A stretch of DNA of 64,000 bases from Prosthecobacter algae (GTDB lineage Bacteria; Verrucomicrobiota; Verrucomicrobiia; Verrucomicrobiales; Verrucomicrobiaceae), in contig NZ_BAABIA010000009.1 in NCBI RefSeq assembly GCF_039542385.1, forward strand, positions 186,001 through 250,000, read 5' to 3'. Positions 1 through 64,000 of this stretch are shown here, one piece after another. Both the position numbers and the translations under genes were made by a program. Every line of letters starts with the position of its first letter. Position 1 is the first letter of the stretch. Below the pieces are notes generated by a model. That model saw nothing but the letters and a program-made list of their open reading frames with translations, did no database searches and was not told the origin of the DNA.

Positions 1-137
1 AAGGCCTGCTTTAGGTCTGGCGTGGCACGCACGTCATGGACCGTGAGGATGGCGTTATCCATGCGATAGTGACGCTCCAGCACCATGCTGAGCTCTCTTT
101 TCACCAGTTCGCTGACGCGTAAGACTCGTTGGGACAT
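1..137 (-). CDS. rbfA: Ribosome-binding factor A (5' part only)
   Basis: The 45 visible residues begin MSQRVLRVSELVKRELSMVL and continue through a segment ending TVHDVRATPDLKQA, which matches the N-terminus of RbfA, the KH-fold factor that matures the 30S subunit by acting on the 16S rRNA 5' helix. The start is the ATG at 137; the C-terminal half lies beyond the left edge. It is the third gene of nusA-infB-rbfA on the minus strand, 100 bp after infB, the classical bacterial order, which supports the call. No Shine-Dalgarno sequence precedes the ATG (the upstream stretch is AT-rich). Confidence 0.88.
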   Translation of the reverse strand, partial: MSQRVLRVSELVKRELSMVLERHYRMDNAILTVHDVRATPDLKQA

Positions 138-237
138 ATCGAAAATTAAAAGGTTCAGGGTGCAGGGTGACTGGGTCCAGAACGGAGCCAGGCATCACTG
201 CCCAAACTCCGCACATTGAACCCCGAACCCAAAACCA

Positions 238-2502
238 TCACAGAGTCTGGGCAAACTTCTCGAGTTCGTAACACTCGATGACGTCGTTCTCTTCGTAATC
301 GCTGAAGCCTGTGAGCTTGATACCGCACTCGAGGCCGTTGCGGACTTCAGGAACTTCGTCGTGGAAACGACGCAGGGTTTCAAAACCACCGTCATAGACG
401 GCCTGGCCATTGCGCAGCACGCGGGCGCGCTGCTTGCGGTCGATACGGCCATCGGTGACGATGGAACCGCCGACGTAACCGCGGTTGACCTTGAAGACCT
501 GCTTCACCTTGGCATGGCCCAGCACCTTCTCGCGGGTGAGCGGGTCGAGCATGCCCGTCATGGAATCCTTCACCTGGTCGATGAGTTCGTAGATGATGGA
601 GTAAAGCTTGATCTGCACGCCTTCGCGCTTGGCCACGCTGAGAGCCTTGTTTTCGACCTTCGTGTTGAAGCCGATGATGACGGCGTCGGACCCGGAGGCG
701 AGGAGCACATCGGACTCGGTGATCGGACCCACATCGGAGTGGAGGATCTTCTGGTTGATCTTGTCGCTGGTGATCTCGCCCAGGCACTTGACGATGGCTT
801 CCACAGAGCCCTGCACATCGGTCTTGAGGACGATCTTGAGGGTCTTCTTGTTGCCTTCGTCGATGCTGTTGAAGAGAGACTCCAGAGTGGAGCGACGGGT
901 GACCGTCAGCTTCTTCTGGCGCAGTTCTTCCAGACGCTCGATGCTGAGCTTCTTCACGGAACGTTCACTGTCCATCACCACGACTTCATCACCCACGTGA
1001 GGCATGTCGCTGAAGCCGACGAGTTCGACCGGCATGCCGGGACGGACTTCCTTGATCGGCTGGCCGCGGTCATTGATGAGAGCACGGGACTTGCCCCAAT
1101 GCGGACCGCAGATGAAAGGCTGACCCACTTTGAGGGTGCCCTGACGGACGATAACGGTGGCCACAGGGCCTTTGCCCTCGACCATGGAAGATTCGATGAC
1201 GGTCGCGCGGGCTGGAGCCTTCGGATCAGCCTTGAGTTCCAGAACTTCAGCCTGGAGGGCCATCGTCTCAAGCAGGCTGTCAATGCCCAGGCCGGACTTG
1301 GCGGACACTTCCATGACTTCGGTGTCGCCACCCCAGTCAACAGGTGCGAGACCAATCTCCTGCAGCTGGCCCTTCACACGCATGACGTCTGCCGCAGGCA
1401 GGTCACACTTGTTGATGGCGACCATGATGGTCACATCGGCCGCTTTAGCGTGATTAAGAGCTTCACGGGTCTGCGGCATGATGCCGTCATCCGCAGCAAT
1501 GATGAGTACTACGATGTCGGTGACGTGTGCGCCACGGGCACGCATGCCGGAGAACGCGGCGTGACCGGGAGTGTCAATGAAAGTGATCGGCTTGCCATCG
1601 TGGAAGACGCTGTAGGCACCGATGTGCTGGGTGATGCCGCCAGCCTCACCATGGGTGACCTGGGTCTTGCGGATGGCATCGAGAAGGGAGGTCTTGCCAT
1701 GGTCAACGTGACCCATGAAAGTGATGATCGGAGCGCGAAGCTCCAGCTTCTCCTCTTCGACTTCCTCGACAATCTGGGCGGTCGGCTCAACGATGACTTC
1801 TTCCACTTTGTGGACACCGGCACCTTTTTCGCGCTTCTCGCGCTCAAGGCGGAAGCCGTGCTTCTCACAAACTTTTTCGGCGACTTCAATGTCGATCGCC
1901 TTGTCCGCATTGGCGACGAAGACCTTCAGGGCAATGAGATCCGCGATGATCTTGAACGGACGGAGGCTCATGCGCTCGGCCAATTCTTTGACGATGATCG
2001 GCGGCTTCAGATGGATGATCTTTTCACCCGCCTCATTGATTTCAAATTCTGGAATCACCGGTTCTTCCACCTTGGGCGCGACCACAGTCGGCAGGGAGGG
2101 TGGTGGTGGCATGGCCTGCACCGGGCCGGGCTCGCGGATCATGGAGATCGGCGGCAAGGAGGTGGGCTGTTCTGGCGGACGACGGCGAACCTTGGGCTTT
2201 TCGTCCTCTTCGAAAAGGTTCAGGGCCTCGCGCTTATGGTCATCCAGCGTCTTCTTCGGAGCCTCCGCAATTTTGGAGACTGGCCTCGCAGGTGCCGGGG
2301 CCGGTTTGGCACCCAGGGCTGGCAGAGGGGTGGCCTCACGCCGGGGGCCACGGCTCTTTGGTTTCTCGTCCTCCTCAATCAATGAGAGCACTTTTTTGGC
2401 CGCCACTTTCTTGGGGGGCGTGCTCTCAGCCGTTGCTTTCTCCTCAGCAGTGCTGTCGGGAGTGGCTTTGGCAGGTTTGGATGAAGAGGATCGGCTTGGC
2501 AT
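238..2502 (-). CDS. infB: Translation initiation factor IF-2
   Basis: A 754-residue translational GTPase that brings initiator tRNA to the 30S subunit and promotes 50S joining. The G1 motif GHVDHGKT is at residues 264-271, followed by the switch region [15 protein letters not shown] (G3), NKCD (G4) and the beta-barrel and C-terminal domains. The N-terminal 150 residues are lysine/proline/glutamate-rich and contain a diverged duplicated segment: [12 protein letters not shown] near 39-50 and [12 protein letters not shown] near 94-105, each followed by an LP-containing stretch. It lies between nusA (80 bp upstream) and rbfA and is probably cotranscribed. The start at 2502 is the first ATG and gives a typical IF-2 head. 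Confidence 0.97.
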
Positions 2503-2581
2503 GAGAAACGTTGGTCTTTCGAACGGCGGGGCGGGCTGTCGGGGTGAGAATTAAGGAATTGAAGAAAGCGTGGCTCATAAG

Positions 2582-3835
2582 CTACGCTCCCGGAGTGTAA
2601 GATGCAACGAGGGCATGCACCTGTTGGGCGAGCTGCTGGTCACCGCCGAGGGCATCGGCAATGTCCTCGACATCCACTTGCAAGAGGGTCTCGAGCGCAC
2701 CCAGGCCACCATTGGCCAGTTTACGCGCAGTTTCAAGATTGATGCCGAGCGCGCGCTCTAGTTCATGGGCGGCGGTATCCATCTGGCCTTCGAAGACTTC
2801 AGCCGCATGCTCGTCGCGCTCGATGCTCAGCTCCATGCCGACGAGGCGGGAGGTGAGACGGGCGTTCTGGCCGCGACGGCCGATGGCTTTGGACAGGTCT
2901 TCTTCGCTGACAGTGAGGCGGGCAGCCTTTTTGTCTGGGGAAACTTGGATGGAAAGGACCTTGATGGGCTTCAGCGCCTCGCGAACGAACTCAGCCGGGT
3001 CGGCCTTCCAGCGGATGATGTCCACCTTCTCATTGTTCAGTTCGCGCACGATGTTTTTCACGCGGGCACCACGCAGGCCCACGCAGGCACCCACGGGATC
3101 CACCTTGTCATCACCGCTGTGCACGGCGACCTTGGTGCGGTAGCCGGCCTCACGGGCGATGCTGGCGATTTCCACGGTGCGGTCACCGATCTCGCTGACT
3201 TCGAATTCGAAGAGACGGCGCACAAAGTTCACATGGGCGCGGCTGAGCACGATCTCAGGGCCGCGGGCACCTTCACGCTCGACTGCCTTCACGTAGAAGC
3301 GCATGCGGTCGCCGGGGGTGTAGTCTTCGGTGGAGACGCGCTCCTTCGAAGGCATGGAGCCTTCAAACTTGCCGAGGTCCACGATCACGTCGGACTTGTC
3401 AAAACGACGGATGGTGCCGTTGACGACGTCGCCCGTACGGTCCTTGAATTCGTCGTAAAGGTTCTCCTTCTCCGCCATGCGGAGACGCTGGAGCATGGTC
3501 TGCTTCGCCGTCTGTGCAGCGATGCGCCCCATGTTCTTCGGGGTGACTTCCAGGTCGATTTCATCACCGAGCTGGGCATCCTTTTTGATCATCCGGGCCT
3601 TGGCCAGCGGAAGCTCTTCCCAGGGATTGGAAACGGTTTCGACGGCCAGCAGCTTGGCCCACGCCTTGATCGTCCCTTTCTCAGGATCGATATCAATGCG
3701 CAGCTCACGTGCCGGACCGATGCTCTTCTTCGAGGCAGCGAGAAGAGCCTGGGAGAGAGCTTCAACCATCTTCTGACGGTCAATCCCCTTCTCTTTCTCG
3801 TAGTAATCGAATAGTGCTTTAAGTTCGCTGATCAT
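2582..3835 (-). CDS. nusA: Transcription termination/antitermination factor NusA
   Basis: A 417-residue NusA that binds RNA polymerase and nascent RNA and modulates pausing, termination and antitermination. The order is N-terminal domain (1-125), S1 domain (about 135-200), KH1 (about 230-285, with VGACVGLRGARVKNI) and KH2 (about 300-350, with AIGRRGQNARLTSRL). The last 65 residues form one helix-hairpin-helix acidic-repeat-like module (LERALGINLETARKLANGG), whereas E. coli NusA has two, so this is a one-repeat version. It heads the nusA-infB-rbfA operon; rimP, often found upstream, is absent. Its leader contains a terminator hairpin (see 3852-3885), which suggests attenuation. Confidence 0.96.
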   Translation of the reverse strand: MISELKALFDYYEKEKGIDRQKMVEALSQALLAASKKSIGPARELRIDIDPEKGTIKAWAKLLAVETVSNPWEELPLAKARMIKKDAQLGDEIDLEVTPKNMGRIAAQTAKQTMLQRLRMAEKENLYDEFKDRTGDVVNGTIRRFDKSDVIVDLGKFEGSMPSKERVSTEDYTPGDRMRFYVKAVEREGARGPEIVLSRAHVNFVRRLFEFEVSEIGDRTVEIASIAREAGYRTKVAVHSGDDKVDPVGACVGLRGARVKNIVRELNNEKVDIIRWKADPAEFVREALKPIKVLSIQVSPDKKAARLTVSEEDLSKAIGRRGQNARLTSRLVGMELSIERDEHAAEVFEGQMDTAAHELERALGINLETARKLANGGLGALETLLQVDVEDIADALGGDQQLAQQVHALVASYTPGA

Positions 3836-3851
3836 AAAAATGGTGACCTAT

Positions 3852-3885
3852 CCAGACAAAAAAGAGCGGGGAAGACCCCACTCTT
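3852..3885 (-). terminator. Intrinsic terminator in the nusA leader (possible attenuator)
   Basis: Read on the minus strand, AAGAGTGGGG, a TCTT loop and CCCCGCTCTT form a 10-bp stem (one G-U pair), directly followed by TTTTGTC. The hairpin with its U-tract ends about 16 nt before the nusA start codon. There is no minus-strand gene upstream for it to serve, because the next gene (4157) points the other way. On the plus strand the stem has a C-A mismatch and no T-run, so it works only toward nusA. The likely role is premature termination in the nusA leader. Confidence 0.72.
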
Positions 3886-4156
3886 GCCAAAAAACAGTGC
3901 CTTGTCCCGGAAAGGAAGCGAGATTGTAATTCAGACAGGCATTTCGGCAAGCCGAAAATCCGAGAGACTTGTCCTCGGTGAAATGAGGAGGGGGCATGGG
4001 CAGAATTTGGAGCTTACCCGAGTAAGGGAATGGAGGCCGACTGCCGCACGGGAAAGTTCATTCGCCGATGTTTTCGCAAAAAGCGCGGCTTCTGGCCGCA
4101 TATTTCCTCCAGCCATCATTTGGCACCTCTCTGGGCTGTGGTAAACTCGGCGGCTT
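3886..4156. other. Divergent intergenic region between nusA and the OppF-like gene
   Basis: Together with the hairpin at 3852-3885 this makes a gap of about 320 bp without a convincing gene. It should hold the nusA promoter and the promoter of the plus-strand ATPase gene, but no good -35/-10 pair stands out. One clear element is a perfect palindrome, TTTCGGC-AA-GCCGAAA at 3942-3957, which has no T-tract on either side and so looks more like a protein-binding site than a terminator. No tRNA T-loop motif was seen, although tRNA-fMet sits upstream of nusA in some bacteria. Confidence 0.5.
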
Positions 4157-4936
4157 ATGGCCCTCCTCCGAGTCGAAAACCTGCAAGTTCATTTCCCGAT
4201 CCGCTCGGGCTGGCTGGGCAAGCGTGACGTCGTCAAAGCCGTGGATGGAGTGAGCTTTGAGGTCCATGAGGGCAAGACCCTGGGCCTCGTGGGTGAGAGT
4301 GGCAGCGGTAAGTCCACCGTCTCCCGTGCGCTGTTGAAGCTGATCCAGCCTACAGGCGGCAGCGCCTGTTATAAAGACCGCGAGATCTTTGGCATGCCGG
4401 AGGCGGACTTCCGCCCGCTGCGCAAGGAGATCCAGATGATTTTCCAGGATCCCATCGGCTCCCTTAACCCGCGCATGACCATCGAGTCCATCCTCGCGGA
4501 GCCACTGACCATCCATTTTAAGGACATGACGGCCAAACAGCGCCGGGATGTCTCCGCCGCGCTGCTGCACCGAGTGGGCCTGCCCGAGGACTCCCTGCAA
4601 AGATATCCCCACGAATTCAGCGGTGGCCAGCGGCAGCGCATCGGCATTGCACGGGCGCTGGCCGTTCAGCCCAAGTTTCTCATCTGTGACGAGCCCGTGA
4701 GCGCCCTGGACGTCAGCGTCCAGGCCAGTGTCCTCAATTTGCTGAAGGATCTGCAGGACGAATTTAAACTCACCTACCTTTTTATTGCCCATGATCTGGC
4801 CGTTGTGCGGCACATGAGCGATGACATCATCGTGATGAACCGGGGCCAAGTTGTGGAAAGCGGCCCCGCCGATGACCTCTGCGAACGCCCGCAGCACGAG
4901 TACACCCGCAAACTTTTGGCCTCGATTCCTGCCTGA
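4157..4936 (+). CDS. ABC transporter ATP-binding protein, OppF/DppF type
   Basis: A 259-residue ATPase subunit of the peptide/nickel (Opp/Dpp) importer class. Walker A is GESGSGKST (46-54), the signature [14 protein letters not shown] starts at 155, and Walker B FLICDEP is near 174-180, followed by [15 protein letters not shown], characteristic of OppD/OppF. The tail [14 protein letters not shown] is the normal end of the family, but the C-terminal oligopeptide-binding extension is minimal. The permeases, binding protein and second ATPase are not in the window, so its partner is unknown. The ATG at 4157 has no Shine-Dalgarno sequence. rodA follows after 31 bp. Confidence 0.88.
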
Positions 4937-4967
4937 TCGCGCAGAAAGGCCCCCTTCCCCAACCTCA

Positions 4968-6185
4968 ATGACACCCCTTTTCAAAAAGTTCCTCGGCATC
5001 AACTGGATCTTGATCCTGACGATGCTGGGCCTGCTCGCCTTCGGCGTGTACGCCATTTACAATGCCTCATACTTCCGGGATGACTCCGGGGTGCTCAAGC
5101 TGCACCTCAAATGGAAGGACCAGATGCGCTGGATTGGCCTAGGGCTACCCTTCTTGCTAGGGGCGGCGTTGATCGACTACAAATGGGTCCGCTGGGCCTG
5201 TGTGCCCATGTATCTGGCAGGTCTAGGCGGCCTCGTTTATCTGCAACTTTACGGAGTGGAGGTGAAAGGAAACCTAGCCTGGGTCACCATCGCTGGGCAA
5301 AATGTCCAGCCTTCTCAGTTTGCCATCATGTCCGGCATTGTGATGCTGGCCGTGGTCTTTGGCGAGCTTCCGCGCATGTGGCCAGTCTTCAGACGCCCGT
5401 GGTTGCGGCTGATTGTGGCGGGCATCGTGGCAGGTATTCCTGCGGCCATGGTCATTAAAGAGGATTTGGGTTCCGGCTTGGTATGGGGACCAGTTTTCCT
5501 CTCCATGATGCTGGTGGGCAGCATTCCTTTCCGTTACATGATTACCCTCATCCTGGGGGCCTTGTGCATCATCCCCATCGTCTATTTCTTTGTACTAAAG
5601 CCATACCAGCAGGCACGTATCGACACCACCTGGTACATGATCACCAACCAGATGGACAAGGTAGACACCCGGGGAGACGGCTGGGTGCCGACATTTGTGC
5701 AGATCGCTGTGGCATCGGCCGGATTTGAAGGCAAAGGCCCCATGTCTGAAAAAGTACCTGACCATGGAACCATCCACCGGCAGTTCTTTCCCTCCACCGA
5801 GGCACACAGCGACTTCATCTTTGGGGTGATTTGCGAGGAATTCGGCTTCCGCGGGGCCGTATTGTTACTGACGGGCATTGCACTGCTATTGATACAAGGT
5901 ATCTTCATGGCCTTTTATTCCAGAGACCAAGTTGGAAGGCTGCTGGTCGTAGGCGTGGTGGCCATGTTCTTTGCACACACTTTCCAAAATGCGGGCATGA
6001 ACCTGGGCATGCTGCCGGTGATTGGTCTTCCCCTGCCCTTTATCAGCTACGGGGGCACCTTCATGATCGTCACGCTTTTCCTCGTGGGCATGATGCAGAG
6101 CGTCTGGGTGCACCGAAACATTTCCCCTGTGAGGAAGAAGACCGTCGGCGGGCGTGAAATCCGCGACGATGATGATGAAGATTGA
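4968..6185 (+). CDS. rodA: Rod shape-determining protein RodA (SEDS glycosyltransferase)
   Basis: A 405-residue polytopic membrane protein (about ten hydrophobic helices) of the FtsW/RodA/SpoVE family, which polymerises lipid II into glycan strands with a class B PBP. The N-terminus INWILILTMLGLLAFGVYAI and the C-terminal motif LPFISYGGTFMIVTLFLVG are diagnostic; the loop with DHGTIHRQFFPSTEAHSDFIF corresponds to the conserved HTDFIF region. The ATG at 4968 gives the standard RodA head; an in-frame ATG at 4851 would add a non-family segment overlapping the previous gene. No mre genes or PBP2 are adjacent. RodA is preferred over FtsW because no division genes are nearby. Confidence 0.88.
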   Translation: MTPLFKKFLGINWILILTMLGLLAFGVYAIYNASYFRDDSGVLKLHLKWKDQMRWIGLGLPFLLGAALIDYKWVRWACVPMYLAGLGGLVYLQLYGVEVKGNLAWVTIAGQNVQPSQFAIMSGIVMLAVVFGELPRMWPVFRRPWLRLIVAGIVAGIPAAMVIKEDLGSGLVWGPVFLSMMLVGSIPFRYMITLILGALCIIPIVYFFVLKPYQQARIDTTWYMITNQMDKVDTRGDGWVPTFVQIAVASAGFEGKGPMSEKVPDHGTIHRQFFPSTEAHSDFIFGVICEEFGFRGAVLLLTGIALLLIQGIFMAFYSRDQVGRLLVVGVVAMFFAHTFQNAGMNLGMLPVIGLPLPFISYGGTFMIVTLFLVGMMQSVWVHRNISPVRKKTVGGREIRDDDDED

Positions 6186-6219
6186 GGCAGCCCCATCCTC
6201 CCAGGCGTAAATCCAGCCC

Positions 6220-6762
6220 ATGTCCATTGCCACCCGTCGAGGCGACCAGGGGGAGACCGATCTCCTCTTTGGCCAGCGCACCTCCAAGTCCCACCCTCGT
6301 GTCCACGCCCTCGGGGCGGTGGATGAACTGAACGCCGCACTTGGCCCCGTGCGCATCGCAGCTCTGAAGCCAGAGACCCGGGAGATCATGGAAAAGGTAC
6401 AGCCCCTGCTCATCAGCCTGATGGGGGAACTGGCTACGCCCCCTGGGCTAGAGGCCAAATATGCGGCCACGCACAAGCCTTTCGAAACAGCTCACGTTCT
6501 TTGGCTGGATGAATGGGTGGCCAAGCTGGAAGCAGGCGGTGCCCTGCAATTCAAAGGCTGGGCCCTGCCCGGTGAAGCCGGGGTGATGAGCGGTGCTTAT
6601 GCCGACCTCGCCCGCACCGCCTGCCGCCGTGCCGAGAGGCATGTGGTGGACCTCTTGGGCACCGACCAGGAAGTGCCGAACCAAGAGGTGGTCCGTTTTC
6701 TAAACCGACTGGCCGATGTGCTGTGGCTGCTGGCTCGCTGGGAAGAACGGCAGGCAAACTGA
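6220..6762 (+). CDS. Cob(I)alamin adenosyltransferase, PduO type
   Basis: A 180-residue ATP:corrinoid adenosyltransferase that transfers the adenosyl group of ATP to cob(I)alamin. The ATP-binding motif TRRGDQGETD (5-14), the GAVDELNAALG segment (32-42), the arginine-rich helix ARTACRRAERHV and the C-terminal NRLADVLWLLAR are the conserved PduO blocks. The length is normal. It starts 34 bp after rodA on the same strand and may be cotranscribed with it. No other cobalamin genes are nearby, so it probably serves salvage and coenzyme supply to B12 enzymes elsewhere. Confidence 0.92.
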   Translation: MSIATRRGDQGETDLLFGQRTSKSHPRVHALGAVDELNAALGPVRIAALKPETREIMEKVQPLLISLMGELATPPGLEAKYAATHKPFETAHVLWLDEWVAKLEAGGALQFKGWALPGEAGVMSGAYADLARTACRRAERHVVDLLGTDQEVPNQEVVRFLNRLADVLWLLARWEERQAN

Positions 6763-7266
6763 CTCGAAGACTGTGCAGGCGGCGCTTGGACACAGTCAAA
6801 GGTAGCCCGCACAGTCCCTGTGCGGTAAGCAAGGTGGATGCGGTTCAGAGGTACTCGTGATGAGAGCGGACCGCTGACTGAGCTTGTGGACGGGGATGGA
6901 GCTTCGAGGCTGCTGTCTGCACAGAGGACTGTGCAGGCTACTTTCGGGCACCGTCAAAGGTAGCCCGCACAGTCCCTGTGCGGTAAGCAAGGTGGATGCG
7001 GTTCAGAGGTACTCGTGATGAGAGTGGACCGCTGACTGAGCTTGTGGACGGGGATGGGGCTTCGAGGCTGCTGTCTGCACAGAGGACTGTGCAGGCTACT
7101 TTCGGGCACCGTCAAAGGTAGCCCGCACAGTCCCTGTGCGGTATGCAAGGTGGATGCGGTTCAGAGGTACCCGTGATGAGAGCGGACCGCTGACTGAGCT
7201 CGTGGACGGAGATGGGGCTTCGAGGTCGCTTTCTGCACAGAGGACTGTGCAGGCTACTCTTGGGGA
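6763..7266. repeat. Tandem array of three 140-bp palindrome-ended units (158-bp period)
   Basis: Three near-identical units lie at 6802-6941, 6960-7099 and 7118-7257, each separated by the same 18-bp spacer (TTTCGGGCACCGTCAAAG). Every unit begins GTAGCCCGCACAG and ends CTGTGCAGGCTAC, so its ends are imperfect 13-bp inverted repeats. Each end is itself a hairpin: CCGCACAG-TCC-CTGTGCGG on the left and CTGCACAG-AGGA-CTGTGCAG on the right. A decayed right end (GACTGTGCAGGC plus a spacer-like tail) sits at about 6768-6801, a relic of a fourth copy. Only scattered substitutions separate the copies. It encodes no plausible protein. It resembles a REP/BIME or a MITE-like non-autonomous element amplified in place. 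Confidence 0.88.
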
Positions 7267-8517
7267 CTACTTCGTCCCGATGCGCCACAGGTGGCTTTCC
7301 GTGCGAATGAGGAAGTCATCTTCGATCACCGCGTAGGAGGCCAGGGAGCGTTCGGCGAGGTCGTTCTTTGCCAGGATGCGGAAGGTCTTGCCGGGCTGGA
7401 CAATCACGCCGAGGCCCTTTTCATCCTGGAGGTAGAGCTTGCCATCGGCATGCAGGATGGAGGCGCTGATGGGGCCGGTGCAGCGCTCCTGGTAATGAAC
7501 GGTGCCCGTCTTGGCATCGGCGCAGGTGAGCACGCCGTTGTCGGCCACGAAGTAGATCTCCTCCCCCACGATAACCATGCTGGGATTGTGCGGGACGAAC
7601 TTCTCGATCTTCCAGGCGATGTGAGTGTCGGTGACATCCCCTTTGCCATCGGCACGAATGGCGAGGGCCATGGGTTTGTTATAACCCGTGCCGATGTAGA
7701 TCATGCCATTGGCAAACAAAGGGCGCGGAACGACGGAGTAGCCCTGGTCATAACGCGCCTTCCAGATTTCCGTGCCCGTCAGCGGATCCAGGGCATTCAC
7801 CACCCCGCTGCCTGCGCTGATGAGTTGGCGCTGGCCATTGACTTCGATCACCAGAGGCGTGCTGAAGGAGAACTTATTTTTGGCATCGCTGACGCGGGCA
7901 AATTTCCAGACTTGGGCACCGGTGGTTTTATCCAAGGCGATCACGGCGGGATCAGTTTCGGCATCGGCATTGAAGATGAACAAGCCACCTTCGATGACGG
8001 GGCTGCCGCCATTGCCATGCACTGGCTTGTAGCCAAAAGACTGGGTTTTCCAGACCACGCTGCCATCCGCCGCATTCAGGCAAGCACTGCCCTGATGGCC
8101 AAAGTGGACGTACAATTTACCCTCTTCATAGACAGGCGTGGGGCTGGCATGGCTGTTCTTTTTATGCACGGCCGGAGCGTCCTTAGGCTGGATGAAGATT
8201 TCCTGATCCCACACCACCTTGCCATCCGCCGCCTGGAGGCAAAGGGCCCGCAGGCTGCGCTCCGCATCCGGCTTTTCCACCCCGCCCTGAATGACGGCGG
8301 TGGTGAGATAAACGCGGTCCCCGATCACCACAGGAGAGGACCACCCCACACCCGGAACCGGGGCCTTCCAAAGGATGTTCTTGTTCACGGAGGGACTCCA
8401 TTCCGTGGGCAGGCCCTTGGTCAAAGTCTGGCCCTGGTGAGTGGGCCCGCGAAATTCGGGCCAGTCTTCAGCAGCAGCGATGGAAGTGACAGCCAGGAGA
8501 GGGAGAAGGAGACGCAT
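7267..8517 (-). CDS. Secreted PQQ-like beta-propeller repeat protein
   Basis: A 416-residue exported protein with a short signal peptide (cleavage after about residue 16, ..TSIAAAEDWPEF). The opening WPEFRGPTHQG and repeated blades such as VYLTTAVIQGG, LYVHFGHQGSACLNAADGSV, ALDKTTGAQVWKF and NALDPLTGTEIWKA are typical of PQQ/BamB-like beta-propellers common in Planctomycetes and Verrucomicrobia. No cofactor-dependent dehydrogenase motif was recognised, so a scaffold or binding role is as likely as catalysis. The stop codon lies 10 bp from the tandem repeat array. The Gfo/Idh/MocA gene starts upstream on the same strand with a 54-bp gap between the two coding regions, so they may form an operon. 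Confidence 0.86.
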   Translation of the reverse strand: MRLLLPLLAVTSIAAAEDWPEFRGPTHQGQTLTKGLPTEWSPSVNKNILWKAPVPGVGWSSPVVIGDRVYLTTAVIQGGVEKPDAERSLRALCLQAADGKVVWDQEIFIQPKDAPAVHKKNSHASPTPVYEEGKLYVHFGHQGSACLNAADGSVVWKTQSFGYKPVHGNGGSPVIEGGLFIFNADAETDPAVIALDKTTGAQVWKFARVSDAKNKFSFSTPLVIEVNGQRQLISAGSGVVNALDPLTGTEIWKARYDQGYSVVPRPLFANGMIYIGTGYNKPMALAIRADGKGDVTDTHIAWKIEKFVPHNPSMVIVGEEIYFVADNGVLTCADAKTGTVHYQERCTGPISASILHADGKLYLQDEKGLGVIVQPGKTFRILAKNDLAERSLASYAVIEDDFLIRTESHLWRIGTK

Positions 8518-8571
8518 GGGGAAGGTAGCAGATGAGGGACTCAGTCGTTGATTCGCCGAAGGATAACCACC

Positions 8572-9984
8572 TTAAAGTTTCCATCCTGCACGCGGAGTGC
8601 GGCTGAGGAAGCGGTTGGCGGCTTCGTTGTTGGTGATCTTCATCGCCTTGGCATCCCAGAGGATCTTGCCGCCGGAGCGGAAGGCGACGTTGCCCAGATG
8701 GTTGGCCTCGCTGAGGGGGCCTGCATAGCTGAAGGGGCTGGCGGTCGGGCTGCCGTTCTTGATCGCATTCAGCCACTCGATGTGCTGGCCGGGAGAGTCC
8801 GGGATGAAAGGTGCCGGAGGCTGGAAGTCCTTAAAGTCGGCCTCAGGCAGCAGGACGTGTTTGTTGTAGTCAGACAGCAGCATGCCCTTATCGCCGATGA
8901 AGAGGACGCCGCTGTTCCACTTGCTGATGAAGGGATCGTTTTTCCACACTTCTGGTTTGGCGCTTCCCTGGTGCCAGTGGACCTTGCAGGCGGCACGCGG
9001 GCCACGCGCTGCGTATTCATAAGTGGCAGACATGGAGGCCGGAGCAATCTCAGAGTGCGGCTCAGGACCGAAGGCCTCCACGCTCAGCGGCGCATCCAGA
9101 TTCAGTGCCCAGAAAGGCAGGTCATTCCAATGGCTGCCGAGGTCTGACATGGTACCGTTGCCGAAGTCCCACCAGCGATACCACTTGGGCCCAGGGAAAT
9201 AGATTTCGTTGTAGGGGCGATACGGAGCGGGGCCCAGCCAGAGATCCCAATCGAGATAAGGCGGGGGAGTCTGCTCTTCTCTTGGGCGCTCGGTCACAAA
9301 GACGATATCCTTGTTCGCCTCGGCCTCTTCCTTGGTTTGCAGGCCCCAGGCGCGGGAGACACAGACGTGGGCGTCGGTGACCTTGCCGATGGCTCCACTC
9401 TGGATCAATTCGACCACACGTCGGTAGTTAGGCAGGCCATGGATCTGCGTCCCCATCTGGGTGGCGACTCCGGCCTTGGCTGCCGCTTCGGTGATGAGGC
9501 GTGCCTCGGCCACATCGCGAGTCAGCGGCTTTTCACAATAGACGGGCTTGCCCATGAGCAGGGCTGGCAGCGTGGCGTAGGCGTGGGTGTGCTCGGTGGT
9601 GCTGACGACGACGGCATCGAAGTCTTTGGAACCTTCGTAAAGTTTGCGGAAGTCGCGATATGCCTTCGCCTTTGGGAATGCACTGGCCGCCATGTCCAGG
9701 TTCATGCCATTGACATCGCAGATGGCCACGACGTTTTCCGTGGGCTCTTGAGGAGCGGGTGGAGGGGAGTCCGTCTTGGCATTTTTGGCTTTCGACGGAT
9801 ACAGGGAAGTGCCAACGAGAGCCTGGATATTGGCCGCACCGCGTCCCCCGACTCCGATGAAGGCGAGGTTCACCTTGGCATTGGGCGACCGTGAACTGAC
9901 GATCGCTGGGAACCCAAAGGCCGCTCCGGCCGCGAGTGAGCTTTGAGTCAAAAACTGGCGACGAGAGGAAAGTGGGCGAGGCAT
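8572..9984 (-). CDS. Tat-exported Gfo/Idh/MocA family oxidoreductase
   Basis: A 470-residue NAD(P)-dependent oxidoreductase of the glucose-fructose oxidoreductase/inositol dehydrogenase family. A twin-arginine signal ([19 protein letters not shown], from residue 7) precedes the Rossmann motif [15 protein letters not shown]; the conserved EKP tripeptide is in [14 protein letters not shown]. The larger C-terminal half with WNDLPFWAL and [11 protein letters not shown] is the substrate domain. The substrate, probably a sugar or polyol, cannot be read from sequence. The start at 9984 places the Tat signal at the N-terminus and leaves 37 bp after the ABC-F gene; an upstream start would overlap that gene. 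Confidence 0.88.
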
Positions 9985-10021
9985 GGCGAAGGAACGCCCG
10001 TTCCGCCCCAGGTCTTGCGGA

Positions 10022-11887
10022 TCAACCCGCGGCCTCTTTCGCAATCAGGGCTTCCAGTTCACCTGCGGCCTTTTCCCAAGCCGTGGTTTTGGTGGCGACC
10101 CGAGGCTCGATCTCTTCCAGCTCCTTGCTCAGGGCTTTGAATTTAACGGCGTCGGAATAGACGGCTCCGTCCTGAAGCATCTCAACCAGCTCCATCTTGC
10201 GTTTGTCCAGCGCAGCGAGTTCTTCCTCGATGCGGGAGACGTTTTTCTCCAGGTCCTTTCTGCCTTTGGCGCGATTGTTCCGGGCTTCTGCCTCCAGACG
10301 CTTTTGCTCTTTCGACTTTGGCGGGGCATAAGCCTTTTTGGGAGCGTCCCAGGCACCGGGCTGGCTGTTCGTCAGGCTGGCGGTCAGGGCTTCGCGGGCA
10401 GAGGTGGCCTTCGTTTTATCCAGGAAATACTGGTAGTCCCCCGCATACGGGGTGAGCACACCACCTGCGATGTGAATCACGCCTTTCGCCATGCCACGGA
10501 TGAAGTGCACGTCATGGCTGATGAAGACGAGGGTGCCTTCATAGTCCTCAAGGGCGCCAATGAGCGCATCAATGCTGCCCATGTCCAAATGCGTCGTCGG
10601 CTCATCCATGAGCAGCAGATTCGGCGGGTCCAGAAGCAGGCGCACCAGGGCAAGGCGGGATTTCTCGCCCCCACTCAGCACACCCACAGGTTTGAAAACA
10701 TCGTCACCGTGGAAAAGGAAAGAGCCTAACAAGGTGCGGCACATGTTTTCACCCGGGCGACTGGGCAGGTCCATGGCGGACTGCAGCACCGTGTGCTTCA
10801 TGTTCAGCACATCGCCACGATACTGGGCAAAGTAACCCATTTTCACATTGTGGCCCAGCTCGCGCTTGCCCGCCTGCGGGGTCAAAGCCCCTGCGAGCAA
10901 TTTCAGCAAAGTAGATTTGCCAGCACCGTTCGGCCCCACCAGGACGATGCGCTCGCCACGCTCCACTTCGAGATCCAGCCCGGCGTAAACCGGCGTCTCT
11001 CCATAAGCAAAGTCGAGCCCCTTCAGGGTCAGCACACGCTGGCCACTGCGGGGAGGCTGGGGGAAACGGAACTTCACCGTTTTCGCCGCTGCCGCCGGGC
11101 CATCCAGCTTCTCCATGCGGTCGATCATCTTCAGCTTGTCCTGGGCACGGGAGGCAAAGTTGGCCTTGGCTTTGAAACGGTCCGCCCATTGTTGGAGCTT
11201 GGCGATTTCCTTCTGCTGGTTTTCAAACGCGCCCTTCATCTGCTCCTCACGCGCCACCTTTTCGAGGAGGTACGCATCGTAGTTGCCGCGATAGCGGTTC
11301 ACCTTGCTGTGGGCGATTTCCAGGATGGCCCCGGTGAGGGCGTTGAGGAATTCACGGTCATGTGAAATCATCAGGATCGCGCCCGGATACCCCTGCAGGT
11401 ATTCTTGGAACCAGATCAGGGATTCCAGGTCCAGGTGGTTGGTCGGCTCATCCAGCAGCAGCAGATCCGGCTCCTGCACCAGCAGGCGGGCCAAATGCGC
11501 GCGCATCACCCAGCCACCGCTGAGGGTGCGGGCATTGCGATCAAAGTCCGTCTCGCGGAAGGCCAAGCCTTTGAGGATGCGCTTGGCCTTTGGTTCGGCC
11601 TCCCAGCGGCTGTGCTCATGGACGTGGCTGGTGGCCAATTCCAGAACCGTAACGTCATCAATAGGCGCGCTTTCCTGAGGCAGGAAACCGAAGTCCAAGT
11701 TCTTTTCCATCGTCACCAGGCCGTCGTCGGGCGTGGTCTCGCGCAGCAGGAGGGAAAACAAGGTGGACTTGCCAGCTCCATTGGGGCCAATGAGGCCGAT
11801 CTTTTCACCCCGATTGATGTGAAAAGACACACCGCTGAAGAGGGTGCGGCCTGCATAGGTCTTGCTGACATTGGAAACGGAGAGCAT
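10022..11887 (-). CDS. ABC-F family ATPase (ribosome-associated, Uup/YheS-like)
   Basis: A 621-residue soluble protein with two ABC domains and no membrane segments. Walker A1 GPNGAGKST is at 34-42, signature [15 protein letters not shown] is in domain 1, and the linker [20 protein letters not shown] is the helical P-site tRNA-interaction segment; domain 2 has [10 protein letters not shown] and [16 protein letters not shown] charged coiled-coil tail of about 100 residues ([20 protein letters not shown]) follows, as in Uup/YheS-type members. ABC-F proteins act on stalled ribosomes or in ribosome assembly; the exact subfamily is not resolved. The start at 11887 is a typical ABC-F head ([17 protein letters not shown]). 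Confidence 0.93.
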
Positions 11888-11964
11888 GGGGGGCGCACTC
11901 TGTGCCCTCTCGGGGGCCGGGAGTCAAGTGGGGAGGGAGGCCGTGGTGCGGGCCGCATTCCCAC

Positions 11965-11996
11965 AAAAAAGAGGGAGCCCTCACAGGCTCCCCCTC
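11965..11996 (-). terminator. Intrinsic terminator after the peroxiredoxin gene
   Basis: On the minus strand GGGAGCC, a short loop and GGCTCCC form a GC-rich stem followed by TCTTTTTTG. It lies just downstream of the peroxiredoxin stop (12018) and upstream of the ABC-F start, so the two same-strand genes are probably separate transcription units. Confidence 0.75.
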
Positions 11997-12017
11997 CACA
12001 AACACAGGATCTGAAAA

Positions 12018-12512
12018 TTAGGCCAGTTCCTTCAGCTTCGCCTGGATGGCGGTGAAGTTTGGCAGATCGCCGGGGCTTTCCAGAACTTCGGCATACTGGA
12101 CCACGCCAGCCTTGTCGATGATGAAGGCGGAACGCTTTGGCACACCGCCCATGATCAGGTTTTTGGCAGGGAGGAAGCTTTCATAAGCGACGCCATAGGC
12201 TTCGGTGATCTTGTGATCGTAATCGCTGAGGAGTTGCAGGGTGATGCCTTCCTTCTCGGCCCAGGCTTTCTGAGCGAAGGGATTGTCACCGCTGATGCCG
12301 ATGACTTTGGCATTCAGGGAGGTGTAAGCATTGATGCCTTTCGACAGCTCGCAGAACTCAGTGGTGCAAACGCCTGTGAAGGCCATCGGCACGAACAGAA
12401 GGAGGATGTTGGAAGCGCCGATGTTTTCGGACAGCTTGAAAAGCTCAGGGCCATTGGCGCCGAGGGTGGTGACGGTGAAATCAGGGGCGGAAGAGCCGAC
12501 AGAGAGTGCCAT
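12018..12512 (-). CDS. Peroxiredoxin, AhpC/TSA superfamily (PrxQ/BCP-like cysteine spacing)
   Basis: A 164-residue thiol peroxidase that reduces H2O2 or organic peroxides. The active-site loop PMAFTGVCTTEFCEL gives Thr46 and peroxidatic Cys49; a second cysteine at 54 makes the C-x4-C spacing of PrxQ/BCP atypical 2-Cys enzymes, although overall similarity also recalls AhpE. C-terminal GGVPKRSAFIIDKAGVVQYA matches the family's dimer/active-site strand. Only these two cysteines occur, so the partner reductant would reduce an intramolecular disulfide. A terminator follows at 11965-11996. Confidence 0.92.
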   Translation of the reverse strand: MALSVGSSAPDFTVTTLGANGPELFKLSENIGASNILLLFVPMAFTGVCTTEFCELSKGINAYTSLNAKVIGISGDNPFAQKAWAEKEGITLQLLSDYDHKITEAYGVAYESFLPAKNLIMGGVPKRSAFIIDKAGVVQYAEVLESPGDLPNFTAIQAKLKELA

Positions 12513-12636
12513 GGTGATAAGGATGAGTTGAATTCAGCGCACCGGAACCCGGTGCGGCGCATAGGAACGCGGCAGCAGCGCAAGGTCAAGCGGGGAAGCT
12601 CCGGTATCTCAAACCGAGGGCCGTAGAGACTTCGGG

Positions 12637-13764
12637 CTACTTCTGATAAATCGGCAGGAAGTGGTGATAGACGCTGAGGCTGAGGAGGGCCAGGGAGGTG
12701 GCGTACACGGGGCCGGCGGATTTTTCATTGCCGTTGCGCGGGAACCAGGCGCCTTCGGGGCTTTGGGCTCCCACCAGCATCTGCTCGGTCTTCTGCCGGG
12801 CGGTGGCGGCGTGGTCGCCCCCGCGCTGATACATGCCCTGGGCGTAATAATAGCAGCCGTAGTAGAACCACGGCTCATTGACCTCCGGCGGGAATTTTAG
12901 CAGCCAGTTCGAAGAACCCAGTACTTCGGGAATGTTGTACTGCCCGGCCACTTGGAGGGACAGCAGGCCAGCGGAAGTGGTGGAGAAGGTCTGCCGCCCC
13001 CCATAGGGCTCGTAGCTGAAGGCGGCCTCGAGTTGCTTGAGGTTGCCGTTGCTGTCACGCTCCGCCCGGTAGCTGCGCTTGATGTAGGCGATGCCGTTAT
13101 CAATGGCTTCTTTGGGCACTTCGATGCCGCTGTTTTTCGCGGCACGCAGGGACATGAGTTGCCAGACGCTGACGCTGATGTCGCTGTCGCTGCTGGCCGG
13201 TTCATAGCGCCAGCCGCCCTTGTTAGCGTCGCTTTTGGGGACCTGCTGGGCGCGGATGATCAGCTTGATGGCTTTTTCGGTCATGGAGCGCACTTTTTTG
13301 TCCGTCTCCGCATCCGGGGACATGCCCAGCATTTCCGTGAGCATCAGGGTCATGATGCCGTGGCCGTACATGCGGCTGCGGTCGCTGCGGCCCAGGTAGC
13401 CCTGTTCATCGGGCTCCACATGATCCACCACATATTTCAGCGCCCGCTGGGCGGCCAGGCCCTCCGGGGTGGGATCGCCGGGGAGGTGGCCCACGGAGGC
13501 CAGCCCCATGATGGCCAGTGAAGTCATCGCCGCGCTGTGGCTGGGGATGTCCCCCCGCTGGATTTTTTTGTCGGTTTTCTGCTCGGAAAAATAGCCTGCG
13601 GGCTGCTGCTGCTTGAGCAGCCAGGCCAATCCGCGATCCACCGCCGCCTTCACCTGGGGGGAGATAATTTCCGGGCGGGGGGCCTGCGCCAGGCCCCTGG
13701 AGGGGGGGCTCCACACGGTCAGCACCAGGAGGAAACCGAGGATTTTGGCGGCTAGGGAGGGCAT
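12637..13764 (-). CDS. Secreted prenyltransferase/squalene-oxidase-fold repeat protein
   Basis: A 375-residue exported protein. The signal peptide MPSLAAKILGFLLVLTVWSP runs to about residue 26 (..GLAQAPRP). The mature part has alpha/alpha-barrel repeats typical of the prenyltransferase/squalene cyclase superfamily: VDRGLAWLLKQQQPAGYF, SAAMTSLAIMGLASVGH, GGWRYEPASSDSDISVSVWQ, IDNGIAYIKRSY and TTSAGLLSLQVAG. No DxDD or QW cyclase signature was identified, so a non-catalytic role of the kind common in PVC bacteria is likely. The start at 13764 puts the signal peptide first; longer in-frame starts add a non-hydrophobic segment. Confidence 0.82.
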   Translation of the reverse strand: MPSLAAKILGFLLVLTVWSPPSRGLAQAPRPEIISPQVKAAVDRGLAWLLKQQQPAGYFSEQKTDKKIQRGDIPSHSAAMTSLAIMGLASVGHLPGDPTPEGLAAQRALKYVVDHVEPDEQGYLGRSDRSRMYGHGIMTLMLTEMLGMSPDAETDKKVRSMTEKAIKLIIRAQQVPKSDANKGGWRYEPASSDSDISVSVWQLMSLRAAKNSGIEVPKEAIDNGIAYIKRSYRAERDSNGNLKQLEAAFSYEPYGGRQTFSTTSAGLLSLQVAGQYNIPEVLGSSNWLLKFPPEVNEPWFYYGCYYYAQGMYQRGGDHAATARQKTEQMLVGAQSPEGAWFPRNGNEKSAGPVYATSLALLSLSVYHHFLPIYQK

Positions 13765-13940
13765 AGAACAAAAATGGGACGGGGCACAGGCGGTAGCGAA
13801 CACAGACTGTGCATAACGCATCTGGCGCGGAATCTTCACGGGTTCACCCGGATTTTTGCACTTCTGCCCCAGGTCACCCCGGCTCAAATCCCTACAATCA
13901 GACGTATTGACTTCTCTGGCGACGTCTGCGAAAAAGAGAA

Positions 13941-14219
13941 ATGGCTAAAACAGCATCTACCACACCACGCAAACCCAACCCAGCCCTGATGAAACCCGTC
14001 CAGCCGGATGAAGTCCTCGCTGCTGTCGTTGGTTCCACTCCCCTTTCCCGTGGCGAACTGACCAAAAAAGTTTGGGACTACATCAAGGCCAAAGGTCTCC
14101 AGGACGAAAAGAAAAAGACTCTGATCAACGCAGACGCAGCCCTGAAGGCCGTCTTCGGTGGTAAAGAGCAGGTGACCATGTTCGAGATGACCAAGCTGAT
14201 CTCCGGTCATGTGAAGTAA
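13941..14219 (+). CDS. SWIB/MDM2 domain protein
   Basis: A 92-residue protein consisting almost entirely of a SWIB domain (residues about 15-92: LAAVVGSTPLSRGELTKKVW, DYIKAKGLQDEKKKTLINAD, ALKAVFGGKEQVTMFEMTKL). The domain is best known in eukaryotic SWI/SNF chromatin remodelling proteins and is found as stand-alone proteins, or fused to topoisomerase, in Chlamydiae and other PVC bacteria. The lysine-rich N-terminus suggests DNA association, but the function is unproven. Upstream, TACAAT at 13893-13898 may be a -10 box, and AAAAAGAGAA just before the ATG is a weak ribosome site. A strong terminator follows. Confidence 0.93.
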   Translation: MAKTASTTPRKPNPALMKPVQPDEVLAAVVGSTPLSRGELTKKVWDYIKAKGLQDEKKKTLINADAALKAVFGGKEQVTMFEMTKLISGHVK

Positions 14220-14244
14220 GCTGCGCAGACAAAACTGTCTTTTT

Positions 14245-14532
14245 TCAAGATGGCTGGAGGTTCGCCTCCAGCCATTTTTCTTTTTGGGCGCGGCGCAGGG
14301 CCTTGAAGACGCGCTCCGCCTTCAGCGCCGCAGGCATGTCCCCATGCACCCAGGAGCCCAGCAGCCACAAAGGCCCCCTGCCCCGTGTGTATTTCGCCCC
14401 CTTGCCTTCGCGGTGCATGTCCAGCCTCCGATGCAGATCATTGGTGATGCCGCAATACAGGCTGCCATCCCGGCAGCGCAGCACATACAGGCACCAGGGC
14501 TTGGGTTCGGCTGGAGGGAGCGGGTCGGGCAT
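14245..14532 (-). CDS. GIY-YIG nuclease superfamily protein
   Basis: A 95-residue single-domain protein of the UPF0213/YhbQ-like GIY-YIG group. CLYVLRCRDGSLYCGITND carries the Y-(V/I)-L and Y-C-G-I core, followed by the conserved arginine and basic residues in LHRRLDMHREGKGAKYTRGR and a glutamate in ALKAERVFK. These small proteins are putative structure-specific endonucleases or nucleases of unknown substrate. The start is the ATG at 14532. The C-terminal residues (ANLQPS) are encoded by the terminator hairpin of the convergent SWIB gene. Confidence 0.9.
   Translation of the reverse strand: MPDPLPPAEPKPWCLYVLRCRDGSLYCGITNDLHRRLDMHREGKGAKYTRGRGPLWLLGSWVHGDMPAALKAERVFKALRRAQKEKWLEANLQPS
14250..14280 (+). 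terminator. Strong terminator after the SWIB gene, inside the end of the GIY-YIG gene
   Basis: A perfect stem TGGCTGGAGG-TTCG-CCTCCAGCCA (14251-14274) is followed by TTTTTCTTTTT. The tetraloop is the stable TTCG type. The stem lies within the last codons of the convergent minus-strand gene (stop at 14245). A weaker hairpin, AGAC-AAAACT-GTCT followed by TTTTTT at 14227-14245, precedes it, so termination may be two-step. Confidence 0.85.
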
Positions 14533-14611
14533 TGAACAATGGGAGGTTTATAGCCAGGGACCTGCGCGGGCCTCTTTCCTTTTCAGGACAACCTCTGCGG
14601 AGGTCACGCCA

Positions 14612-15532
14612 TCATTTTTTCAAGTGCTTCAAGTCAATCAGCTTAAAGGCATTCATCCGATTGAAGGCTGGCGCATAGGTCTCCCACAGTTCCGGGGTGG
14701 TGCCAGCGATGGAGACAACGACCATGTCCAGATTTTCCGTGCCCCAGAAGAGTGAATACATGATGCGGTACGGACCTTCTTCCGTCTCCAGGCAGATCCG
14801 TGTGAAGGGTCCCTGGCTCTTCTCCTCGCAGACTCCGATGACGCGGTCGGCAGCTTTCTTTTTGCCGGCGATAAACTCTTTGACGAAGGTTTCGCCGCTC
14901 TTGCCGCTGAGTTCCTGAACCCGGGAGATGGCCTGGATGCGGAGGCCGGTGGTGTAGGGGCGGTCTTTGGCATCTTCCTTGGAAAGGATCCAGGTAAAGG
15001 AGGTGTCGTTGTGGCTTTCCGTGTAGTGCCAGCCCTTGGGGCGCGCGATTTTGCCGCCCAGAGGTTCCAGAATTTGGGGGGTGAATTCAGTGGGGGTGCT
15101 GGCAAAAGAAAACTCCTGCGATGAGATGGTGGAAATGGTCTTTCCCTTCCACTGGGCGGGTTGGAGCCGCCATTCCTTCATGACCTTCTCAATGAAAGGT
15201 TTCAGGCGGTCATCGCTGCATTGGGCAAACTGGGGGTCCTGGGCCAGCCCTTCAGGGGTGACGACATACAGCACCACAGCTTCCCCACCCAGGGGCTTGC
15301 CTTCGGGTGTGTGGGCTAGAGCTGGGAGCCGCCCGGCTTTGGCCTTGGGCGGGGTGTAGTCGGGGGTATCTTTGAGCTCATGGATGGTATATTTCGTTCC
15401 CAAAAGCTTGTGGGCCTCATCATCCAACAGGTGGCGTTTGGCTTTGATGGAAAGATAGACGTCGGGCTTGTCTGCCGCGCTGAGTGGCAGGGTGCAGGCC
15501 AGCAGGCCGAAAAGGGGGAACCAGATTTTCAT
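14612..15532 (-). CDS. Exported protein of unknown function
   Basis: A 306-residue protein with a clear signal peptide (MKIWFPLFGLLACTLPLSAA). The middle region has a TonB/energy-coupling-like strand (GGEAVVLYVVTPEGLAQD, followed by FIEKVMKEWRLQPAQWKGK) that resembles TonB C-terminal-type repeats, and the end has a PsbP/DUF1795-like feel (PKGWHYTESHNDTSFTW). I do not recognise the family with confidence. The start at 15532 was chosen because the signal peptide begins there; a longer in-frame reading adds 83 implausible residues. It follows the next gene by 14 bp, so the two are likely one operon. Confidence 0.72.
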   Translation of the reverse strand: MKIWFPLFGLLACTLPLSAADKPDVYLSIKAKRHLLDDEAHKLLGTKYTIHELKDTPDYTPPKAKAGRLPALAHTPEGKPLGGEAVVLYVVTPEGLAQDPQFAQCSDDRLKPFIEKVMKEWRLQPAQWKGKTISTISSQEFSFASTPTEFTPQILEPLGGKIARPKGWHYTESHNDTSFTWILSKEDAKDRPYTTGLRIQAISRVQELSGKSGETFVKEFIAGKKKAADRVIGVCEEKSQGPFTRICLETEEGPYRIMYSLFWGTENLDMVVVSIAGTTPELWETYAPAFNRMNAFKLIDLKHLKK

Positions 15533-15546
15533 GGGGGGGAGCGGGA

Positions 15547-16086
15547 TCAGTCCAGGGACTGTATGAAGGCATAGATAAGCCCGACTGGCAGGGCCAGGGA
15601 AACGATGAATAGGAGCCAGTGCCAGGGGGAAATCTGGCGAGGAGCGGCCTTTGCCAGCAGGCTCTGCGTGCGAGCTGGGCCTAGCACCTGATGGAGCAAA
15701 TCCCGGGTGACATCGCTGCCTCCGCGTCCGTTTTTCCACAGCGTGTAAGGGGTCATGATCAGGCCAAAAGGCACACCCCACCAGCCGAAGAGTAGCGAGA
15801 TGAGGCTGAAACGGCAGGCACGTCCGAGGCCAGACTCCCAGGAGCGCAGATAAAGAACTGAACTGCTGCGGGTGAAGGTGACGACAGCCAGAGAAACACA
15901 GTAGTGATGGATCACAAACCGACCGCCTTTGAGGATGTCCTGTTCGATGTCGCGGAGCAAAAGCCCACGCGTGCCAGGGAAGACTTCTTTGCCGGACATC
16001 AGTGGCCGATCCAGGTAGGCATCCACCTCCTGCTGGCTCCAGATTTCTTGAGCAGATGAAGCGGGAGCATTGGCAAGGGTATCCAT
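15547..16086 (-). CDS. Predicted two-helix membrane protein, unknown function
   Basis: A 179-residue protein with hydrophobic segments near 93-112 (SLISLLFGWWGVPFGLIMTP) and 154-175 (WHWLLFIVSLALPVGLIYAF) and a cytoplasmic N-terminal domain containing GRFVIHHYCVSLAVVTFTRS. The pattern of a small beta-rich cytosolic part plus two helices is common among PVC unknowns. The start is the ATG at 16086. The stop is 14 bp before the exported protein gene, suggesting cotranscription. No function assigned. Confidence 0.72.
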   Translation of the reverse strand: MDTLANAPASSAQEIWSQQEVDAYLDRPLMSGKEVFPGTRGLLLRDIEQDILKGGRFVIHHYCVSLAVVTFTRSSSVLYLRSWESGLGRACRFSLISLLFGWWGVPFGLIMTPYTLWKNGRGGSDVTRDLLHQVLGPARTQSLLAKAAPRQISPWHWLLFIVSLALPVGLIYAFIQSLD

Positions 16087-16165
16087 GGCAGGGGGAGTTT
16101 TTTGAGGAAATCAGATCAGAATATCCTTGCCTGTAAATGAGGAATTAGGCTGAAGTCACGCCTTT

Positions 16166-16846
16166 ATGAAAAACACTCGGTTGGGAGCCATGCGTCGGGG
16201 ATTTATCAAGCTGGGCTGCCTGGGCCCCATCATTGTGATCGGTCTCCTTTGGGGCGGCGGGCAGGGTGTTTACACGGCGGTCAAGAATCGTGAGCCCCTG
16301 AAGATGAGTTTCAAGGAGTACCTGGACCAGCGGCCTTCGGCGGAGTGGGTGAGCCTCACGGGCACCCAACTGAACCTGCTCAACAGCGCCTATGTTAAGA
16401 AGGCTGGGAGTGGTGAAATTGATGAGGTTTACATCGCGGTGGAGCCCGCAGGCAACCGCGAAGAGATCGTGGCCCATGTGCTGCTCGCCTCCAAGGACAA
16501 GGCGCTCATTGACCTGATGACGACCACGATGAACCGCGTGAATGCGATCAAGGATCCCTCGGCGATGACTCCGGAACTGGTGGCTTCGCTGTATCCTGTC
16601 CGCGAGGTGTCAGGCCTGATGAAGTTCGGCATCGAATCCAGTTCGAAGACTCGGGAAAAACTCGATAAACTGGATCTGTACCTGACCCCAGACTACATCA
16701 TCATCAGCGATGGCAAAAAGCCGGACCTAATAGGTAGCGGCACCCTGCTGGGCATCGGAGTCCTGGGGGCTTTTTTCCTGTTGCGCAGTTCTTCCAAGCC
16801 AGCCCCAGCGGAGCCTGCACCGCCACCGCTGCCCCCCATCGCCTAA
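16166..16846 (+). CDS. Predicted bitopic membrane protein, unknown function
   Basis: A 226-residue protein with a hydrophobic N-terminal helix (FIKLGCLGPIIVIGLLWGGG) and a second helix near 190-205 (LIGSGTLLGIGVLGAFFLLR) followed by a proline-rich tail (SSKPAPAEPAPPPLPPIA). The intervening domain of about 150 residues begins PLKMSFKEYLDQRPSAEWVS and may be extracytoplasmic. No known family recognised. It is convergent with the PEP-CTERM gene, with only 9 bp between stops. An alternative start at Met9 would not change the topology. Confidence 0.7.
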   Translation: MKNTRLGAMRRGFIKLGCLGPIIVIGLLWGGGQGVYTAVKNREPLKMSFKEYLDQRPSAEWVSLTGTQLNLLNSAYVKKAGSGEIDEVYIAVEPAGNREEIVAHVLLASKDKALIDLMTTTMNRVNAIKDPSAMTPELVASLYPVREVSGLMKFGIESSSKTREKLDKLDLYLTPDYIIISDGKKPDLIGSGTLLGIGVLGAFFLLRSSSKPAPAEPAPPPLPPIA

Positions 16847-16855
16847 TGGGCGGGA

Positions 16856-17704
16856 TCAAGCCTCGCGGCGAGGTCTTTTCAGCAGGAGGCCAAGGCCGGC
16901 GAGGCCCAGCAGCAGGGCCCGTGAGGGCTCGGGGACGACGGTGGCGCTGACCTCGATGCTACCGATGGAGAAGGACTTGAAGCCGGTGGGCGTGCCGGTG
17001 GCGTTGGTGTTCTGGACGGCCATCAGCAGGGAGGAGGAGCCGGTGTTGGCCGTGCCGGTGCCCCAGTTGGCCGCATCGCCCAGGGACCAGGTGCCGGATT
17101 GGTCATAGAGAGTGGTTTCACCCGAGTAAAGAACGAGGTCCCAGGTGGTGCTGGTGAAGATGAAATCAAAGGCGGTGATGGGCGTGGCAAAGGCGGTGCC
17201 GGAGGCGGCTGCACCGCTGGGATCGCCGGAGGTGTTGTCCGCCTTGGCCCCGAGCCGGAAGCCGTGGCCGCCGCTGTTGATCTCCAGGGCAAAGGCATCA
17301 TTCGCCCCGAAGAAGGAGCCGAGGGTGGAGGTAAGGCCGATGCGGAAGCGGCCATTGTTATCGGCGGCGTAGTCCCCGGTGCCGGTGAGGTCAAAGTCCG
17401 TGACGGAAAACTGGATGGTGGAGGTGAAGGGATTCAGCTCCGGGCGGACGGCGGTGGAAAAGTTGGAGGAGTTTGAAACCCCGCTGCTGGTGGTCGTCAC
17501 CGTCAGCAGACCGCCTGTTTCGGTCACGGCGGCATCGCTGAAGTTGGTCCAGTTGCCGATGCTGGTGGTGTCGGGCGTGGCCTTGATGCCGTTGTCAAAG
17601 CTGTCTTGCAACAGAACTGCGGCTGGGGCCTGGAAGGTGGCCACCAGGGCCAGGACGGCGAGGAGCGGGCACAACGCCGGGACGTGAAAGGTGCGGGGTT
17701 TCAT
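16856..17704 (-). CDS. PEP-CTERM sorting-domain protein
   Basis: A 282-residue exported protein. The N-terminal signal peptide (VPALCPLLAVLALVATFQAP) is followed by a beta-rich domain starting LLQDSFDNG, like lectin/LamG-type domains of many PEP-CTERM proteins, with Ser/Thr/Gly-rich composition. The C-terminus carries VVPEPSRALLLGLAGLGLLL and then KRPRREA: the PEP motif, a hydrophobic helix and a basic cluster, the substrate tag for exosortase. The exosortase gene is 1.4 kb away (19082). Upstream (17705-17912) are short imperfect inverted repeats, for example AGCCG-CCAGA-CGGCT, of unknown role. Confidence 0.88.
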   Translation of the reverse strand: MKPRTFHVPALCPLLAVLALVATFQAPAAVLLQDSFDNGIKATPDTTSIGNWTNFSDAAVTETGGLLTVTTTSSGVSNSSNFSTAVRPELNPFTSTIQFSVTDFDLTGTGDYAADNNGRFRIGLTSTLGSFFGANDAFALEINSGGHGFRLGAKADNTSGDPSGAAASGTAFATPITAFDFIFTSTTWDLVLYSGETTLYDQSGTWSLGDAANWGTGTANTGSSSLLMAVQNTNATGTPTGFKSFSIGSIEVSATVVPEPSRALLLGLAGLGLLLKRPRREA

Positions 17705-17912
17705 GGTGGGCAGGCGGCCCCCTGAAAATAGAAAAGCCAGCCGCCAGACGGCTGTGGTTGGTCAGCCGCCTGACGGTAAATCTGGCAAGTCGGGGGGACT
17801 GATAGGCTAAATCCCTCCCTGCATGGCTTCAAGCCAAACAGGGCTCCTGACCGTAAGATCAGGAATATCTTTATTTGGCCATGTTTGGCCTAAGAGGCTG
17901 GCTGAAGGCGAC

Positions 17913-20791
<2,879 letters not shown>

Positions 20792-20828
20792 ATCCGCACC
20801 TGGGCTGACCTTGGAAGGGCCAATCCTC

Positions 20829-21710
20829 TCAGGCCAGCGCCGTCCTTGTCACCGTCTGTCCGGCAGCCGTTTTCCAAATGCCTGCATCCAGGGCGGACTG
20901 CCGCACATAGCCCAAGCCCGCGTGAATTCCACGCACCGGATCCCAGGCCACACTGGTGATCTGGCCCACTTCTTTGCCTTCCTCATTCAGCACGTTTTCC
21001 CCCGGTGCCACTGCCTCGGCGCTGCTCCAGGCGATGAGCTGGCGCGGCATCTTGCCGGTGGTCTTGATGCGGGAAAGGATCTCCTGGCCGATGTAGCAGC
21101 CTTTGGTGAAGCTCATGGCGCAGGTTTCCAAACCGGCCTCCTGGGGGAAGGTGTCGGCGTTCAGTTCCTGCGGGAAAGCGGGCACCTGCTGCAGGATGCG
21201 CAGCGTCTCGGCCTCCGCATCACTCAGGCGTGCCATCGTCGGCGCGGGGCTGGCGGCGGGCAGCCAGAGGTCCCAGCCTGGGAGGTGGAAACGCACTTCA
21301 TTGGTTAGGCGGTGGCCTTCCAGTGGCGCGGCTACATCGGCAGCTTCCAATGGCGCGATGCGGTGCCAGATCTGCCATTCGTCCGTTACATCCTCCAGCA
21401 CGGCATCATCCGCGATGATGTAGCGCTCCAGCCGCATGCCCAGGGATTCGCGCAGGCTGGCATCGGCGTCCAGCAGCAGGCTTTCGCCATCCGGGTCGGC
21501 ATGGATGAAGATGTCCGCCTCGATCTTGCCCTTGAGATTGGTCACGCAAGCGTAGAGGGCCGCGCTGCTGCGGGCCGTGCGCACGTCATTCGTCACCTGG
21601 CCATTGAGATAGCGCACGCGGTCAGCGCCAGAGAGACGCCATTTGGCCCGGCAGGAAAGATTCACCCAGGCACCTTGGGCGAGGGTGGTTTGGTAAAGTT
21701 CTGCGGTCAT
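20829..21710 (-). CDS. ygfZ: Folate-binding YgfZ/GcvT-like protein
   Basis: A 293-residue protein related to the aminomethyltransferase GcvT, with the diagnostic YgfZ motif KGCYIGQE at 203-210 that contains the essential cysteine. YgfZ binds tetrahydrofolate and supports maturation or repair of certain Fe-S enzymes. The N-terminal SGADRVRYLNGQVTNDVR is the conserved folate-site region. It starts 5 bp after the dehydrogenase gene stop on the same strand, so the two are likely cotranscribed. The start at 21710 is the ATG at the beginning of homology. Confidence 0.9.
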   Translation of the reverse strand: MTAELYQTTLAQGAWVNLSCRAKWRLSGADRVRYLNGQVTNDVRTARSSAALYACVTNLKGKIEADIFIHADPDGESLLLDADASLRESLGMRLERYIIADDAVLEDVTDEWQIWHRIAPLEAADVAAPLEGHRLTNEVRFHLPGWDLWLPAASPAPTMARLSDAEAETLRILQQVPAFPQELNADTFPQEAGLETCAMSFTKGCYIGQEILSRIKTTGKMPRQLIAWSSAEAVAPGENVLNEEGKEVGQITSVAWDPVRGIHAGLGYVRQSALDAGIWKTAAGQTVTRTALA

Positions 21711-21715
21711 GGGGA

Positions 21716-22555
21716 TTAGGATTCGATTTGGCCGATGACGGAGAAATCCAGGTCGCCTTTTCCCTGGCTCACGCCTTGGCGCATGGCCTCGGCGGTGCAT
21801 TCCAAGGCCGGTGCGGCGAGGCCACCCTGGGCCGCCAGTTCGCGGGCAAAGTCGGCATCCTTCAGCATGTTGCGCAGGGAGAAATGGGCGTCGAAATTCC
21901 CGCTGATGATCGTCGGCAGCTTCATGCCGATGAGGCCGGAGTAGTTCGCATTGTTTTCCAGGGCGGTCAGCAGGTTCGCCAGCGGGATGCCCTGGCTGTG
22001 GGTGATGGCGGCGGCCTCAGACAGCGCCTTCACGGTGATGGCGGTCACGAGGTTGGTGACGATTTTCAGCACCATCGCATCACCCGTTTCGCCCAGGGGC
22101 AGGATCTTGGTGGAAGAAGCCTCCAGGATGGGGCGCACGCGCTCCAGCACCTCGGTGGAGCCGCCGATGTAATAGACCAGCTTGCCATTCTGCGCGGCCA
22201 TCTTGCTGCCCGTGAAGGGCGCATCCAGAAAGGCGGCCCCGCTGGCGGCACAGAGGGCGGCGGCTTCCAGCGTCGCGGCTTTACTGACGGTGGCGTGATT
22301 CAGGATCACGTGCTCATGAGTCAGCGCAGGCTGCATGTCATGCATCGCCTGCAGGAGGGCCTCGCTATCGCGGACGAAAATTTGGATGACCTGGGCGGCC
22401 CCCGCCACGGCCTGCGGGGAGGGCAGGGCACCGGGGACGTTGCGGGCGGTGTGGCTCCACACCGACACCGTGTGGCCTGCCTGGCGCAGATTTTCAGCCA
22501 CGCGGCTGCCGATGATGCCAAGGCCGAGAACGCCGACGGAGGAGGGTTGGTTCAT
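21716..22555 (-). CDS. NAD(P)-dependent beta-hydroxyacid dehydrogenase
   Basis: A 279-residue 3-hydroxyisobutyrate dehydrogenase-like enzyme. The Rossmann motif VGVLGLGIIGSRVAENLRQA is at residues 7-26, the substrate-binding region is at about 112-118 (NHATVSKAATLEA), and the conserved lysine-containing helix GDAMVLKIVTNLVTAITVKA provides the catalytic Lys. The actual substrate (tartronate semialdehyde, succinic semialdehyde, 3-hydroxyisobutyrate or a glyoxylate-type compound) is not readable. The start is the ATG at 22555; longer readings add a non-family segment. Confidence 0.88.
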   Translation of the reverse strand: MNQPSSVGVLGLGIIGSRVAENLRQAGHTVSVWSHTARNVPGALPSPQAVAGAAQVIQIFVRDSEALLQAMHDMQPALTHEHVILNHATVSKAATLEAAALCAASGAAFLDAPFTGSKMAAQNGKLVYYIGGSTEVLERVRPILEASSTKILPLGETGDAMVLKIVTNLVTAITVKALSEAAAITHSQGIPLANLLTALENNANYSGLIGMKLPTIISGNFDAHFSLRNMLKDADFARELAAQGGLAAPALECTAEAMRQGVSQGKGDLDFSVIGQIES

Positions 22556-22748
22556 AAAAGAGGGAGTGAGATGCTTCGCTGGGTTACGCCTGTCTGCAAG
22601 CCCTGGCTTGGCCGGGTGCTGTGAATCGGTCTTGCCACGGCGGATAAACTTGCGCACTGGGAGCTTTCTTTATTCTGGCTCCCGCTGTCGGCTTCGGGCA
22701 ACCTGGGCGCTCGGCTCATCGTTTGTTCTTCATCTTCTCCTCTTTTTC

Positions 22749-25700
22749 ATGATCTCCTGGTTTGCCCGCAACCATGTCGCTGCCAATCTCCTCATGCTGG
22801 GGGCGATCATCGCCGGCATCTGGACTCTCGCTTCCGACCGCATCCCGCTGGAGGTCTTTCCGGACATGCCCTCGCGCATGATTTCCGTGACTGTGCCTTA
22901 TCCTGCCTCCGCACCTGAGGAGGTGGAGGAAAGCATCGTGCTGAAGATCGAGGAGGCCATCCAGCAGGTGGGCAGCATCAAGCACATCAATTCCACGGCT
23001 TCCTCCAGCGGCGGCACTGTCGTGATCGAGGTGGAGGAAGGCAAGGATCCCCGCGAGGTGCTGGACGATATCAAGATCCGTGTGGATGCCATTCCCAATC
23101 TGCCGGAGCTGGCGGAGAAGCCCACCATCCAGCTCGATGACAACTTCCACTCCGTCATCACCGTGGCCGTGGCGGCGGACATGGCCGAGGCCGATCTGCG
23201 CCGCCTGGGGGAACAGATCCGCGATGAGATCTCCGCCTTGCCGGGCATCACCCACGCGGGTCTTTCCGGCGTGCGGCCTTACGAGATTGGGATCGAGATC
23301 CCGGAGGCCACCCTGCGTAAATATGGCCTGAACCTGGAGCGCGTCAGCCAGGCCATCCGTGGCAGTGCGCTGGACCTGCCGGCGGGTGTGGTGCAGACCG
23401 AGGCGGGCGATGTTTCCATTCGCACCCGTGGCCGCGCCTACACCGGGGAGGACTATGCCCGGGTGGTCATCCTCACCCGTCCGGACGGCACCAAGCTGAC
23501 GCTGGGCGAGATCGCCGTCATTCAGGATGGCTTTAACGAAAACCCGCTGCTGGCCCGGCTGAATGGCAAACGCTGCGTGGTGGTGAACGTGATGCGCGAG
23601 GGCGGCCAAAACGCCATCAACATCGCCGAGTCGGTGAAGGAATACATCACCACGGCCCAGAAGCGGATGCCGGACGGCGTGCAGATCGAATTCTGGAATG
23701 ACCGCTCCAAGATCGTCAAAGGACGCATCAGCCTGCTGATCCAGAATGCTCAGAGCAGCCTCATTCTGGTCTTCCTCTGCGTGGGCCTTTTCCTGCGGCT
23801 GGATGCGGTGTTTTGGGTGGCCGTGGGCATGGTGGCCAGCTTCATGGGGGCCATCGCGCTGATGCCGTATTTTGACATCGCCATCAATCTGTCCTCGCTC
23901 TTCGGTTTCATCCTCGTCCTGGGCATCGTGGTGGATGACGCCATCGTCATTTCTGAGCATGTGGACACCCTGCGACAGCGCGGCATGTCCGCAATGGATG
24001 CGGCGGTGCAGGGGACCAAGGAGATGGCGGTGCCCATTACCTTTGGCGTGCTCACCACCGTCATCGCTTTCCTGCCCATGGCCTTCGGGGCCAGCGATTT
24101 CCTGATGATGTTCAAGCCCATCGCCATCGTCTTCATCCTGGTGATGCTGATCGCGCTGGTGGAGACGAAGATCATCCTACCCTCCCACCTGGCGCATCCG
24201 GTGCCGGGTCTCAGCGGGGCCTCAGACATCCTGGGGCCGGTGCACCGCTGGTCGGAGCGCACCTTGCGGAAGTTTGTGGACACTTTTTACCGGCCTGCCC
24301 TGCGCTGGTGTGTGCATCACCGCTACACCGCCCTGGCGGCTTTCTTTGGCGGTCTCGTCATCCTCTGCGGTTTCTTTTTCAGCGGCCGCATCCTGTGGAT
24401 CTTTTTCCCGCGTGTCCAGAGTGAGCGCATCGAGGCCAAGCTGACCATGCTGGACGGCACCCCCTTTGAGGTCACGGACGGCCACATCCAGCGGATGTAT
24501 GAAATCGCGGAGCAGATGAAAAAGGAGTACGTGGGCCCGGACGGCAAGCCCGTCATCCGTGCCATCCTGGCCACCACCGGCACCACGCGCCTCACCTGGG
24601 GTAGCGGCGGTAGCACGGGCAGCTCCCACGTCGGGGAGATCAACATCGAAACCTACGGCCCCGAAGAGCGCAGCCTGAAGGTGAACACCGTGGACATGGC
24701 TGCCGACTGGCGAAAGCGGATCGGCAACATCGTGGGCGCGGAGGAACTGAATTTCCGGGCCGAAATCATCCGCAGTGGTGATCCTGTGGACCTCCAGTTG
24801 ACCGGCACCGATCCGGACGAGTTGCTGGACATTTCCGACAAGATCAAAGCCCACCTCGCCACCTATGCAGGTGTGTTTGACATCACCGACTCGCTGGACA
24901 GCGGCCGCAATGAAATCCAGCTCCGGCTCAAACCCGAGGCACAGTCCTTTGGCGTAACGGTGAGCGATCTGGCCCAGCAGGTGCGCCAGGCCTTTTACGG
25001 CAACGAGGTGCAACGCATCCAGCGTGGCCGCAATGAAGTGAAGGTGATGCTGCGTTACCCGAAGAACGACCGCAAAAACCTGGCGACCCTGGAGACCATG
25101 CGCGTGCGCACCGCCACCGGCCTGGAGATTCCCTTTTCTCGCGTGGCCGAAGCGAAGGTGGGTAAGAGCTTCACCAGCATCCGGCGGGTGGACCGCCGCC
25201 GCGCGATGAACATCACCGCCGACGTTAACAAATCCACCACCGACCCTGCCAAGGTGCGCGCAGACGTGGAGGTTTTCGTTCGTGACCTGATGGCCACTCA
25301 TCCCCACATCCAGTGGAGCTTTGAGGGCGAAGCACGCGCCCAGCGAGAGGGGGCCGATGCGGGGCTTTGGGCGCTGGGCATCATCACCCTGGGCATGTAT
25401 GCGATGATGGCCATCCCCTTCAAAAGCTACACCCAGCCATTCATCGTCATGCTGGTGGTGCCCTTCGGCATTGTGGGGGCGGTGATCGGCCATCTTTTCC
25501 ATGGCATGCCCGTCAGCAGCATGAGCGTCTGCGGCATGCTGGCCGTCACCGGCGTGATCGTGAATGACACCCTCGTGCTGGTGGACCGTATCAACCAGCT
25601 CCGGGATGAGACGGGCGACCTGAAATATGCCGTGCAGGAGGGCGGGCGAAGTCGCTTCCGTGCCATCTTCCTCACCCAGATCACCACCTTCGTGGGCCTC

Positions 25701-25991
25701 ATGCCGCTGATGTTTGAATTCGGCAACCTCATTGAAAACTCGCCTCCCGGCATCAGCCACATTCTCACCGCCATCTTCGGTGACAACCGTGCTGCCCAGG
25801 CCACCAGTGCCCAGTTCCTCACCCCCGTTTCCGTGTCCATGGGTTACGGCAGCCTCTTTGCCACCGTGATCACCCTCTTCCTCGTCCCCTTGTGCTACCT
25901 GGCCGTGGATGATCTGGGCCGTATCGTGAATCGCATCCTAGGCCGCAAGCCCCAGCCCGTCGCCATGCCACTGGGCGCGCCGTCTGCTTAA
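22749..25991 (+). CDS. RND efflux transporter permease
   Basis: A 1080-residue HAE-type inner-membrane pump (AcrB family, proton antiport). The N-terminal helix ISWFARNHVAANLLMLGAII and early periplasmic motif VPYPASAPEEVEESIVLKIE are family hallmarks; the proton-relay aspartates appear in GIVVDDAIVISEHVDTLRQR. A second repeat ends with MLAVTGVIVNDTLVLVDRIN. The start at 22749 gives the canonical N-terminus. Neither the membrane-fusion protein nor the outer-membrane channel is adjacent, so it is an orphan here. It ends 96 bp before the convergent alcohol dehydrogenase stop, across a palindromic region. Confidence 0.93.
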   Translation: MISWFARNHVAANLLMLGAIIAGIWTLASDRIPLEVFPDMPSRMISVTVPYPASAPEEVEESIVLKIEEAIQQVGSIKHINSTASSSGGTVVIEVEEGKDPREVLDDIKIRVDAIPNLPELAEKPTIQLDDNFHSVITVAVAADMAEADLRRLGEQIRDEISALPGITHAGLSGVRPYEIGIEIPEATLRKYGLNLERVSQAIRGSALDLPAGVVQTEAGDVSIRTRGRAYTGEDYARVVILTRPDGTKLTLGEIAVIQDGFNENPLLARLNGKRCVVVNVMREGGQNAINIAESVKEYITTAQKRMPDGVQIEFWNDRSKIVKGRISLLIQNAQSSLILVFLCVGLFLRLDAVFWVAVGMVASFMGAIALMPYFDIAINLSSLFGFILVLGIVVDDAIVISEHVDTLRQRGMSAMDAAVQGTKEMAVPITFGVLTTVIAFLPMAFGASDFLMMFKPIAIVFILVMLIALVETKIILPSHLAHPVPGLSGASDILGPVHRWSERTLRKFVDTFYRPALRWCVHHRYTALAAFFGGLVILCGFFFSGRILWIFFPRVQSERIEAKLTMLDGTPFEVTDGHIQRMYEIAEQMKKEYVGPDGKPVIRAILATTGTTRLTWGSGGSTGSSHVGEINIETYGPEERSLKVNTVDMAADWRKRIGNIVGAEELNFRAEIIRSGDPVDLQLTGTDPDELLDISDKIKAHLATYAGVFDITDSLDSGRNEIQLRLKPEAQSFGVTVSDLAQQVRQAFYGNEVQRIQRGRNEVKVMLRYPKNDRKNLATLETMRVRTATGLEIPFSRVAEAKVGKSFTSIRRVDRRRAMNITADVNKSTTDPAKVRADVEVFVRDLMATHPHIQWSFEGEARAQREGADAGLWALGIITLGMYAMMAIPFKSYTQPFIVMLVVPFGIVGAVIGHLFHGMPVSSMSVCGMLAVTGVIVNDTLVLVDRINQLRDETGDLKYAVQEGGRSRFRAIFLTQITTFVGLMPLMFEFGNLIENSPPGISHILTAIFGDNRAAQATSAQFLTPVSVSMGYGSLFATVITLFLVPLCYLAVDDLGRIVNRILGRKPQPVAMPLGAPSA

Positions 25992-26000
25992 TGGTAGGAT

Positions 26001-26066
26001 TACGGACGGCACCCGGTTATGCGACGGCGCAGCATAACCACAAGTAATGAATCGGCGCCGTCCATA
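26001..26066. repeat. Nested inverted repeat between convergent genes
   Basis: TACGGACGGC (26001-26010) pairs with GCCGTCCATA (26057-26066), one mismatch. Inside it, GGTTATGC (26015-26022) pairs with GCATAACC (26032-26039). A third short palindrome, GTAAGCC-accggagc-GGCTTAC at 26069-26090, runs into the stop of the dehydrogenase gene. There is no T-run, so this is either a terminator of non-canonical type for the convergent RND and dehydrogenase genes or a REP-like element. Confidence 0.62.
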
Positions 26067-26086
26067 CGGTAAGCCACCGGAGCGGC

Positions 26087-27241
26087 TTACTCCGGCTTCA
26101 GCACGACTTTCAGCAGGCCTTCCTTGTTGTCATAGAGACGCTTGAACCAGCCTGCGCCTTCTTCCAGCGGGGCCACAGCGCTCAGCAGGGGCTCCACCTG
26201 GATGCTGCCGTCTTCGATGCGGCGGATGGCTTCCGGATATTCGCCAGCGCAGGAGCAGGAGCCGCGCAGGGTGATCTGGCGGGTGACGACTTCCTGAAGC
26301 GGGAACGGGATGGAGGCCTGCAGATTGCCCACCAGGATAACCTGGCCGCCTTTGCGCACGCAGCGCACGGCGAGGTCCACCGGGGCCCCGGCACCCACGA
26401 CTTCAAAGCTGGCATCGGCACCATCACCGCCGGTGATTTCGCGCAGGTGCATGGCCAGGTTTTCTTGCTTGGCGTTGAAGGCATCGTCGGCCCCCAGGGT
26501 CTTGGAAAGTTCCAGGCGCTTGTCGTCCAGATCCACCGCGATCACGCGCTCCCAGCCACGGGCCTTGAGGGCCTGGATGACCAGCAAGCCAATGAGACCG
26601 GCACCGACAACGACGGCGATACCGCCCCGGATTTCTTCAGCACCGTGGTCGTGGCCTTCGCCAGCCGCATGGTCATGTCCGCAGCCTTCGCCGCAGCTCC
26701 CGCAGTCGCCTTCTTCACACTCTTCGGCAAAGGCCTCGCCGACTTCGATGCCATCCGCCAGATTCACCGCGTGCAGGGCGATGGCCACAGGCTCCGCAAA
26801 GGCGGCCTTTTCAAACGAAAGCGATTCCGGGATGCGGTACAGGATGCGGGTAGGCAGGACGATCTTTTCGGCAAAGCAGCCGTGACGGCGGTAGCTGCCA
26901 GGGGACACGCCCAGCACCTTGCGGTCCGGGCAAAGATTGACGTAACCCGCCTGGCACTCCTCGCACTCGCCGCAGTATTCGGTGGAGTCGAAGGTCACGC
27001 GGTCGCCCACTTTCCAGTCGGTCACGCCAGCGCCCACTTCCGTGATTTCCCCGGCGGCCTCATGCCCCATGACGATGGGCATCTGGCGGCGGCCACTGCG
27101 GCCGTCCATGCCGTGGATGTCACTGCCGCAGATGCCGCAGGCCTTGATCTTCACCAGCACTTCCCCTGCATTCGGGGCAGGATCAGGGAAGCTGGTGTCA
27201 TAATTGAATTCGCAAGGGGCGGTGAGGACGAGGGCTTTCAT
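26087..27241 (-). CDS. Zinc-binding alcohol dehydrogenase with an internal Cys/His-rich insert
   Basis: A 384-residue medium-chain dehydrogenase/reductase (threonine/sorbitol dehydrogenase-like). Catalytic zinc ligands are Cys38 in ACGICGSDIHG and His60-Glu61 in GHEAAG; the structural zinc site is Cys90, 93, 96 and 104. The Rossmann motif GGIAVVVGAGLIGLLVIQA begins near 206. Between the catalytic domain and that motif (about 170-203) lies EAFAEECEEGDCGSCGEGCG, then HDHAAGEGHDHGAEE: four Cys, four His and many acids, which the family does not normally contain. It looks like a metal-storage or metal-delivery loop. The substrate is unknown. It is convergent with the RND gene; no redox neighbours. 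Confidence 0.9.
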   Translation of the reverse strand: MKALVLTAPCEFNYDTSFPDPAPNAGEVLVKIKACGICGSDIHGMDGRSGRRQMPIVMGHEAAGEITEVGAGVTDWKVGDRVTFDSTEYCGECEECQAGYVNLCPDRKVLGVSPGSYRRHGCFAEKIVLPTRILYRIPESLSFEKAAFAEPVAIALHAVNLADGIEVGEAFAEECEEGDCGSCGEGCGHDHAAGEGHDHGAEEIRGGIAVVVGAGLIGLLVIQALKARGWERVIAVDLDDKRLELSKTLGADDAFNAKQENLAMHLREITGGDGADASFEVVGAGAPVDLAVRCVRKGGQVILVGNLQASIPFPLQEVVTRQITLRGSCSCAGEYPEAIRRIEDGSIQVEPLLSAVAPLEEGAGWFKRLYDNKEGLLKVVLKPE

Positions 27242-27477
27242 GGGTGATTGGGTCTGCCCTCATGATGAAAAGCCCAGGCCGGACGGCAAGGGCAGATTCC
27301 TTTTTGCCCCCGGCTGCCCCATCCCGCTGGCCCCTGCCGCATTAAACAGGGCCCCCGCCTCATTTTCATCCTTGCCACGCCTCCCGGCCCCTGGCGGAAT
27401 GGCCCGTGGTCAGGAATCGCGCTGCCGCTGACTTTCCCCGCAACTCCTCGCCGCTTCGCACGTTAAAGCCCCACTGC

Positions 27478-28692
27478 ATGTCGTTTGCCGCCACCACCCT
27501 CCTGCTCCCTTCCCCTGATGCCACCTGGCGTGTTTGGAAACCCCGGAGCACCAGCGGCGGTGAGGCCGTGGAGACTCCGGCCTCCGTCTCCAGCCAGGGA
27601 AAACCGCTGATGGTGGGCCTGCCCGCCACCGCCTGCCGCACCGTCGGCCTCGTGCTGCCCAATGCCGACCACGAGATCCTGGAGCAGATCATCATCACCC
27701 AGCTCGACCGCAAAGGGCTGAAGCTGGAGGGCGGTGCGCAGCGCAATTTCCGCTGGCACCTGCTCACCCAAAACGCCTCCGTGGCCACCGTGAGCGTGGA
27801 CATTTTGGCCGAGCCCTTCCCCCAGGATCTGGCCCTGCCCCAGGCCTCCGACTACACCGCCGCCCTGCGCCTGCTGACGCTGCCCAACGGCAGCCTCATC
27901 ATCACCGAGGAGCACGGCTCCCTCGTCCTGGCGGCCAACTATCAGGGCAAACTTTACCACAGCCACCTTTTCGCCCCGGCCACCGCCCCGGCAGAGGAAA
28001 TCGCGCAGGAGATCCAGCTCTCCCGGCTGGCGCTGGAACAGGACCTCGGCGTGGGCGGCATCACCGGCATCACCCTGGTGGGAACTTCCTGGGAGCGCGG
28101 GCAGGCGGAGCAGCTCACCAGCCTCACGGATCTGCCCGCCAAGATCCTGCCCCACCTGCCGCCCAATGCGGACCTGGACACCCGCACCTGGCCGCGCCTG
28201 CTGCCCCTCACCGTGCGCCAGGCCCAGAACAATGCCGCCCGCCGGGGCAAACTGACCCGCTTTGGCATCCTCGGCTCCCTGCTTTTCGTCGCCCTCGCCT
28301 TCTGCGCCTTTGCCTACCTGCGTCTGCAGGAACGCACGGCTGCCGAGCTGGAAGCGGCGGTGGAGGCCACGGCGGAACCAGCCAGCCAGGTGAAGAAAAC
28401 CGTCGAACGCTGGAAGGCCCTGGCCCCGGCCATCGAGCCGAAACGCTACCCCATGGTCCTCCTGGCAGAGATCACCAAACTCATGCCCCCCAGCGGCATC
28501 GTCATCCGCGAGTACGAAATCAAGGACACCGAGATCGACATCCGGGGCGAGGCCCGGGATGCCCAGATGGCCTTCCAGTTTGTCGAAGACCTGCAAAAGC
28601 ACAAGACGCTGGGCCTTTATAAATGGACCAAACCCCAGCCCACCGTGCGCGAAAAGGCCGCCCAGTTCCGTGCGCAGGGCAAGTTGCAGTAA
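27478..28692 (+). CDS. GspL/PilN-like secretion-assembly protein
   Basis: A 404-residue bitopic protein. The first 260 residues form a soluble domain of reduced actin-like type (GspL/PilM-like), followed by one helix (RFGILGSLLFVALAFCAFAY) and a periplasmic domain with the PilN pattern (PMVLLAEITKLMPPSGIVIR, MAFQFVEDLQKHK). GspL-type proteins anchor the cytoplasmic ATPase to the inner-membrane platform. It is the first of four consecutive plus-strand genes: this, 28717, 29288 and 30038. The start at 27478 is the ATG giving the family length. Assignment is by architecture and neighbours, not by a strong motif. Confidence 0.75.
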   Translation: MSFAATTLLLPSPDATWRVWKPRSTSGGEAVETPASVSSQGKPLMVGLPATACRTVGLVLPNADHEILEQIIITQLDRKGLKLEGGAQRNFRWHLLTQNASVATVSVDILAEPFPQDLALPQASDYTAALRLLTLPNGSLIITEEHGSLVLAANYQGKLYHSHLFAPATAPAEEIAQEIQLSRLALEQDLGVGGITGITLVGTSWERGQAEQLTSLTDLPAKILPHLPPNADLDTRTWPRLLPLTVRQAQNNAARRGKLTRFGILGSLLFVALAFCAFAYLRLQERTAAELEAAVEATAEPASQVKKTVERWKALAPAIEPKRYPMVLLAEITKLMPPSGIVIREYEIKDTEIDIRGEARDAQMAFQFVEDLQKHKTLGLYKWTKPQPTVREKAAQFRAQGKLQ

Positions 28693-28716
28693 CCGCCCCC
28701 ATCCCCCTTTGACCGA

Positions 28717-29268
28717 ATGGCCCAAAAACTGACATCGCGTGAAAAGAACCTGCTGCTCGCCTGTGTGGGCGTGCTGGTCTTCATGGTCTTCGCCATCCTG
28801 GTGAATACCTTCCTGGGGCGGCGCAGCGTGGCCCTGAAAAAGATCGCCACATTGCAGACCCAAAAGAGTGAAAACGACACCTGGATGGCCGATCGGGAGT
28901 TTTGGGAAAAGCGCCGGGGCTGGCTGCTGGAAAAGATGCCCGCCACGGAAAGCCTGGGCCGCGCGCAAGGGCAGCTTCTGGAAGACCTGCAAAACCAAGC
29001 CCTGGAGTACGGCTTTACGACCGAACAGCCCACCCTTCCGCCGCTGGCTGCGCCTAACGAAAACTATCGCGAGGTCACCGTCTCCGTACGCCTGCGGGGA
29101 GATCAGATCACCATCCTCCGGTGGCTGGCCACTCTACAATCGCCCGAGAAGTTCCAGGCCGTGCGCCAATTGGAGGTGGAAATAGACACCCGCTCACGCG
29201 AAAAGACGCCACAAGTCGTCTGCAACCTCACGCTCGCCCGGTGGTTCAAGCCTGAAATCGGTCTGTAA
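28717..29268 (+). CDS. GspM/PilO-like secretion-assembly protein
   Basis: A 183-residue protein with an N-terminal membrane helix (LLLACVGVLVFMVFAILVNT) followed by a coiled-coil segment (SVALKKIATLQTQKSENDTW) and a ferredoxin-like domain (VTVSVRLRGDQITILRWLAT), the GspM/PilO plan. These proteins bridge GspL/PilN to the secretin pilotin and platform. It lies 24 bp after the GspL-like gene and 19 bp before the next, so all are one operon. The ATG at 28717 fits the predicted helix. Confidence 0.75.
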   Translation: MAQKLTSREKNLLLACVGVLVFMVFAILVNTFLGRRSVALKKIATLQTQKSENDTWMADREFWEKRRGWLLEKMPATESLGRAQGQLLEDLQNQALEYGFTTEQPTLPPLAAPNENYREVTVSVRLRGDQITILRWLATLQSPEKFQAVRQLEVEIDTRSREKTPQVVCNLTLARWFKPEIGL

Positions 29269-29287
29269 ACCCGCCTCCTCACAGCTC

Positions 29288-29938
29288 ATGAAGACTTCCC
29301 ATCTGCTCCGCCTCTCTGTGCTGCTGCCCTCTGCGGCCCTGCTAGCTGCCGAGCCGGACCCGGACCTGCCGCAGGCCTTTGATCCCGCCACCCTTTCCTC
29401 CGTCATCACCACCTCCCCTTTCACACGGATGGTGAACATGTCGGACAACCTCGTGCTCACCGGCATCGCCTACATTGATGGCAAGCCCGTGGTCACGGTG
29501 TTTAACATGGAGAGCAAACAGTCCTTCATCGTCGGCTCCGAGCCGAACTTCCAGGGCTGGACGCTGCAGGAGGCCCTGCCCGCCCCGGACATCACCCGCA
29601 GCCAGGCCCGCATCAGCATCGGCGGGGAGGTCGTCAGCGTGCGTTACGCCGCCCTCACCGCCAAGGACATGAAGGCCGATGCCAAATCGCCCGAGCAACG
29701 TTCTGACCGTGGCTCCTCCTCCGGTGGCGAACGCTTCCGGGGCAGCTCGCGTGGCCCGTCCGAGGAGGACCGCAAACGCTACGAATCCCTTTCCGAAAAA
29801 GCCCGTGAAAAACTGCGCGACGCCATGCGATCCAAATTCAGTGATGAGAAATTCCGCAACGCGCCTGATGAGGAGAAGCGCAACATCATGCGCAAGACCT
29901 TTGAGGACATCGAAAAAGAGGACAAGGGCCGCAAGTAA
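29288..29938 (+). CDS. GspC/PilP-like periplasmic protein (tentative)
   Basis: A 216-residue exported protein with a signal sequence (LLRLSVLLPSAALLAAEPDP). Residues about 40-110 (LVLTGIAYIDGKPVVTVFNM, SFIVGSEPNFQGWTL) resemble the homology region of GspC or the PilP fold, which contacts the secretin. The C-terminal half is hydrophilic: SSSGGERFRGSSRGPSEEDR, then charged helices rich in Lys/Glu, perhaps a coiled coil or unstructured tail. It precedes the secretin gene by 99 bp. The role is inferred mainly from position and the small beta fold. Confidence 0.62.
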   Translation: MKTSHLLRLSVLLPSAALLAAEPDPDLPQAFDPATLSSVITTSPFTRMVNMSDNLVLTGIAYIDGKPVVTVFNMESKQSFIVGSEPNFQGWTLQEALPAPDITRSQARISIGGEVVSVRYAALTAKDMKADAKSPEQRSDRGSSSGGERFRGSSRGPSEEDRKRYESLSEKAREKLRDAMRSKFSDEKFRNAPDEEKRNIMRKTFEDIEKEDKGRK

Positions 29939-30037
29939 CCCCGCCCCCCTTCCCGCCTAACCTCATGTGCCGCATGCCCGCGCCCCAGGCCTAGCCCCCT
30001 TCCGCATCCACCTTTGCCCCAGCCCCAAACTTTCTTC

Positions 30038-32731
30038 ATGTTCCTCTCCCGGCTCCGTCCCCACTCCCTCCGGTCATTGAGCGCCCTGCTGCTCATCACA
30101 GGCACCCTCAGCGCCCAGGATGCCGACCCTGCACCTCTGCCGACTCCCGCACCCACCACGCCGCCACCCGCAGGCAGCGATGCCCCGGTGGCACCGCCCG
30201 AGGGCGCACGCCCGCCTGGCCCTCCTGGCGAAGGCGGCTTTGGCCCCGGCAGTGGTCGTTTTGGCGGTCGTCGTCGTCCCGGTGAAGGCGGCTTTGGCGG
30301 CACCACGGGCGGCCCTGCAGGTGCAGGCGGCCCTGGCGGTGAAAACATCCAGAGCACCCTGGCCCAGACCATCCGCATGGAGGGGGACCGATACGTCCTC
30401 CAGTTCCCCAACAACCCCGTGGCGGACATGCTCAGCATCTATGAGCTGCTGACCAACATCACCCTGGTGAAGGACACCAACATCTTCAACGACGGCGCCC
30501 CCGTCAGCCTGGCCACGCCCCGCTCCGTGAGCAAGGAAGAAGCGGTGAAACTCATCGAGGCCACCCTGCTAACCAATGGTTATGCCATCGTCATGGAGCC
30601 CGATGGCAAAAGCGCCCGCATCCTGCCTGCGCGCAATCAGAGCGCCAATGCGGTGCAGTTCTCCCACGGTGTGCGCTTTTACACCTCCGCCAAGGAATTG
30701 CCGGATGGGGAAACCATCATCTCCTACTTCATGAAGCTGGATTACCTGGACCCCGAAGAAGCAGCCACCATGCTCTCCGGTCACGTTGGTCTCAGCGTCT
30801 ATGGCCGCATCACTCCGGTGCTCATGCCGCCCGGCCTCCTGCTCACGGAAAGCAGCACCGTCATCAAGCAGCTCATCAGCATCCGCGAGGCGATTGACGT
30901 GGGCGATACCGGCTCCTCCCTGGTCACCAAGTTCATCCCTGTCGAATATGCTGAGGCGGCCACCATTGCCCAGATCATCCAGGCCACGCTGACAGCGCAG
31001 GCCCAGGAAAAGGAAACCAAAGGCGTGAACACCATCCGTGGCAATGCCGCCAGCGATGGCCGCAACCGCGAAGAGCGGCGCGATGACAACAATAACAACA
31101 GCAACAACAACCGCTCCCAGCAGCCCATGATCATCAATGGCCAGGTGGTGCAGGGCGGGGCCAAGGCCCCCATGCCCAGCGCCCAAGTGGTGGCAGACAC
31201 CCGGCTCAATCAGATCCTCGTCGTCTCTTCCCCAGAAGACTACACCTACATCGCCAGCTTGATTGCCGAATTCGACAAACCCCTGCAAGTGGATGAGCCG
31301 TATGAACGCAAACTGAAGTATGCCGCTGCGGTGGACGTGCTCAGCGCCATCACGGATCTCCTTCAAGATACGAACACCGGCGGCACTGTCCAGCTTCCCG
31401 GTGGCGGCACCATCCAGCAGCAGCGCACGCAGCCCCTGGCCAGCAGCAGCAGCCAGCTCCTCACCGGCAGAACCACCACCGGCACCCGTGGCGGCCAGGT
31501 CCTGGCCACCAGCGGCTCCACCTCAGACGATACGGCCACCGCCACCTCCGCCGGTTCCTCCCGTGCAGACCTCATCCAGGCCCCCACTGAAGACAATGCC
31601 CCCATCTCCGTGCTGGTGGGCAAGACCCGCGTGGTGGCGGACCCAATGGCAAACTCCATCCTCGTCATGGGCCGCAAGGAGGCCATCGATAAGGTCAACG
31701 GCCTGCTGGACAAGCTGGACCGCAAACCTTCCCAGGTGTACCTTTCCACCGTCATCGGCCAGCTCACCCTCGGTGACGGCTTTGAATTCGGCATTGATTA
31801 CCTGAGCGCGCTTAACAACAAGGATGGCACGAATTTCAGCGCCGGCAGCGTCTTCACCCGCGATGCCCTTACCAACGCTGTCGGTGACCTCCGCAACAAC
31901 GCCATCACCAATGCCTTTGGCCCTGCCCAGGGACTGAATCTCTACGGCTCCGTGGGCGACAGCCTGGAGATCTTTGTGACCGCGCTGGAGACCACCAACC
32001 GCTTCAAGGTGCTCTCCCGCCCCAGCGTCTTTGCCCTCAACAACAAGAAGGCCTCCATCACCTCCGGGCAGCTCATCCCCGTGCCCTCGCAGACCCTCAC
32101 CAGCACGAACGGCAATAACAACAATGGCAACAATGTCACCACGACCATCGAGTACCGGGACGTGGTGCTGAAGCTGGAAGTCGTGCCGCTGATCAACGAA
32201 GATGGCGAAGTCTCCCTCACCATCGCCCAGGTCAATGACACCGTCATCGGCACGCAGCGCGTGGAGCCTAACGACATCCCCATCATCGGCACGGAGCAGA
32301 TCGTCACCACCGTCACCGTGCCTGATGGCAACACCATCGTCCTCGGCGGCCTCATTTCCGAGCAGAACAAAAAGGACACCAACGGCGTGCCCTTCCTCAG
32401 CCGCATCCCTGGCGTGGGCAATCTCTTCAAGGACAACAAGGACAGCAACTCCCGCAGCGAGCTCATCATCTTCATCCAGCCCAAGGTGGTGACGGACAAC
32501 CTTTCCCTGCGCAACACCTCCCTGCGCGAAGACTTCCGCACCCAGGTCGGCGCCGATGCCGCCGAGCGCTTCCCGGAAAATGTGGACGTCCAGGCCCCTC
32601 GTATCAGCGAAGCCAAAGAGGTGGAACAACTGGAGAGCGCAGCACAGCAGAAGCAGGGCTTTTTCTCCCGCATGTTCCGCCGCAGCAGCACGCCCAAGGC
32701 CGTGACACCGCCACCCGGCGTACGGCGCTAG
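30038..32731 (+). CDS. GspD/PilQ-type secretin
   Basis: An 897-residue outer-membrane secretin, the channel of type II secretion or type IV pilus systems. The signal peptide SLSALLLITGTLSAQDADPA is followed by a Pro/Gly-rich stretch (residues about 30-110), N-domains (VADMLSIYELLTNITLVKDT; later N1/N2-type modules), low-complexity Asn-rich linkers (31082-31111) and the secretin barrel (LVGKTRVVADPMANSILVMG onwards). The C-terminal signature (NTIVLGGLISEQNKKDTNGV, PFLSRIPGVGNLF) is present. Some downstream Asn-rich loops (TSTNGNNNNGNN) are unusual. The ATG at 30038 is preferred over an upstream TTG. A terminator follows. Confidence 0.92.
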   Translation: MFLSRLRPHSLRSLSALLLITGTLSAQDADPAPLPTPAPTTPPPAGSDAPVAPPEGARPPGPPGEGGFGPGSGRFGGRRRPGEGGFGGTTGGPAGAGGPGGENIQSTLAQTIRMEGDRYVLQFPNNPVADMLSIYELLTNITLVKDTNIFNDGAPVSLATPRSVSKEEAVKLIEATLLTNGYAIVMEPDGKSARILPARNQSANAVQFSHGVRFYTSAKELPDGETIISYFMKLDYLDPEEAATMLSGHVGLSVYGRITPVLMPPGLLLTESSTVIKQLISIREAIDVGDTGSSLVTKFIPVEYAEAATIAQIIQATLTAQAQEKETKGVNTIRGNAASDGRNREERRDDNNNNSNNNRSQQPMIINGQVVQGGAKAPMPSAQVVADTRLNQILVVSSPEDYTYIASLIAEFDKPLQVDEPYERKLKYAAAVDVLSAITDLLQDTNTGGTVQLPGGGTIQQQRTQPLASSSSQLLTGRTTTGTRGGQVLATSGSTSDDTATATSAGSSRADLIQAPTEDNAPISVLVGKTRVVADPMANSILVMGRKEAIDKVNGLLDKLDRKPSQVYLSTVIGQLTLGDGFEFGIDYLSALNNKDGTNFSAGSVFTRDALTNAVGDLRNNAITNAFGPAQGLNLYGSVGDSLEIFVTALETTNRFKVLSRPSVFALNNKKASITSGQLIPVPSQTLTSTNGNNNNGNNVTTTIEYRDVVLKLEVVPLINEDGEVSLTIAQVNDTVIGTQRVEPNDIPIIGTEQIVTTVTVPDGNTIVLGGLISEQNKKDTNGVPFLSRIPGVGNLFKDNKDSNSRSELIIFIQPKVVTDNLSLRNTSLREDFRTQVGADAAERFPENVDVQAPRISEAKEVEQLESAAQQKQGFFSRMFRRSSTPKAVTPPPGVRR

Positions 32732-32767
32732 CCCCTGCCCGCAGCAGGCCCTGCCTCCCTTCATCCC

Positions 32768-32802
32768 GTGTCCCTCAGGCGTATGCGTGAGGGACACTTT
32801 TT
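32768..32802 (+). terminator. Intrinsic terminator after the secretin gene
   Basis: GTGTCCCTCA (32768-32777) and TGAGGGACAC (32788-32797) form a perfect 10-bp stem with a 10-nt loop, followed by TTTTT. It closes the four-gene plus-strand secretion operon and faces the small minus-strand gene at 32828. Confidence 0.85.
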
Positions 32803-32827
32803 GTTAGGCGGCATGCCCTGCGGCACC

Positions 32828-33064
32828 TCACTGCAGCGCCTCTGGCACCTGCCCTACCAGACGGGGCTCGAGACTGATGTTGGTGAAGACCTCCATGAGC
32901 TGGCTCAGGGTGACGGTACCGGCCTCATCCATCTCGAAATAAACGAGGTCGTGGTGGGCATCCACCTTGTAACGGACTTGAGGGAAAAGGTCCATCTGGC
33001 CGCGCAACTCCAGCAGTCGGGACTCCGCGCGGAGGCCTCGGGCATAAACTTCGATTTCAATCAT
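32828..33064 (-). CDS. Small conserved protein of unknown function
   Basis: A 78-residue protein beginning MIEIEVYARGLRAESRLLEL, with a strand-helix pattern suggesting a small ferredoxin-like or ACT-like fold (VDAHHDLVYFEMDEAGTVTL, FTNISLEPRLVGQ). The start at 33064 is chosen because AAAAAGG lies 5-10 nt before the ATG, one of the few good Shine-Dalgarno sequences in the window; an in-frame TTG at 33082 is possible. It is 57 bp downstream of the helicase gene on the same strand. Function unknown. Confidence 0.6.
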   Translation of the reverse strand: MIEIEVYARGLRAESRLLELRGQMDLFPQVRYKVDAHHDLVYFEMDEAGTVTLSQLMEVFTNISLEPRLVGQVPEALQ

Positions 33065-33121
33065 CCCGGCCTTTTTAACCAAAGGGCGTGAAAACGACCA
33101 GCAAAAAACTTGGGGACCGGA

Positions 33122-35788
33122 TCAGGCCTCCAGCAGCCGCTGAATGTCCTCCTGGGTCAGGCGCAGCTTCTCCGTGCGCCCTGTCAGCAATCCCTCAATG
33201 AGGGCAGCCTTGCTTTTCTGCATTTCCACGATGCGCTCCTCAATGGTTCCCTGGCAAATCAGCTTGTGGATGAAGACCGGCTTGGTCTGGCCAATGCGAT
33301 GTGCACGGTCGCTCGCCTGGGCCTCCGCAGCCGGGTTCCACCAGGGATCGTAGTGGATGACGGTATCCGCCGTGGTCAGGTTCAGCCCGGCCCCGCCTGC
33401 CTTCAGGCTGATGAGGAAAACGGACACCTGCCCTGCCTGGAAACGACGGATGGGCGTCTCGCGGTCCTGGGTGTCGCCCGTCAGTTTCACAAACGAAATG
33501 CGCGCCGCTTTGAGCTGCTCCTCAATGATGGCCAGCATCTGGGTGAACTGGGAAAAGATGAGCACCTTGTGCCCTTCATCAATGAGCTCCGGCAGCAAAT
33601 CCTCCATGAGGTAGGCGGTCTTGGCCGATTCGGCCATCTTTTGCGCGGCCTCCATTTTTAGGAGCTGCGGATGGCAGCACACCTGGCGGAGTTTCAGCAG
33701 CGCATCCAGGACGATGATCTGGCTGCGGTCCAGCCCCTGGGCGGAGATGGCCTCCTTCACCCGCTGGTCCATGGCCGCGCGGATGGTCTCATACAGGTCC
33801 GTCTGCGCCTTACCCAGCTCGATGGTGTGCAGGATCTCGGTCTTCGGCGGCAGGTCCTTGGCTACCGCACTTTTGGTTCGGCGCAGCAGCAGGGGCTGGA
33901 GCCTGGCGGCCAGTTGCTTTTGGCGCTCGGCATCGCCCTCCTTTTCAATCGGGGTGCGGTAGTAGCTGCGGAAGAAATCCGCATCGCCCAGGATGCCCGG
34001 CATGAGGAACTGGAAGAGGCTCCAGAGCTCGCCCAAATGATTTTCGATGGGCGTGCCCGTGAGGCAAAGCCGATGGCGGCTTTTCAGCGTGCTGCACACC
34101 TGGGCCACCTTGCTCTTCGGGTTCTTGATGTGCTGCGCCTCATCCAGCGCGACGACGTGCCACTCTACGGGACGGAGGTAATCCGCATCCCGCACCAGCA
34201 AAGGATAAGAAGTGATGACCAGATCATAACGGCTGATGCGGCGGAAGTCGCTGCGGCGGTCATCCCCATGCAGCAGCAGCACCCGCAGGTCCGGGGCAAA
34301 CTTGGCCGCCTCCCGCGCCCAGTTTCGCAGCACAGAGGTGGGGGCCAGGATGAGGCAGGGCCGGTCCATGCGGCCCGCCTCCTTTTCCAGCAGCAGGTGA
34401 GCCAGAGTCTGCAAAGTCTTGCCCAGCCCCATGTCATCCGCCAACACCCCATGCAGGCCAAATTCACGCAGGAACTGCAGCCAGCTCAGCCCCTCATGCT
34501 GGTAAGGCCGCAGCGCAGCCCGCAGGCCCACCGGGAGCGCCACCTGCGACATTTCGGTGAAGCCTTGAAGGCGGTCCTTCAGCGCGGCCAGTTCGGCTGG
34601 CACCCGGATGGGCAACCCATCCAGACTGGCTAGCTGAGCCGCCCGCAGCTTGTCCAAATGCAGCCGCCCGCCCTTGCGCGCAGCCCGGGTGGCCAGCAAC
34701 TCATCCAGAAACCGCAGCAGCACCAGCAGACGCCGCGCCGGCACGGCCAGCACCGGATTGCCAGCCCCAGGAAGGGCGATGAGGTACAGCTCGTCCAGGT
34801 TCGCTTCCAGCTCCGCCGTCGTCAGGCCGCGGTCGATGCAGTCCACCAGCAGCGGCACCAGGGAGATGCGCTCGCCCTGCACATTCACCCCCAGATCCAG
34901 GGAGAAGCTGTCATGATTGCCAGCCTCATCCTCCACATCCGTAAACCAGGCTTCTTCCCCGGCTTCATGGATGCTGAAACCAAAATCGGGGGCTATCACG
35001 ACCTCCCAGCCTTCGGCCTGCAAAAGCGGCACCTCATCCCGCAAAAACTGCGACCAATGCAGTGCCTGATCCCGGTCGCACATGGTGAAAAACGGCACCA
35101 GGGACTCCTCCGCACTGGCGTCCGGGATCGCCTGCATCAGGGGCATCAACCGGGACCGCACGAGGTCCGTCAGCAGCAGGCGCTCCACCCGTACATTCCT
35201 CGTCAGCGCCCAGGTGCGGCCATCCTCCCCCCGCCAACGTGCCCCCGACTGGCGACCCGGAAGCTGGAACGTCTCTGCACAGCCCTCATAGCTAACGAAG
35301 AGCTCTGCCACGCCGATGCTGATGCGCTCCTGAATGGGCTGGCTACGGCCGATTTTCATCTGGGGCCGCACCACCGTGAGGCGGCGCAGGCGCAGTTGCG
35401 GGCGCGGTTTGTCATTGTCCACCTGCACCGCATCATCCGCCCCACTGGCCGTGCCCCCCGGTGCCTGGGCCCCCACGGTGCTGCTGCCGGGTCGGGCGAT
35501 CTTTTCGATGTGCTGGCGACCGGCCTCCACCTCGCACAGGAGCATGAGGGCGGCGGCATGTTCGCACAGCGATCCCGCATGGCAGCTGCACTCCGTCGTG
35601 AGATGCAGATCCCCGTTCGCCGCTAGCTTCAGGCGCAGGCGGGCCTCCTCATGCGTGAGGTCGCTGCGGCCCACGGCACCGGCCATTTCCAGCTCCTGCG
35701 CACTGACGATGGCCACCGCATTCACCTTCGCATGGAACCGCACCCACTTCGTCGCCGCCTCGATCTGCTGCCGCTTGAAAAGCCACAT
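33122..35788 (-). CDS. SWIM-finger SNF2 family helicase/ATPase
   Basis: A protein of at least 888 residues. The N-terminal region has a SWIM zinc finger, C67-S-C69 ... C75-E-H77, within TTECSCHAGSLCEHAAALML. The C-terminal two-thirds is an SNF2/DEAD-like motor: Walker A GVLADDMGLGKTLQTLAHLL, DEAQ in VVALDEAQHIKNPKSKVAQV, LTGTPIENHLGELWSLFQFL and the second lobe ending in a SKAALIEGLLTGRTEKLRLT tail. SWIM-SNF2 proteins remodel nucleoprotein or translocate on double-stranded DNA. I chose the ATG at 35788; in-frame GTG or TTG starts upstream are possible up to 35935, but 35935 falls inside a terminator hairpin. Confidence 0.85.
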   Translation of the reverse strand: MWLFKRQQIEAATKWVRFHAKVNAVAIVSAQELEMAGAVGRSDLTHEEARLRLKLAANGDLHLTTECSCHAGSLCEHAAALMLLCEVEAGRQHIEKIARPGSSTVGAQAPGGTASGADDAVQVDNDKPRPQLRLRRLTVVRPQMKIGRSQPIQERISIGVAELFVSYEGCAETFQLPGRQSGARWRGEDGRTWALTRNVRVERLLLTDLVRSRLMPLMQAIPDASAEESLVPFFTMCDRDQALHWSQFLRDEVPLLQAEGWEVVIAPDFGFSIHEAGEEAWFTDVEDEAGNHDSFSLDLGVNVQGERISLVPLLVDCIDRGLTTAELEANLDELYLIALPGAGNPVLAVPARRLLVLLRFLDELLATRAARKGGRLHLDKLRAAQLASLDGLPIRVPAELAALKDRLQGFTEMSQVALPVGLRAALRPYQHEGLSWLQFLREFGLHGVLADDMGLGKTLQTLAHLLLEKEAGRMDRPCLILAPTSVLRNWAREAAKFAPDLRVLLLHGDDRRSDFRRISRYDLVITSYPLLVRDADYLRPVEWHVVALDEAQHIKNPKSKVAQVCSTLKSRHRLCLTGTPIENHLGELWSLFQFLMPGILGDADFFRSYYRTPIEKEGDAERQKQLAARLQPLLLRRTKSAVAKDLPPKTEILHTIELGKAQTDLYETIRAAMDQRVKEAISAQGLDRSQIIVLDALLKLRQVCCHPQLLKMEAAQKMAESAKTAYLMEDLLPELIDEGHKVLIFSQFTQMLAIIEEQLKAARISFVKLTGDTQDRETPIRRFQAGQVSVFLISLKAGGAGLNLTTADTVIHYDPWWNPAAEAQASDRAHRIGQTKPVFIHKLICQGTIEERIVEMQKSKAALIEGLLTGRTEKLRLTQEDIQRLLEA

Positions 35789-35910
35789 CCAGGATTTGCG
35801 GCGCACTTGAGACCAGAGCTGGGGGAAAGGAAACGAGTCAGGCACGCGGACCGTCTGAAATAGCGTGCACAGCAGCCCTGCCAAGTTCTTTTCCGAAAAG
35901 AACCGCGCAC

Positions 35911-35944
35911 AAAAAAAGCCTGCCCGCTGAATCACGGGCAGGCT
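35911..35944 (-). terminator. Terminator after the LolA-like gene
   Basis: A minus-strand stem AGCCTGCCCG-TGATTCAG-CGGGCAGGCT (35917-35944) is followed by seven Ts. It lies 20 bp after the stop of the LolA-like gene at 35964, separating it from the helicase gene downstream. No T-run follows on the plus strand. Confidence 0.85.
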
Positions 35945-35963
35945 CTTTGAAATTCGTTTCGCC

Positions 35964-36668
35964 TTACTGCTTCTCCGGCTTGTCCATCGTCATGTAGGTC
36001 ATGCCTTTGCGGTCACCGTTCAGAGGATTGAAGGACTGCACACGCATCTCGCGCAGGGCAGTGGCACCGCCGACTTTCCAGACTTTGGAGACTTCAAAGC
36101 GCTTCACCAGCTTGCCGCCCTTGTTGTAGGCCTCCATCTTGGCCACCCCGCCGCTGTCCTGGTGCACCCAGAGGTCCACCGTGTAATACGGGCCGCTGAC
36201 ATCCGGTGCCGTCACGCGGACGAGCCAGCATTTGATGCGGGCGGTGGTGAGGCGGGCATTGGCATCCATCAGCTTCACGTTCTTCCAGTAGAGAAAGCGC
36301 TGGGAAAGGTCTTCGTAGTTAAAGTCCATGCCGCGCACCGGATCGGCCCCATTTCTCAGAGGCACCTGGCTGCTGCCTCCCGACTTCACCTGCCAGAGAG
36401 TGGCCGGTGTGGTGGTGAGATCCAGGTGAATGATTTCTGGTGGCTCGCTGGCAAAACGGAAGCGCATCACCGACTTCGTCAGCGTCAACTCCAGCGGCTC
36501 TTCCTTGCCCGTGTCATCATCGCGCAGCTTGCCGGTCATCCTGTGGTCCTGCATGGCGTAACTACGGCGCACCAGGCCGAGGATTTCCTCAGCAGTGGGG
36601 GTGGGCTTCTCCTGGGCAAAGGCGGTGGAGGCGAAGGCAAGGGAAGCAAGAAAAAGACGGCGTTTCAT
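35964..36668 (-). CDS. LolA-like outer-membrane lipoprotein-sorting protein
   Basis: A 234-residue exported protein with the signal peptide MKRRLFLASLAFASTAFAQE. The mature part has LolA-like beta-sheet features (MTGKLRDDDTGKEEPLELTL, WVHQDSGGVAKMEAYNKGGK, LVKRFEVSKVWKVGGATALR), the pattern of outer-membrane lipoprotein-sorting protein annotations in Verrucomicrobia. The exact lipoprotein clients are unknown. The start at 36668 is the ATG of the signal peptide; a longer reading adds 12 residues without a signal. A terminator follows at 35911-35944. Confidence 0.75.
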   Translation of the reverse strand: MKRRLFLASLAFASTAFAQEKPTPTAEEILGLVRRSYAMQDHRMTGKLRDDDTGKEEPLELTLTKSVMRFRFASEPPEIIHLDLTTTPATLWQVKSGGSSQVPLRNGADPVRGMDFNYEDLSQRFLYWKNVKLMDANARLTTARIKCWLVRVTAPDVSGPYYTVDLWVHQDSGGVAKMEAYNKGGKLVKRFEVSKVWKVGGATALREMRVQSFNPLNGDRKGMTYMTMDKPEKQ

Positions 36669-36828
36669 GAGATAATCCATAGACCCTGAAGCCAGGGCTT
36701 TCATTCAATTGTCAAATCGCAGCAGGCATAAAGGCTGGATGGCATGGAAACCCATGCACTCCTTTTGATCCACCCCAAAGAGGAGGTGACCGATGCCCCA
36801 GGCCGCTTTCTTTTATCAGGGCCGTGCC

Positions 36829-38202
36829 CTACGCCGTGGTCTTGCGGTCCACATTCAGCCCCATCTTGCGATAGAGCGTGGCGATGCTAACCCCAAGCAT
36901 GGAGGCGGTCTTTTCGCGCGAGCCGTTGTTGTACTTCAGCGTCTCCTGGATGAAAAGGCGCTCCTGGCCACGGATGAAATCATCAAGAGTGGAGCCGATA
37001 GGCAACTGGGTGATGCCACCTGCGGAGGAGGTGGTGGGCACCTCGATCTGCTGCGTCACCTTCGTTGGCAGGTCTGCCGGGCGGATGCGGTCGTTTTCAG
37101 CAAAGGCGCAGGCACGCTCCACCGCATTGCGCAGTTCGGAGATGTTGCCGGGCCACGGATACTTCTCCAGGAACTCCAGCGCATACGCATCCATGGTCTT
37201 GGCGCGTGAATCGGTGCGGTCTGTGAGTTCTTTGAGGAAATGATCCACCAGGGGCTTGATGTCCTCGCGGCGTTCGCGCAGCGGCGGAATCTTCAGCGGA
37301 ACCACGGAGAGCTTGTAATACAGGTCCTCGCGGAAGGTGCCCTTTTTCGAGGCCTCTTCCAGACAGATGGTCGTGCTGACCACGAGGCGGAAATCGGAAC
37401 CGTTGCTGTTGCTCCACGCGCTGCGGCGGGCCTGCATTTCGTCCAAAAAGGTGTTCAACTGCGCCTGGATGCGGGCAGGCAGCACATGCACTTCCGCCAA
37501 GTGGACGGTGCCGCCGCTAGCCCGGCTGAAAATGCCGCCCTGACCGTTGGTGTGGCCAAAAAGCTCCGACTCCAGCGCCTCTTCTGGCATGGCGCTGCAC
37601 TGCAGTTCTTTGTAAGGGGCTGCGCCTCGGCGGCTGGCTTCGTGCAAAGCCCGGGCGACCATGTGTTTCCCTACGCCAAATTCCCCCTCCAGGAGTACGG
37701 GACTGTCATTGTCTGCCACCCGGCGCACAATCTCAAAGATGCGCTGGATCGCTTCGCTGTGGCCGATCAATTTTGAGGATGCTGCGCTTCGCACGGTGGC
37801 GGAGCTGCCCAAAATGGAGTTAGTGACCGCTGTAGAAACATTGTTCCGATTTAAAGCCTGGTTTACCGTTTTAATCAGATCCCCGAGATCAAAAGGCTTA
37901 GTGAGATAATCAAAGGCGCCCAGGCGCATGGCCTCCACGGCTGTTTCTACCGTGCCATGACCCGTCACCATGATGACCGCCGTGCTGGGGAACTGCTCCT
38001 TGCACATGCTCACCAGATCCAACCCATTGACATCGCCAATCCGCAAATCCACAATGACAAGATCAGGCTGCTGGCTACGGATGGCCGCCATGCCGTCAAT
38101 GCCAGTGGTGCACCCGAAAACCGTGTGGCCTGCCGCACGGCAAAGCTTGCTCATCAGCTCCAAGATGGCTGCTTCGTCATCAATGATTACCAGTTTGGCC
38201 AT
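36829..38202 (-). CDS. NtrC-like response regulator with degenerate AAA+ motifs
   Basis: A 457-residue protein with a receiver domain (acidic pocket Asp8/Asp9, phosphoacceptor Asp52, Thr80, Lys102), an AAA+ domain and a C-terminal Fis-type helix-turn-helix (EKTASMLGVSIATLYRKMGL). The AAA+ domain is NtrC-like but altered. Walker A is GEFGVGKH (173-180) rather than the usual GESGTGKE; the sigma-54 contact loop is NGQGGIFSRA (219-228) rather than GAFTGA; Walker B is GGTVHLAEV (230-238), with Ala where Asp is expected. Sensor II/R-finger (PPLRERREDI) remains. It probably does not activate sigma-54 in the usual way. The upstream palindrome at 38212-38230 may be its operator. Start is the ATG at 38202. 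Confidence 0.9.
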   Translation of the reverse strand: MAKLVIIDDEAAILELMSKLCRAAGHTVFGCTTGIDGMAAIRSQQPDLVIVDLRIGDVNGLDLVSMCKEQFPSTAVIMVTGHGTVETAVEAMRLGAFDYLTKPFDLGDLIKTVNQALNRNNVSTAVTNSILGSSATVRSAASSKLIGHSEAIQRIFEIVRRVADNDSPVLLEGEFGVGKHMVARALHEASRRGAAPYKELQCSAMPEEALESELFGHTNGQGGIFSRASGGTVHLAEVHVLPARIQAQLNTFLDEMQARRSAWSNSNGSDFRLVVSTTICLEEASKKGTFREDLYYKLSVVPLKIPPLRERREDIKPLVDHFLKELTDRTDSRAKTMDAYALEFLEKYPWPGNISELRNAVERACAFAENDRIRPADLPTKVTQQIEVPTTSSAGGITQLPIGSTLDDFIRGQERLFIQETLKYNNGSREKTASMLGVSIATLYRKMGLNVDRKTTA

Positions 38203-38211
38203 AATTAGTTA

Positions 38212-38230
38212 AAAATTGAGAGTCAATTTT
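38212..38230. promoter_or_regulatory. Perfect inverted repeat upstream of the NtrC-like gene
   Basis: AAAATTGA-GAG-TCAATTTT is an 8-bp perfect palindrome with a 3-bp spacer, 10 bp before the NtrC-like start codon (38202) in an AT-rich stretch. It could be an operator for autoregulation or a promoter element; no evidence identifies the binding protein. Confidence 0.5.
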
Positions 38231-38502
38231 GATTATTAAATATGCTAAATGAGCAGCCTGTTTCCGTCAACGGCGTTTCCGTTCACATAGTAAAAATGTA
38301 AGGAAGAGTGTAACACCTTGAAGTCGAGAGAGCAACCTAAGGGTGAACCCTCTGCATTCCAACTCAGATTTCGACTCAGACTCATGTCAGACGATTAGAA
38401 GCTCCTGACTTTCAAAGGATGACGTGTCTTTAGCAGAAATTATTGCGATTCAGGCATTGAAGTGTTGCCTCTTGGTTTGGCAACTGCTTGCATCGGACCC
38501 CA
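38231..38502. other. AT-richer divergent intergenic region
   Basis: This 272-bp stretch between the divergent NtrC-like and coiled-coil genes is visibly AT-richer than its neighbours and has no convincing gene. Notable pieces are a direct repeat GTTTCCGT at 38260-38267 and 38275-38282 (15-bp period), an AT-rich run (TTTTGATTATTAAATATGC) suitable for a minus-strand promoter, and a TTGCC...GGCAA inverted repeat near 38465-38483. A sigma-54-like word there fails on spacing. Confidence 0.5.
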
Positions 38503-39237
38503 ATGCTGAGCCTCGCTGAAAAACAGATCTACATCCTTGCCATTTCTTTGATGGCAGGGCTTTTCGTGGCCGCCATGGTCCGGCTATGGCTGCTCCGCCG
38601 CGTGGAAGAACGTCTGCTGAAAAACAAGGATGCCTTGGAAAAGCAGATCGTCCTGCAGCAAAAGGACCTCTTGACCGTGCGCCAGGAATCCAATGCCTGG
38701 CGAGTGGAAATGCAGCGCCAGTTTGACCTCTTCCGCCACATGGCCAGCGACCAGCTAGGGGTGGAGGAAAGACGCTTCAACGACCTCCTGGCCCAATCCA
38801 CCCGGCGCGAGTACGAACTACAAACCGCCCTGGCACTGGCCAAGGACATGTGCATCGAGCTGCCCTCCGCTAAGGCCCGCATCCTGCATCTGGAATCTCT
38901 GCTGGGCAGCCCCCGCCCACCGGCAAGTGGCAATGATGGTGGCCTGACAGCGCCTGTCGCCCCCGTGAGCCCCATGCCAGATCTCGGCGGTCCCGAAGTA
39001 GCGGCAAGCCCCCCTGCCCCGGAAACGCCTGAGCTTGAATCCCCCATTGCCCCGGCCCCAGACATCTCTGAAGCCCTGCCTGCCCTGGATGACGGCAAGC
39101 TGGCCGCACTGGAACAAAAGCTGGCCGAGGCCGAAAGGAAAAACATCTCCCTTCAGCAGACCCTGGCAGCTACCCGGCTACGCCTTCGCCCCCGCGCCAA
39201 TGCTCCCCGCAAGACCCGGAGCAAGCAGCAGGCCTAG
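38503..39237 (+). CDS. Membrane-anchored coiled-coil protein, unknown function
   Basis: A 244-residue protein with an N-terminal membrane helix (IYILAISLMAGLFVAAMVRL) followed by heptad-rich coiled coil (EERLLKNKDALEKQIVLQQK, DLLTVRQESNAWRVEMQRQF), a Pro/Ala-rich linker (about 145-200) and a short C-terminal coiled coil with a basic tail (RPRANAPRKTRSKQQA). Its size and helix-coil layout recall cell-envelope spacers, but I recognise no family. The ATG at 38503 was chosen; an upstream TTG at 38488 adds five residues. It is divergent from the NtrC-like gene. Confidence 0.72.
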   Translation: MLSLAEKQIYILAISLMAGLFVAAMVRLWLLRRVEERLLKNKDALEKQIVLQQKDLLTVRQESNAWRVEMQRQFDLFRHMASDQLGVEERRFNDLLAQSTRREYELQTALALAKDMCIELPSAKARILHLESLLGSPRPPASGNDGGLTAPVAPVSPMPDLGGPEVAASPPAPETPELESPIAPAPDISEALPALDDGKLAALEQKLAEAERKNISLQQTLAATRLRLRPRANAPRKTRSKQQA

Positions 39238-39252
39238 CCCGCCTTTGGTCCA

Positions 39253-40353
39253 TTAACGGCGAACTTCGTCCAGGGCCTGCATTAGGTCCTGCTCCGTCAC
39301 ATCGCTACTCACAAAGGCATCGCCCAGGCGAGGCAGCAGGACAAAACGGATCTTGCCCGTTTCGAACTTCTTGTCCATGCGGGTGATGCGCAGGAGTTCC
39401 GCCGTATCGAAACCTTCCGGCAGGCGGGTGGGCAGCTCAAACAAATGCAGAAGGGCGATCATGCGCTCATGGTCACTCGGCGGCAGCCCTGCTTTCTGCA
39501 CGGACAGCCAGCCCGCCGCCCGCAGCCCGAGCGAGATGGCCTCCCCATGCAGCAGGGTGCCGTAGCCTGCGGCGGCCTCGATGGCGTGCCCCAGGGTGTG
39601 TCCGTAATTTAGCAAGGCGCGCAGGCCTTTCGCTTCAAACTCATCGGCCTCCACAATCGCGGCCTTGATGGCGATGTTCTGGCGGATCAGTTCGGCCATA
39701 TCCCCCTGCCCTTTCGCCACGGCTTCGATGAGGTCCATCATCGCGGCATCGCGGATGCAGGCGTGTTTGATGATCTCGGCAAAGCCCTCGTTCCACTCGC
39801 GCTTATGCAGGGAATCCAGCGTCGCCACATCGGCGATCACATGCACAGGCTGATGAAAGGCCCCCACCATATTTTTGGCATCGGGTAGGTTCACGCCCGT
39901 CTTCCCCCCCACGCTGCTGTCCACCTGGCTGAGCACCGTGGTGGGCACCTGCACATAGGGAATGCCGCGCTGAAAAATGCTGGCGCAAAAGCCGCCCAGA
40001 TCCCCGATGACTCCGCCACCCAGGGCGATGACGAAACTTTTCCGGTCCAGCCCGGCCCGCACCATTTCACCGCACACGGTCTGCGCGCTGATGAGCGACT
40101 TGCTCGCCTCCCCGGCAGGCACCGTGATGAGATGGGCCGTCTTGCCAGCGGCACGCAGGCTTTCCAGCACCGTTTCTGCATACAGCGGGGCCACGTTAGA
40201 GTCGGTGATGACGGCGCAGCTTTTCCGTTCCGGCAGCCGGGTGGCCACCTCCTGGCCGATGCCCGCCAGCAAGCCGCGCCCCACCTGCACCGTGTAGCTG
40301 CGCGAGCCTAGGTTGACGGCGACGGACTGGATGGCGGCGGGGACTTCAGACAT
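39253..40353 (-). CDS. aroB: 3-Dehydroquinate synthase
   Basis: A 366-residue enzyme of the shikimate pathway that converts DAHP to 3-dehydroquinate with NAD+ and a divalent metal. Family motifs are ALGGGVIGDLGGFCASIFQR, VPTTVLSQVDSSVGGKTGVN, NEGFAEIIKHACI and the metal-ligand helix NYGHTLGHAIEAA. The start at 40353 begins MSEVPAAIQSVAVNLGSRSY, where homology begins. This start lies inside the end of miaA (stop 40308), so the two genes overlap by 46 bp. aroB precedes the coiled-coil gene convergently (15-bp gap). Confidence 0.94.
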   Translation of the reverse strand: MSEVPAAIQSVAVNLGSRSYTVQVGRGLLAGIGQEVATRLPERKSCAVITDSNVAPLYAETVLESLRAAGKTAHLITVPAGEASKSLISAQTVCGEMVRAGLDRKSFVIALGGGVIGDLGGFCASIFQRGIPYVQVPTTVLSQVDSSVGGKTGVNLPDAKNMVGAFHQPVHVIADVATLDSLHKREWNEGFAEIIKHACIRDAAMMDLIEAVAKGQGDMAELIRQNIAIKAAIVEADEFEAKGLRALLNYGHTLGHAIEAAAGYGTLLHGEAISLGLRAAGWLSVQKAGLPPSDHERMIALLHLFELPTRLPEGFDTAELLRITRMDKKFETGKIRFVLLPRLGDAFVSSDVTEQDLMQALDEVRR

Positions 40354-41252
40354 GGAAAGGAAGCAAGGATGGGGTTGAGCACGGACTCTACCGTGGACTG
40401 CGCATCCAGGCAAATCGTTTGCAGCCACGTCTCGCGGCGGAACCAGGTGGCCTGCCGTTTGGCATAGCGGCGTGTGGCCTGCTGCATGGCCTCCACCGCG
40501 CCATCCAGGGCCAGCTCGCCCCGCAGATGCGCCTGCATTTCGCGGAGCCCGATGGCCTTTTCCGCCGTCAGGCCCAGGGGCGGCAGTGCGGCCACCTCCG
40601 CCAGCAGCCCGGCGGCCAGCATGGTATGCACCCGCGCATTGATGCGGGCATACAGGACCTCCCGCTCCCAGGTCAGCACCACACCGCAGCCTGCGGGTTC
40701 GGTTTGTGCAAAGGTCTGGCGCAGGGCGGACTGCGGCTGGCCTGTCTGCAGGCAGATTTCCAGGGCGCGGCTGACGTAGCGCGGATTTGCCAGCGGCACA
40801 TTGTCCGCTGCCTGCGGGTCTAGCTTCAGCAGCAGTTCCCGCGCCTCCTCCGCCGTCATGGCGGCCACCCTGGCCCTCACTTCCGGGTCCGTCGGCGGCA
40901 GCGGCGCCAGCCCATGAGACAGCGCCTTGAGGTACAGGCCAGAGCCCCCGACGATGATGGGCACCCTGCCCCGTGAGGTGATTTCGGCAATCACGGGCAA
41001 CGCCATCTCCCGATAGCGCTGCGCATCACAGGCCTCCATCAGCGGCAGGACTCCATACAGGTGATGAGGCACGCGCCGAAGGTCCTCCGGGGCAGGTTTT
41101 GCCGTGAGCAGATCCATCCCCTGATAAAGCTGGAAGGCATCCGCGTTCACAATCTCACCGCCGATTTCTTCCGCCAGGGCCACGGCCAGCGCCGACTTCC
41201 CGCTGGCAGTGGGGCCCACGAGAAAGAAAGGAAGCGAAAACCGGCTCGACAT
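40308..41252 (-). CDS. miaA: tRNA dimethylallyltransferase
   Basis: A 314-residue enzyme that adds a dimethylallyl group to A37 of tRNAs reading UNN codons. The P-loop GPTASGKS is at 13-20, the DAFQLYQGMDLLTAKP region corresponds to the family substrate-binding segment, and the basic C-terminal region (TRRYAKRQATWFRRETWLQT) is present, the normal end of MiaA. Its extreme C-terminus (SPPPSSPSPST) is encoded in the overlap with the aroB start region. The start at 41252 gives MSSRFSLPFF just before the P-loop. The plus-strand thioredoxin gene is divergent. Confidence 0.93.
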   Translation of the reverse strand: MSSRFSLPFFLVGPTASGKSALAVALAEEIGGEIVNADAFQLYQGMDLLTAKPAPEDLRRVPHHLYGVLPLMEACDAQRYREMALPVIAEITSRGRVPIIVGGSGLYLKALSHGLAPLPPTDPEVRARVAAMTAEEARELLLKLDPQAADNVPLANPRYVSRALEICLQTGQPQSALRQTFAQTEPAGCGVVLTWEREVLYARINARVHTMLAAGLLAEVAALPPLGLTAEKAIGLREMQAHLRGELALDGAVEAMQQATRRYAKRQATWFRRETWLQTICLDAQSTVESVLNPILASFPCLKSPPPSSPSPST

Positions 41253-41285
41253 ATCTGCACCTAACTGACGTAATCTCTCCTGTCC

Positions 41286-42197
41286 ATGAAACCCCTGCGC
41301 CCCCTTCTTTTCACCGCCCTTCTCTGCGCCCCTTTGTCTGCCCAGGAGGCGGCGAGCAGCCCCCAGGAAATGATGCAGCGCCTCTTTGATCCGCAGGCCA
41401 CCAAAGCCCAGTTCGAAGAAACGGCCAAAAAGGCGGGCATGGCCGGCATCGCCCGACAGCAGATCATCGAGGCCCGGCTCGTCTGGGGCCTGCGCAACCA
41501 GGACGCTGCCTGGCTGGAAAAAATGCTGCCCGAGCTGGAAGTGCTCGCCGGGAACTTCGATGCCACCCAGTCCTCCGGTTTTAAAACCGCCGATGAGATC
41601 CGCTCCTTCATCTCTTACACGAAGGCCATCATCGCTCAGAACAAGAAGGACGACGGAGCCTTTAAGACCAATATCCTCGAGGCCATCTGGCTGAATCCAG
41701 GCCAGGCCCAGATCTTCACCCAGGTCATCCAAAAACAGCGCCTGGAAGCCAAGATGGCCAACATGAAGGTGGACCTAAGCCTCGTCATCAACACTCACGA
41801 TGGCGAGGCCACCACCCTGGCCGACCAACTCGGTGACAAGAAGGCCCTGCTCGTGGATTTCTGGGCCTCCTGGTGCGGACCGTGCATGAAGCTGATGCCC
41901 GAGCTGAAAAAGAAAGCCGAGCTCCTTTCCAAGCATGGCATCGTCGTCGCGGGCATGAACAAGGATGATCAGAATGCCCCCGCCGTCACGGCCAAGGTAC
42001 GCGAGGAACAGGAAATCACCTTCCCCTGGCTCATCGAGCCCGCCGAGCGCCCCTTCACCAAGCAGCTCGAGATCGAAAGCATCCCGCGCATGATCCTCAT
42101 CGCCCCAGGTGGCCAGGTCCTCTTCAACGGCCACCCTCAGGACCCCGCGCTCTGGGTGGCGCTGCAAAAGATCAACCCGGACATCAAAGCCCCGTAA
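41286..42197 (+). CDS. TlpA-like periplasmic thioredoxin-domain protein
   Basis: A 303-residue exported protein with a signal peptide (LLFTALLCAPLSAQEAASSP). The first 160 residues are a helical domain of unknown role (MQRLFDPQATKAQFEETAKK). The C-terminal thioredoxin domain contains DFWASWCGPCMKLMPELKKK with the CxxC at Cys197 and Cys200, and a Trp/Pro-rich GMNKDDQNAPA segment, so it is TlpA/ResA-like rather than cytoplasmic thioredoxin. It is divergent from miaA and convergent with the FAD oxidoreductase gene. The partner substrate is unknown. Confidence 0.85.
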   Translation: MKPLRPLLFTALLCAPLSAQEAASSPQEMMQRLFDPQATKAQFEETAKKAGMAGIARQQIIEARLVWGLRNQDAAWLEKMLPELEVLAGNFDATQSSGFKTADEIRSFISYTKAIIAQNKKDDGAFKTNILEAIWLNPGQAQIFTQVIQKQRLEAKMANMKVDLSLVINTHDGEATTLADQLGDKKALLVDFWASWCGPCMKLMPELKKKAELLSKHGIVVAGMNKDDQNAPAVTAKVREEQEITFPWLIEPAERPFTKQLEIESIPRMILIAPGGQVLFNGHPQDPALWVALQKINPDIKAP

Positions 42198-42213
42198 ACG
42201 AGGGCATAAAGAA

Positions 42214-42249
42214 GGGGGCCTGTGGAATCCACAGGCCCCCTTTTTATTT
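42214..42249. terminator. Bidirectional intrinsic terminator
   Basis: A perfect 12-bp stem, GGGGGCCTGTGG (42214-42225) and CCACAGGCCCCC (42229-42240), with a 3-nt loop, is followed by TTTTTATTT on the plus strand; the preceding AAAGAA gives TTCTTT on the minus strand. It separates the convergent thioredoxin and FAD-oxidoreductase genes and can serve both. Confidence 0.9.
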
Positions 42250-42264
42250 AAAGTTGGTTACCGC

Positions 42265-44337
42265 TCACTTCGCAGGCAGCCACTGCACGGCGTCCACCAC
42301 CACGTGGCCCTTGGTCCCTTCGTTGGTGATTTCCACCCAGCCTGATTTGCCTTCTTCAAACTTGAAGGCGCCCAGGCGGTGAAAGCCGTTTTTGCCGGAA
42401 GGCAGCTTCTTCTGGTTCACCACGATCTTGGCATCGCCACCGGCATGGTGAATCGTCACGGGCACATTGTCCGCACGGTTGCTGAGGGCGCTGTAGCAGA
42501 TGAAGACCTCGTAGCTGCCTGCCTTGGGCAGGGCCGGGGTGAAGCGGGCGCGGGCCTTGCCTTTGTTCTCATTGCTGTCGTGGCGATAGCCGTGCTCGAC
42601 ATAACCAGGAGTGCTGCTGCCTTCAGAGTCAAAACCGGTGAGGTCGGCCTCAGCATCATCCACCACGATGCCTTTAAGGCTGTCTTTTTTAATGGTGGTG
42701 ACTTCAGGGATCGGCGGAGATTCAAAGTCCAGCATCTGGCCATCCTGCAGCAGGCGTGCCTTCAGCTTCTCATAGTCAATTCCCTGGACGCTCGTGCCCT
42801 GCTCGATGGCATGCACCGCCGCAGTGGCAGCACTCTGGCCGGTGACCATGAACACAGGTTCCATGCGGATGCTGCCATAGGAAATGTGGCTAGCGCTGAG
42901 GCAGATCGGGACCAGCAGGTTGGTGCATTCTTCAGCCTTCGGGCGGATGCTGCGGTAGCTGATGGGGTAAGGGCGGCTGCGCACCTGCACATCGCCTTCA
43001 TTGCGCACAAAGCCTTCCTTCGTGACATAACGCTGAATGTTGTGCGAGTCCATGTTGTAGGCACCCATGCCGATGCTGTCCTGTACGATCTCCAGGCGCT
43101 TGCAGTTCTTCTCGGTCATCACGTAGTCGCCGATCATGCGGCGGGCCTCACGCACATAGAGCTGGCGGGGGAAGTTGTTATTGTCGGTGAACTCATCCTT
43201 GGCCAGGCCCAGCTTTTGAAACGCTTCCTGAATGTGCTTCGGCACACGCGGGTGATGCGCATAGGTCCACATCAGCCCTTTCTGCCAGTCTTCATGCGCC
43301 TTCCAGATCTTGGCGCGAGTTTCATAATCCGCCTCTGGATAGTCCCAGTTCGCGCCGATGAAATCAGTGCTGATGGCATGGTTGTTATTCGTGTCCGTCT
43401 TGCGGTTAGGCATCCAGGCCGGGGCCCAGGAGATGCGATCATCCCCTGCTTCGACATTGCGCAGCGCCAGCTCAAACATGCGCTCGTCATAGTTCTCCGG
43501 CTTTTCCCAGTCGCGACGGTTCGCCGCATCATCCGTGGTGCACATGCGGAAGTTGTAGGCCTGCACCTTGCGGTCGCCGCTGAACTCTTCGCCCGGATCT
43601 TTTTCAATGCCTGGCAGCAGCCCGCTGCTGGGATCACCCGGCTTCACATAGGGGTCCACGTTTTTGTTGAACTGGTGGCTGCGGCTGTGGGCCACCTGCA
43701 CGCCGTTGAGTTGCTCGCCATAAACGCTGTTGGCCTCGCGCCCCACGTGGTATTTCACGCCCGCCTTGGCCATCAGGTCGCCTTCATAGGTCGCATCAAT
43801 GAACATCGGCCCGATGAACTCGCGGCCGCTTTCCATGATGATCTTGGTGATCTTGGCACCGTCCTTCACCACGCCTTTTTTGAGGTCCAGGCGCTCGCCT
43901 TTGACCACCGTCACACTGCCCGCCACAGGCTTCAGCATCGCATCATAGATTTCAGAGGCGGCATGCGGCTCAAAGGTCCACATCGTGTCTTCAGTGCCAG
44001 TGTTGCCATGCGGCTTGCGGGCGTAGTAGGCTTCGCGGGTCTCCTGCTTCCACTTGGCGGCATCGCTGTAGAACTTGAAGACATTCGCATAAAACTCACG
44101 CGACATGCCGCCGATGGCCTTCTTGTTGCCGATGTCCGTGGCACCGAGGCCGCCCGTGGTCAGGCCGCCGAGGAACTGCGTGGGCTCAATGAGGATCGCC
44201 TTCTTGCCCATGCGGGCCGTCTGGATGGCTGCGGTGATCCCGCCGGAACTCCCGCCATAAATGATGACATCCGCAGAATCCGCCGCCGCCAGCAGCGAGG
44301 GCAAAAGGAGAAAAGAAGCGATAAAAGAACGTGTCAT
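42265..44337 (-). CDS. Exported FAD-dependent oxidoreductase with a golvesin-like C-terminal domain
   Basis: A 690-residue protein with a signal peptide (MTRSFIASFLLLPSLLAAAD) followed directly by the FAD-binding Rossmann motif VIIYGGSSGGITAAIQTARM, characteristic of the FAD-dependent oxidoreductase group (pfam12831-like). Further FAD-contacting pieces are FIDATYEGDLMAKAGVKYHV and the dinucleotide region around VFMVTGQSAATAAV. The last 130 residues (VVDDAEADLTGFDSEGSSTP, AGSYEVFICYSALSNRADNV, HVVVDAVQWLPAK) resemble the golvesin/xanthan-lyase C-terminal beta domain. The enzyme is probably extracytoplasmic; substrate unknown. Start 44337 is at the signal peptide. Confidence 0.86.
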   Translation of the reverse strand: MTRSFIASFLLLPSLLAAADSADVIIYGGSSGGITAAIQTARMGKKAILIEPTQFLGGLTTGGLGATDIGNKKAIGGMSREFYANVFKFYSDAAKWKQETREAYYARKPHGNTGTEDTMWTFEPHAASEIYDAMLKPVAGSVTVVKGERLDLKKGVVKDGAKITKIIMESGREFIGPMFIDATYEGDLMAKAGVKYHVGREANSVYGEQLNGVQVAHSRSHQFNKNVDPYVKPGDPSSGLLPGIEKDPGEEFSGDRKVQAYNFRMCTTDDAANRRDWEKPENYDERMFELALRNVEAGDDRISWAPAWMPNRKTDTNNNHAISTDFIGANWDYPEADYETRAKIWKAHEDWQKGLMWTYAHHPRVPKHIQEAFQKLGLAKDEFTDNNNFPRQLYVREARRMIGDYVMTEKNCKRLEIVQDSIGMGAYNMDSHNIQRYVTKEGFVRNEGDVQVRSRPYPISYRSIRPKAEECTNLLVPICLSASHISYGSIRMEPVFMVTGQSAATAAVHAIEQGTSVQGIDYEKLKARLLQDGQMLDFESPPIPEVTTIKKDSLKGIVVDDAEADLTGFDSEGSSTPGYVEHGYRHDSNENKGKARARFTPALPKAGSYEVFICYSALSNRADNVPVTIHHAGGDAKIVVNQKKLPSGKNGFHRLGAFKFEEGKSGWVEITNEGTKGHVVVDAVQWLPAK

Positions 44338-44518
44338 GGTGAGCAGAGAAAGCCGTCCCTCGATGGCAGGATCTTTCAGGCAAGTGAGCGGAAAGGCCAT
44401 TTTGGAGCGTGGCGAGGGCTGGCCAAGCTTTGGCAAAAGAAGAAAGCGCTGTGCGGGTTTTGCCAGAGATTCATTTTGTGCATTGACCTGCTTGGTGAGG
44501 CTTCGGTACTGATGCTGC

Positions 44519-44998
44519 ATGAACCCAGATCTGATTCAGCAAAACGGAGAGCGAACCTTTAGCGTTTCCGTTTGGATGTTCCAATCCGTAGGCTGGTTCG
44601 GCTTCGTCTTCTTTTTAGCCATGGCGCTGGGGGCCGGGTTTAGTGGTGAGACAGGCGTGGCCGTGGGGTTCTTGTTCTTTGTGTTGATATCATTTCCCAT
44701 CTTGTTGCTCAGCGGACCCATCTCAATCTCGGCATCGGGGATGGACGTTTTGACAAGGTCAGGACGCTACAGCATGAAATGGAACGAAGTGGACCGCATC
44801 GAAACTGGCGCGAGCATGATGGTGCTGTTCGCTGACCGACGCAGGCTCTGCATCCCTCTGTGTAAATTCTGGTCGGGGGTTGACCGGGAGCCAACCTTGT
44901 TATTGTTCCAACGGATCCTCGATGAACTTCAGATTGAGATGAAGCCCAGCATACGGGCAGACTATCTTTTCCCCAAGGGAACTCGCGTGCCATTGTGA
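44519..44998 (+). CDS. Two-helix membrane protein with a PH-like cytosolic tail (unknown)
   Basis: A 159-residue protein with two hydrophobic segments (WFGFVFFLAMALGAGFSGET; VAVGFLFFVLISFPILLLSG) and a C-terminal domain (GMDVLTRSGRYSMKWNEVDR, LLLFQRILDELQIEMKPSIR) of PH-like/DUF type. No enzyme motif. The ATG at 44519 is divergent from the FAD oxidoreductase gene. No family name assigned. Confidence 0.68.
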   Translation: MNPDLIQQNGERTFSVSVWMFQSVGWFGFVFFLAMALGAGFSGETGVAVGFLFFVLISFPILLLSGPISISASGMDVLTRSGRYSMKWNEVDRIETGASMMVLFADRRRLCIPLCKFWSGVDREPTLLLFQRILDELQIEMKPSIRADYLFPKGTRVPL

Positions 44999-45090
44999 TG
45001 TTTAACTACTGGTGTAATGACCACCAGCTTGCCGATTTTTGATCCTGGCTCAGGATGAGGCGTATCCTGAGACAGCTTCCGGTTTCCTCC

Positions 45091-46059
45091 ATGAACATCT
45101 TCCCCCTCATCGTCCGTTATGGCACCATCGCGGTCGCCGTCTTTGGCGTGTTCAGCATGTCGCAGGTGCTGGATCAGATCCGAGCCCAGGACACCGTGAT
45201 CCCTCCGCCGCCGGTCAAACCGCCGGAGAAACCTGTGGGCACCCGGCTTGCCGCCACGGGCATCATTGAGGCACGCGAAGAAAACGTGGCCATCGGCACC
45301 CCCATTGCCGGACTGGTGACAAAGGTCATGGTGAAGGTGAGCCAGCAGGTGCATAAGGGCGATGCCTTGCTGCAACTGGATGATCGCGAACTCCAGGCCC
45401 AACTCATCCAGGCCCAGGCCGCCATTGCGGTGAACCAGGCACAGCTCGATGTCGCCCTGGCCCAAAAGCTCAAGGTGCAGGACAATCTGGATCGCCTGAA
45501 ATCCATCACCGACCAGCGCGCCGTGAGCCAGGATGATGTGCTCAACCGCACCAATGACCTCACCGTGGCTCAGGCCCAGGTGGGCTCCGCCGAGGCCTCC
45601 CTGGCTGCGGCCCAGGCCGATGTGAAACAGATCCAGTTGCTCATCGAGCGCCTAACCATCCGCGCCCCCCGACCCGGCACCATCCTTCAGGTGAACATCC
45701 GCGAAGGCGAATACGCCTCCATTCAAAACCGCCTGGCCGCCATGATTCTAGGTGATCTGGACAAGCTGCAAATCCGCGCCGATGTGGATGAACAGAATGC
45801 CATGCAGGTGCGCAAGGATGAGGACGCGGTGGCTTATGTGAAGGGCGACTCCAAGACAGCCTTCCCGCTGAAATTTGTGCGCATCGAACCTTTTGTGATT
45901 CCCAAACAATCCCTCACCGGAGCCAGCACAGAGCGCGTGGACACCCGTGTTCTCCAGGTCATCTACGAACTGCAAATTCCCCAGGGCAAACAGCTCTATG
46001 TGGGCCAGCAGGTGGATGTCATGATTGGTGGTCAAAAACCCGCCGCCCCCAAATCATGA
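45091..46059 (+). CDS. HlyD/membrane-fusion (periplasmic adaptor) protein
   Basis: A 322-residue inner-membrane-anchored adaptor of MFP type. An N-terminal helix (VRYGTIAVAVFGVFSMSQVL) is followed by a lipoyl half-motif (GIIEAREENVAIGTPIAGLV), a coiled-coil hairpin (ELQAQLIQAQAAIAVNQAQL, LTVAQAQVGSAEASLAAAQA), a second lipoyl half (TIRAPRPGTILQVNIREGEY) and a beta-barrel. An earlier in-frame ATG at 45055 would add 12 residues. The transporter partner is not adjacent. Its stop overlaps the start of the XRE-cupin gene by ATGA, so the two are cotranscribed. Confidence 0.86.
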   Translation: MNIFPLIVRYGTIAVAVFGVFSMSQVLDQIRAQDTVIPPPPVKPPEKPVGTRLAATGIIEAREENVAIGTPIAGLVTKVMVKVSQQVHKGDALLQLDDRELQAQLIQAQAAIAVNQAQLDVALAQKLKVQDNLDRLKSITDQRAVSQDDVLNRTNDLTVAQAQVGSAEASLAAAQADVKQIQLLIERLTIRAPRPGTILQVNIREGEYASIQNRLAAMILGDLDKLQIRADVDEQNAMQVRKDEDAVAYVKGDSKTAFPLKFVRIEPFVIPKQSLTGASTERVDTRVLQVIYELQIPQGKQLYVGQQVDVMIGGQKPAAPKS

Positions 46060-46616
46060 ACTTGGTCGAACTCGCCCAACGCCTGCGTCAAACCCGTCTC
46101 GACAAGGGGCTGACGCTGGATGAAGTCGCCGCCGCTTCCGGGGTCGGCAAAGGCATCCTTTCCAAGGTGGAAAACTTTCGCGTCACCCCCACTCTGCCGA
46201 CTCTCGCCAAACTCAGCGAAGCCCTTGGGGTGAAGCTTTCCGTGCTGCTAGATGGCCTGGATGCACGCCCCCGGATCAGCATCGTTCGCCGGGGTGAAAG
46301 GAAGCTCATCGAGCGCGACCGCACCCAGTCGAACATTGACTATGAATCCCTGGCCCACCGGCGTGCCGACCGAGCCATGGACCCCTTTGAACTGCGCATC
46401 CCCGCCCGGGGTGGCCGTGTGGAGGCCATGCCACATGAAGGCGAAGAATTTCTGCTTGTCCTGGAAGGCCAGGTCGCCTTCGAATTCGACCAGGAGACCT
46501 ATCACCTGGAAGCCGGGGACAGCCTCTATTTTGATGCAGAGACCAATCACCGACTTTTCAATGAGACGGCGAAGGATGCGCGTGTGCTGTGCGTGTTTTT
46601 GGGACGGCGGTATTGA
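46056..46616 (+). CDS. XRE-family transcriptional regulator with a C-terminal cupin
   Basis: A 186-residue regulator. An N-terminal helix-turn-helix (ARQ-type: VELAQRLRQTRLDKGLTLDE, then VAAASGVGKGILSKVEN) is followed by a cupin sensor domain (EAMPHEGEEFLLVLEGQVAF, YHLEAGDSLYFDAETNHRLF). Such XRE-cupin proteins sense small metabolites and bind palindromic operators. It overlaps the HlyD gene by 4 bp. The perfect palindrome at 46711-46732, between this gene and the phosphonate operon, is the natural candidate operator, which suggests it controls that operon. Confidence 0.93.
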   Translation: MNLVELAQRLRQTRLDKGLTLDEVAAASGVGKGILSKVENFRVTPTLPTLAKLSEALGVKLSVLLDGLDARPRISIVRRGERKLIERDRTQSNIDYESLAHRRADRAMDPFELRIPARGGRVEAMPHEGEEFLLVLEGQVAFEFDQETYHLEAGDSLYFDAETNHRLFNETAKDARVLCVFLGRRY

Positions 46617-46710
46617 GCAGTAAATCCGTCATCGGTTAGGCCGTTCCGTCAGCCGACTGGCCTATGTTTTGAAGAGATGCCCAAAGTTCTTCACTTTCTA
46701 ATGTGCCAAC

Positions 46711-46732
46711 ATTGTTTCTTGAAAGAAACAAT
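46711..46732. promoter_or_regulatory. Perfect 22-bp palindrome upstream of the phosphonate operon
   Basis: Arms ATTGTTTCTT and AAGAAACAAT flank a 2-bp GA centre; the whole 22-bp site is a perfect inverted repeat. TATGAT (46732-46737), one mismatch from the -10 consensus, abuts it, so a bound protein would cover the -35 region and repress. The operon start is at 46756. The regulator is most likely the XRE-cupin protein encoded just upstream. A possible weak terminator (TAGGCC...GGCCTA, 46637-46664) lies before the site. Confidence 0.72.
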
Positions 46733-46755
46733 ATGATCTCTAAGTTTAACCTGTC

Positions 46756-48087
46756 ATGACACCTCCAAACCGCCCCATTGAGTCGCCGCTGAACCGTCGT
46801 GACTTCGTGACCTCGGCTCTGGCTTTCGGGGCGGGAACGGCCTTTTCAGCCACAGGCGAAAGCCAGAAAGAGGTGCCGCTGCTAGGCCCCATCGTCGGGC
46901 ACACCGAAGAGAACAGCAGCATCCTTTGGATGCGTGCCCAAGTGGCCGGAGAGTATGTGCTGGAAGTCACCCCAGAGGCAGGAGGCGAAGCCACACGCGT
47001 CAAAGCCCAGGCCAAGGCCGAAAACGATCTCTGTCTGCACTGGCAGGTCGCTGGCCTGGAGGCAGGCACCCGCTATCGTTATCGTGTACTGGCAGGAGGG
47101 AAACCCCTCGCAGCAGCCGACGCCCAAGTTTTTGCCACCGCTCCCGCAGCCTCCACTCCCACCAAAGTTCGCTTGGCCATCAGCTCCTGTGCCAAAGAAG
47201 ATGCTGGCAGCCGCGCCGTGTGGAAACGCATGGCGGAAGAAAAGGTGGATGCCGTCGTGCTCATCGGGGACACGCCCTACATCGACAGTACCGATCTGGC
47301 CGTGCAGACCCGGCGGCATCAGGAGTTTGCCGCCGTGCCGGAGTATCAGGAACTGCTGCGCAACCGCCCCTGCTGGTGGACCTGGGATGATCATGACTTT
47401 GCCGGAAATGACAGCTCAGGCCTGGCCGTGGGGAAGGAAAACAGCCGGCTGGCCTTTACTCGTTACCGTCCGCAAGCCTCCTTTGGCGATGGCCAGGAAG
47501 GCATCTATACCAGCTTCCGATATGGCCCCGTGGAGGTCTTCATGATCGATGCGCGCTGGTTCACCATGACCGCCGTGTCTTACGCTAGTCCCACGAAGCC
47601 CACTTTGTTAGGCCTGGCCCAGTGGCAGTGGCTCCAGAAAAAACTTCTGGCCTCCACCGCCACCTTCAAGCTGCTGGCCTGTGGCATGATCTGGGATGAC
47701 AAGGAGAACAAGGAGCTGGATGACTGGGGCAGCTACATGCACGAACGCAAGGCGCTGGAGAAGTTCATCGGCGACCACAAGATCCCAGGCGTGATCTACA
47801 TCGGCGGGGACATCCATGCCAGCCGCGTGCTGAAGTATCCCACCCAAAAAACCGTGGGCTATGACCTCATGCAGTTCATCGCCTCCCCCATCCACAGCAG
47901 CACCATCGCCTTACTGAATGTGTACCACCCGGACCTCGTTCGCAGCGCCGTGGAACCCCACGTGTTTCTCATCATGGACATTGACTCCACCGTGACACCC
48001 GCCCGCCTGAGCGCCGAGCTGGTAAACAAGGATGGAGAACGCGTCTTTACCTACACCCTGAACCTTTCCGACCTCACCCCAGCCTAA
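46756..48087 (+). CDS. Tat-exported PhoD-like phosphoesterase
   Basis: A 443-residue protein with a Tat signal (NRRDFVTSALAFGAGTAFSA). It follows the PhoD plan: an N-terminal beta domain (LGPIVGHTEENSSILWMRAQ) and a metallophosphatase core with VRLAISSCAKED, VVLIGDTPYIDST, CWWTWDDHDFAGN and VIYIGGDIHASRVL carrying the Asp/Asn/His metal ligands. Its extracytoplasmic position upstream of phnA suggests that it cleaves phosphonate mono- or diesters outside the membrane, or simply releases phosphate. It is the first gene of the five-gene operon, preceded by the 22-bp palindrome. Confidence 0.88.
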   Translation: MTPPNRPIESPLNRRDFVTSALAFGAGTAFSATGESQKEVPLLGPIVGHTEENSSILWMRAQVAGEYVLEVTPEAGGEATRVKAQAKAENDLCLHWQVAGLEAGTRYRYRVLAGGKPLAAADAQVFATAPAASTPTKVRLAISSCAKEDAGSRAVWKRMAEEKVDAVVLIGDTPYIDSTDLAVQTRRHQEFAAVPEYQELLRNRPCWWTWDDHDFAGNDSSGLAVGKENSRLAFTRYRPQASFGDGQEGIYTSFRYGPVEVFMIDARWFTMTAVSYASPTKPTLLGLAQWQWLQKKLLASTATFKLLACGMIWDDKENKELDDWGSYMHERKALEKFIGDHKIPGVIYIGGDIHASRVLKYPTQKTVGYDLMQFIASPIHSSTIALLNVYHPDLVRSAVEPHVFLIMDIDSTVTPARLSAELVNKDGERVFTYTLNLSDLTPA

Positions 48088-48093
48088 CCACTT

Positions 48094-49341
48094 ATGCCAA
48101 ACGCCGTCTCTTTCTCCGTCAACGGGCGCACCTACACTCCGCCTGCACGCCCCATCGCCGTCATCTGCCTGGATGGCTCTGCCGATGAATACCTGGATGT
48201 CGCCCTGGCCCAAGGCCGCATGCCCCATCTTGCTCAATTGAGCCTCCAAGGCTGGCGCGGTTTTGCCCGGGCCGCCATGCCCACCTTCACCAACGTCAAC
48301 AACTCCAGCATCGTCACGGGCGTGCCACCCAGCGTGCATGGCATCGGCGGCAATTTCTTTTACGACACCACCACCGGCCAGGAAGTGATGATGAACTCCG
48401 CCCAGTATCTGCGTGCGGAGACGATCTTCCGCCACGCTCAATTGGCTGGCCGGAAGGTGGCCGTGGTCACCGCAAAAGAAAAGCTGCGGGACATCTTTGC
48501 TTCGGGCCTCATCTCAGAAGGCGGCATCGCCTTCTCCACGGAGAAAGCACGCTCCGCCGTGATGGAGACGCACGGCATCGCGGATGTGGAGGCCTTGTGC
48601 GGTCCTCAGCCGGAGATTTATAGCGGTGAGGCCAGTGTCTATGTCCTGCGCGCCGGGGCAGCGCTGCTGGCCGCTGGGCGGGCCGATTTCCTGTATCTTT
48701 CGACCACCGACTACATGCAGCACAAGCACACCCCACAGGAACCGGAGGTGGTAGATTTTTACGCGGCGATTGATGCGGAAATCGGCAAGCTGCTGGCCCT
48801 GGGAGCCATTGTGGGCGTGACCGCGGATCACGGCATGAATGACAAACAGACCGCCGAGGGAACCCCCAATATCATCTACCTGGAAACCGAACTGGAAGCC
48901 GCTTTTGGAACAGGCTTCCGCGTCATCCTGCCGATCACGGACCCTTACGTGGTGCATCACGGCGCCCTCGGTTCCTTTGCCCAAGTCCACGTGCCGGAGA
49001 GGGCCGACATCCCTGCCATCCAGCGCTGGCTGGCACTGCGAAAGGGCATCTCCGAATGCCATGACCGCAGCACGGCGGCACGCCTGATGGAACTGCCCGA
49101 AGACCGCATGGGAGATCTCGTGGTGGCCAGCGGTCGGGATGTGGTGCTGGGCCGTTCTCCTGACTGGCATGATTTGAAGGCCATCGAAGGCGGCCTGCGC
49201 AGCCATGGCGGGCGCTATGAAGAGATGGTGCCGCTGCTTTTCAGCGAGCCTCTGAATGCCGCCTATGCCAGCCGAGCCAGAGCGGATGTGCGGAACTTCG
49301 ACATCTTCGAAATCACCTGCAACGGCACTCACGCAGCATGA
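48094..49341 (+). CDS. phnA: Phosphonoacetate hydrolase
   Basis: A 415-residue alkaline phosphatase-superfamily enzyme that hydrolyses the C-P bond of phosphonoacetate to acetate and phosphate. Metal ligands and nucleophile can be placed: Asp27 (AVICLDGSADEY), nucleophile Thr66 (MPTFTNVNN), Asp206 and His210 (STTDYMQHKHTP), Asp245 and His246 (TADHGMND), and a later His in RSHGGRYEEMVPL, matching the spacing of PhnA. It starts 6 bp after the PhoD-like gene and overlaps the MFS gene by ATGA. It should be read as the last chemical step in the operon. Confidence 0.94.
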   Translation: MPNAVSFSVNGRTYTPPARPIAVICLDGSADEYLDVALAQGRMPHLAQLSLQGWRGFARAAMPTFTNVNNSSIVTGVPPSVHGIGGNFFYDTTTGQEVMMNSAQYLRAETIFRHAQLAGRKVAVVTAKEKLRDIFASGLISEGGIAFSTEKARSAVMETHGIADVEALCGPQPEIYSGEASVYVLRAGAALLAAGRADFLYLSTTDYMQHKHTPQEPEVVDFYAAIDAEIGKLLALGAIVGVTADHGMNDKQTAEGTPNIIYLETELEAAFGTGFRVILPITDPYVVHHGALGSFAQVHVPERADIPAIQRWLALRKGISECHDRSTAARLMELPEDRMGDLVVASGRDVVLGRSPDWHDLKAIEGGLRSHGGRYEEMVPLLFSEPLNAAYASRARADVRNFDIFEITCNGTHAA

Positions 49342-50615
49342 GCCTCACGCCCCACAGCGATCCCAGCTTCAAGCATGCCCAGTGGCGGGTGCTGGGCGCT
49401 GTGATGTTCTGCTACCTGTTTTACTACACAGGACGGCAGACCTTTGGGTTTGCCATTCCCGGCATCCAAAAGGAACTCGGCCTGAGCAAGGAAACGCTGG
49501 GCTGGATCAGTGCCGCCATGCTGTGGAGCTATGCCCTGGGGCAGGCCATCAATGGCAATCTCGGAGACCGCTTTGGCGGTCGGCGGATGATGGCCCTGGG
49601 TGCAGGGGCTTCGTTTCTGCTGAACTGGCTGACGAGCTTTGGACTCGGCTTTAAAAGCCTGGCCACAGCCTGGGGGCTCAACGGACTGGCCCAGAGCATG
49701 GGCTTTGCACCCGGCAGCCGCCTGCTCTCGAACTGGTTCGGCGCGCATGAGCGAGGCAAGGCCTTTGGTTTTTATGTGCTCGCCGCCGGCCTTTCCTCCG
49801 TGCTCTCCTTCGTCACATCTTTAGTTATTCTCGATGTACTGAAGCTGGACTGGCGCTGGATCTTTCGCCTGCCCGTCATCCTGATGCTCATCGGCGGGCT
49901 GGCTGTCTGGATCTTTGCCCGCGACCGGCCTTCACGCGCAGGCTTTGCCGACTTCGAGGATGATGCCGGAACCCCGGATGCCCAGACACCCGCCACCCAG
50001 GAAACCTCCTGGCAGCGTTACGCCAGCGCCTTGACGAATGGACGTCTGCTGCTGGCAGGGCTGGCCATCGGCTTTCAGAACACCGTGCGTTATGGTCTGC
50101 TCATCTGGGTGCCGGTTCACTTTCTCGGAGAGGACTTTAAAAGCGGCCCGGCGGGCAAATGGATCAGCGTGGCCCTGCCCCTGGGCATGGCACTCGGGGC
50201 CGTGGCCAGCGGCTGGATCTCGGACCGATTTTGCCAGTCGCGCAGGTCTGGGGTTATCGCCTCTTTCATGGTACTGGCCTCCATTTCTGCCGCTGCCATG
50301 TATGTGCTTCCACGTGGTCATGCACTGGGACTCCCGCTGCTGTTTTTATGCGGCTTCTTCGCCTATGGCCCCCAGTCCGCCTTTTGGGCCTTGGCACCTG
50401 ATTTGTTAGGCCGGGCACGCGCTGGCACAGCCGTGGGCATCATGAACTGCTTTGCTTATGCCATGGCTGGCCTGGGCGAGCCGCTGGTGGGCTGGTGTGT
50501 GCAGCACAATCCCTGGTCCGCCACACCGGGCGTGGAAAACACCGCCCTCGTCTTTCCCATCGTCGCCGTCTTCGCCCTGTGCAGCGCCTTTTTAGCCCTC
50601 TTCATCCGCCGATGA
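49338..50615 (+). CDS. MFS transporter, OPA (GlpT/UhpT-like) type
   Basis: A 425-residue, about 12-helix MFS permease. The N-terminal WRVLGAVMFCYLFYYTGRQT, and motif-A-like GNLGDRFGGRRMMALG and the repeated-half pattern match the organophosphate/phosphoglycerate (OPA) branch. Such permeases import phosphonates or phosphate esters, so it is the likely uptake system of this operon. It overlaps phnA and the alcohol dehydrogenase gene by 4 bp each, as expected of translational coupling. Confidence 0.88.
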   Translation: MSLTPHSDPSFKHAQWRVLGAVMFCYLFYYTGRQTFGFAIPGIQKELGLSKETLGWISAAMLWSYALGQAINGNLGDRFGGRRMMALGAGASFLLNWLTSFGLGFKSLATAWGLNGLAQSMGFAPGSRLLSNWFGAHERGKAFGFYVLAAGLSSVLSFVTSLVILDVLKLDWRWIFRLPVILMLIGGLAVWIFARDRPSRAGFADFEDDAGTPDAQTPATQETSWQRYASALTNGRLLLAGLAIGFQNTVRYGLLIWVPVHFLGEDFKSGPAGKWISVALPLGMALGAVASGWISDRFCQSRRSGVIASFMVLASISAAAMYVLPRGHALGLPLLFLCGFFAYGPQSAFWALAPDLLGRARAGTAVGIMNCFAYAMAGLGEPLVGWCVQHNPWSATPGVENTALVFPIVAVFALCSAFLALFIRR

Positions 50616-51670
50616 ATCACGCCCGCATCCAGCTTTTTCAAGGCCCCGGCCTGCCCTTCGAATCCCGCACTATCCCACTGCCGGACACACTGAATCCTGG
50701 AGAAATCCTGGTGGAAATCAGCCTAGCCACCGTCTGCGGTTCCGACCTCCATACCGTCTCCGGTCGTCGAGGTGCACCGACTCCCTGCGTCCTGGGGCAC
50801 GAAGCCATTGGCCGCGTCGTGGCCAGTGAACGGGCTGGTTTCAGCGAAGGTCAGCGCGTCACCTGGACCCTGGCCGACAGTTGTGGAAAATGCCCCGCCT
50901 GCACCCAATGGGGGTTGCCACAAAAATGTACCCACCTCTTTAAGTATGGGCATGCAGCCCTGGGCGATGGATCCGGCCTCAATGGCTGTTATGCCAGCCA
51001 CATTATCCTGCGGGCTGGCACCTTCGTTCTGCCCGTGCCTGACAGCCTGCTGGATACCCTGGTGGCCCCGGCGAATTGTGCGCTGGCAACGATTGTGAAT
51101 GCTCTCGAAGAGCCCTTGAAAGATCCTTCCATTCTCCGCACAGCCCTCGTTCAAGGCGGTGGCCTGCTGGGTCTTTATGCCTGTGCCTGGCTGCGTTATC
51201 GCGGTGTCGAGCGAGTCTTCTGCACAGACCTTTCGGAAGAGCGGCTCGCCCTGGTGCCTGAGTTTGGCGGCATCGCCATACCGGCCAATGAGAGCATGAA
51301 AAAACGCATCCTCGAAGAATCAGGCGGTGGGGTGGACTTGGCCCTGGAGGTCGCCGGTTCTGCCGCTGTGATCCCAGACGGGATCGCCTTGCTCCGCCCA
51401 GGTGGCACCTATGTGTGGGCTGGCATGGTGCATCCGCAAACAGCGCTGAACCTGACCGGAGAAGCCGTGCTGAGAAAGTGCCTCACCATTCGGGGCGTGC
51501 ACAACTATGCGCCACGTCACCTGACCACCGGCCTGGAATTCCTCGCCGCTCAGCAAGATCGCCTGCCGTTTGAAAAACTAGTGAGTCCGGCCCTGCCGCT
51601 TGCTGCCCTGGACGAAGCCCTCACCCTCACGGAAACGCGCCGCTGGCTGCGCGTCTCCATCGCCCCTTAA
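50612..51670 (+). CDS. Zinc alcohol dehydrogenase (TIGR03366-like, phosphonate-associated)
   Basis: A 352-residue zinc MDR dehydrogenase. Catalytic zinc ligands are in TVCGSDLHTVSG and CVLGHEAIGRV; the structural zinc cysteines are in SCGKCPACTQWGLPQKC; the Rossmann fold begins TALVQGGGLLGLYACAWLR. The sequence recalls the TIGR03366 family, proposed for phosphonate catabolism. In this operon, which has no phnW, it could oxidise 2-hydroxyethylphosphonate to phosphonoacetaldehyde, the substrate of PhnY downstream. Reaction assignment is inferred. Start 50612, overlapping the MFS stop by 4 bp. Confidence 0.88.
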   Translation: MNHARIQLFQGPGLPFESRTIPLPDTLNPGEILVEISLATVCGSDLHTVSGRRGAPTPCVLGHEAIGRVVASERAGFSEGQRVTWTLADSCGKCPACTQWGLPQKCTHLFKYGHAALGDGSGLNGCYASHIILRAGTFVLPVPDSLLDTLVAPANCALATIVNALEEPLKDPSILRTALVQGGGLLGLYACAWLRYRGVERVFCTDLSEERLALVPEFGGIAIPANESMKKRILEESGGGVDLALEVAGSAAVIPDGIALLRPGGTYVWAGMVHPQTALNLTGEAVLRKCLTIRGVHNYAPRHLTTGLEFLAAQQDRLPFEKLVSPALPLAALDEALTLTETRRWLRVSIAP

Positions 51671-51683
51671 AACACTTTTTGTT

Positions 51684-53102
51684 ATGCCACTTGATCTCCC
51701 CAGTTACGTCGCCGGCGTCGCCATTGAGAGCGAAGACCGTCTCGAAGTCTTCAACCCCTGGAACAACGCACTGGTGGGCCGTGTCGCCCGCATCACCCCG
51801 GCCCAGCTTGAAGAAGCCATCCAAACCAGCCTGCAAGCAGGCACGGCACTCACGCGCTATCAGCGCAGCGTCATCCTGCAGCAAACCGCCAGCGCCTTGC
51901 AGGAGCGGAGTGAAGAATTTGCCCAGCTCATCACCGCCGAATCTGGCTTGTGCCTGCGTGAGACGCGTTATGAGGTGGGCCGCGCCTGCGATGTCTTCCG
52001 CTTTGCGGCCATGGAGGCACTCCGAGATGATGGAGAGATCTTCTCCTGCGACATTGCTCCGGGCGGCAAAGCTCGGAAGATTTTCACCACGCGCGAACCC
52101 TTGCGCCTCATTGCCGCGATCACCCCCTTCAATCACCCGCTCAATCAAGTGGCGCACAAACTGGCCCCGGCCATCGCCGCAGGGGCTCCGATGATCCTGA
52201 AACCTTCGGAGAAAACACCCCTCACTGCCGTGCGTCTGGCGGAGGTTCTGTATGCCAGCGGACTGCCCGGCTGGATGCTCAGCGTGATTCATGGCGATTT
52301 GGAGAGCATCACCCGCCCCATGATCCGGGATGAGCGCATTGACCTCGTGACCTTCACAGGCAGCGCCGCCGTGGGGAAGGACATCGCCGCCACGGCAGGT
52401 TATAAAAAACTATGCCTGGAACTGGGAGGCCACTCCCCCATGCTGGTGCTGGAGGATGCCGATCTGGACCTCGCCGCGCTGCTGGCCTGCGAAGGCAGCT
52501 TCCGCAACAGCGGCCAGCGCTGCACCTCCGCCCGCCGCCTGCTGGTGCATCAGGCAGTCCTGACCGAATTCACGGAGCGGTTCGTGGCCAAAGCCGCCGA
52601 GTATGTGTGCGGAAACCCCGCCGATGAGGCCACCCGGGTGGGCACGGTGATTGATGAGCGCTCGGCCATGAATCTGGAAAAAGCGGTACAGGAGGCGCTG
52701 GCCTCGGGCGCTCAGCTTTTGGCCGGAGGCACGAGAACTGGAGCCCTTTTTCAGCCCACCATTCTGGCCAATGTCTCACGGACCTCCTACATCGCCCAAA
52801 ACGAGTGCTTTGGTCCCATCGCCCCGATTTTCCCGGTGAGCGACCTGGAGGATGCGCTGACTCTGGCCAATGCCACGCCCTATGGCCTCAGCTCCTCGGT
52901 CGTCACCCGCAGCCTGGAATCCGCCCTCACCGCCGTGAAACGCATCCGCGCTGGCACGGTGAACATCAATGAAATCCCGGGCTACCGGCTGGAGCTCTCC
53001 CCCTTTGGCGGAGTGAAGGACAGCGGCCTGGGCATCAAGGAGGGGGTCGTGGAAGCCATCAAGTTCATGTCCACCGTGAAGACCTTTTCCCTACCCTGGT
53101 AA
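51684..53102 (+). CDS. phnY: Phosphonoacetaldehyde dehydrogenase-like ALDH
   Basis: A 472-residue aldehyde dehydrogenase. The catalytic Cys is in NSGQRCTSARRLLVHQAV and the general base Glu in LELGGHSPMLVLED; the NAD-binding segment includes ITPFNHPLNQVAHKLAPAIA, followed by ILKPSEKTPLTAV. The position immediately after an alcohol dehydrogenase and together with phnA makes PhnY (phosphonoacetaldehyde to phosphonoacetate) the best call, although the ALDH fold alone could suit other aldehydes. It starts 13 bp after the dehydrogenase stop. ptsI follows 63 bp later, and is probably a separate unit. Confidence 0.88.
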   Translation: MPLDLPSYVAGVAIESEDRLEVFNPWNNALVGRVARITPAQLEEAIQTSLQAGTALTRYQRSVILQQTASALQERSEEFAQLITAESGLCLRETRYEVGRACDVFRFAAMEALRDDGEIFSCDIAPGGKARKIFTTREPLRLIAAITPFNHPLNQVAHKLAPAIAAGAPMILKPSEKTPLTAVRLAEVLYASGLPGWMLSVIHGDLESITRPMIRDERIDLVTFTGSAAVGKDIAATAGYKKLCLELGGHSPMLVLEDADLDLAALLACEGSFRNSGQRCTSARRLLVHQAVLTEFTERFVAKAAEYVCGNPADEATRVGTVIDERSAMNLEKAVQEALASGAQLLAGGTRTGALFQPTILANVSRTSYIAQNECFGPIAPIFPVSDLEDALTLANATPYGLSSSVVTRSLESALTAVKRIRAGTVNINEIPGYRLELSPFGGVKDSGLGIKEGVVEAIKFMSTVKTFSLPW

Positions 53103-53165
53103 GAGTTTCACGGTGACTGGTTTCTCATTTGCGAAAACCTCCAGTCCCCGCCAATCTGGGGGCCG

Positions 53166-54926
53166 ATGACTCAGGAAGTGCTTACACAGGAGAGAACTTG
53201 GCAGGGAACCGCAGTTTCCTCCGGTGTCGCCCATGCCGTGGTGCATGTGCTGAGAGAAGACTTCGATGAGCCGGATGCCGACCCAATCACCGCTGAGGAA
53301 GTGGAGGCCGAACTCGCCCGCTGGCACACCGCCATGGATGCCACCCATCGCGAGATCGAGCAATTGAAGGAGATGGTCTCCACCGAGGAACGCAGCGCCG
53401 AGGCGGACATCTTTGACACCCACCTCCTGATCCTGGAGGACATGTCCATCCGCAAGCATGTGGAAAAGACGGTCCGGGAAAAGCTGATCTGCGTGGATGC
53501 GATCTACTACCGCCTCATGTGCAAGCACATGGACGCCCTGCGCGGCTTGGCGGACTCTTACCTGCGCGAGCGCTTTCTCGACATCAAAGACATCACCCAC
53601 CGCGTGATGCGGCATCTGCGCGGCGAGCTGCTGCAGCACCCCATGTTTGATGATCCCGTGATCATCGTCGCCCACGATCTGACACCGTCAGACACCGTGC
53701 AACTGGACCGCAGTAAGGTGCTCGGTTTTGCCATCGAAACCGGCAGTGGCAATTCCCATGCGGCCATCATCGCCCGCTCCCTGGGCCTGCCCGCCGTGGT
53801 GAGGCTGCATGGCATCACGGATGAACTCCACTCCGGCGACCCTGTGCTGCTGGATGGTGATGAAGGCGCCCTGATCCTCAATCCCACCCCGGCCACCCTT
53901 TCCAAATATCGCTCCCGTGAGCAACTGGCAGAAAAGCGCGATGACGCCCTGCATGAGACGCGGCATCAGCCCTCCGTCACGCTCGATGGCATGGCCATCC
54001 AGGTGTGCGCGAATGCGGAATTCGTGGAAGAAATGGGCGACATCCGCGACAGCGGCGCTGCCCATGTGGGTCTGTTTCGCACCGAATTCCTCTACCTGGA
54101 AGATCCCGCAGGCACCGAGGACTGGCTGGCGGACAACTACACCCGCGCCGTCAAAATCATCGCCCCTGGGCAGGTCATCTTCCGCACCCTGGACATCGGC
54201 GGGGACAAGGTGGACGAGCAACTGGCCAGCGAGCAGGAGCCGAACCCCTTTCTCGGTTGGCGGGGCATCCGCGTTTCCCTGGGCCGCCGGGACATGTTCA
54301 AACGCCAGCTCCGCGCTCTGCTGCGGGCAGCCGCCCACGGTCCCATCGGCATCATGTTCCCCATGGTCAGCGACGTGGGAGAGGTGCGGGCCGCCAAGGA
54401 ACTGCTGGCCGAATGCGCCAATGAACTCAGCGCCGAAGGTTACCCACCTCCCCAGCAGGTGGAAATCGGTGCCATGATCGAAATTCCCAGCGCTGCCCTC
54501 ACGGCGGACCTCATCGCCACCGAGGTGGATTTCTTCAGTCTCGGCACCAATGACCTCGTCCAGTACACCCTGGCGGTGGATCGCCTAAATGAACGTGTGG
54601 CAGATCTTTATAGCCCCACCCACCCGGCTGTCTTGCGCCTCATCGCGCTGACGGTGGAGGCCGCCCGGCGGGCAGGCATCCGCGTGTGCATTTGTGGTGA
54701 AATGGCGGCGGATGTGGAAGTGCTGCCGCTTCTCATCGGCCTCGGTTTGGATGAACTCAGCGTCTCCACAGGCCAGATTTCCCGAGTGAAGCATGCCATC
54801 CGCAAGCTGAATGCCTCCGAATGCCGCTCCATCATCGATGCCTGCCGCCACCTCGGCTGCCCCAAGGAAATCCTGGGCCTGAGCCGGACCATGGCCCATG
54901 AGATGTATCCGGATCTGTTTGAGTGA
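53166..54926 (+). CDS. ptsI: Phosphoenolpyruvate-protein phosphotransferase (PTS enzyme I)
   Basis: A 586-residue enzyme I that transfers phosphate from PEP to HPr. The phosphoacceptor His198 lies in ETGSGNSHAAIIARSLGLPA. The HPr-binding helical domain is N-terminal, and the PEP-binding barrel includes LFRTEFLYLEDPAG, FRTLDIGGDKVDEQL, MIEIPSAAL, FSLGTNDLVQYTLAVDR and the active-site Cys in VCICGEMAAD. HPr and other PTS proteins are not in the window, so this is a local orphan. A regulatory PTS is likely in this group. No GAF domain is present, so it is ptsI and not ptsP. Confidence 0.92.
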   Translation: MTQEVLTQERTWQGTAVSSGVAHAVVHVLREDFDEPDADPITAEEVEAELARWHTAMDATHREIEQLKEMVSTEERSAEADIFDTHLLILEDMSIRKHVEKTVREKLICVDAIYYRLMCKHMDALRGLADSYLRERFLDIKDITHRVMRHLRGELLQHPMFDDPVIIVAHDLTPSDTVQLDRSKVLGFAIETGSGNSHAAIIARSLGLPAVVRLHGITDELHSGDPVLLDGDEGALILNPTPATLSKYRSREQLAEKRDDALHETRHQPSVTLDGMAIQVCANAEFVEEMGDIRDSGAAHVGLFRTEFLYLEDPAGTEDWLADNYTRAVKIIAPGQVIFRTLDIGGDKVDEQLASEQEPNPFLGWRGIRVSLGRRDMFKRQLRALLRAAAHGPIGIMFPMVSDVGEVRAAKELLAECANELSAEGYPPPQQVEIGAMIEIPSAALTADLIATEVDFFSLGTNDLVQYTLAVDRLNERVADLYSPTHPAVLRLIALTVEAARRAGIRVCICGEMAADVEVLPLLIGLGLDELSVSTGQISRVKHAIRKLNASECRSIIDACRHLGCPKEILGLSRTMAHEMYPDLFE

Positions 54927-54943
54927 TCCCTTAAAATGAAGAA

Positions 54944-54967
54944 GCGCAGGCTGTTTCCAGCCTACGC
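54944..54967. terminator. Hairpin after ptsI (possible terminator)
   Basis: GCGCAGGCTG (54944-54953), a TTTC loop and CAGCCTACGC (54958-54967) pair with one mismatch. There is no clear T-run, so this may be a weak terminator or RNA stabiliser between ptsI and the Mrp gene (55115). Confidence 0.35.
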
Positions 54968-55114
54968 CTCTTACTTGGGAGTTTTTGGTTGTCTCACTGA
55001 TAATAACGTCACCAAGACGATTTTTGGATGTCCCAATCTGTCTCTCGAGGTCAGAAGGAAACCTGCTTGAGTTTTGTCCCGCCGCCGTTAGCGAAGCGTA
55101 TCCCAACCCCCGAT

Positions 55115-56167
55115 ATGCCCACCGACTCCGACATCCGCCAGGCGCTGGCCCAGGTACGTTACCCAGGCTTCAGCCGCGACATCATTTCCTTTGGCCTGGT
55201 CAAAGACATCACCATTGAGGGTGGCAAAGTCACCGTGGAGATTTCCGTCGCCACGCGCGATCCCAACATCCCGCGCCTCATCCACGAACAGGCGGTGGAC
55301 GTTTTGCAAAAGCTGCCCGGCGTGACTGAGGCCAAGCTGAATTTCGACATCAAGGAGCCGCCAAACCCCGTGGCAGGCTCAGCCGACCGGCTTCCGAAAT
55401 CCTCCATTCCTGGCGTGAAAAAAGTCATCGCCGTCGGCTCCGGCAAAGGCGGCGTGGGCAAAAGCACCGTTGCCTCCAATCTCGCCGTGGCCCTGGCCAA
55501 AACAGGTGCCCGCGTGGGCCTGTGTGATTGCGACCTCTACGGCCCCAGCATTGCCCACATGTTCGGCACCACCGAGCGCCCGTTTCAGAATGAGGAGCAG
55601 CAGATCGTCCCCATCGAGAAATACGGCATCCAGCTCATGAGCATGGGCTTCCTTTTGGAAGATGACGCCGCCGTGATCGTGCGTGGGCCCATCGCCACCA
55701 AGTACACCCAGCAGTTCCTCCGCCAGTGCGCCTGGGACAATCTGGACTACCTCATCATTGACCTGCCTCCGGGCACCGGCGACATCCAGCTCACCATTGT
55801 GCAGACCGTGGCTCTGGACGGGGCAGTCATCGTCACCACCCCGCAGGAAGTGGCCCTGATTGATGCTCGGAAAGCCGTCTCCATGTTCCAGAAAGTGAAC
55901 GTGCCCATCCTCGGCATCATCGAGAACATGAGCTACTTCCTCTGCCCCAGCGATGGCCAGATCTACCACATCTTTGGCAAAGGCGGCGGTGAGCACGAGG
56001 CGAAGCGCCTCAGCGTGCCGCTGCTGGGCCAGATCCCCATCGAGATGACCGTGCGTGAAGCTGGCGATGAAGGCCACCCCATCGCCCTCGAAGACGTCAC
56101 GGACTCTGCGGCTTCCGCAGCCTTCCTGGGCATCGCCACACAGATCCGCAGCGTCGTCCCGGCTTAA
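55115..56167 (+). CDS. Mrp/ApbC-type P-loop ATPase (Fe-S carrier family)
   Basis: A 350-residue protein of the Mrp/NBP35 group. The N-terminal MIP18/DUF59 module (about 5-80) precedes the deviant P-loop GKGGVGKST at 110-118. ApbC/Mrp proteins transfer Fe-S clusters and use a C-terminal CxxC. Here the region reads YFLCPSDGQIYHIFG: Cys277 is kept but the second Cys is Asp280, so the CxxC ligand pair is broken. ATPase motifs appear intact (DLPPGTGDIQLTIVQTVALD). The start at 55115 gives MPTDSDIRQALAQVRYPG, the family head. Confidence 0.9.
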   Translation: MPTDSDIRQALAQVRYPGFSRDIISFGLVKDITIEGGKVTVEISVATRDPNIPRLIHEQAVDVLQKLPGVTEAKLNFDIKEPPNPVAGSADRLPKSSIPGVKKVIAVGSGKGGVGKSTVASNLAVALAKTGARVGLCDCDLYGPSIAHMFGTTERPFQNEEQQIVPIEKYGIQLMSMGFLLEDDAAVIVRGPIATKYTQQFLRQCAWDNLDYLIIDLPPGTGDIQLTIVQTVALDGAVIVTTPQEVALIDARKAVSMFQKVNVPILGIIENMSYFLCPSDGQIYHIFGKGGGEHEAKRLSVPLLGQIPIEMTVREAGDEGHPIALEDVTDSAASAAFLGIATQIRSVVPA

Positions 56168-56314
56168 CCCGCTAGCCCAGATCGGGGGCTTGATCACAGG
56201 CTCCCGCACGCATTTACCACCGAGAAGAGGGCCCATTCGGCCCCCTACGTGCGCTATTGCCCCACGGACGGCTTGCACTTCGCCCCATCCGAGGCGAACG
56301 GAACGGTCCTACCT

Positions 56315-57610
56315 GTGAAACTGCACTACCACCTTATCGCCCAGATCATCAGCTCCCTGCGGGACGTCTTTGTGGACCGCCGCTACGCCGACAAGGTGGT
56401 GGAGTTCGCCTTCAAAAGGCACCCGAAATGGGGCAGCCGCGACCGCCGCCTCTTCGCGGAAGCCATTTACGAAATCGTCCGCCACTGGCGCTGGTACTGG
56501 CACCTCGCTGGCCTGCCAGATTCTGAGCATAACCACCCAGAACTCCTCACTCCGGAAAAGCTCTGGCACGTCTGGAGCGCCTACTGGATCATGGCGGAAA
56601 ACGAACTGCCGTTCTTTGATGAAGTGAATGGTGTCCGCCGGGCATCCATCATCGAGCGCTCCAAGCAAGAGGTCTCCCCTGCCCTGCGCCATTCCATTCC
56701 AGACTGGATGGAAGCCCGCCTCGGCCGTGAACTCGGAGCCTCCTGGCCCGCCATCCGCGAAACCCTGAACAAGCCTGCCGATGTCTATCTGCGGGTGAAC
56801 ACGCTGAAAACGGAACGCCGCAGCCTCAAAACACGTCTGTCCCAGGACGGTTTCACCACCGAAACGCTGAAGGAAATCCCCACCGCGCTGCATATGCGCC
56901 AGCGCTACAATGTCTTTGGCATGGCCGCCTTCAAAGAAGGCATGTTCGAGGTCCAAGATGCCTCTTCCCAATGCGTGGCCCCTTTCCTCCAGGTGGAGCC
57001 CGGCATGAAAGTCGTGGACGCCTGTGCTGGTGCCGGGGGCAAAACCCTGCATCTGGGAGCCCTCATGCAAAACAAGGGCAAAATCATCGCCCTGGACGTG
57101 CATGACTGGAAACTTACCGAACTGCGCCGCCGTGCCGCCCGTGCAGGTGTGGACGTGGCCGAAACCCGCGTCATCGAAGGTACCAAGACGCTGAAACGTC
57201 TGGCCGGTTATGCCGACCGCCTGCTGCTGGATGTTCCCTGCTCTGGCCTGGGCGTGCTGCGCCGGAATCCCGATGCCAAATGGAAACTCAGCAACGAGGA
57301 GATTGACCGCCTCATCATCGAACAGCAGGACATTTTGACCCGCTACAGCGCCCTGGTGAAACCCGGTGGAAAGATGGTCTATGCCACCTGCTCCATCCTT
57401 CCTGGGGAAAATGAGCTGCAGGTGCAAAAGTTCCTCGCCGCCCATGGCGACCAGTGGACGCTGGAGGAAGAACTGAAAATCAATCCCGCTGAAACGGGGC
57501 ACGACGGCTTTTACGCCGCTCGCCTGCTGCGTAAACCGGCTGCCCCCACCCCACCACCTGTCGTCGAAGCTCAGGAAGCTCCGGTTGAAGCCCCTGCACA
57601 GGAAGCTTGA
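56315..57610 (+). CDS. RsmB/NOL1-NOP2-Sun family cytosine-C5 RNA methyltransferase
   Basis: A 431-residue SAM-dependent enzyme. The SAM motif VVDACAGAGGKTLHLGALMQ, the catalytic motif LLDVPCSGLGVLRRNPDAKW (Pro-Cys-Ser) and the second cysteine motif ATCSILPGENELQVQKF (Thr-Cys-Ser) are all present. The N-terminal KLHYHLIAQIISSLRDVFVD is a NusB-like RNA-binding region. It methylates rRNA (m5C967 in RsmB) or tRNA, which cannot be told apart here. The GTG at 56315 was chosen, since a GTG 66 bp further up would add 22 residues without homology. ThuA-like gene downstream. Confidence 0.85.
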   Translation: MKLHYHLIAQIISSLRDVFVDRRYADKVVEFAFKRHPKWGSRDRRLFAEAIYEIVRHWRWYWHLAGLPDSEHNHPELLTPEKLWHVWSAYWIMAENELPFFDEVNGVRRASIIERSKQEVSPALRHSIPDWMEARLGRELGASWPAIRETLNKPADVYLRVNTLKTERRSLKTRLSQDGFTTETLKEIPTALHMRQRYNVFGMAAFKEGMFEVQDASSQCVAPFLQVEPGMKVVDACAGAGGKTLHLGALMQNKGKIIALDVHDWKLTELRRRAARAGVDVAETRVIEGTKTLKRLAGYADRLLLDVPCSGLGVLRRNPDAKWKLSNEEIDRLIIEQQDILTRYSALVKPGGKMVYATCSILPGENELQVQKFLAAHGDQWTLEEELKINPAETGHDGFYAARLLRKPAAPTPPPVVEAQEAPVEAPAQEA

Positions 57611-57667
57611 TCCTGGGTGCCTTTTTCTTCCAGAATCCGCCTTCTGCCGCGTTTAATCGTTCCCACC

Positions 57668-58474
57668 ATGAAAGCCCTCCTTCTCCCGCTTCTCGCGCTC
57701 GGCGTCGTCGCCGCGTTCACCCTGGCTGCCGATCCCGCCTCCTCGCCACCCCTGAAGGTGCTGATGGTCACCGGCGGCTGCTGCCACGACTACGAAAACC
57801 AGAAGATGATCCTCGCCGAGGGCCTCAGCGCCCGCGCGAATGTCGAATTCACCGTCGTCCATGAAGAAGGCCCCGAGGGCAAAAAGGACAAGATGCACAA
57901 GATCAGCATCTATGAAAAAGAAGACTGGGCCAAGGGTTACGACGTCGTCCTGCACAACGAATGCTTCGGCGGCGTGACCGATGTGGAATTCGTCAACCGC
58001 ATCGCCAAGGCCCATCACGACGGTGTGCCAGCCGTCATGCTGCATTGCTCCACCCACAGCTACCGCGCCGCCCAGACGGACGAGTGGCGCAAGTGCCTGG
58101 GCCAGACCTCCATGAGCCATGAGAAGAACCGTGATCTCCTGGTCAAAAACGTCGCCCCAGAGCATCCCGTGATGAAAGGATTCCCGAACGAGTGGCTCGA
58201 CAAAAAGGACGAACTCTACAAAAACGACAAGCTTTGGGAAAACTTCGTACCCTTGGCCAAAGCCTTTGGTGAAGACACCCAAAAAGACCACTTCCTCGTC
58301 TGGGTGAACAGCTACGGCAAATCCAAGGTCTTTGGCACCACCATGGGCCACAACAACGAAACCATGAGCGCCCCAGTCTTCCTCGACCTCGTTGCCCGTG
58401 GCCTGCTCTGGTCCTGCGGCAAGCTCAACGACGATGGCAAGCCTGTGGCTGGCTATGAGTCGAAGCAAAAGTAA
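57668..58474 (+). CDS. Exported ThuA domain protein
   Basis: A 268-residue exported protein with a signal peptide (LLLPLLALGVVAAFTLAADP). The ThuA (trehalose-utilisation, class I glutamine-amidotransferase-like) domain begins PLKVLMVTGGCCHDYENQKM, with HNECFGGVTDVEFVNR and AVMLHCSTHSYRAAQTDEWR. The fold lacks a demonstrated reaction; proteins of this kind in PVC bacteria are linked to glycoside catabolism. The start at 57668 gives the signal peptide. A strong terminator follows. Confidence 0.85.
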   Translation: MKALLLPLLALGVVAAFTLAADPASSPPLKVLMVTGGCCHDYENQKMILAEGLSARANVEFTVVHEEGPEGKKDKMHKISIYEKEDWAKGYDVVLHNECFGGVTDVEFVNRIAKAHHDGVPAVMLHCSTHSYRAAQTDEWRKCLGQTSMSHEKNRDLLVKNVAPEHPVMKGFPNEWLDKKDELYKNDKLWENFVPLAKAFGEDTQKDHFLVWVNSYGKSKVFGTTMGHNNETMSAPVFLDLVARGLLWSCGKLNDDGKPVAGYESKQK

Positions 58475-58500
58475 GCACTCCCCAAAGCCCTTCCCTTCCA

Positions 58501-58531
58501 ATCCCACGGGTTCACGTCCGTGGGATTTTTT
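58501..58531 (+). terminator. Intrinsic terminator after the ThuA gene
   Basis: ATCCCACGG (58501-58509) and CCGTGGGAT (58518-58526) form a 9-bp stem with an 8-nt loop, then a T-run (58526-58531) followed by G. It closes the ThuA transcript before the convergent 3D-domain gene. Confidence 0.85.
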
Positions 58532-58589
58532 GTGTCCGCAGCCTTGTGGAGCGGTGATGACCAAAAAGATCTTGCCCCCAATAGGCATA

Positions 58590-58626
58590 AAAAAACTGCG
58601 GCCAGACATCATATCTGACCGCAGTT
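58590..58626 (-). terminator. Intrinsic terminator after the 3D-domain gene
   Basis: On the minus strand AACTGCGGTCAGA, a 7-nt loop and TCTGGCCGCAGTT pair over 13 bases (one G-U), followed by TTTTTA. It lies 20 bp after the stop at 58646, and pairs with the ThuA terminator to isolate the convergent genes. Confidence 0.85.
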
Positions 58627-58645
58627 AATAAAATCACACTCTCAG

Positions 58646-59146
58646 TTAGGCTGGACGGGACACCAGACGGGAAACCATCTCGCGCACATGGGAAGCCTTC
58701 GACTGGCGTGGCTTCAGGATCGCCAGGCTCTTCGCATACGAACCCCACTTCAGGATACGGATGCTGACCTTGCGCACACCCCAGGAGCGCATCGAACTCG
58801 CGCTTGGCTTGTACAAATCAATCGTTCGGGTCCCTACAAGTGCAGAACCGTAGTCGTCCACAATGTAGAGGGCATTGTCGCCTTCGATCTGAAAGACCGT
58901 CCCCACGGGATACACAGACCAGTCTGCCGCAGCACTGCGCAGTTGACCATATTTCAGGCTCGTGCCAGCCGCCGTTCGGGCACCGTATTTGATGTGGTCC
59001 GCTTCACTGTGTGTGTAAGCGGTGGTGCGGATACCTGGGAGGATCTGCCCTGTTGTGCCTGCTGGCGTTGTGGCTGGAAGCTTGACTTCTCCCGCGAGGG
59101 ACTGTGCGCACATAGCTGTCAGGCAAAGAAGGATGGATCGTGTCAA
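58646..59146 (-). CDS. Secreted 3D (Asp-Asp-Asp) domain protein
   Basis: A 166-residue protein with a signal peptide (TRSILLCLTAMCAQSLAGEV). The 3D domain has RTTAYTHSEADHIKYGARTA, the AAADWSVYPVGTVFQIEGDN region and VDDYGSALVGTRTIDLYKPS with the conserved aspartates, followed by WGVRKVSIRILKWGS, as in YuiC/MltA-type proteins. It is probably a peptidoglycan-active, MltA-fold protein. The start is TTG at 59146, since no ATG precedes the signal peptide in frame. A terminator follows. Confidence 0.82.
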   Translation of the reverse strand: MTRSILLCLTAMCAQSLAGEVKLPATTPAGTTGQILPGIRTTAYTHSEADHIKYGARTAAGTSLKYGQLRSAAADWSVYPVGTVFQIEGDNALYIVDDYGSALVGTRTIDLYKPSASSMRSWGVRKVSIRILKWGSYAKSLAILKPRQSKASHVREMVSRLVSRPA

Positions 59147-59336
59147 ATCGTAGTTGGGTTGTTTAGTCGCGCTTTGTTGGGTTGGTTGTCCGCCAAAGGG
59201 ACCGCTACAGTGCCTTCCTTCACCCCTGTGTCAACCATGTAATTACCACACCAACCACACTTGATGTTCGGCAGTGAAGTTATTCACAACAGCAAAAAAA
59301 TAAACACACTCCTTGTTCGGCCCGCAACACCTTTGG
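59147..59336. other. Intergenic region upstream of the 3D-domain gene
   Basis: About 190 bp, AT-richer than neighbouring genes, between two minus-strand genes. It should carry the promoter of the 3D-domain gene, but I see no clear -35/-10 pair and no strong hairpin ending the lipoprotein gene. Confidence 0.5.
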
Positions 59337-59837
59337 TTAATCCTTGTGCACCCGATGCAGCTTCAGGCCAAAATTCCCCTTCTCACGCCACAGGGCATAA
59401 AAGCGCACATGCTCCCCTTCATAGCTCACAAAAGGCAGCCTCAGGAAGCCACGCTCAATCACCGCCCAATTCCAGCCACCACCACGCCGAAACACCGCCC
59501 CAGGCTCTTTCCCGAGCCTAACAAAATCTTTGTCATGAACACCAATGACGTAAAAAGTGAAGTTGTGCAAAGGGTTCCGCAACTGCCATAAGGGACCGCG
59601 CAACCCCTGCCCAGGTCGATACCATGACGGAGGCACCGGATCATCGGCATTGCCTAACCACCAGACAGGATTCCATTTCTGCGTCCCACCCAGGGGTGGC
59701 TGGGCCGCATGAAAAAAAGAGGCATCCGGACGGCGCTCCACAGACGAATAACTGGGGGACATGCAGCTCACCAGTATCATCACCGCCAAGCCTAACAAAA
59801 AGCGTAAATTGACAAGTGATGTAAAACAACCACTCAT
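59337..59837 (-). CDS. Putative lipoprotein of unknown function
   Basis: A 166-residue protein with a lipobox (LGLAVMILVSC, Cys25), then a Trp/Pro-rich domain: WNPVWWLGNADDPVPPSWYR, PLWQLRNPLHNFTFYVIGVH and FVSYEGEHVRFYALWREKGN. I do not recognise the family. It begins 2 bp after the stop of the M20 peptidase gene on the minus strand, so the two are likely one operon. Start: ATG at 59837. Confidence 0.7.
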   Translation of the reverse strand: MSGCFTSLVNLRFLLGLAVMILVSCMSPSYSSVERRPDASFFHAAQPPLGGTQKWNPVWWLGNADDPVPPSWYRPGQGLRGPLWQLRNPLHNFTFYVIGVHDKDFVRLGKEPGAVFRRGGGWNWAVIERGFLRLPFVSYEGEHVRFYALWREKGNFGLKLHRVHKD

Positions 59838-59839
59838 GG

Positions 59840-61003
59840 TTAGGCCTGCCAGCTTTTCAGAAACGTCTTAAAGAATGCCGCACCGGCCTCCAGATCGCCC
59901 GTGGCGATAAACTCATCCTTCGTGTGCGCTTGAACGATGCTGCCCGGCCCAATGGCCACCGCAGGAGTGCCCCCTGCCGCAAGGAAGGCTGCATCACAGA
60001 ACCAGGGTGCCCCGGTCACCTCCGCCCCACAGTCCACCAGACGCTGCACAAAGGGGTTCTGCTCATCGGTATCCAGTGGAAAAGTTTCGGGCAGAGGCTC
60101 CACGCGCGCTGTCGCATCATGATCCGCCACAAAGTCCATCAACAGCTTCAGGGCCCCGCCTGCACGCGAAAGTCCCGGGGTGGTGCGCATGTCCACCCGC
60201 AGCACGCAGTGGTCGGCCACGATGTTGGACCTTGTCCCTCCGCGAATCATCCCCAGGCTGATGGTGCTATGGCCCAGCCATCGGTCTTCGCCGCCTACAT
60301 CCTTCAACTGCTGGCGAAAGTCTGCATCCAGCGCCTGCACCAGAGAGGCCATCTTCACGATCGCGTTGACTCCCTGCTCCGGGATGGAGCCATGCACCGC
60401 CACCCCCGTGGTGTGGATGTCTGCCCACAGACAGCCCTTGTGCTTGTGCACGGTCTTCAGGCTCGTCGGTTCGCCAATGATGGCAAAGTCATATGGCCCG
60501 TGATGAAGGGCAAAATGTTGGGAGCCCAACTGCGCAGATTCCTCCGACATGAAGCCTGCAAAATGAATCTCCACCGGCAGATCCGGGATCTCTGCGCTCA
60601 TCTCATTCAGCGCCCACAGCATCGCCGCCATCGGGCCCTTGGTATCGCTCGCGCCGCGTCCCCACAGGCGGCCTTCACGTACCTCCCCGCCAAAGGGAGC
60701 CACCGTCATGCCCCCCACGCTCACCGTATCCGTGTGTGGGGCAAAAACGATGCGCGGCTTCGGTTTGCCATCCGTTGCTGGATTTGAGGGAAAACGCCCG
60801 ATCACATTGGGTCGTCCAGGTTCCACCTCCTCCAGCACTGCGGCAGCACCGCATTCCGTGAGAAACTCCGCCACATAGGCCGCGCAGGCTGTCTCCCCCG
60901 TCTGTTCCACCGGACAGCCTGGATCCCCATCTGGATTCACCGAGGGAATGCGGACCAGGGCCTGACACAGTTCAATCACGTTTGCAGGTCGTTCGGCTTT
61001 CAT
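59840..61003 (-). CDS. M20 family metallopeptidase (ArgE/DapE-like)
   Basis: A 387-residue zinc aminoacylase/peptidase. The metal-binding blocks are VFAPHTDTVSVGGM (His, Asp), LWGRGASDTKGPMAAMLWAL (Asp) and FAGFMSEESAQLGSQHFALH (catalytic Glu, then Glu ligand), with a later His in the C-terminal IVQAHTKDEFI segment. The dimerisation domain contains GVAVHGSIPEQGVNAIVKMA. This matches succinyl-diaminopimelate desuccinylase/acetylornithine deacetylase types; substrate cannot be decided. ATG at 61003, no clear Shine-Dalgarno. A lipoprotein gene follows with a 2-bp gap. Confidence 0.88.
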   Translation of the reverse strand: MKAERPANVIELCQALVRIPSVNPDGDPGCPVEQTGETACAAYVAEFLTECGAAAVLEEVEPGRPNVIGRFPSNPATDGKPKPRIVFAPHTDTVSVGGMTVAPFGGEVREGRLWGRGASDTKGPMAAMLWALNEMSAEIPDLPVEIHFAGFMSEESAQLGSQHFALHHGPYDFAIIGEPTSLKTVHKHKGCLWADIHTTGVAVHGSIPEQGVNAIVKMASLVQALDADFRQQLKDVGGEDRWLGHSTISLGMIRGGTRSNIVADHCVLRVDMRTTPGLSRAGGALKLLMDFVADHDATARVEPLPETFPLDTDEQNPFVQRLVDCGAEVTGAPWFCDAAFLAAGGTPAVAIGPGSIVQAHTKDEFIATGDLEAGAAFFKTFLKSWQA

Positions 61004-61036
61004 GAGAGTTTAGCAAGCCACAGACCCGCACCCGGA

Positions 61037-62875
61037 TCAAGCCTGCTTGCGCCACTGTTCCAGCAGCAGCACCAGACTCTCCGCCACCCTTTTTCCCGGA
61101 AGTCCGTCCAAAATGACGATTTTATCCCCTCCTTGCCGCTGCAAATACACGGCATTGTAATGATCACCATTCATGCGCATGCCCGCATTCGACACGCGGA
61201 ACCGCACGATCTCCTCCCGGTGAACACGCAGCGTCTTGCCGTAAGGACCCACTTTCCAGCCTGCTTTCAGCCCCTGATCATCCAGGTGCAGCGTGCGGGA
61301 TTTAAAAAGTCCGGTGAGCAACCACAGCAGCAGCAGCGAGGTGCTGCCAAACAAAAAGGGGACAATGAAGGGCAGATCCGACCGCGCCATGCCGACAGAC
61401 ATGCTCACCCAGATGAGCGTGAAAAAAACCAGCAGCGGGCGGGGTTTGGAAAATCGGCGTAACGGTAGATCAAAACTGACGGGCCTCTGGCTCTGGCTTT
61501 CGAAGGTGAATTCGATGTGCCTGCGGATCAGGTGCATTTGCAGTTCATCGGCATCCAGATTTTGCATCTGCCAGATTTTAAAGGCCGCGTCCTGGGCGGC
61601 TTCGGTTTCTTTCTGCGCTTGGGCGGCCTCTTGCGCCTCCGGGGACTCCCAGGCCAGCGGCTGGTGGGGGGCATACACCGGCATGTCGTAGCACCATTTT
61701 TGTTTCAGCCCGCCACCATGCAGCTCCAGCTCCCACACCCAGGAAAGAAAATCAAACTCCGCCGAACCGATACGCTGCTGATCTTCCGCTGGGAGGGATG
61801 CAGGAATGTCAAAAACGACCTTCAGACGGTGACCTCGGTCCTCCCGTATGGCCGCAGCCAGCGGCACCGATTGCACCGTGGTCCAGCGCTCCTCCCGGCG
61901 TGTGATGGTGCTGTTCTCAGAGTCCGTCTCCGTCCATTCTTTGAAGCAGCTCAGCCTCGCTTCCAGGTTTCCCTGCAGCCGACTTCCGGCCATGGGCAGG
62001 GCCACCTCGGCTTTCAGCGGTCCGCCCGTGACGACTGGCATCGGTCGCACATGCACCTGCGGCGCAGGCCGCCTATGCCGCCACCAGGCACGCAGAGTCA
62101 GCAGGCTGCACACGCCTAGAGGCAGCGCTGGCAGCAGGCCTAGCAAGCTCACGGGATTGGCCCGTGTCATATCACTGTCCACCATCAGGACATGGAGCAT
62201 CGGCCCCCAGACCAGCAGCATCCAGCCTGTGACCGCCGTCCACACCCACGGCATCGGGCGGTTCTTCGGCTGGATCCAGTCGCCCGCCCACTCGGGCTTC
62301 CATCGCCAGGGTTCGTCCGGATACCGGCTCTGGATGGCATGCACTTTCCCACGCAGCAATCGGCCCTTCAGCCCAGCCCAGAAAAAGCTCGCCCCGACAA
62401 GAGGAAACAGCAGCGGGAAAAGACTGGTGAACAGCAGCAGTGTCCAGCGGGCCTCCCGGAACAGCACCGACTCCTCAGGCCGAACCACACTCACATAGCA
62501 GCGGAAAGCTCCGCCATTGTTTCGCGCCTCCATCAACACATTCGAGATCCGCTCCTGGTAGTCGCCAAAGTTGTCCGCACCCAGGCTCAGGGAAACCTTG
62601 TCCCCTTTGTATTGGCGGTTCAGGTAAGTGTAGCGGTAGGTGGCCTGCGCCTCATTCATCAGCGTGTCACGGCTGGAGCCCGAACTGCGTCGCTCCATGT
62701 GATCCCGCAAAGTGCTGCTCTCCAGAACGCAAGGCACCTCCACCCAGGCCCGGGCCTGATACCAGTCCCACAACATGCCCCAATAAAAGATCCCCACCCC
62801 CAGCCCGCCCAGAATGAATGGCAGACCAAAAAGCAACAGGAAGGAACTGCTGGCGGGCTTGGAACGTGAGGCCAT
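61037..62875 (-). CDS. DUF3592 membrane protein
   Basis: A 612-residue membrane protein. The N-terminal helix (FLLLFGLPFILGGLGVGIFY) and the following EVPCVLESSTLRDHMERRSS, with YRYTYLNRQYKGDKVSLSLG, are characteristic of DUF3592 proteins. Further hydrophobic segments are LLLFTSLFPLLFPLVGASFF, WVWTAVTGWMLLVWGPMLHV and a C-terminal pair around FFTLIWVSMSVGMA. The function is unknown. The ATG at 62875 is preferred because the helix begins shortly after it. It lies upstream of the M20 gene by 33 bp. Confidence 0.82.
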   Translation of the reverse strand: MASRSKPASSSFLLLFGLPFILGGLGVGIFYWGMLWDWYQARAWVEVPCVLESSTLRDHMERRSSGSSRDTLMNEAQATYRYTYLNRQYKGDKVSLSLGADNFGDYQERISNVLMEARNNGGAFRCYVSVVRPEESVLFREARWTLLLFTSLFPLLFPLVGASFFWAGLKGRLLRGKVHAIQSRYPDEPWRWKPEWAGDWIQPKNRPMPWVWTAVTGWMLLVWGPMLHVLMVDSDMTRANPVSLLGLLPALPLGVCSLLTLRAWWRHRRPAPQVHVRPMPVVTGGPLKAEVALPMAGSRLQGNLEARLSCFKEWTETDSENSTITRREERWTTVQSVPLAAAIREDRGHRLKVVFDIPASLPAEDQQRIGSAEFDFLSWVWELELHGGGLKQKWCYDMPVYAPHQPLAWESPEAQEAAQAQKETEAAQDAAFKIWQMQNLDADELQMHLIRRHIEFTFESQSQRPVSFDLPLRRFSKPRPLLVFFTLIWVSMSVGMARSDLPFIVPFLFGSTSLLLLWLLTGLFKSRTLHLDDQGLKAGWKVGPYGKTLRVHREEIVRFRVSNAGMRMNGDHYNAVYLQRQGGDKIVILDGLPGKRVAESLVLLLEQWRKQA

Positions 62876-63107
62876 GGGAGAACGGGGATGAAGGTGGACA
62901 GACTGTTCCACCTGTTGAAGCGACGATGTTATCTAGGAGTTCAGATGGATGGCGATTGCAATTTTTGTCTATTCCTACACTCCACGCAGGCAGCAAGCCT
63001 CCTTAACCAGCGGCTTCATTCTCGCAACAGCCTGCCTGCGGCGATGATGGCCTCGACGAACCCCAAACTGTGGTTTACACCCTGGTCACACCTCTTCACC
63101 TCTACGC
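62876..63107. other. Divergent intergenic region
   Basis: About 230 bp between the divergent DUF3592 and TIGR02206 genes. I see no gene, no strong hairpin and no convincing promoter; it presumably carries both promoters. Confidence 0.45.
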
Positions 63108-63809
63108 ATGCCCACCTCTGATTTTCATGCTTTTGGCCCCAGTCATCTGGCTGTTTTGGGCATCTGTCTCGGGTTGCTGCTGCTGCTGACAGGGCTGCGT
63201 CGTTTAAAGCCGGAAGTGGCCGTGTGGGCAGAGCGGGCACTCGCCCTGGTACTGCTGACTCACTGGCCGCTTGTGGCCCTGAATCACTGGCTGCAGGGCA
63301 CGTCGGAGTGGGGCAACAGCCTGCCCCTGCATTTGTGCGATGTAGCGGGCATCAGCGGTGGCATCGCCCTGCTGACGCGCAACCGGCTCGCTGCGGAAAT
63401 TGTCTATTTCTTCGGTCTGGCCGGGACATTGCAGGGGCTCATCACGCCCAATCTGGATCAGGACTACCCAGCCTTCCGCTTCTATGCTTTTTTCGTTCTG
63501 CACGGGGGCGTGGTGGTGGCGGCACTGCATGTGGTGACCTCCTTGGGCTGCCCACCACGGGAGGGCAGCGTGCCCCGCATGGTCGGGCTGACGCTGCTCT
63601 ACGCACTGGTGGTGGGGCTGGTAAACACCGTCACCAAGGCCAACTTTGCCTTCCTCTGTGAAAAGCCTGCCCAGGCCAGCCTGATGAATGTGCTGGGCCC
63701 CTGGCCCTGGTACATCGGCAGCCTCGTGCTGCTCTGCGCCGTGTTTTACAGCGTGCTCTATGCGCCTTTTTTTGTGGCCCGGAAGCTGAGGGCACAAAAA
63801 ACCGCGTGA
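63108..63809 (+). CDS. TIGR02206-family membrane protein
   Basis: A 233-residue polytopic protein (six or so helices) of the YwaF/TIGR02206 family. The N-terminal FHAFGPSHLAVLGICLGLLL, the SLPLHLCDVAGISGGIALLT segment, PNLDQDYPAFRFYAFFVLHG and NTVTKANFAFLCEKPAQASL are the conserved blocks. Function is unknown. The start is the ATG at 63108. It is divergent from DUF3592. Confidence 0.85.
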   Translation: MPTSDFHAFGPSHLAVLGICLGLLLLLTGLRRLKPEVAVWAERALALVLLTHWPLVALNHWLQGTSEWGNSLPLHLCDVAGISGGIALLTRNRLAAEIVYFFGLAGTLQGLITPNLDQDYPAFRFYAFFVLHGGVVVAALHVVTSLGCPPREGSVPRMVGLTLLYALVVGLVNTVTKANFAFLCEKPAQASLMNVLGPWPWYIGSLVLLCAVFYSVLYAPFFVARKLRAQKTA

Positions 63810-63897
63810 CCCAGGGGGTGACATTGCCTGTTGCCTCCCTCCCGGCTGCATGGTAGCAACCACGCCCAATTCCAACCCCTTATTTGAACTCAGGCGA

Positions 63898-64000
63898 ATG
63901 AAAGCCCAACAAATCCTCCAGGCCATCGGACCCGAACTCCGCCAGCAGATTCTGACCTACCTGCAATCCGACGAGCGCCCGGCCTACCGCGCCGTCATCC
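63898..64000 (+). CDS. 5' end of an unidentified gene
   Basis: An ATG at 63898 opens a frame MKAQQILQAIGPELRQQILT, continuing YLQSDERPAYRAVI to the window edge without a stop. It reads like a helical N-terminus, but too little is visible to assign a family. Confidence 0.55.
   Translation, partial: MKAQQILQAIGPELRQQILTYLQSDERPAYRAVI

Follow-up and report, generated by a model that had tools for sequence, protein, structure and literature searches.

A Cys-, His- and acid-rich insert in a zinc-dependent dehydrogenase of Prosthecobacter algae and its possible role as a metal-binding arm

Why would a zinc-dependent dehydrogenase carry, between its two domains, a stretch as rich in cysteine, histidine and acidic residues as a metal-storage loop? 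The question is raised by a gene of Prosthecobacter algae located in the window analysed here, a stretch of 64,000 nucleotides. The gene (26087..27241, minus strand) encodes a zinc-dependent medium-chain (alcohol) dehydrogenase of 384 amino acids, as recognised from the open reading frame, Pfam and a fold match. Residues 171-203 of the protein (26731..26633) read FAEECEEGDCGSCGEGCGHDHAAGEGHDHGAEE and comprise four Cys (positions 175, 180, 183, and 187), four His (189, 191, 197, and 199), 11 Asp/Glu, and no Lys or Arg. The initial annotation had reported an insert with four Cys, four His, and many Asp/Glu at 26633-26731, and both its coordinates and its composition match the translation exactly. 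As delimited in this work, the insert follows the motif VGEAF and spans residues 172-208, including the GG end (26618..26728, minus strand), and it is disordered in the structural model. Its Cys core, C175-C187 (26681..26719, minus strand), contains the four Cys and was defined by the sequence and a recurring motif, and its His-rich lobe, HDHAAGEGHDH (26645..26677, minus strand), contains the four His and was defined by the linker comparison and the tree. The Cys block is preceded by a putatively older linker extension, GIEVGEAF (residues 164-171; 26729..26752, minus strand), which is common to Cys-free sister genera.

Concerning the host enzyme, Pfam assigned ADH_N to residues 25-139 (6.9e-32, 110.2 bits versus a gathering cut-off of 23.5) and ADH_zinc_N to residues 217-343 (2.5e-32, 112 bits versus 31.8). 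Judged by its sequence, the P. algae enzyme is a zinc dehydrogenase of the sorbitol/threonine dehydrogenase kind. It fell under the cut-off for the best 25 of the 27 matched models among the NCBIfam equivalogs (threonine, scyllo-inosose, idonate, and others), and the best score was that of scyllo-inosose 3-dehydrogenase (181.2 bits versus a cut-off of 450). Among the matches listed, the solved structures closest in sequence were 5vm2_A and xylitol, threonine, and sorbitol dehydrogenases. The sequence match splits in two for the majority of the 60 listed chains; 8h2b_A and 7aas_A are among the few with a single match stretch spanning the place of the insert, and in the three structure-sequence alignments viewed the insert residues were unmatched by any stretch.

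We take C38, H60, E61 (27059..27130, minus strand), and E150 (26792-26794, minus strand) to be the ligands of the catalytic zinc, and C90, C93, C96, and C104 (26930..26974, minus strand) those of the structural-zinc lobe, as is known for this family. The presumed catalytic set is unchanged in the 75 aligned relatives and the structural set is present in 74 of them; all eight positions are held by each of the 50 insert carriers in the alignment. The claim that the enzyme retains its zinc ligands was thus well founded, and with these positions intact in the carriers the insert is an addition to an intact two-zinc enzyme. The P. algae genome also encodes paralogous dehydrogenases (12 matches at E 1e-5, counting the gene under study). 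Such an insert is absent from the six paralogues readable at the linker (L137-L142, of which L143 and L145-L147 are repeats); L144 was left out of this comparison because its linker was not readable.

The composition of the insert was compared with chance by scanning 464 kb of the same genome, that is, the 64-kb window and 20 stretches of 20 kb, with 2397 stop-to-stop frames of at least 80 codons. The scan looked for stretches of 36 amino acids with at least three Cys, at least eight Cys+His, at least nine Asp/Glu, and no more than two Lys/Arg. Such a stretch occurs in two of the 2397 frames; the dehydrogenase insert scores highest, and the other frame, of 102 codons, is probably not a gene. 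The composition of the insert exceeds chance within its genome. When Cys+His were counted alone in a 40-residue scan, the insert had eight versus up to 14 in spurious-looking frames; hence, it is the added acid and Lys/Arg criteria that single it out, and Cys+His alone are insufficient. The possibility of a module copied from elsewhere in the genome was rejected, since the insert peptide matched itself and one weak place (E 0.37), in which two translated frames showed no Cys/His-rich loop.

The AlphaFold model of the P. algae protein (75-row alignment) had a pLDDT of 88.1 and a pTM of 0.88 and presents the two-domain MDR fold. A structure search with this model returned 5vm2_A (Z 44.0, rmsd 1.9 A over 340 residues) along with sorbitol, alcohol, and threonine dehydrogenases, matches that concern the host fold only. 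In the model, the insert bridges the helix 149-162 and the first Rossmann strand (208-212). This helix begins at the zinc-binding E150, so the insert leaves from the helix end away from the active site, although a disordered arm of 40 residues might reach back to it. The carrier L052, with a different insert type, was also modelled (35 rows; pLDDT 82.3, pTM 0.85). The pLDDT drops below 50 at residues 175-203 of the P. algae protein and at residues 169-192 of L052, whose model shows two further weak stretches (45-53 and 114-118). Therefore, no pre-folded domain is predicted in either carrier, a disorder that is weak evidence because AlphaFold cannot model the metal.

The distribution of the insert was followed from the family outwards. 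In the family, 68 genomes were searched; the dehydrogenase was matched in 65 and had no match in three, and the linker was readable in 64 of the 65, as G062 has the N half only and was left out. The Cys-rich insert is kept in 51 of the 64 readable genomes: 46 of the 47 of the genus of the window, the three readable ones of g18 (which has four genomes), and both of g19. Fifty of these carriers entered the composition count and one, L072 (G071), had its insert read separately. The remaining 13 genomes, without a Cys-rich insert, are G075, of the same genus as the window, and 12 of other genera, with linkers of 18-23 residues that contain at most one Cys, sited at the end before the strand. Regarding the rest of the order, 12 genomes were read directly (L099-L110; 10 plus G036 and G037) and have a linker of 8-9 residues versus 48 in P. 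algae. The class search matched 57 of 384 genomes and the phylum search 25 of 387, in overlapping sets with at most five candidates scored per genome. Outside the family, 53 genomes matched, of which 46 with both halves were counted and seven with one-half matches were excluded; two of the 46 are also among the 12 read directly. The insert is absent from all 46, in which the halves are separated by at most eight residues versus 36-47 in the P. algae protein. This agrees with the earlier remark that similar ADHs have only a short turn at this place. The search for the insert thus covered the phylum, plus solved structures and a contig scan which gave 39 loci, all with titles naming Verrucomicrobia or members of this phylum. 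Two objections raised at the outset, absence from close relatives and a sequencing error, do not hold. The insert is conserved in close relatives, and an error or frameshift is ruled out by its in-frame presence in those 51 genomes and by the silent codon changes within it.

To follow its history, a tree was built with 75 distinct full-length proteins from which the linker had been cut out. They were drawn from the 114 loci with a homologue after dropping duplicates and partials (L068 has the N half only). All 50 carriers lie on one side of a single branch with a support of 76. The Cys-free protein of G075 (L079) joins them at an open fork, with its base starred at 97, and could represent an outgroup or, alternatively, a loss of the insert. 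One state change suffices on this tree and no loss is required among the 50 carriers; the topology is compatible with a single gain, at a support value that is weak. The motif VE(V/I/L)GEAF is present in the Cys-free L080, L081, L082, and L085, and VEVGSAF in the Cys-free L079; its presence in Cys-free sister genera is the basis for proposing that the linker extension preceded the Cys block. The simplest story would be a growth of the linker from about 9 to 18-23 residues and then one gain of the Cys block. In addition, the metagenome-assembled records L049 and L052 are titled Akkermansia muciniphila; their gene groups with Prosthecobacter-type carriers and the titles are probably mislabels.

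The insert has diversified among its carriers. The 49 distinct inserts contain 11.6% Cys, 8.3% His, 30% Asp+Glu, and 2.6% Lys+Arg, and their length from the AF residues to the strand varies between 20 and 39 residues. Each of the 50 carrier genomes counted has at least three Cys+His in its insert (range 3-10). In 30 of the 50, the form is 3-4 Cys and 0-2 His, with Cys equal to or exceeding His, and in nine there are just two Cys. A His-rich second lobe, with two or more HxH pairs, is found in close relatives of the window (L001, L002, L004, L070, and L071), and another clade of nine rows presents Cys-poor, His-richer loops (C-E-H-G-C-E-H, C-G-H-D-C-E-H-N-H). The distribution of these loops on the tree indicates that His richness arose as an elaboration in the clade of the window and in one other. 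The insert of L098 (G074), a partial protein outside the tree, reads ASTCGDASCEGCDSHEHHEGEGCDEEAKGG, where Cys flank a His lobe on both sides. With a His lobe of its own in G074, the two-lobed form may have had more than one origin.

Although the loop varies, its Cys spacing recurs. All 50 carrier genomes counted present two or more Cys with C-x(2-4)-C spacing, which occurs in 49 of the 49 distinct inserts versus a mean of 25.7 and a maximum of 36 in 1000 shuffles within each insert. The longer core C-x(2-4)-C-x-[C/H] occurs in 43 of 49 versus 3.8 on average and at most 10 in the shuffles. Six of the 49 inserts have no core; in the others, the third core residue is Cys in 29 and only His in 14. 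Such an alternation of Cys and His would be expected of metal ligands rather than of a fixed disulfide. As these shuffles ignore kinship, ten disjoint sister pairs, with non-overlapping paths on the 75-protein tree and inserts of equal length, were picked by hand and compared codon by codon. None of the 28 insert Cys codons was replaced, and six changed silently. By comparison, replacements affected two of 27 His codons and 35 of 219 codons for other residues in the insert (Fisher p 0.019 for Cys versus the others; p 0.015 for Cys+His, 2/55 replaced, versus the others). A column test pointed in the same direction (one of 14 Cys columns variable versus 37 of 92, p 0.017), although its rows are related and it is weaker than the ten-pair test. 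The pN/pS ratio was 0.21 for the whole insert versus 0.05 for the rest of the gene (11 pairs, not all independent), that is, about four times higher with no Cys codon replaced, so the loop drifts but its Cys do not. However, Cys outside the insert are also slow to change in the same ten pairs (1/103 codons replaced), and the retention may partly be a general property of Cys. On moderate evidence, the insert Cys appear to be kept by selection. A ligand-rich loop can apparently be gained and then kept by its composition instead of its sequence.

The surroundings of the gene were also explored. It is flanked by genes on the opposite strand, encoding an RND pump and a PilN-like protein. Eleven neighbours in the window (these two and a secretin among them) were compared with 114 locus stretches, many of them of a few kb, and were matched in L001, which is the window's own locus, and in L042 only, the latter for the RND pump. 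Over 75 loci, no cluster of neighbours is present in more than 15, and some of the clusters are probably antisense frames. No clue to a metal pathway was seen in the gene neighbourhood, where the neighbours are mostly unshared among the relatives compared, and no Zur-box-like palindrome was evident by eye in nine upstream stretches. In these nine stretches, also by eye, a CTTGCCG ... TTTTCAT-like sequence just upstream of the start (about 27250-27310) is common to several close relatives and is perhaps a promoter. Elsewhere in the window, the plus strand carries a PilN-like protein, two short open frames, and a secretin (27406-32731), resembling a type II secretion/pilus cluster, and a single open frame with an exosortase EpsH domain and a DUF3485 domain (19028-20791). 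A second zinc-type dehydrogenase, without the insert, is encoded at 50495-51670 (plus strand), inside a plus-strand run (46756-54926) of a PhoD-like phosphatase, a type I phosphodiesterase, an MFS transporter, this dehydrogenase, an aldehyde dehydrogenase, and a PEP-utilising enzyme; from its gene content the run looks like a catabolic cluster.

How cytoplasmic zinc enzymes acquire their zinc is largely an open question. A disordered, ligand-rich, acidic stretch of variable length, in which Cys are kept and Cys and His are interchangeable, has the pattern of a fluxional metal-binding arm. The reading that we prefer, and to which we give about an even chance, is that of a flexible arm similar to the SlyD tail, which a stand-alone zinc dehydrogenase of the Prosthecobacter lineage would have acquired, probably in a single event. 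With its Cys, and with its His as well, this arm would loosely and fluxionally bind soft or borderline metal ions, of which zinc is the most likely. It would then act as a zinc buffer for its enzyme, supplying or resupplying the catalytic or the structural site in times of zinc scarcity, or it would hold surplus metal. The interpretation given in the initial annotation, a metal reservoir or sensor, is partly supported, and the loop may act as a store, a loader, a sensor, a structural site, or a redox switch. We infer that a metal is bound by the arm; that this metal is zinc and serves the metallation of the enzyme itself is our guess, since in a two-zinc host zinc is the likeliest metal and the buffering or loading of its own sites the likeliest use. 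A possible but doubtful form of the idea is a built-in, metallothionein-like zinc donor, where the arm captures and retains zinc and then delivers it to the catalytic or structural site of the same enzyme, with no need for a separate metallochaperone, and where Cys and His swap freely because the number of ligands alone matters.

Several observations count against the flexible-arm reading. Spacing and length vary so widely that no defined site is conserved, and since 13 of the 64 family genomes have the same enzyme without the Cys block, zinc loading does not generally depend on the arm. The retention of Cys reaches modest p values. In AztD homologues, according to PMC6689063, terminal or inserted residue tracts are disordered and zinc-free in crystals.

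A structural zinc knuckle, in which the Cys core would bind one zinc tightly and fold into a module for contact with another subunit or a partner, is rather unlikely in our judgement. The recurrence of the core in 43 of the 49 distinct inserts would suit it, and there is a precedent in the Cys-rich insertion of MurT, described in PMC6085368 as probably zinc-binding and located at an interface. Yet the variation of 20-39 residues in length, the nine carriers with just two Cys, the lack of a predicted fold in two carriers of different insert types, and the few hydrophobic residues available to form a core count against a folded module. The C-x(2-4)-C spacing, present in all 49 distinct inserts and all 50 genomes, could instead serve a redox switch, with Cys pairs forming a disulfide when oxidised and changing the oligomer or the activity. 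We find this improbable, as the insert is also rich in His and acid, the third core position is only His in 14 of the 49 distinct inserts, and the loop starts at the end of the helix far from E150, where no connection to the active site is apparent.

It could also be that the insert is a tolerated ornament, a surface linker drifting freely, rich in Cys, His, and acid by descent and functionless. Its amino acids evolve about four times faster than the rest, its length changes frequently, a single origin would make the shared composition partly an inheritance, Cys outside it are also slow to change, and 13 of the 64 family genomes do without it. On the other hand, in the sister pairs its Cys codons change silently and never by replacement, and no loss is required among the 50 carriers on the tree, though L079 at the open fork could be one; we consider a functionless loop quite unlikely. 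The least probable proposal, to which we attach very little weight, is a docking or donor site, with an arm that is either supplied with zinc by a metallochaperone or delivers it to other proteins and a dehydrogenase that is a mere carrier. Such a role would fit an arm that is acidic, disordered, and rich in ligands, and according to PMC6689063 zinc transfer from AztD depends on the flexible AztC loop and its three His, but no conserved genomic partner was found among the loci of the relatives and the insert sequence was not clearly found elsewhere in its own genome.

Returning to the flexible arm, one enzyme in one order offers linkers of 8-9 residues, 18-23 residues, and 31-50 Cys-rich residues. 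This natural series is a ready-made test of whether a disordered arm of thiols and imidazoles alters the loading, retention, or choice of metal in a two-zinc enzyme that is well understood. Among the matches listed in the open literature searched (titles and abstract starts), no insert of such kind was described in an alcohol dehydrogenase, which is limited evidence for its novelty.

Compared with known systems, the enzyme belongs with the sorbitol/threonine/alcohol branch of the medium-chain dehydrogenase/reductase superfamily, whose Pfam domains, zinc-ligand positions, and whole fold it shares; it differs in its longer linker and in falling under the NCBIfam cut-offs shown. Metal-binding arms on metalloenzymes are found in some bacterial Cu,Zn superoxide dismutases, which are periplasmic and carry a His-rich N-terminal metal-binding extension proposed to load their own site. 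That extension is terminal and His-led, whereas the dehydrogenase arm is an internal insert. The Cys-rich insertion of MurT is alike in being placed in a known enzyme fold and probably zinc-binding, but according to PMC6085368 it forms an ordered module resembling a zinc ribbon, whose Cys tetrad is largely conserved. The dehydrogenase inserts, with 2-4 Cys and variable spacing and length, contain no such fixed tetrad, and no fold is predicted in the two carriers modelled. The initial annotation had likened the insert to the metal-storage loops of HypB or SlyD. It is indeed a ligand-rich, low-complexity, disordered stretch of that type by its composition and pLDDT, on a host that is an alcohol dehydrogenase and neither of those proteins according to Pfam. 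The likeness to HypB turned out weaker: HypB, whose function is a different one, likewise bears a stretch rich in metal ligands, for which a storage role has been proposed (PMC7055735), but that region lies close to the N-terminus, is dominated by His, and works for nickel enzymes, whereas the insert is internal and mostly Cys-led (in 30 of 50 genomes, 3-4 Cys with 0-2 His). The likeness to SlyD stood. According to PMC7055735, its C-terminal tail lacks a defined structure, abounds in His, Cys, Asp, and Glu, differs from one species to another, and can take up several Ni(II) or Zn(II) ions. The dehydrogenase insert is similar in composition, disorder, and variability, a likeness by description with no homology claimed, and what in SlyD is the tail of a prolyl isomerase is here an internal loop of a zinc enzyme.
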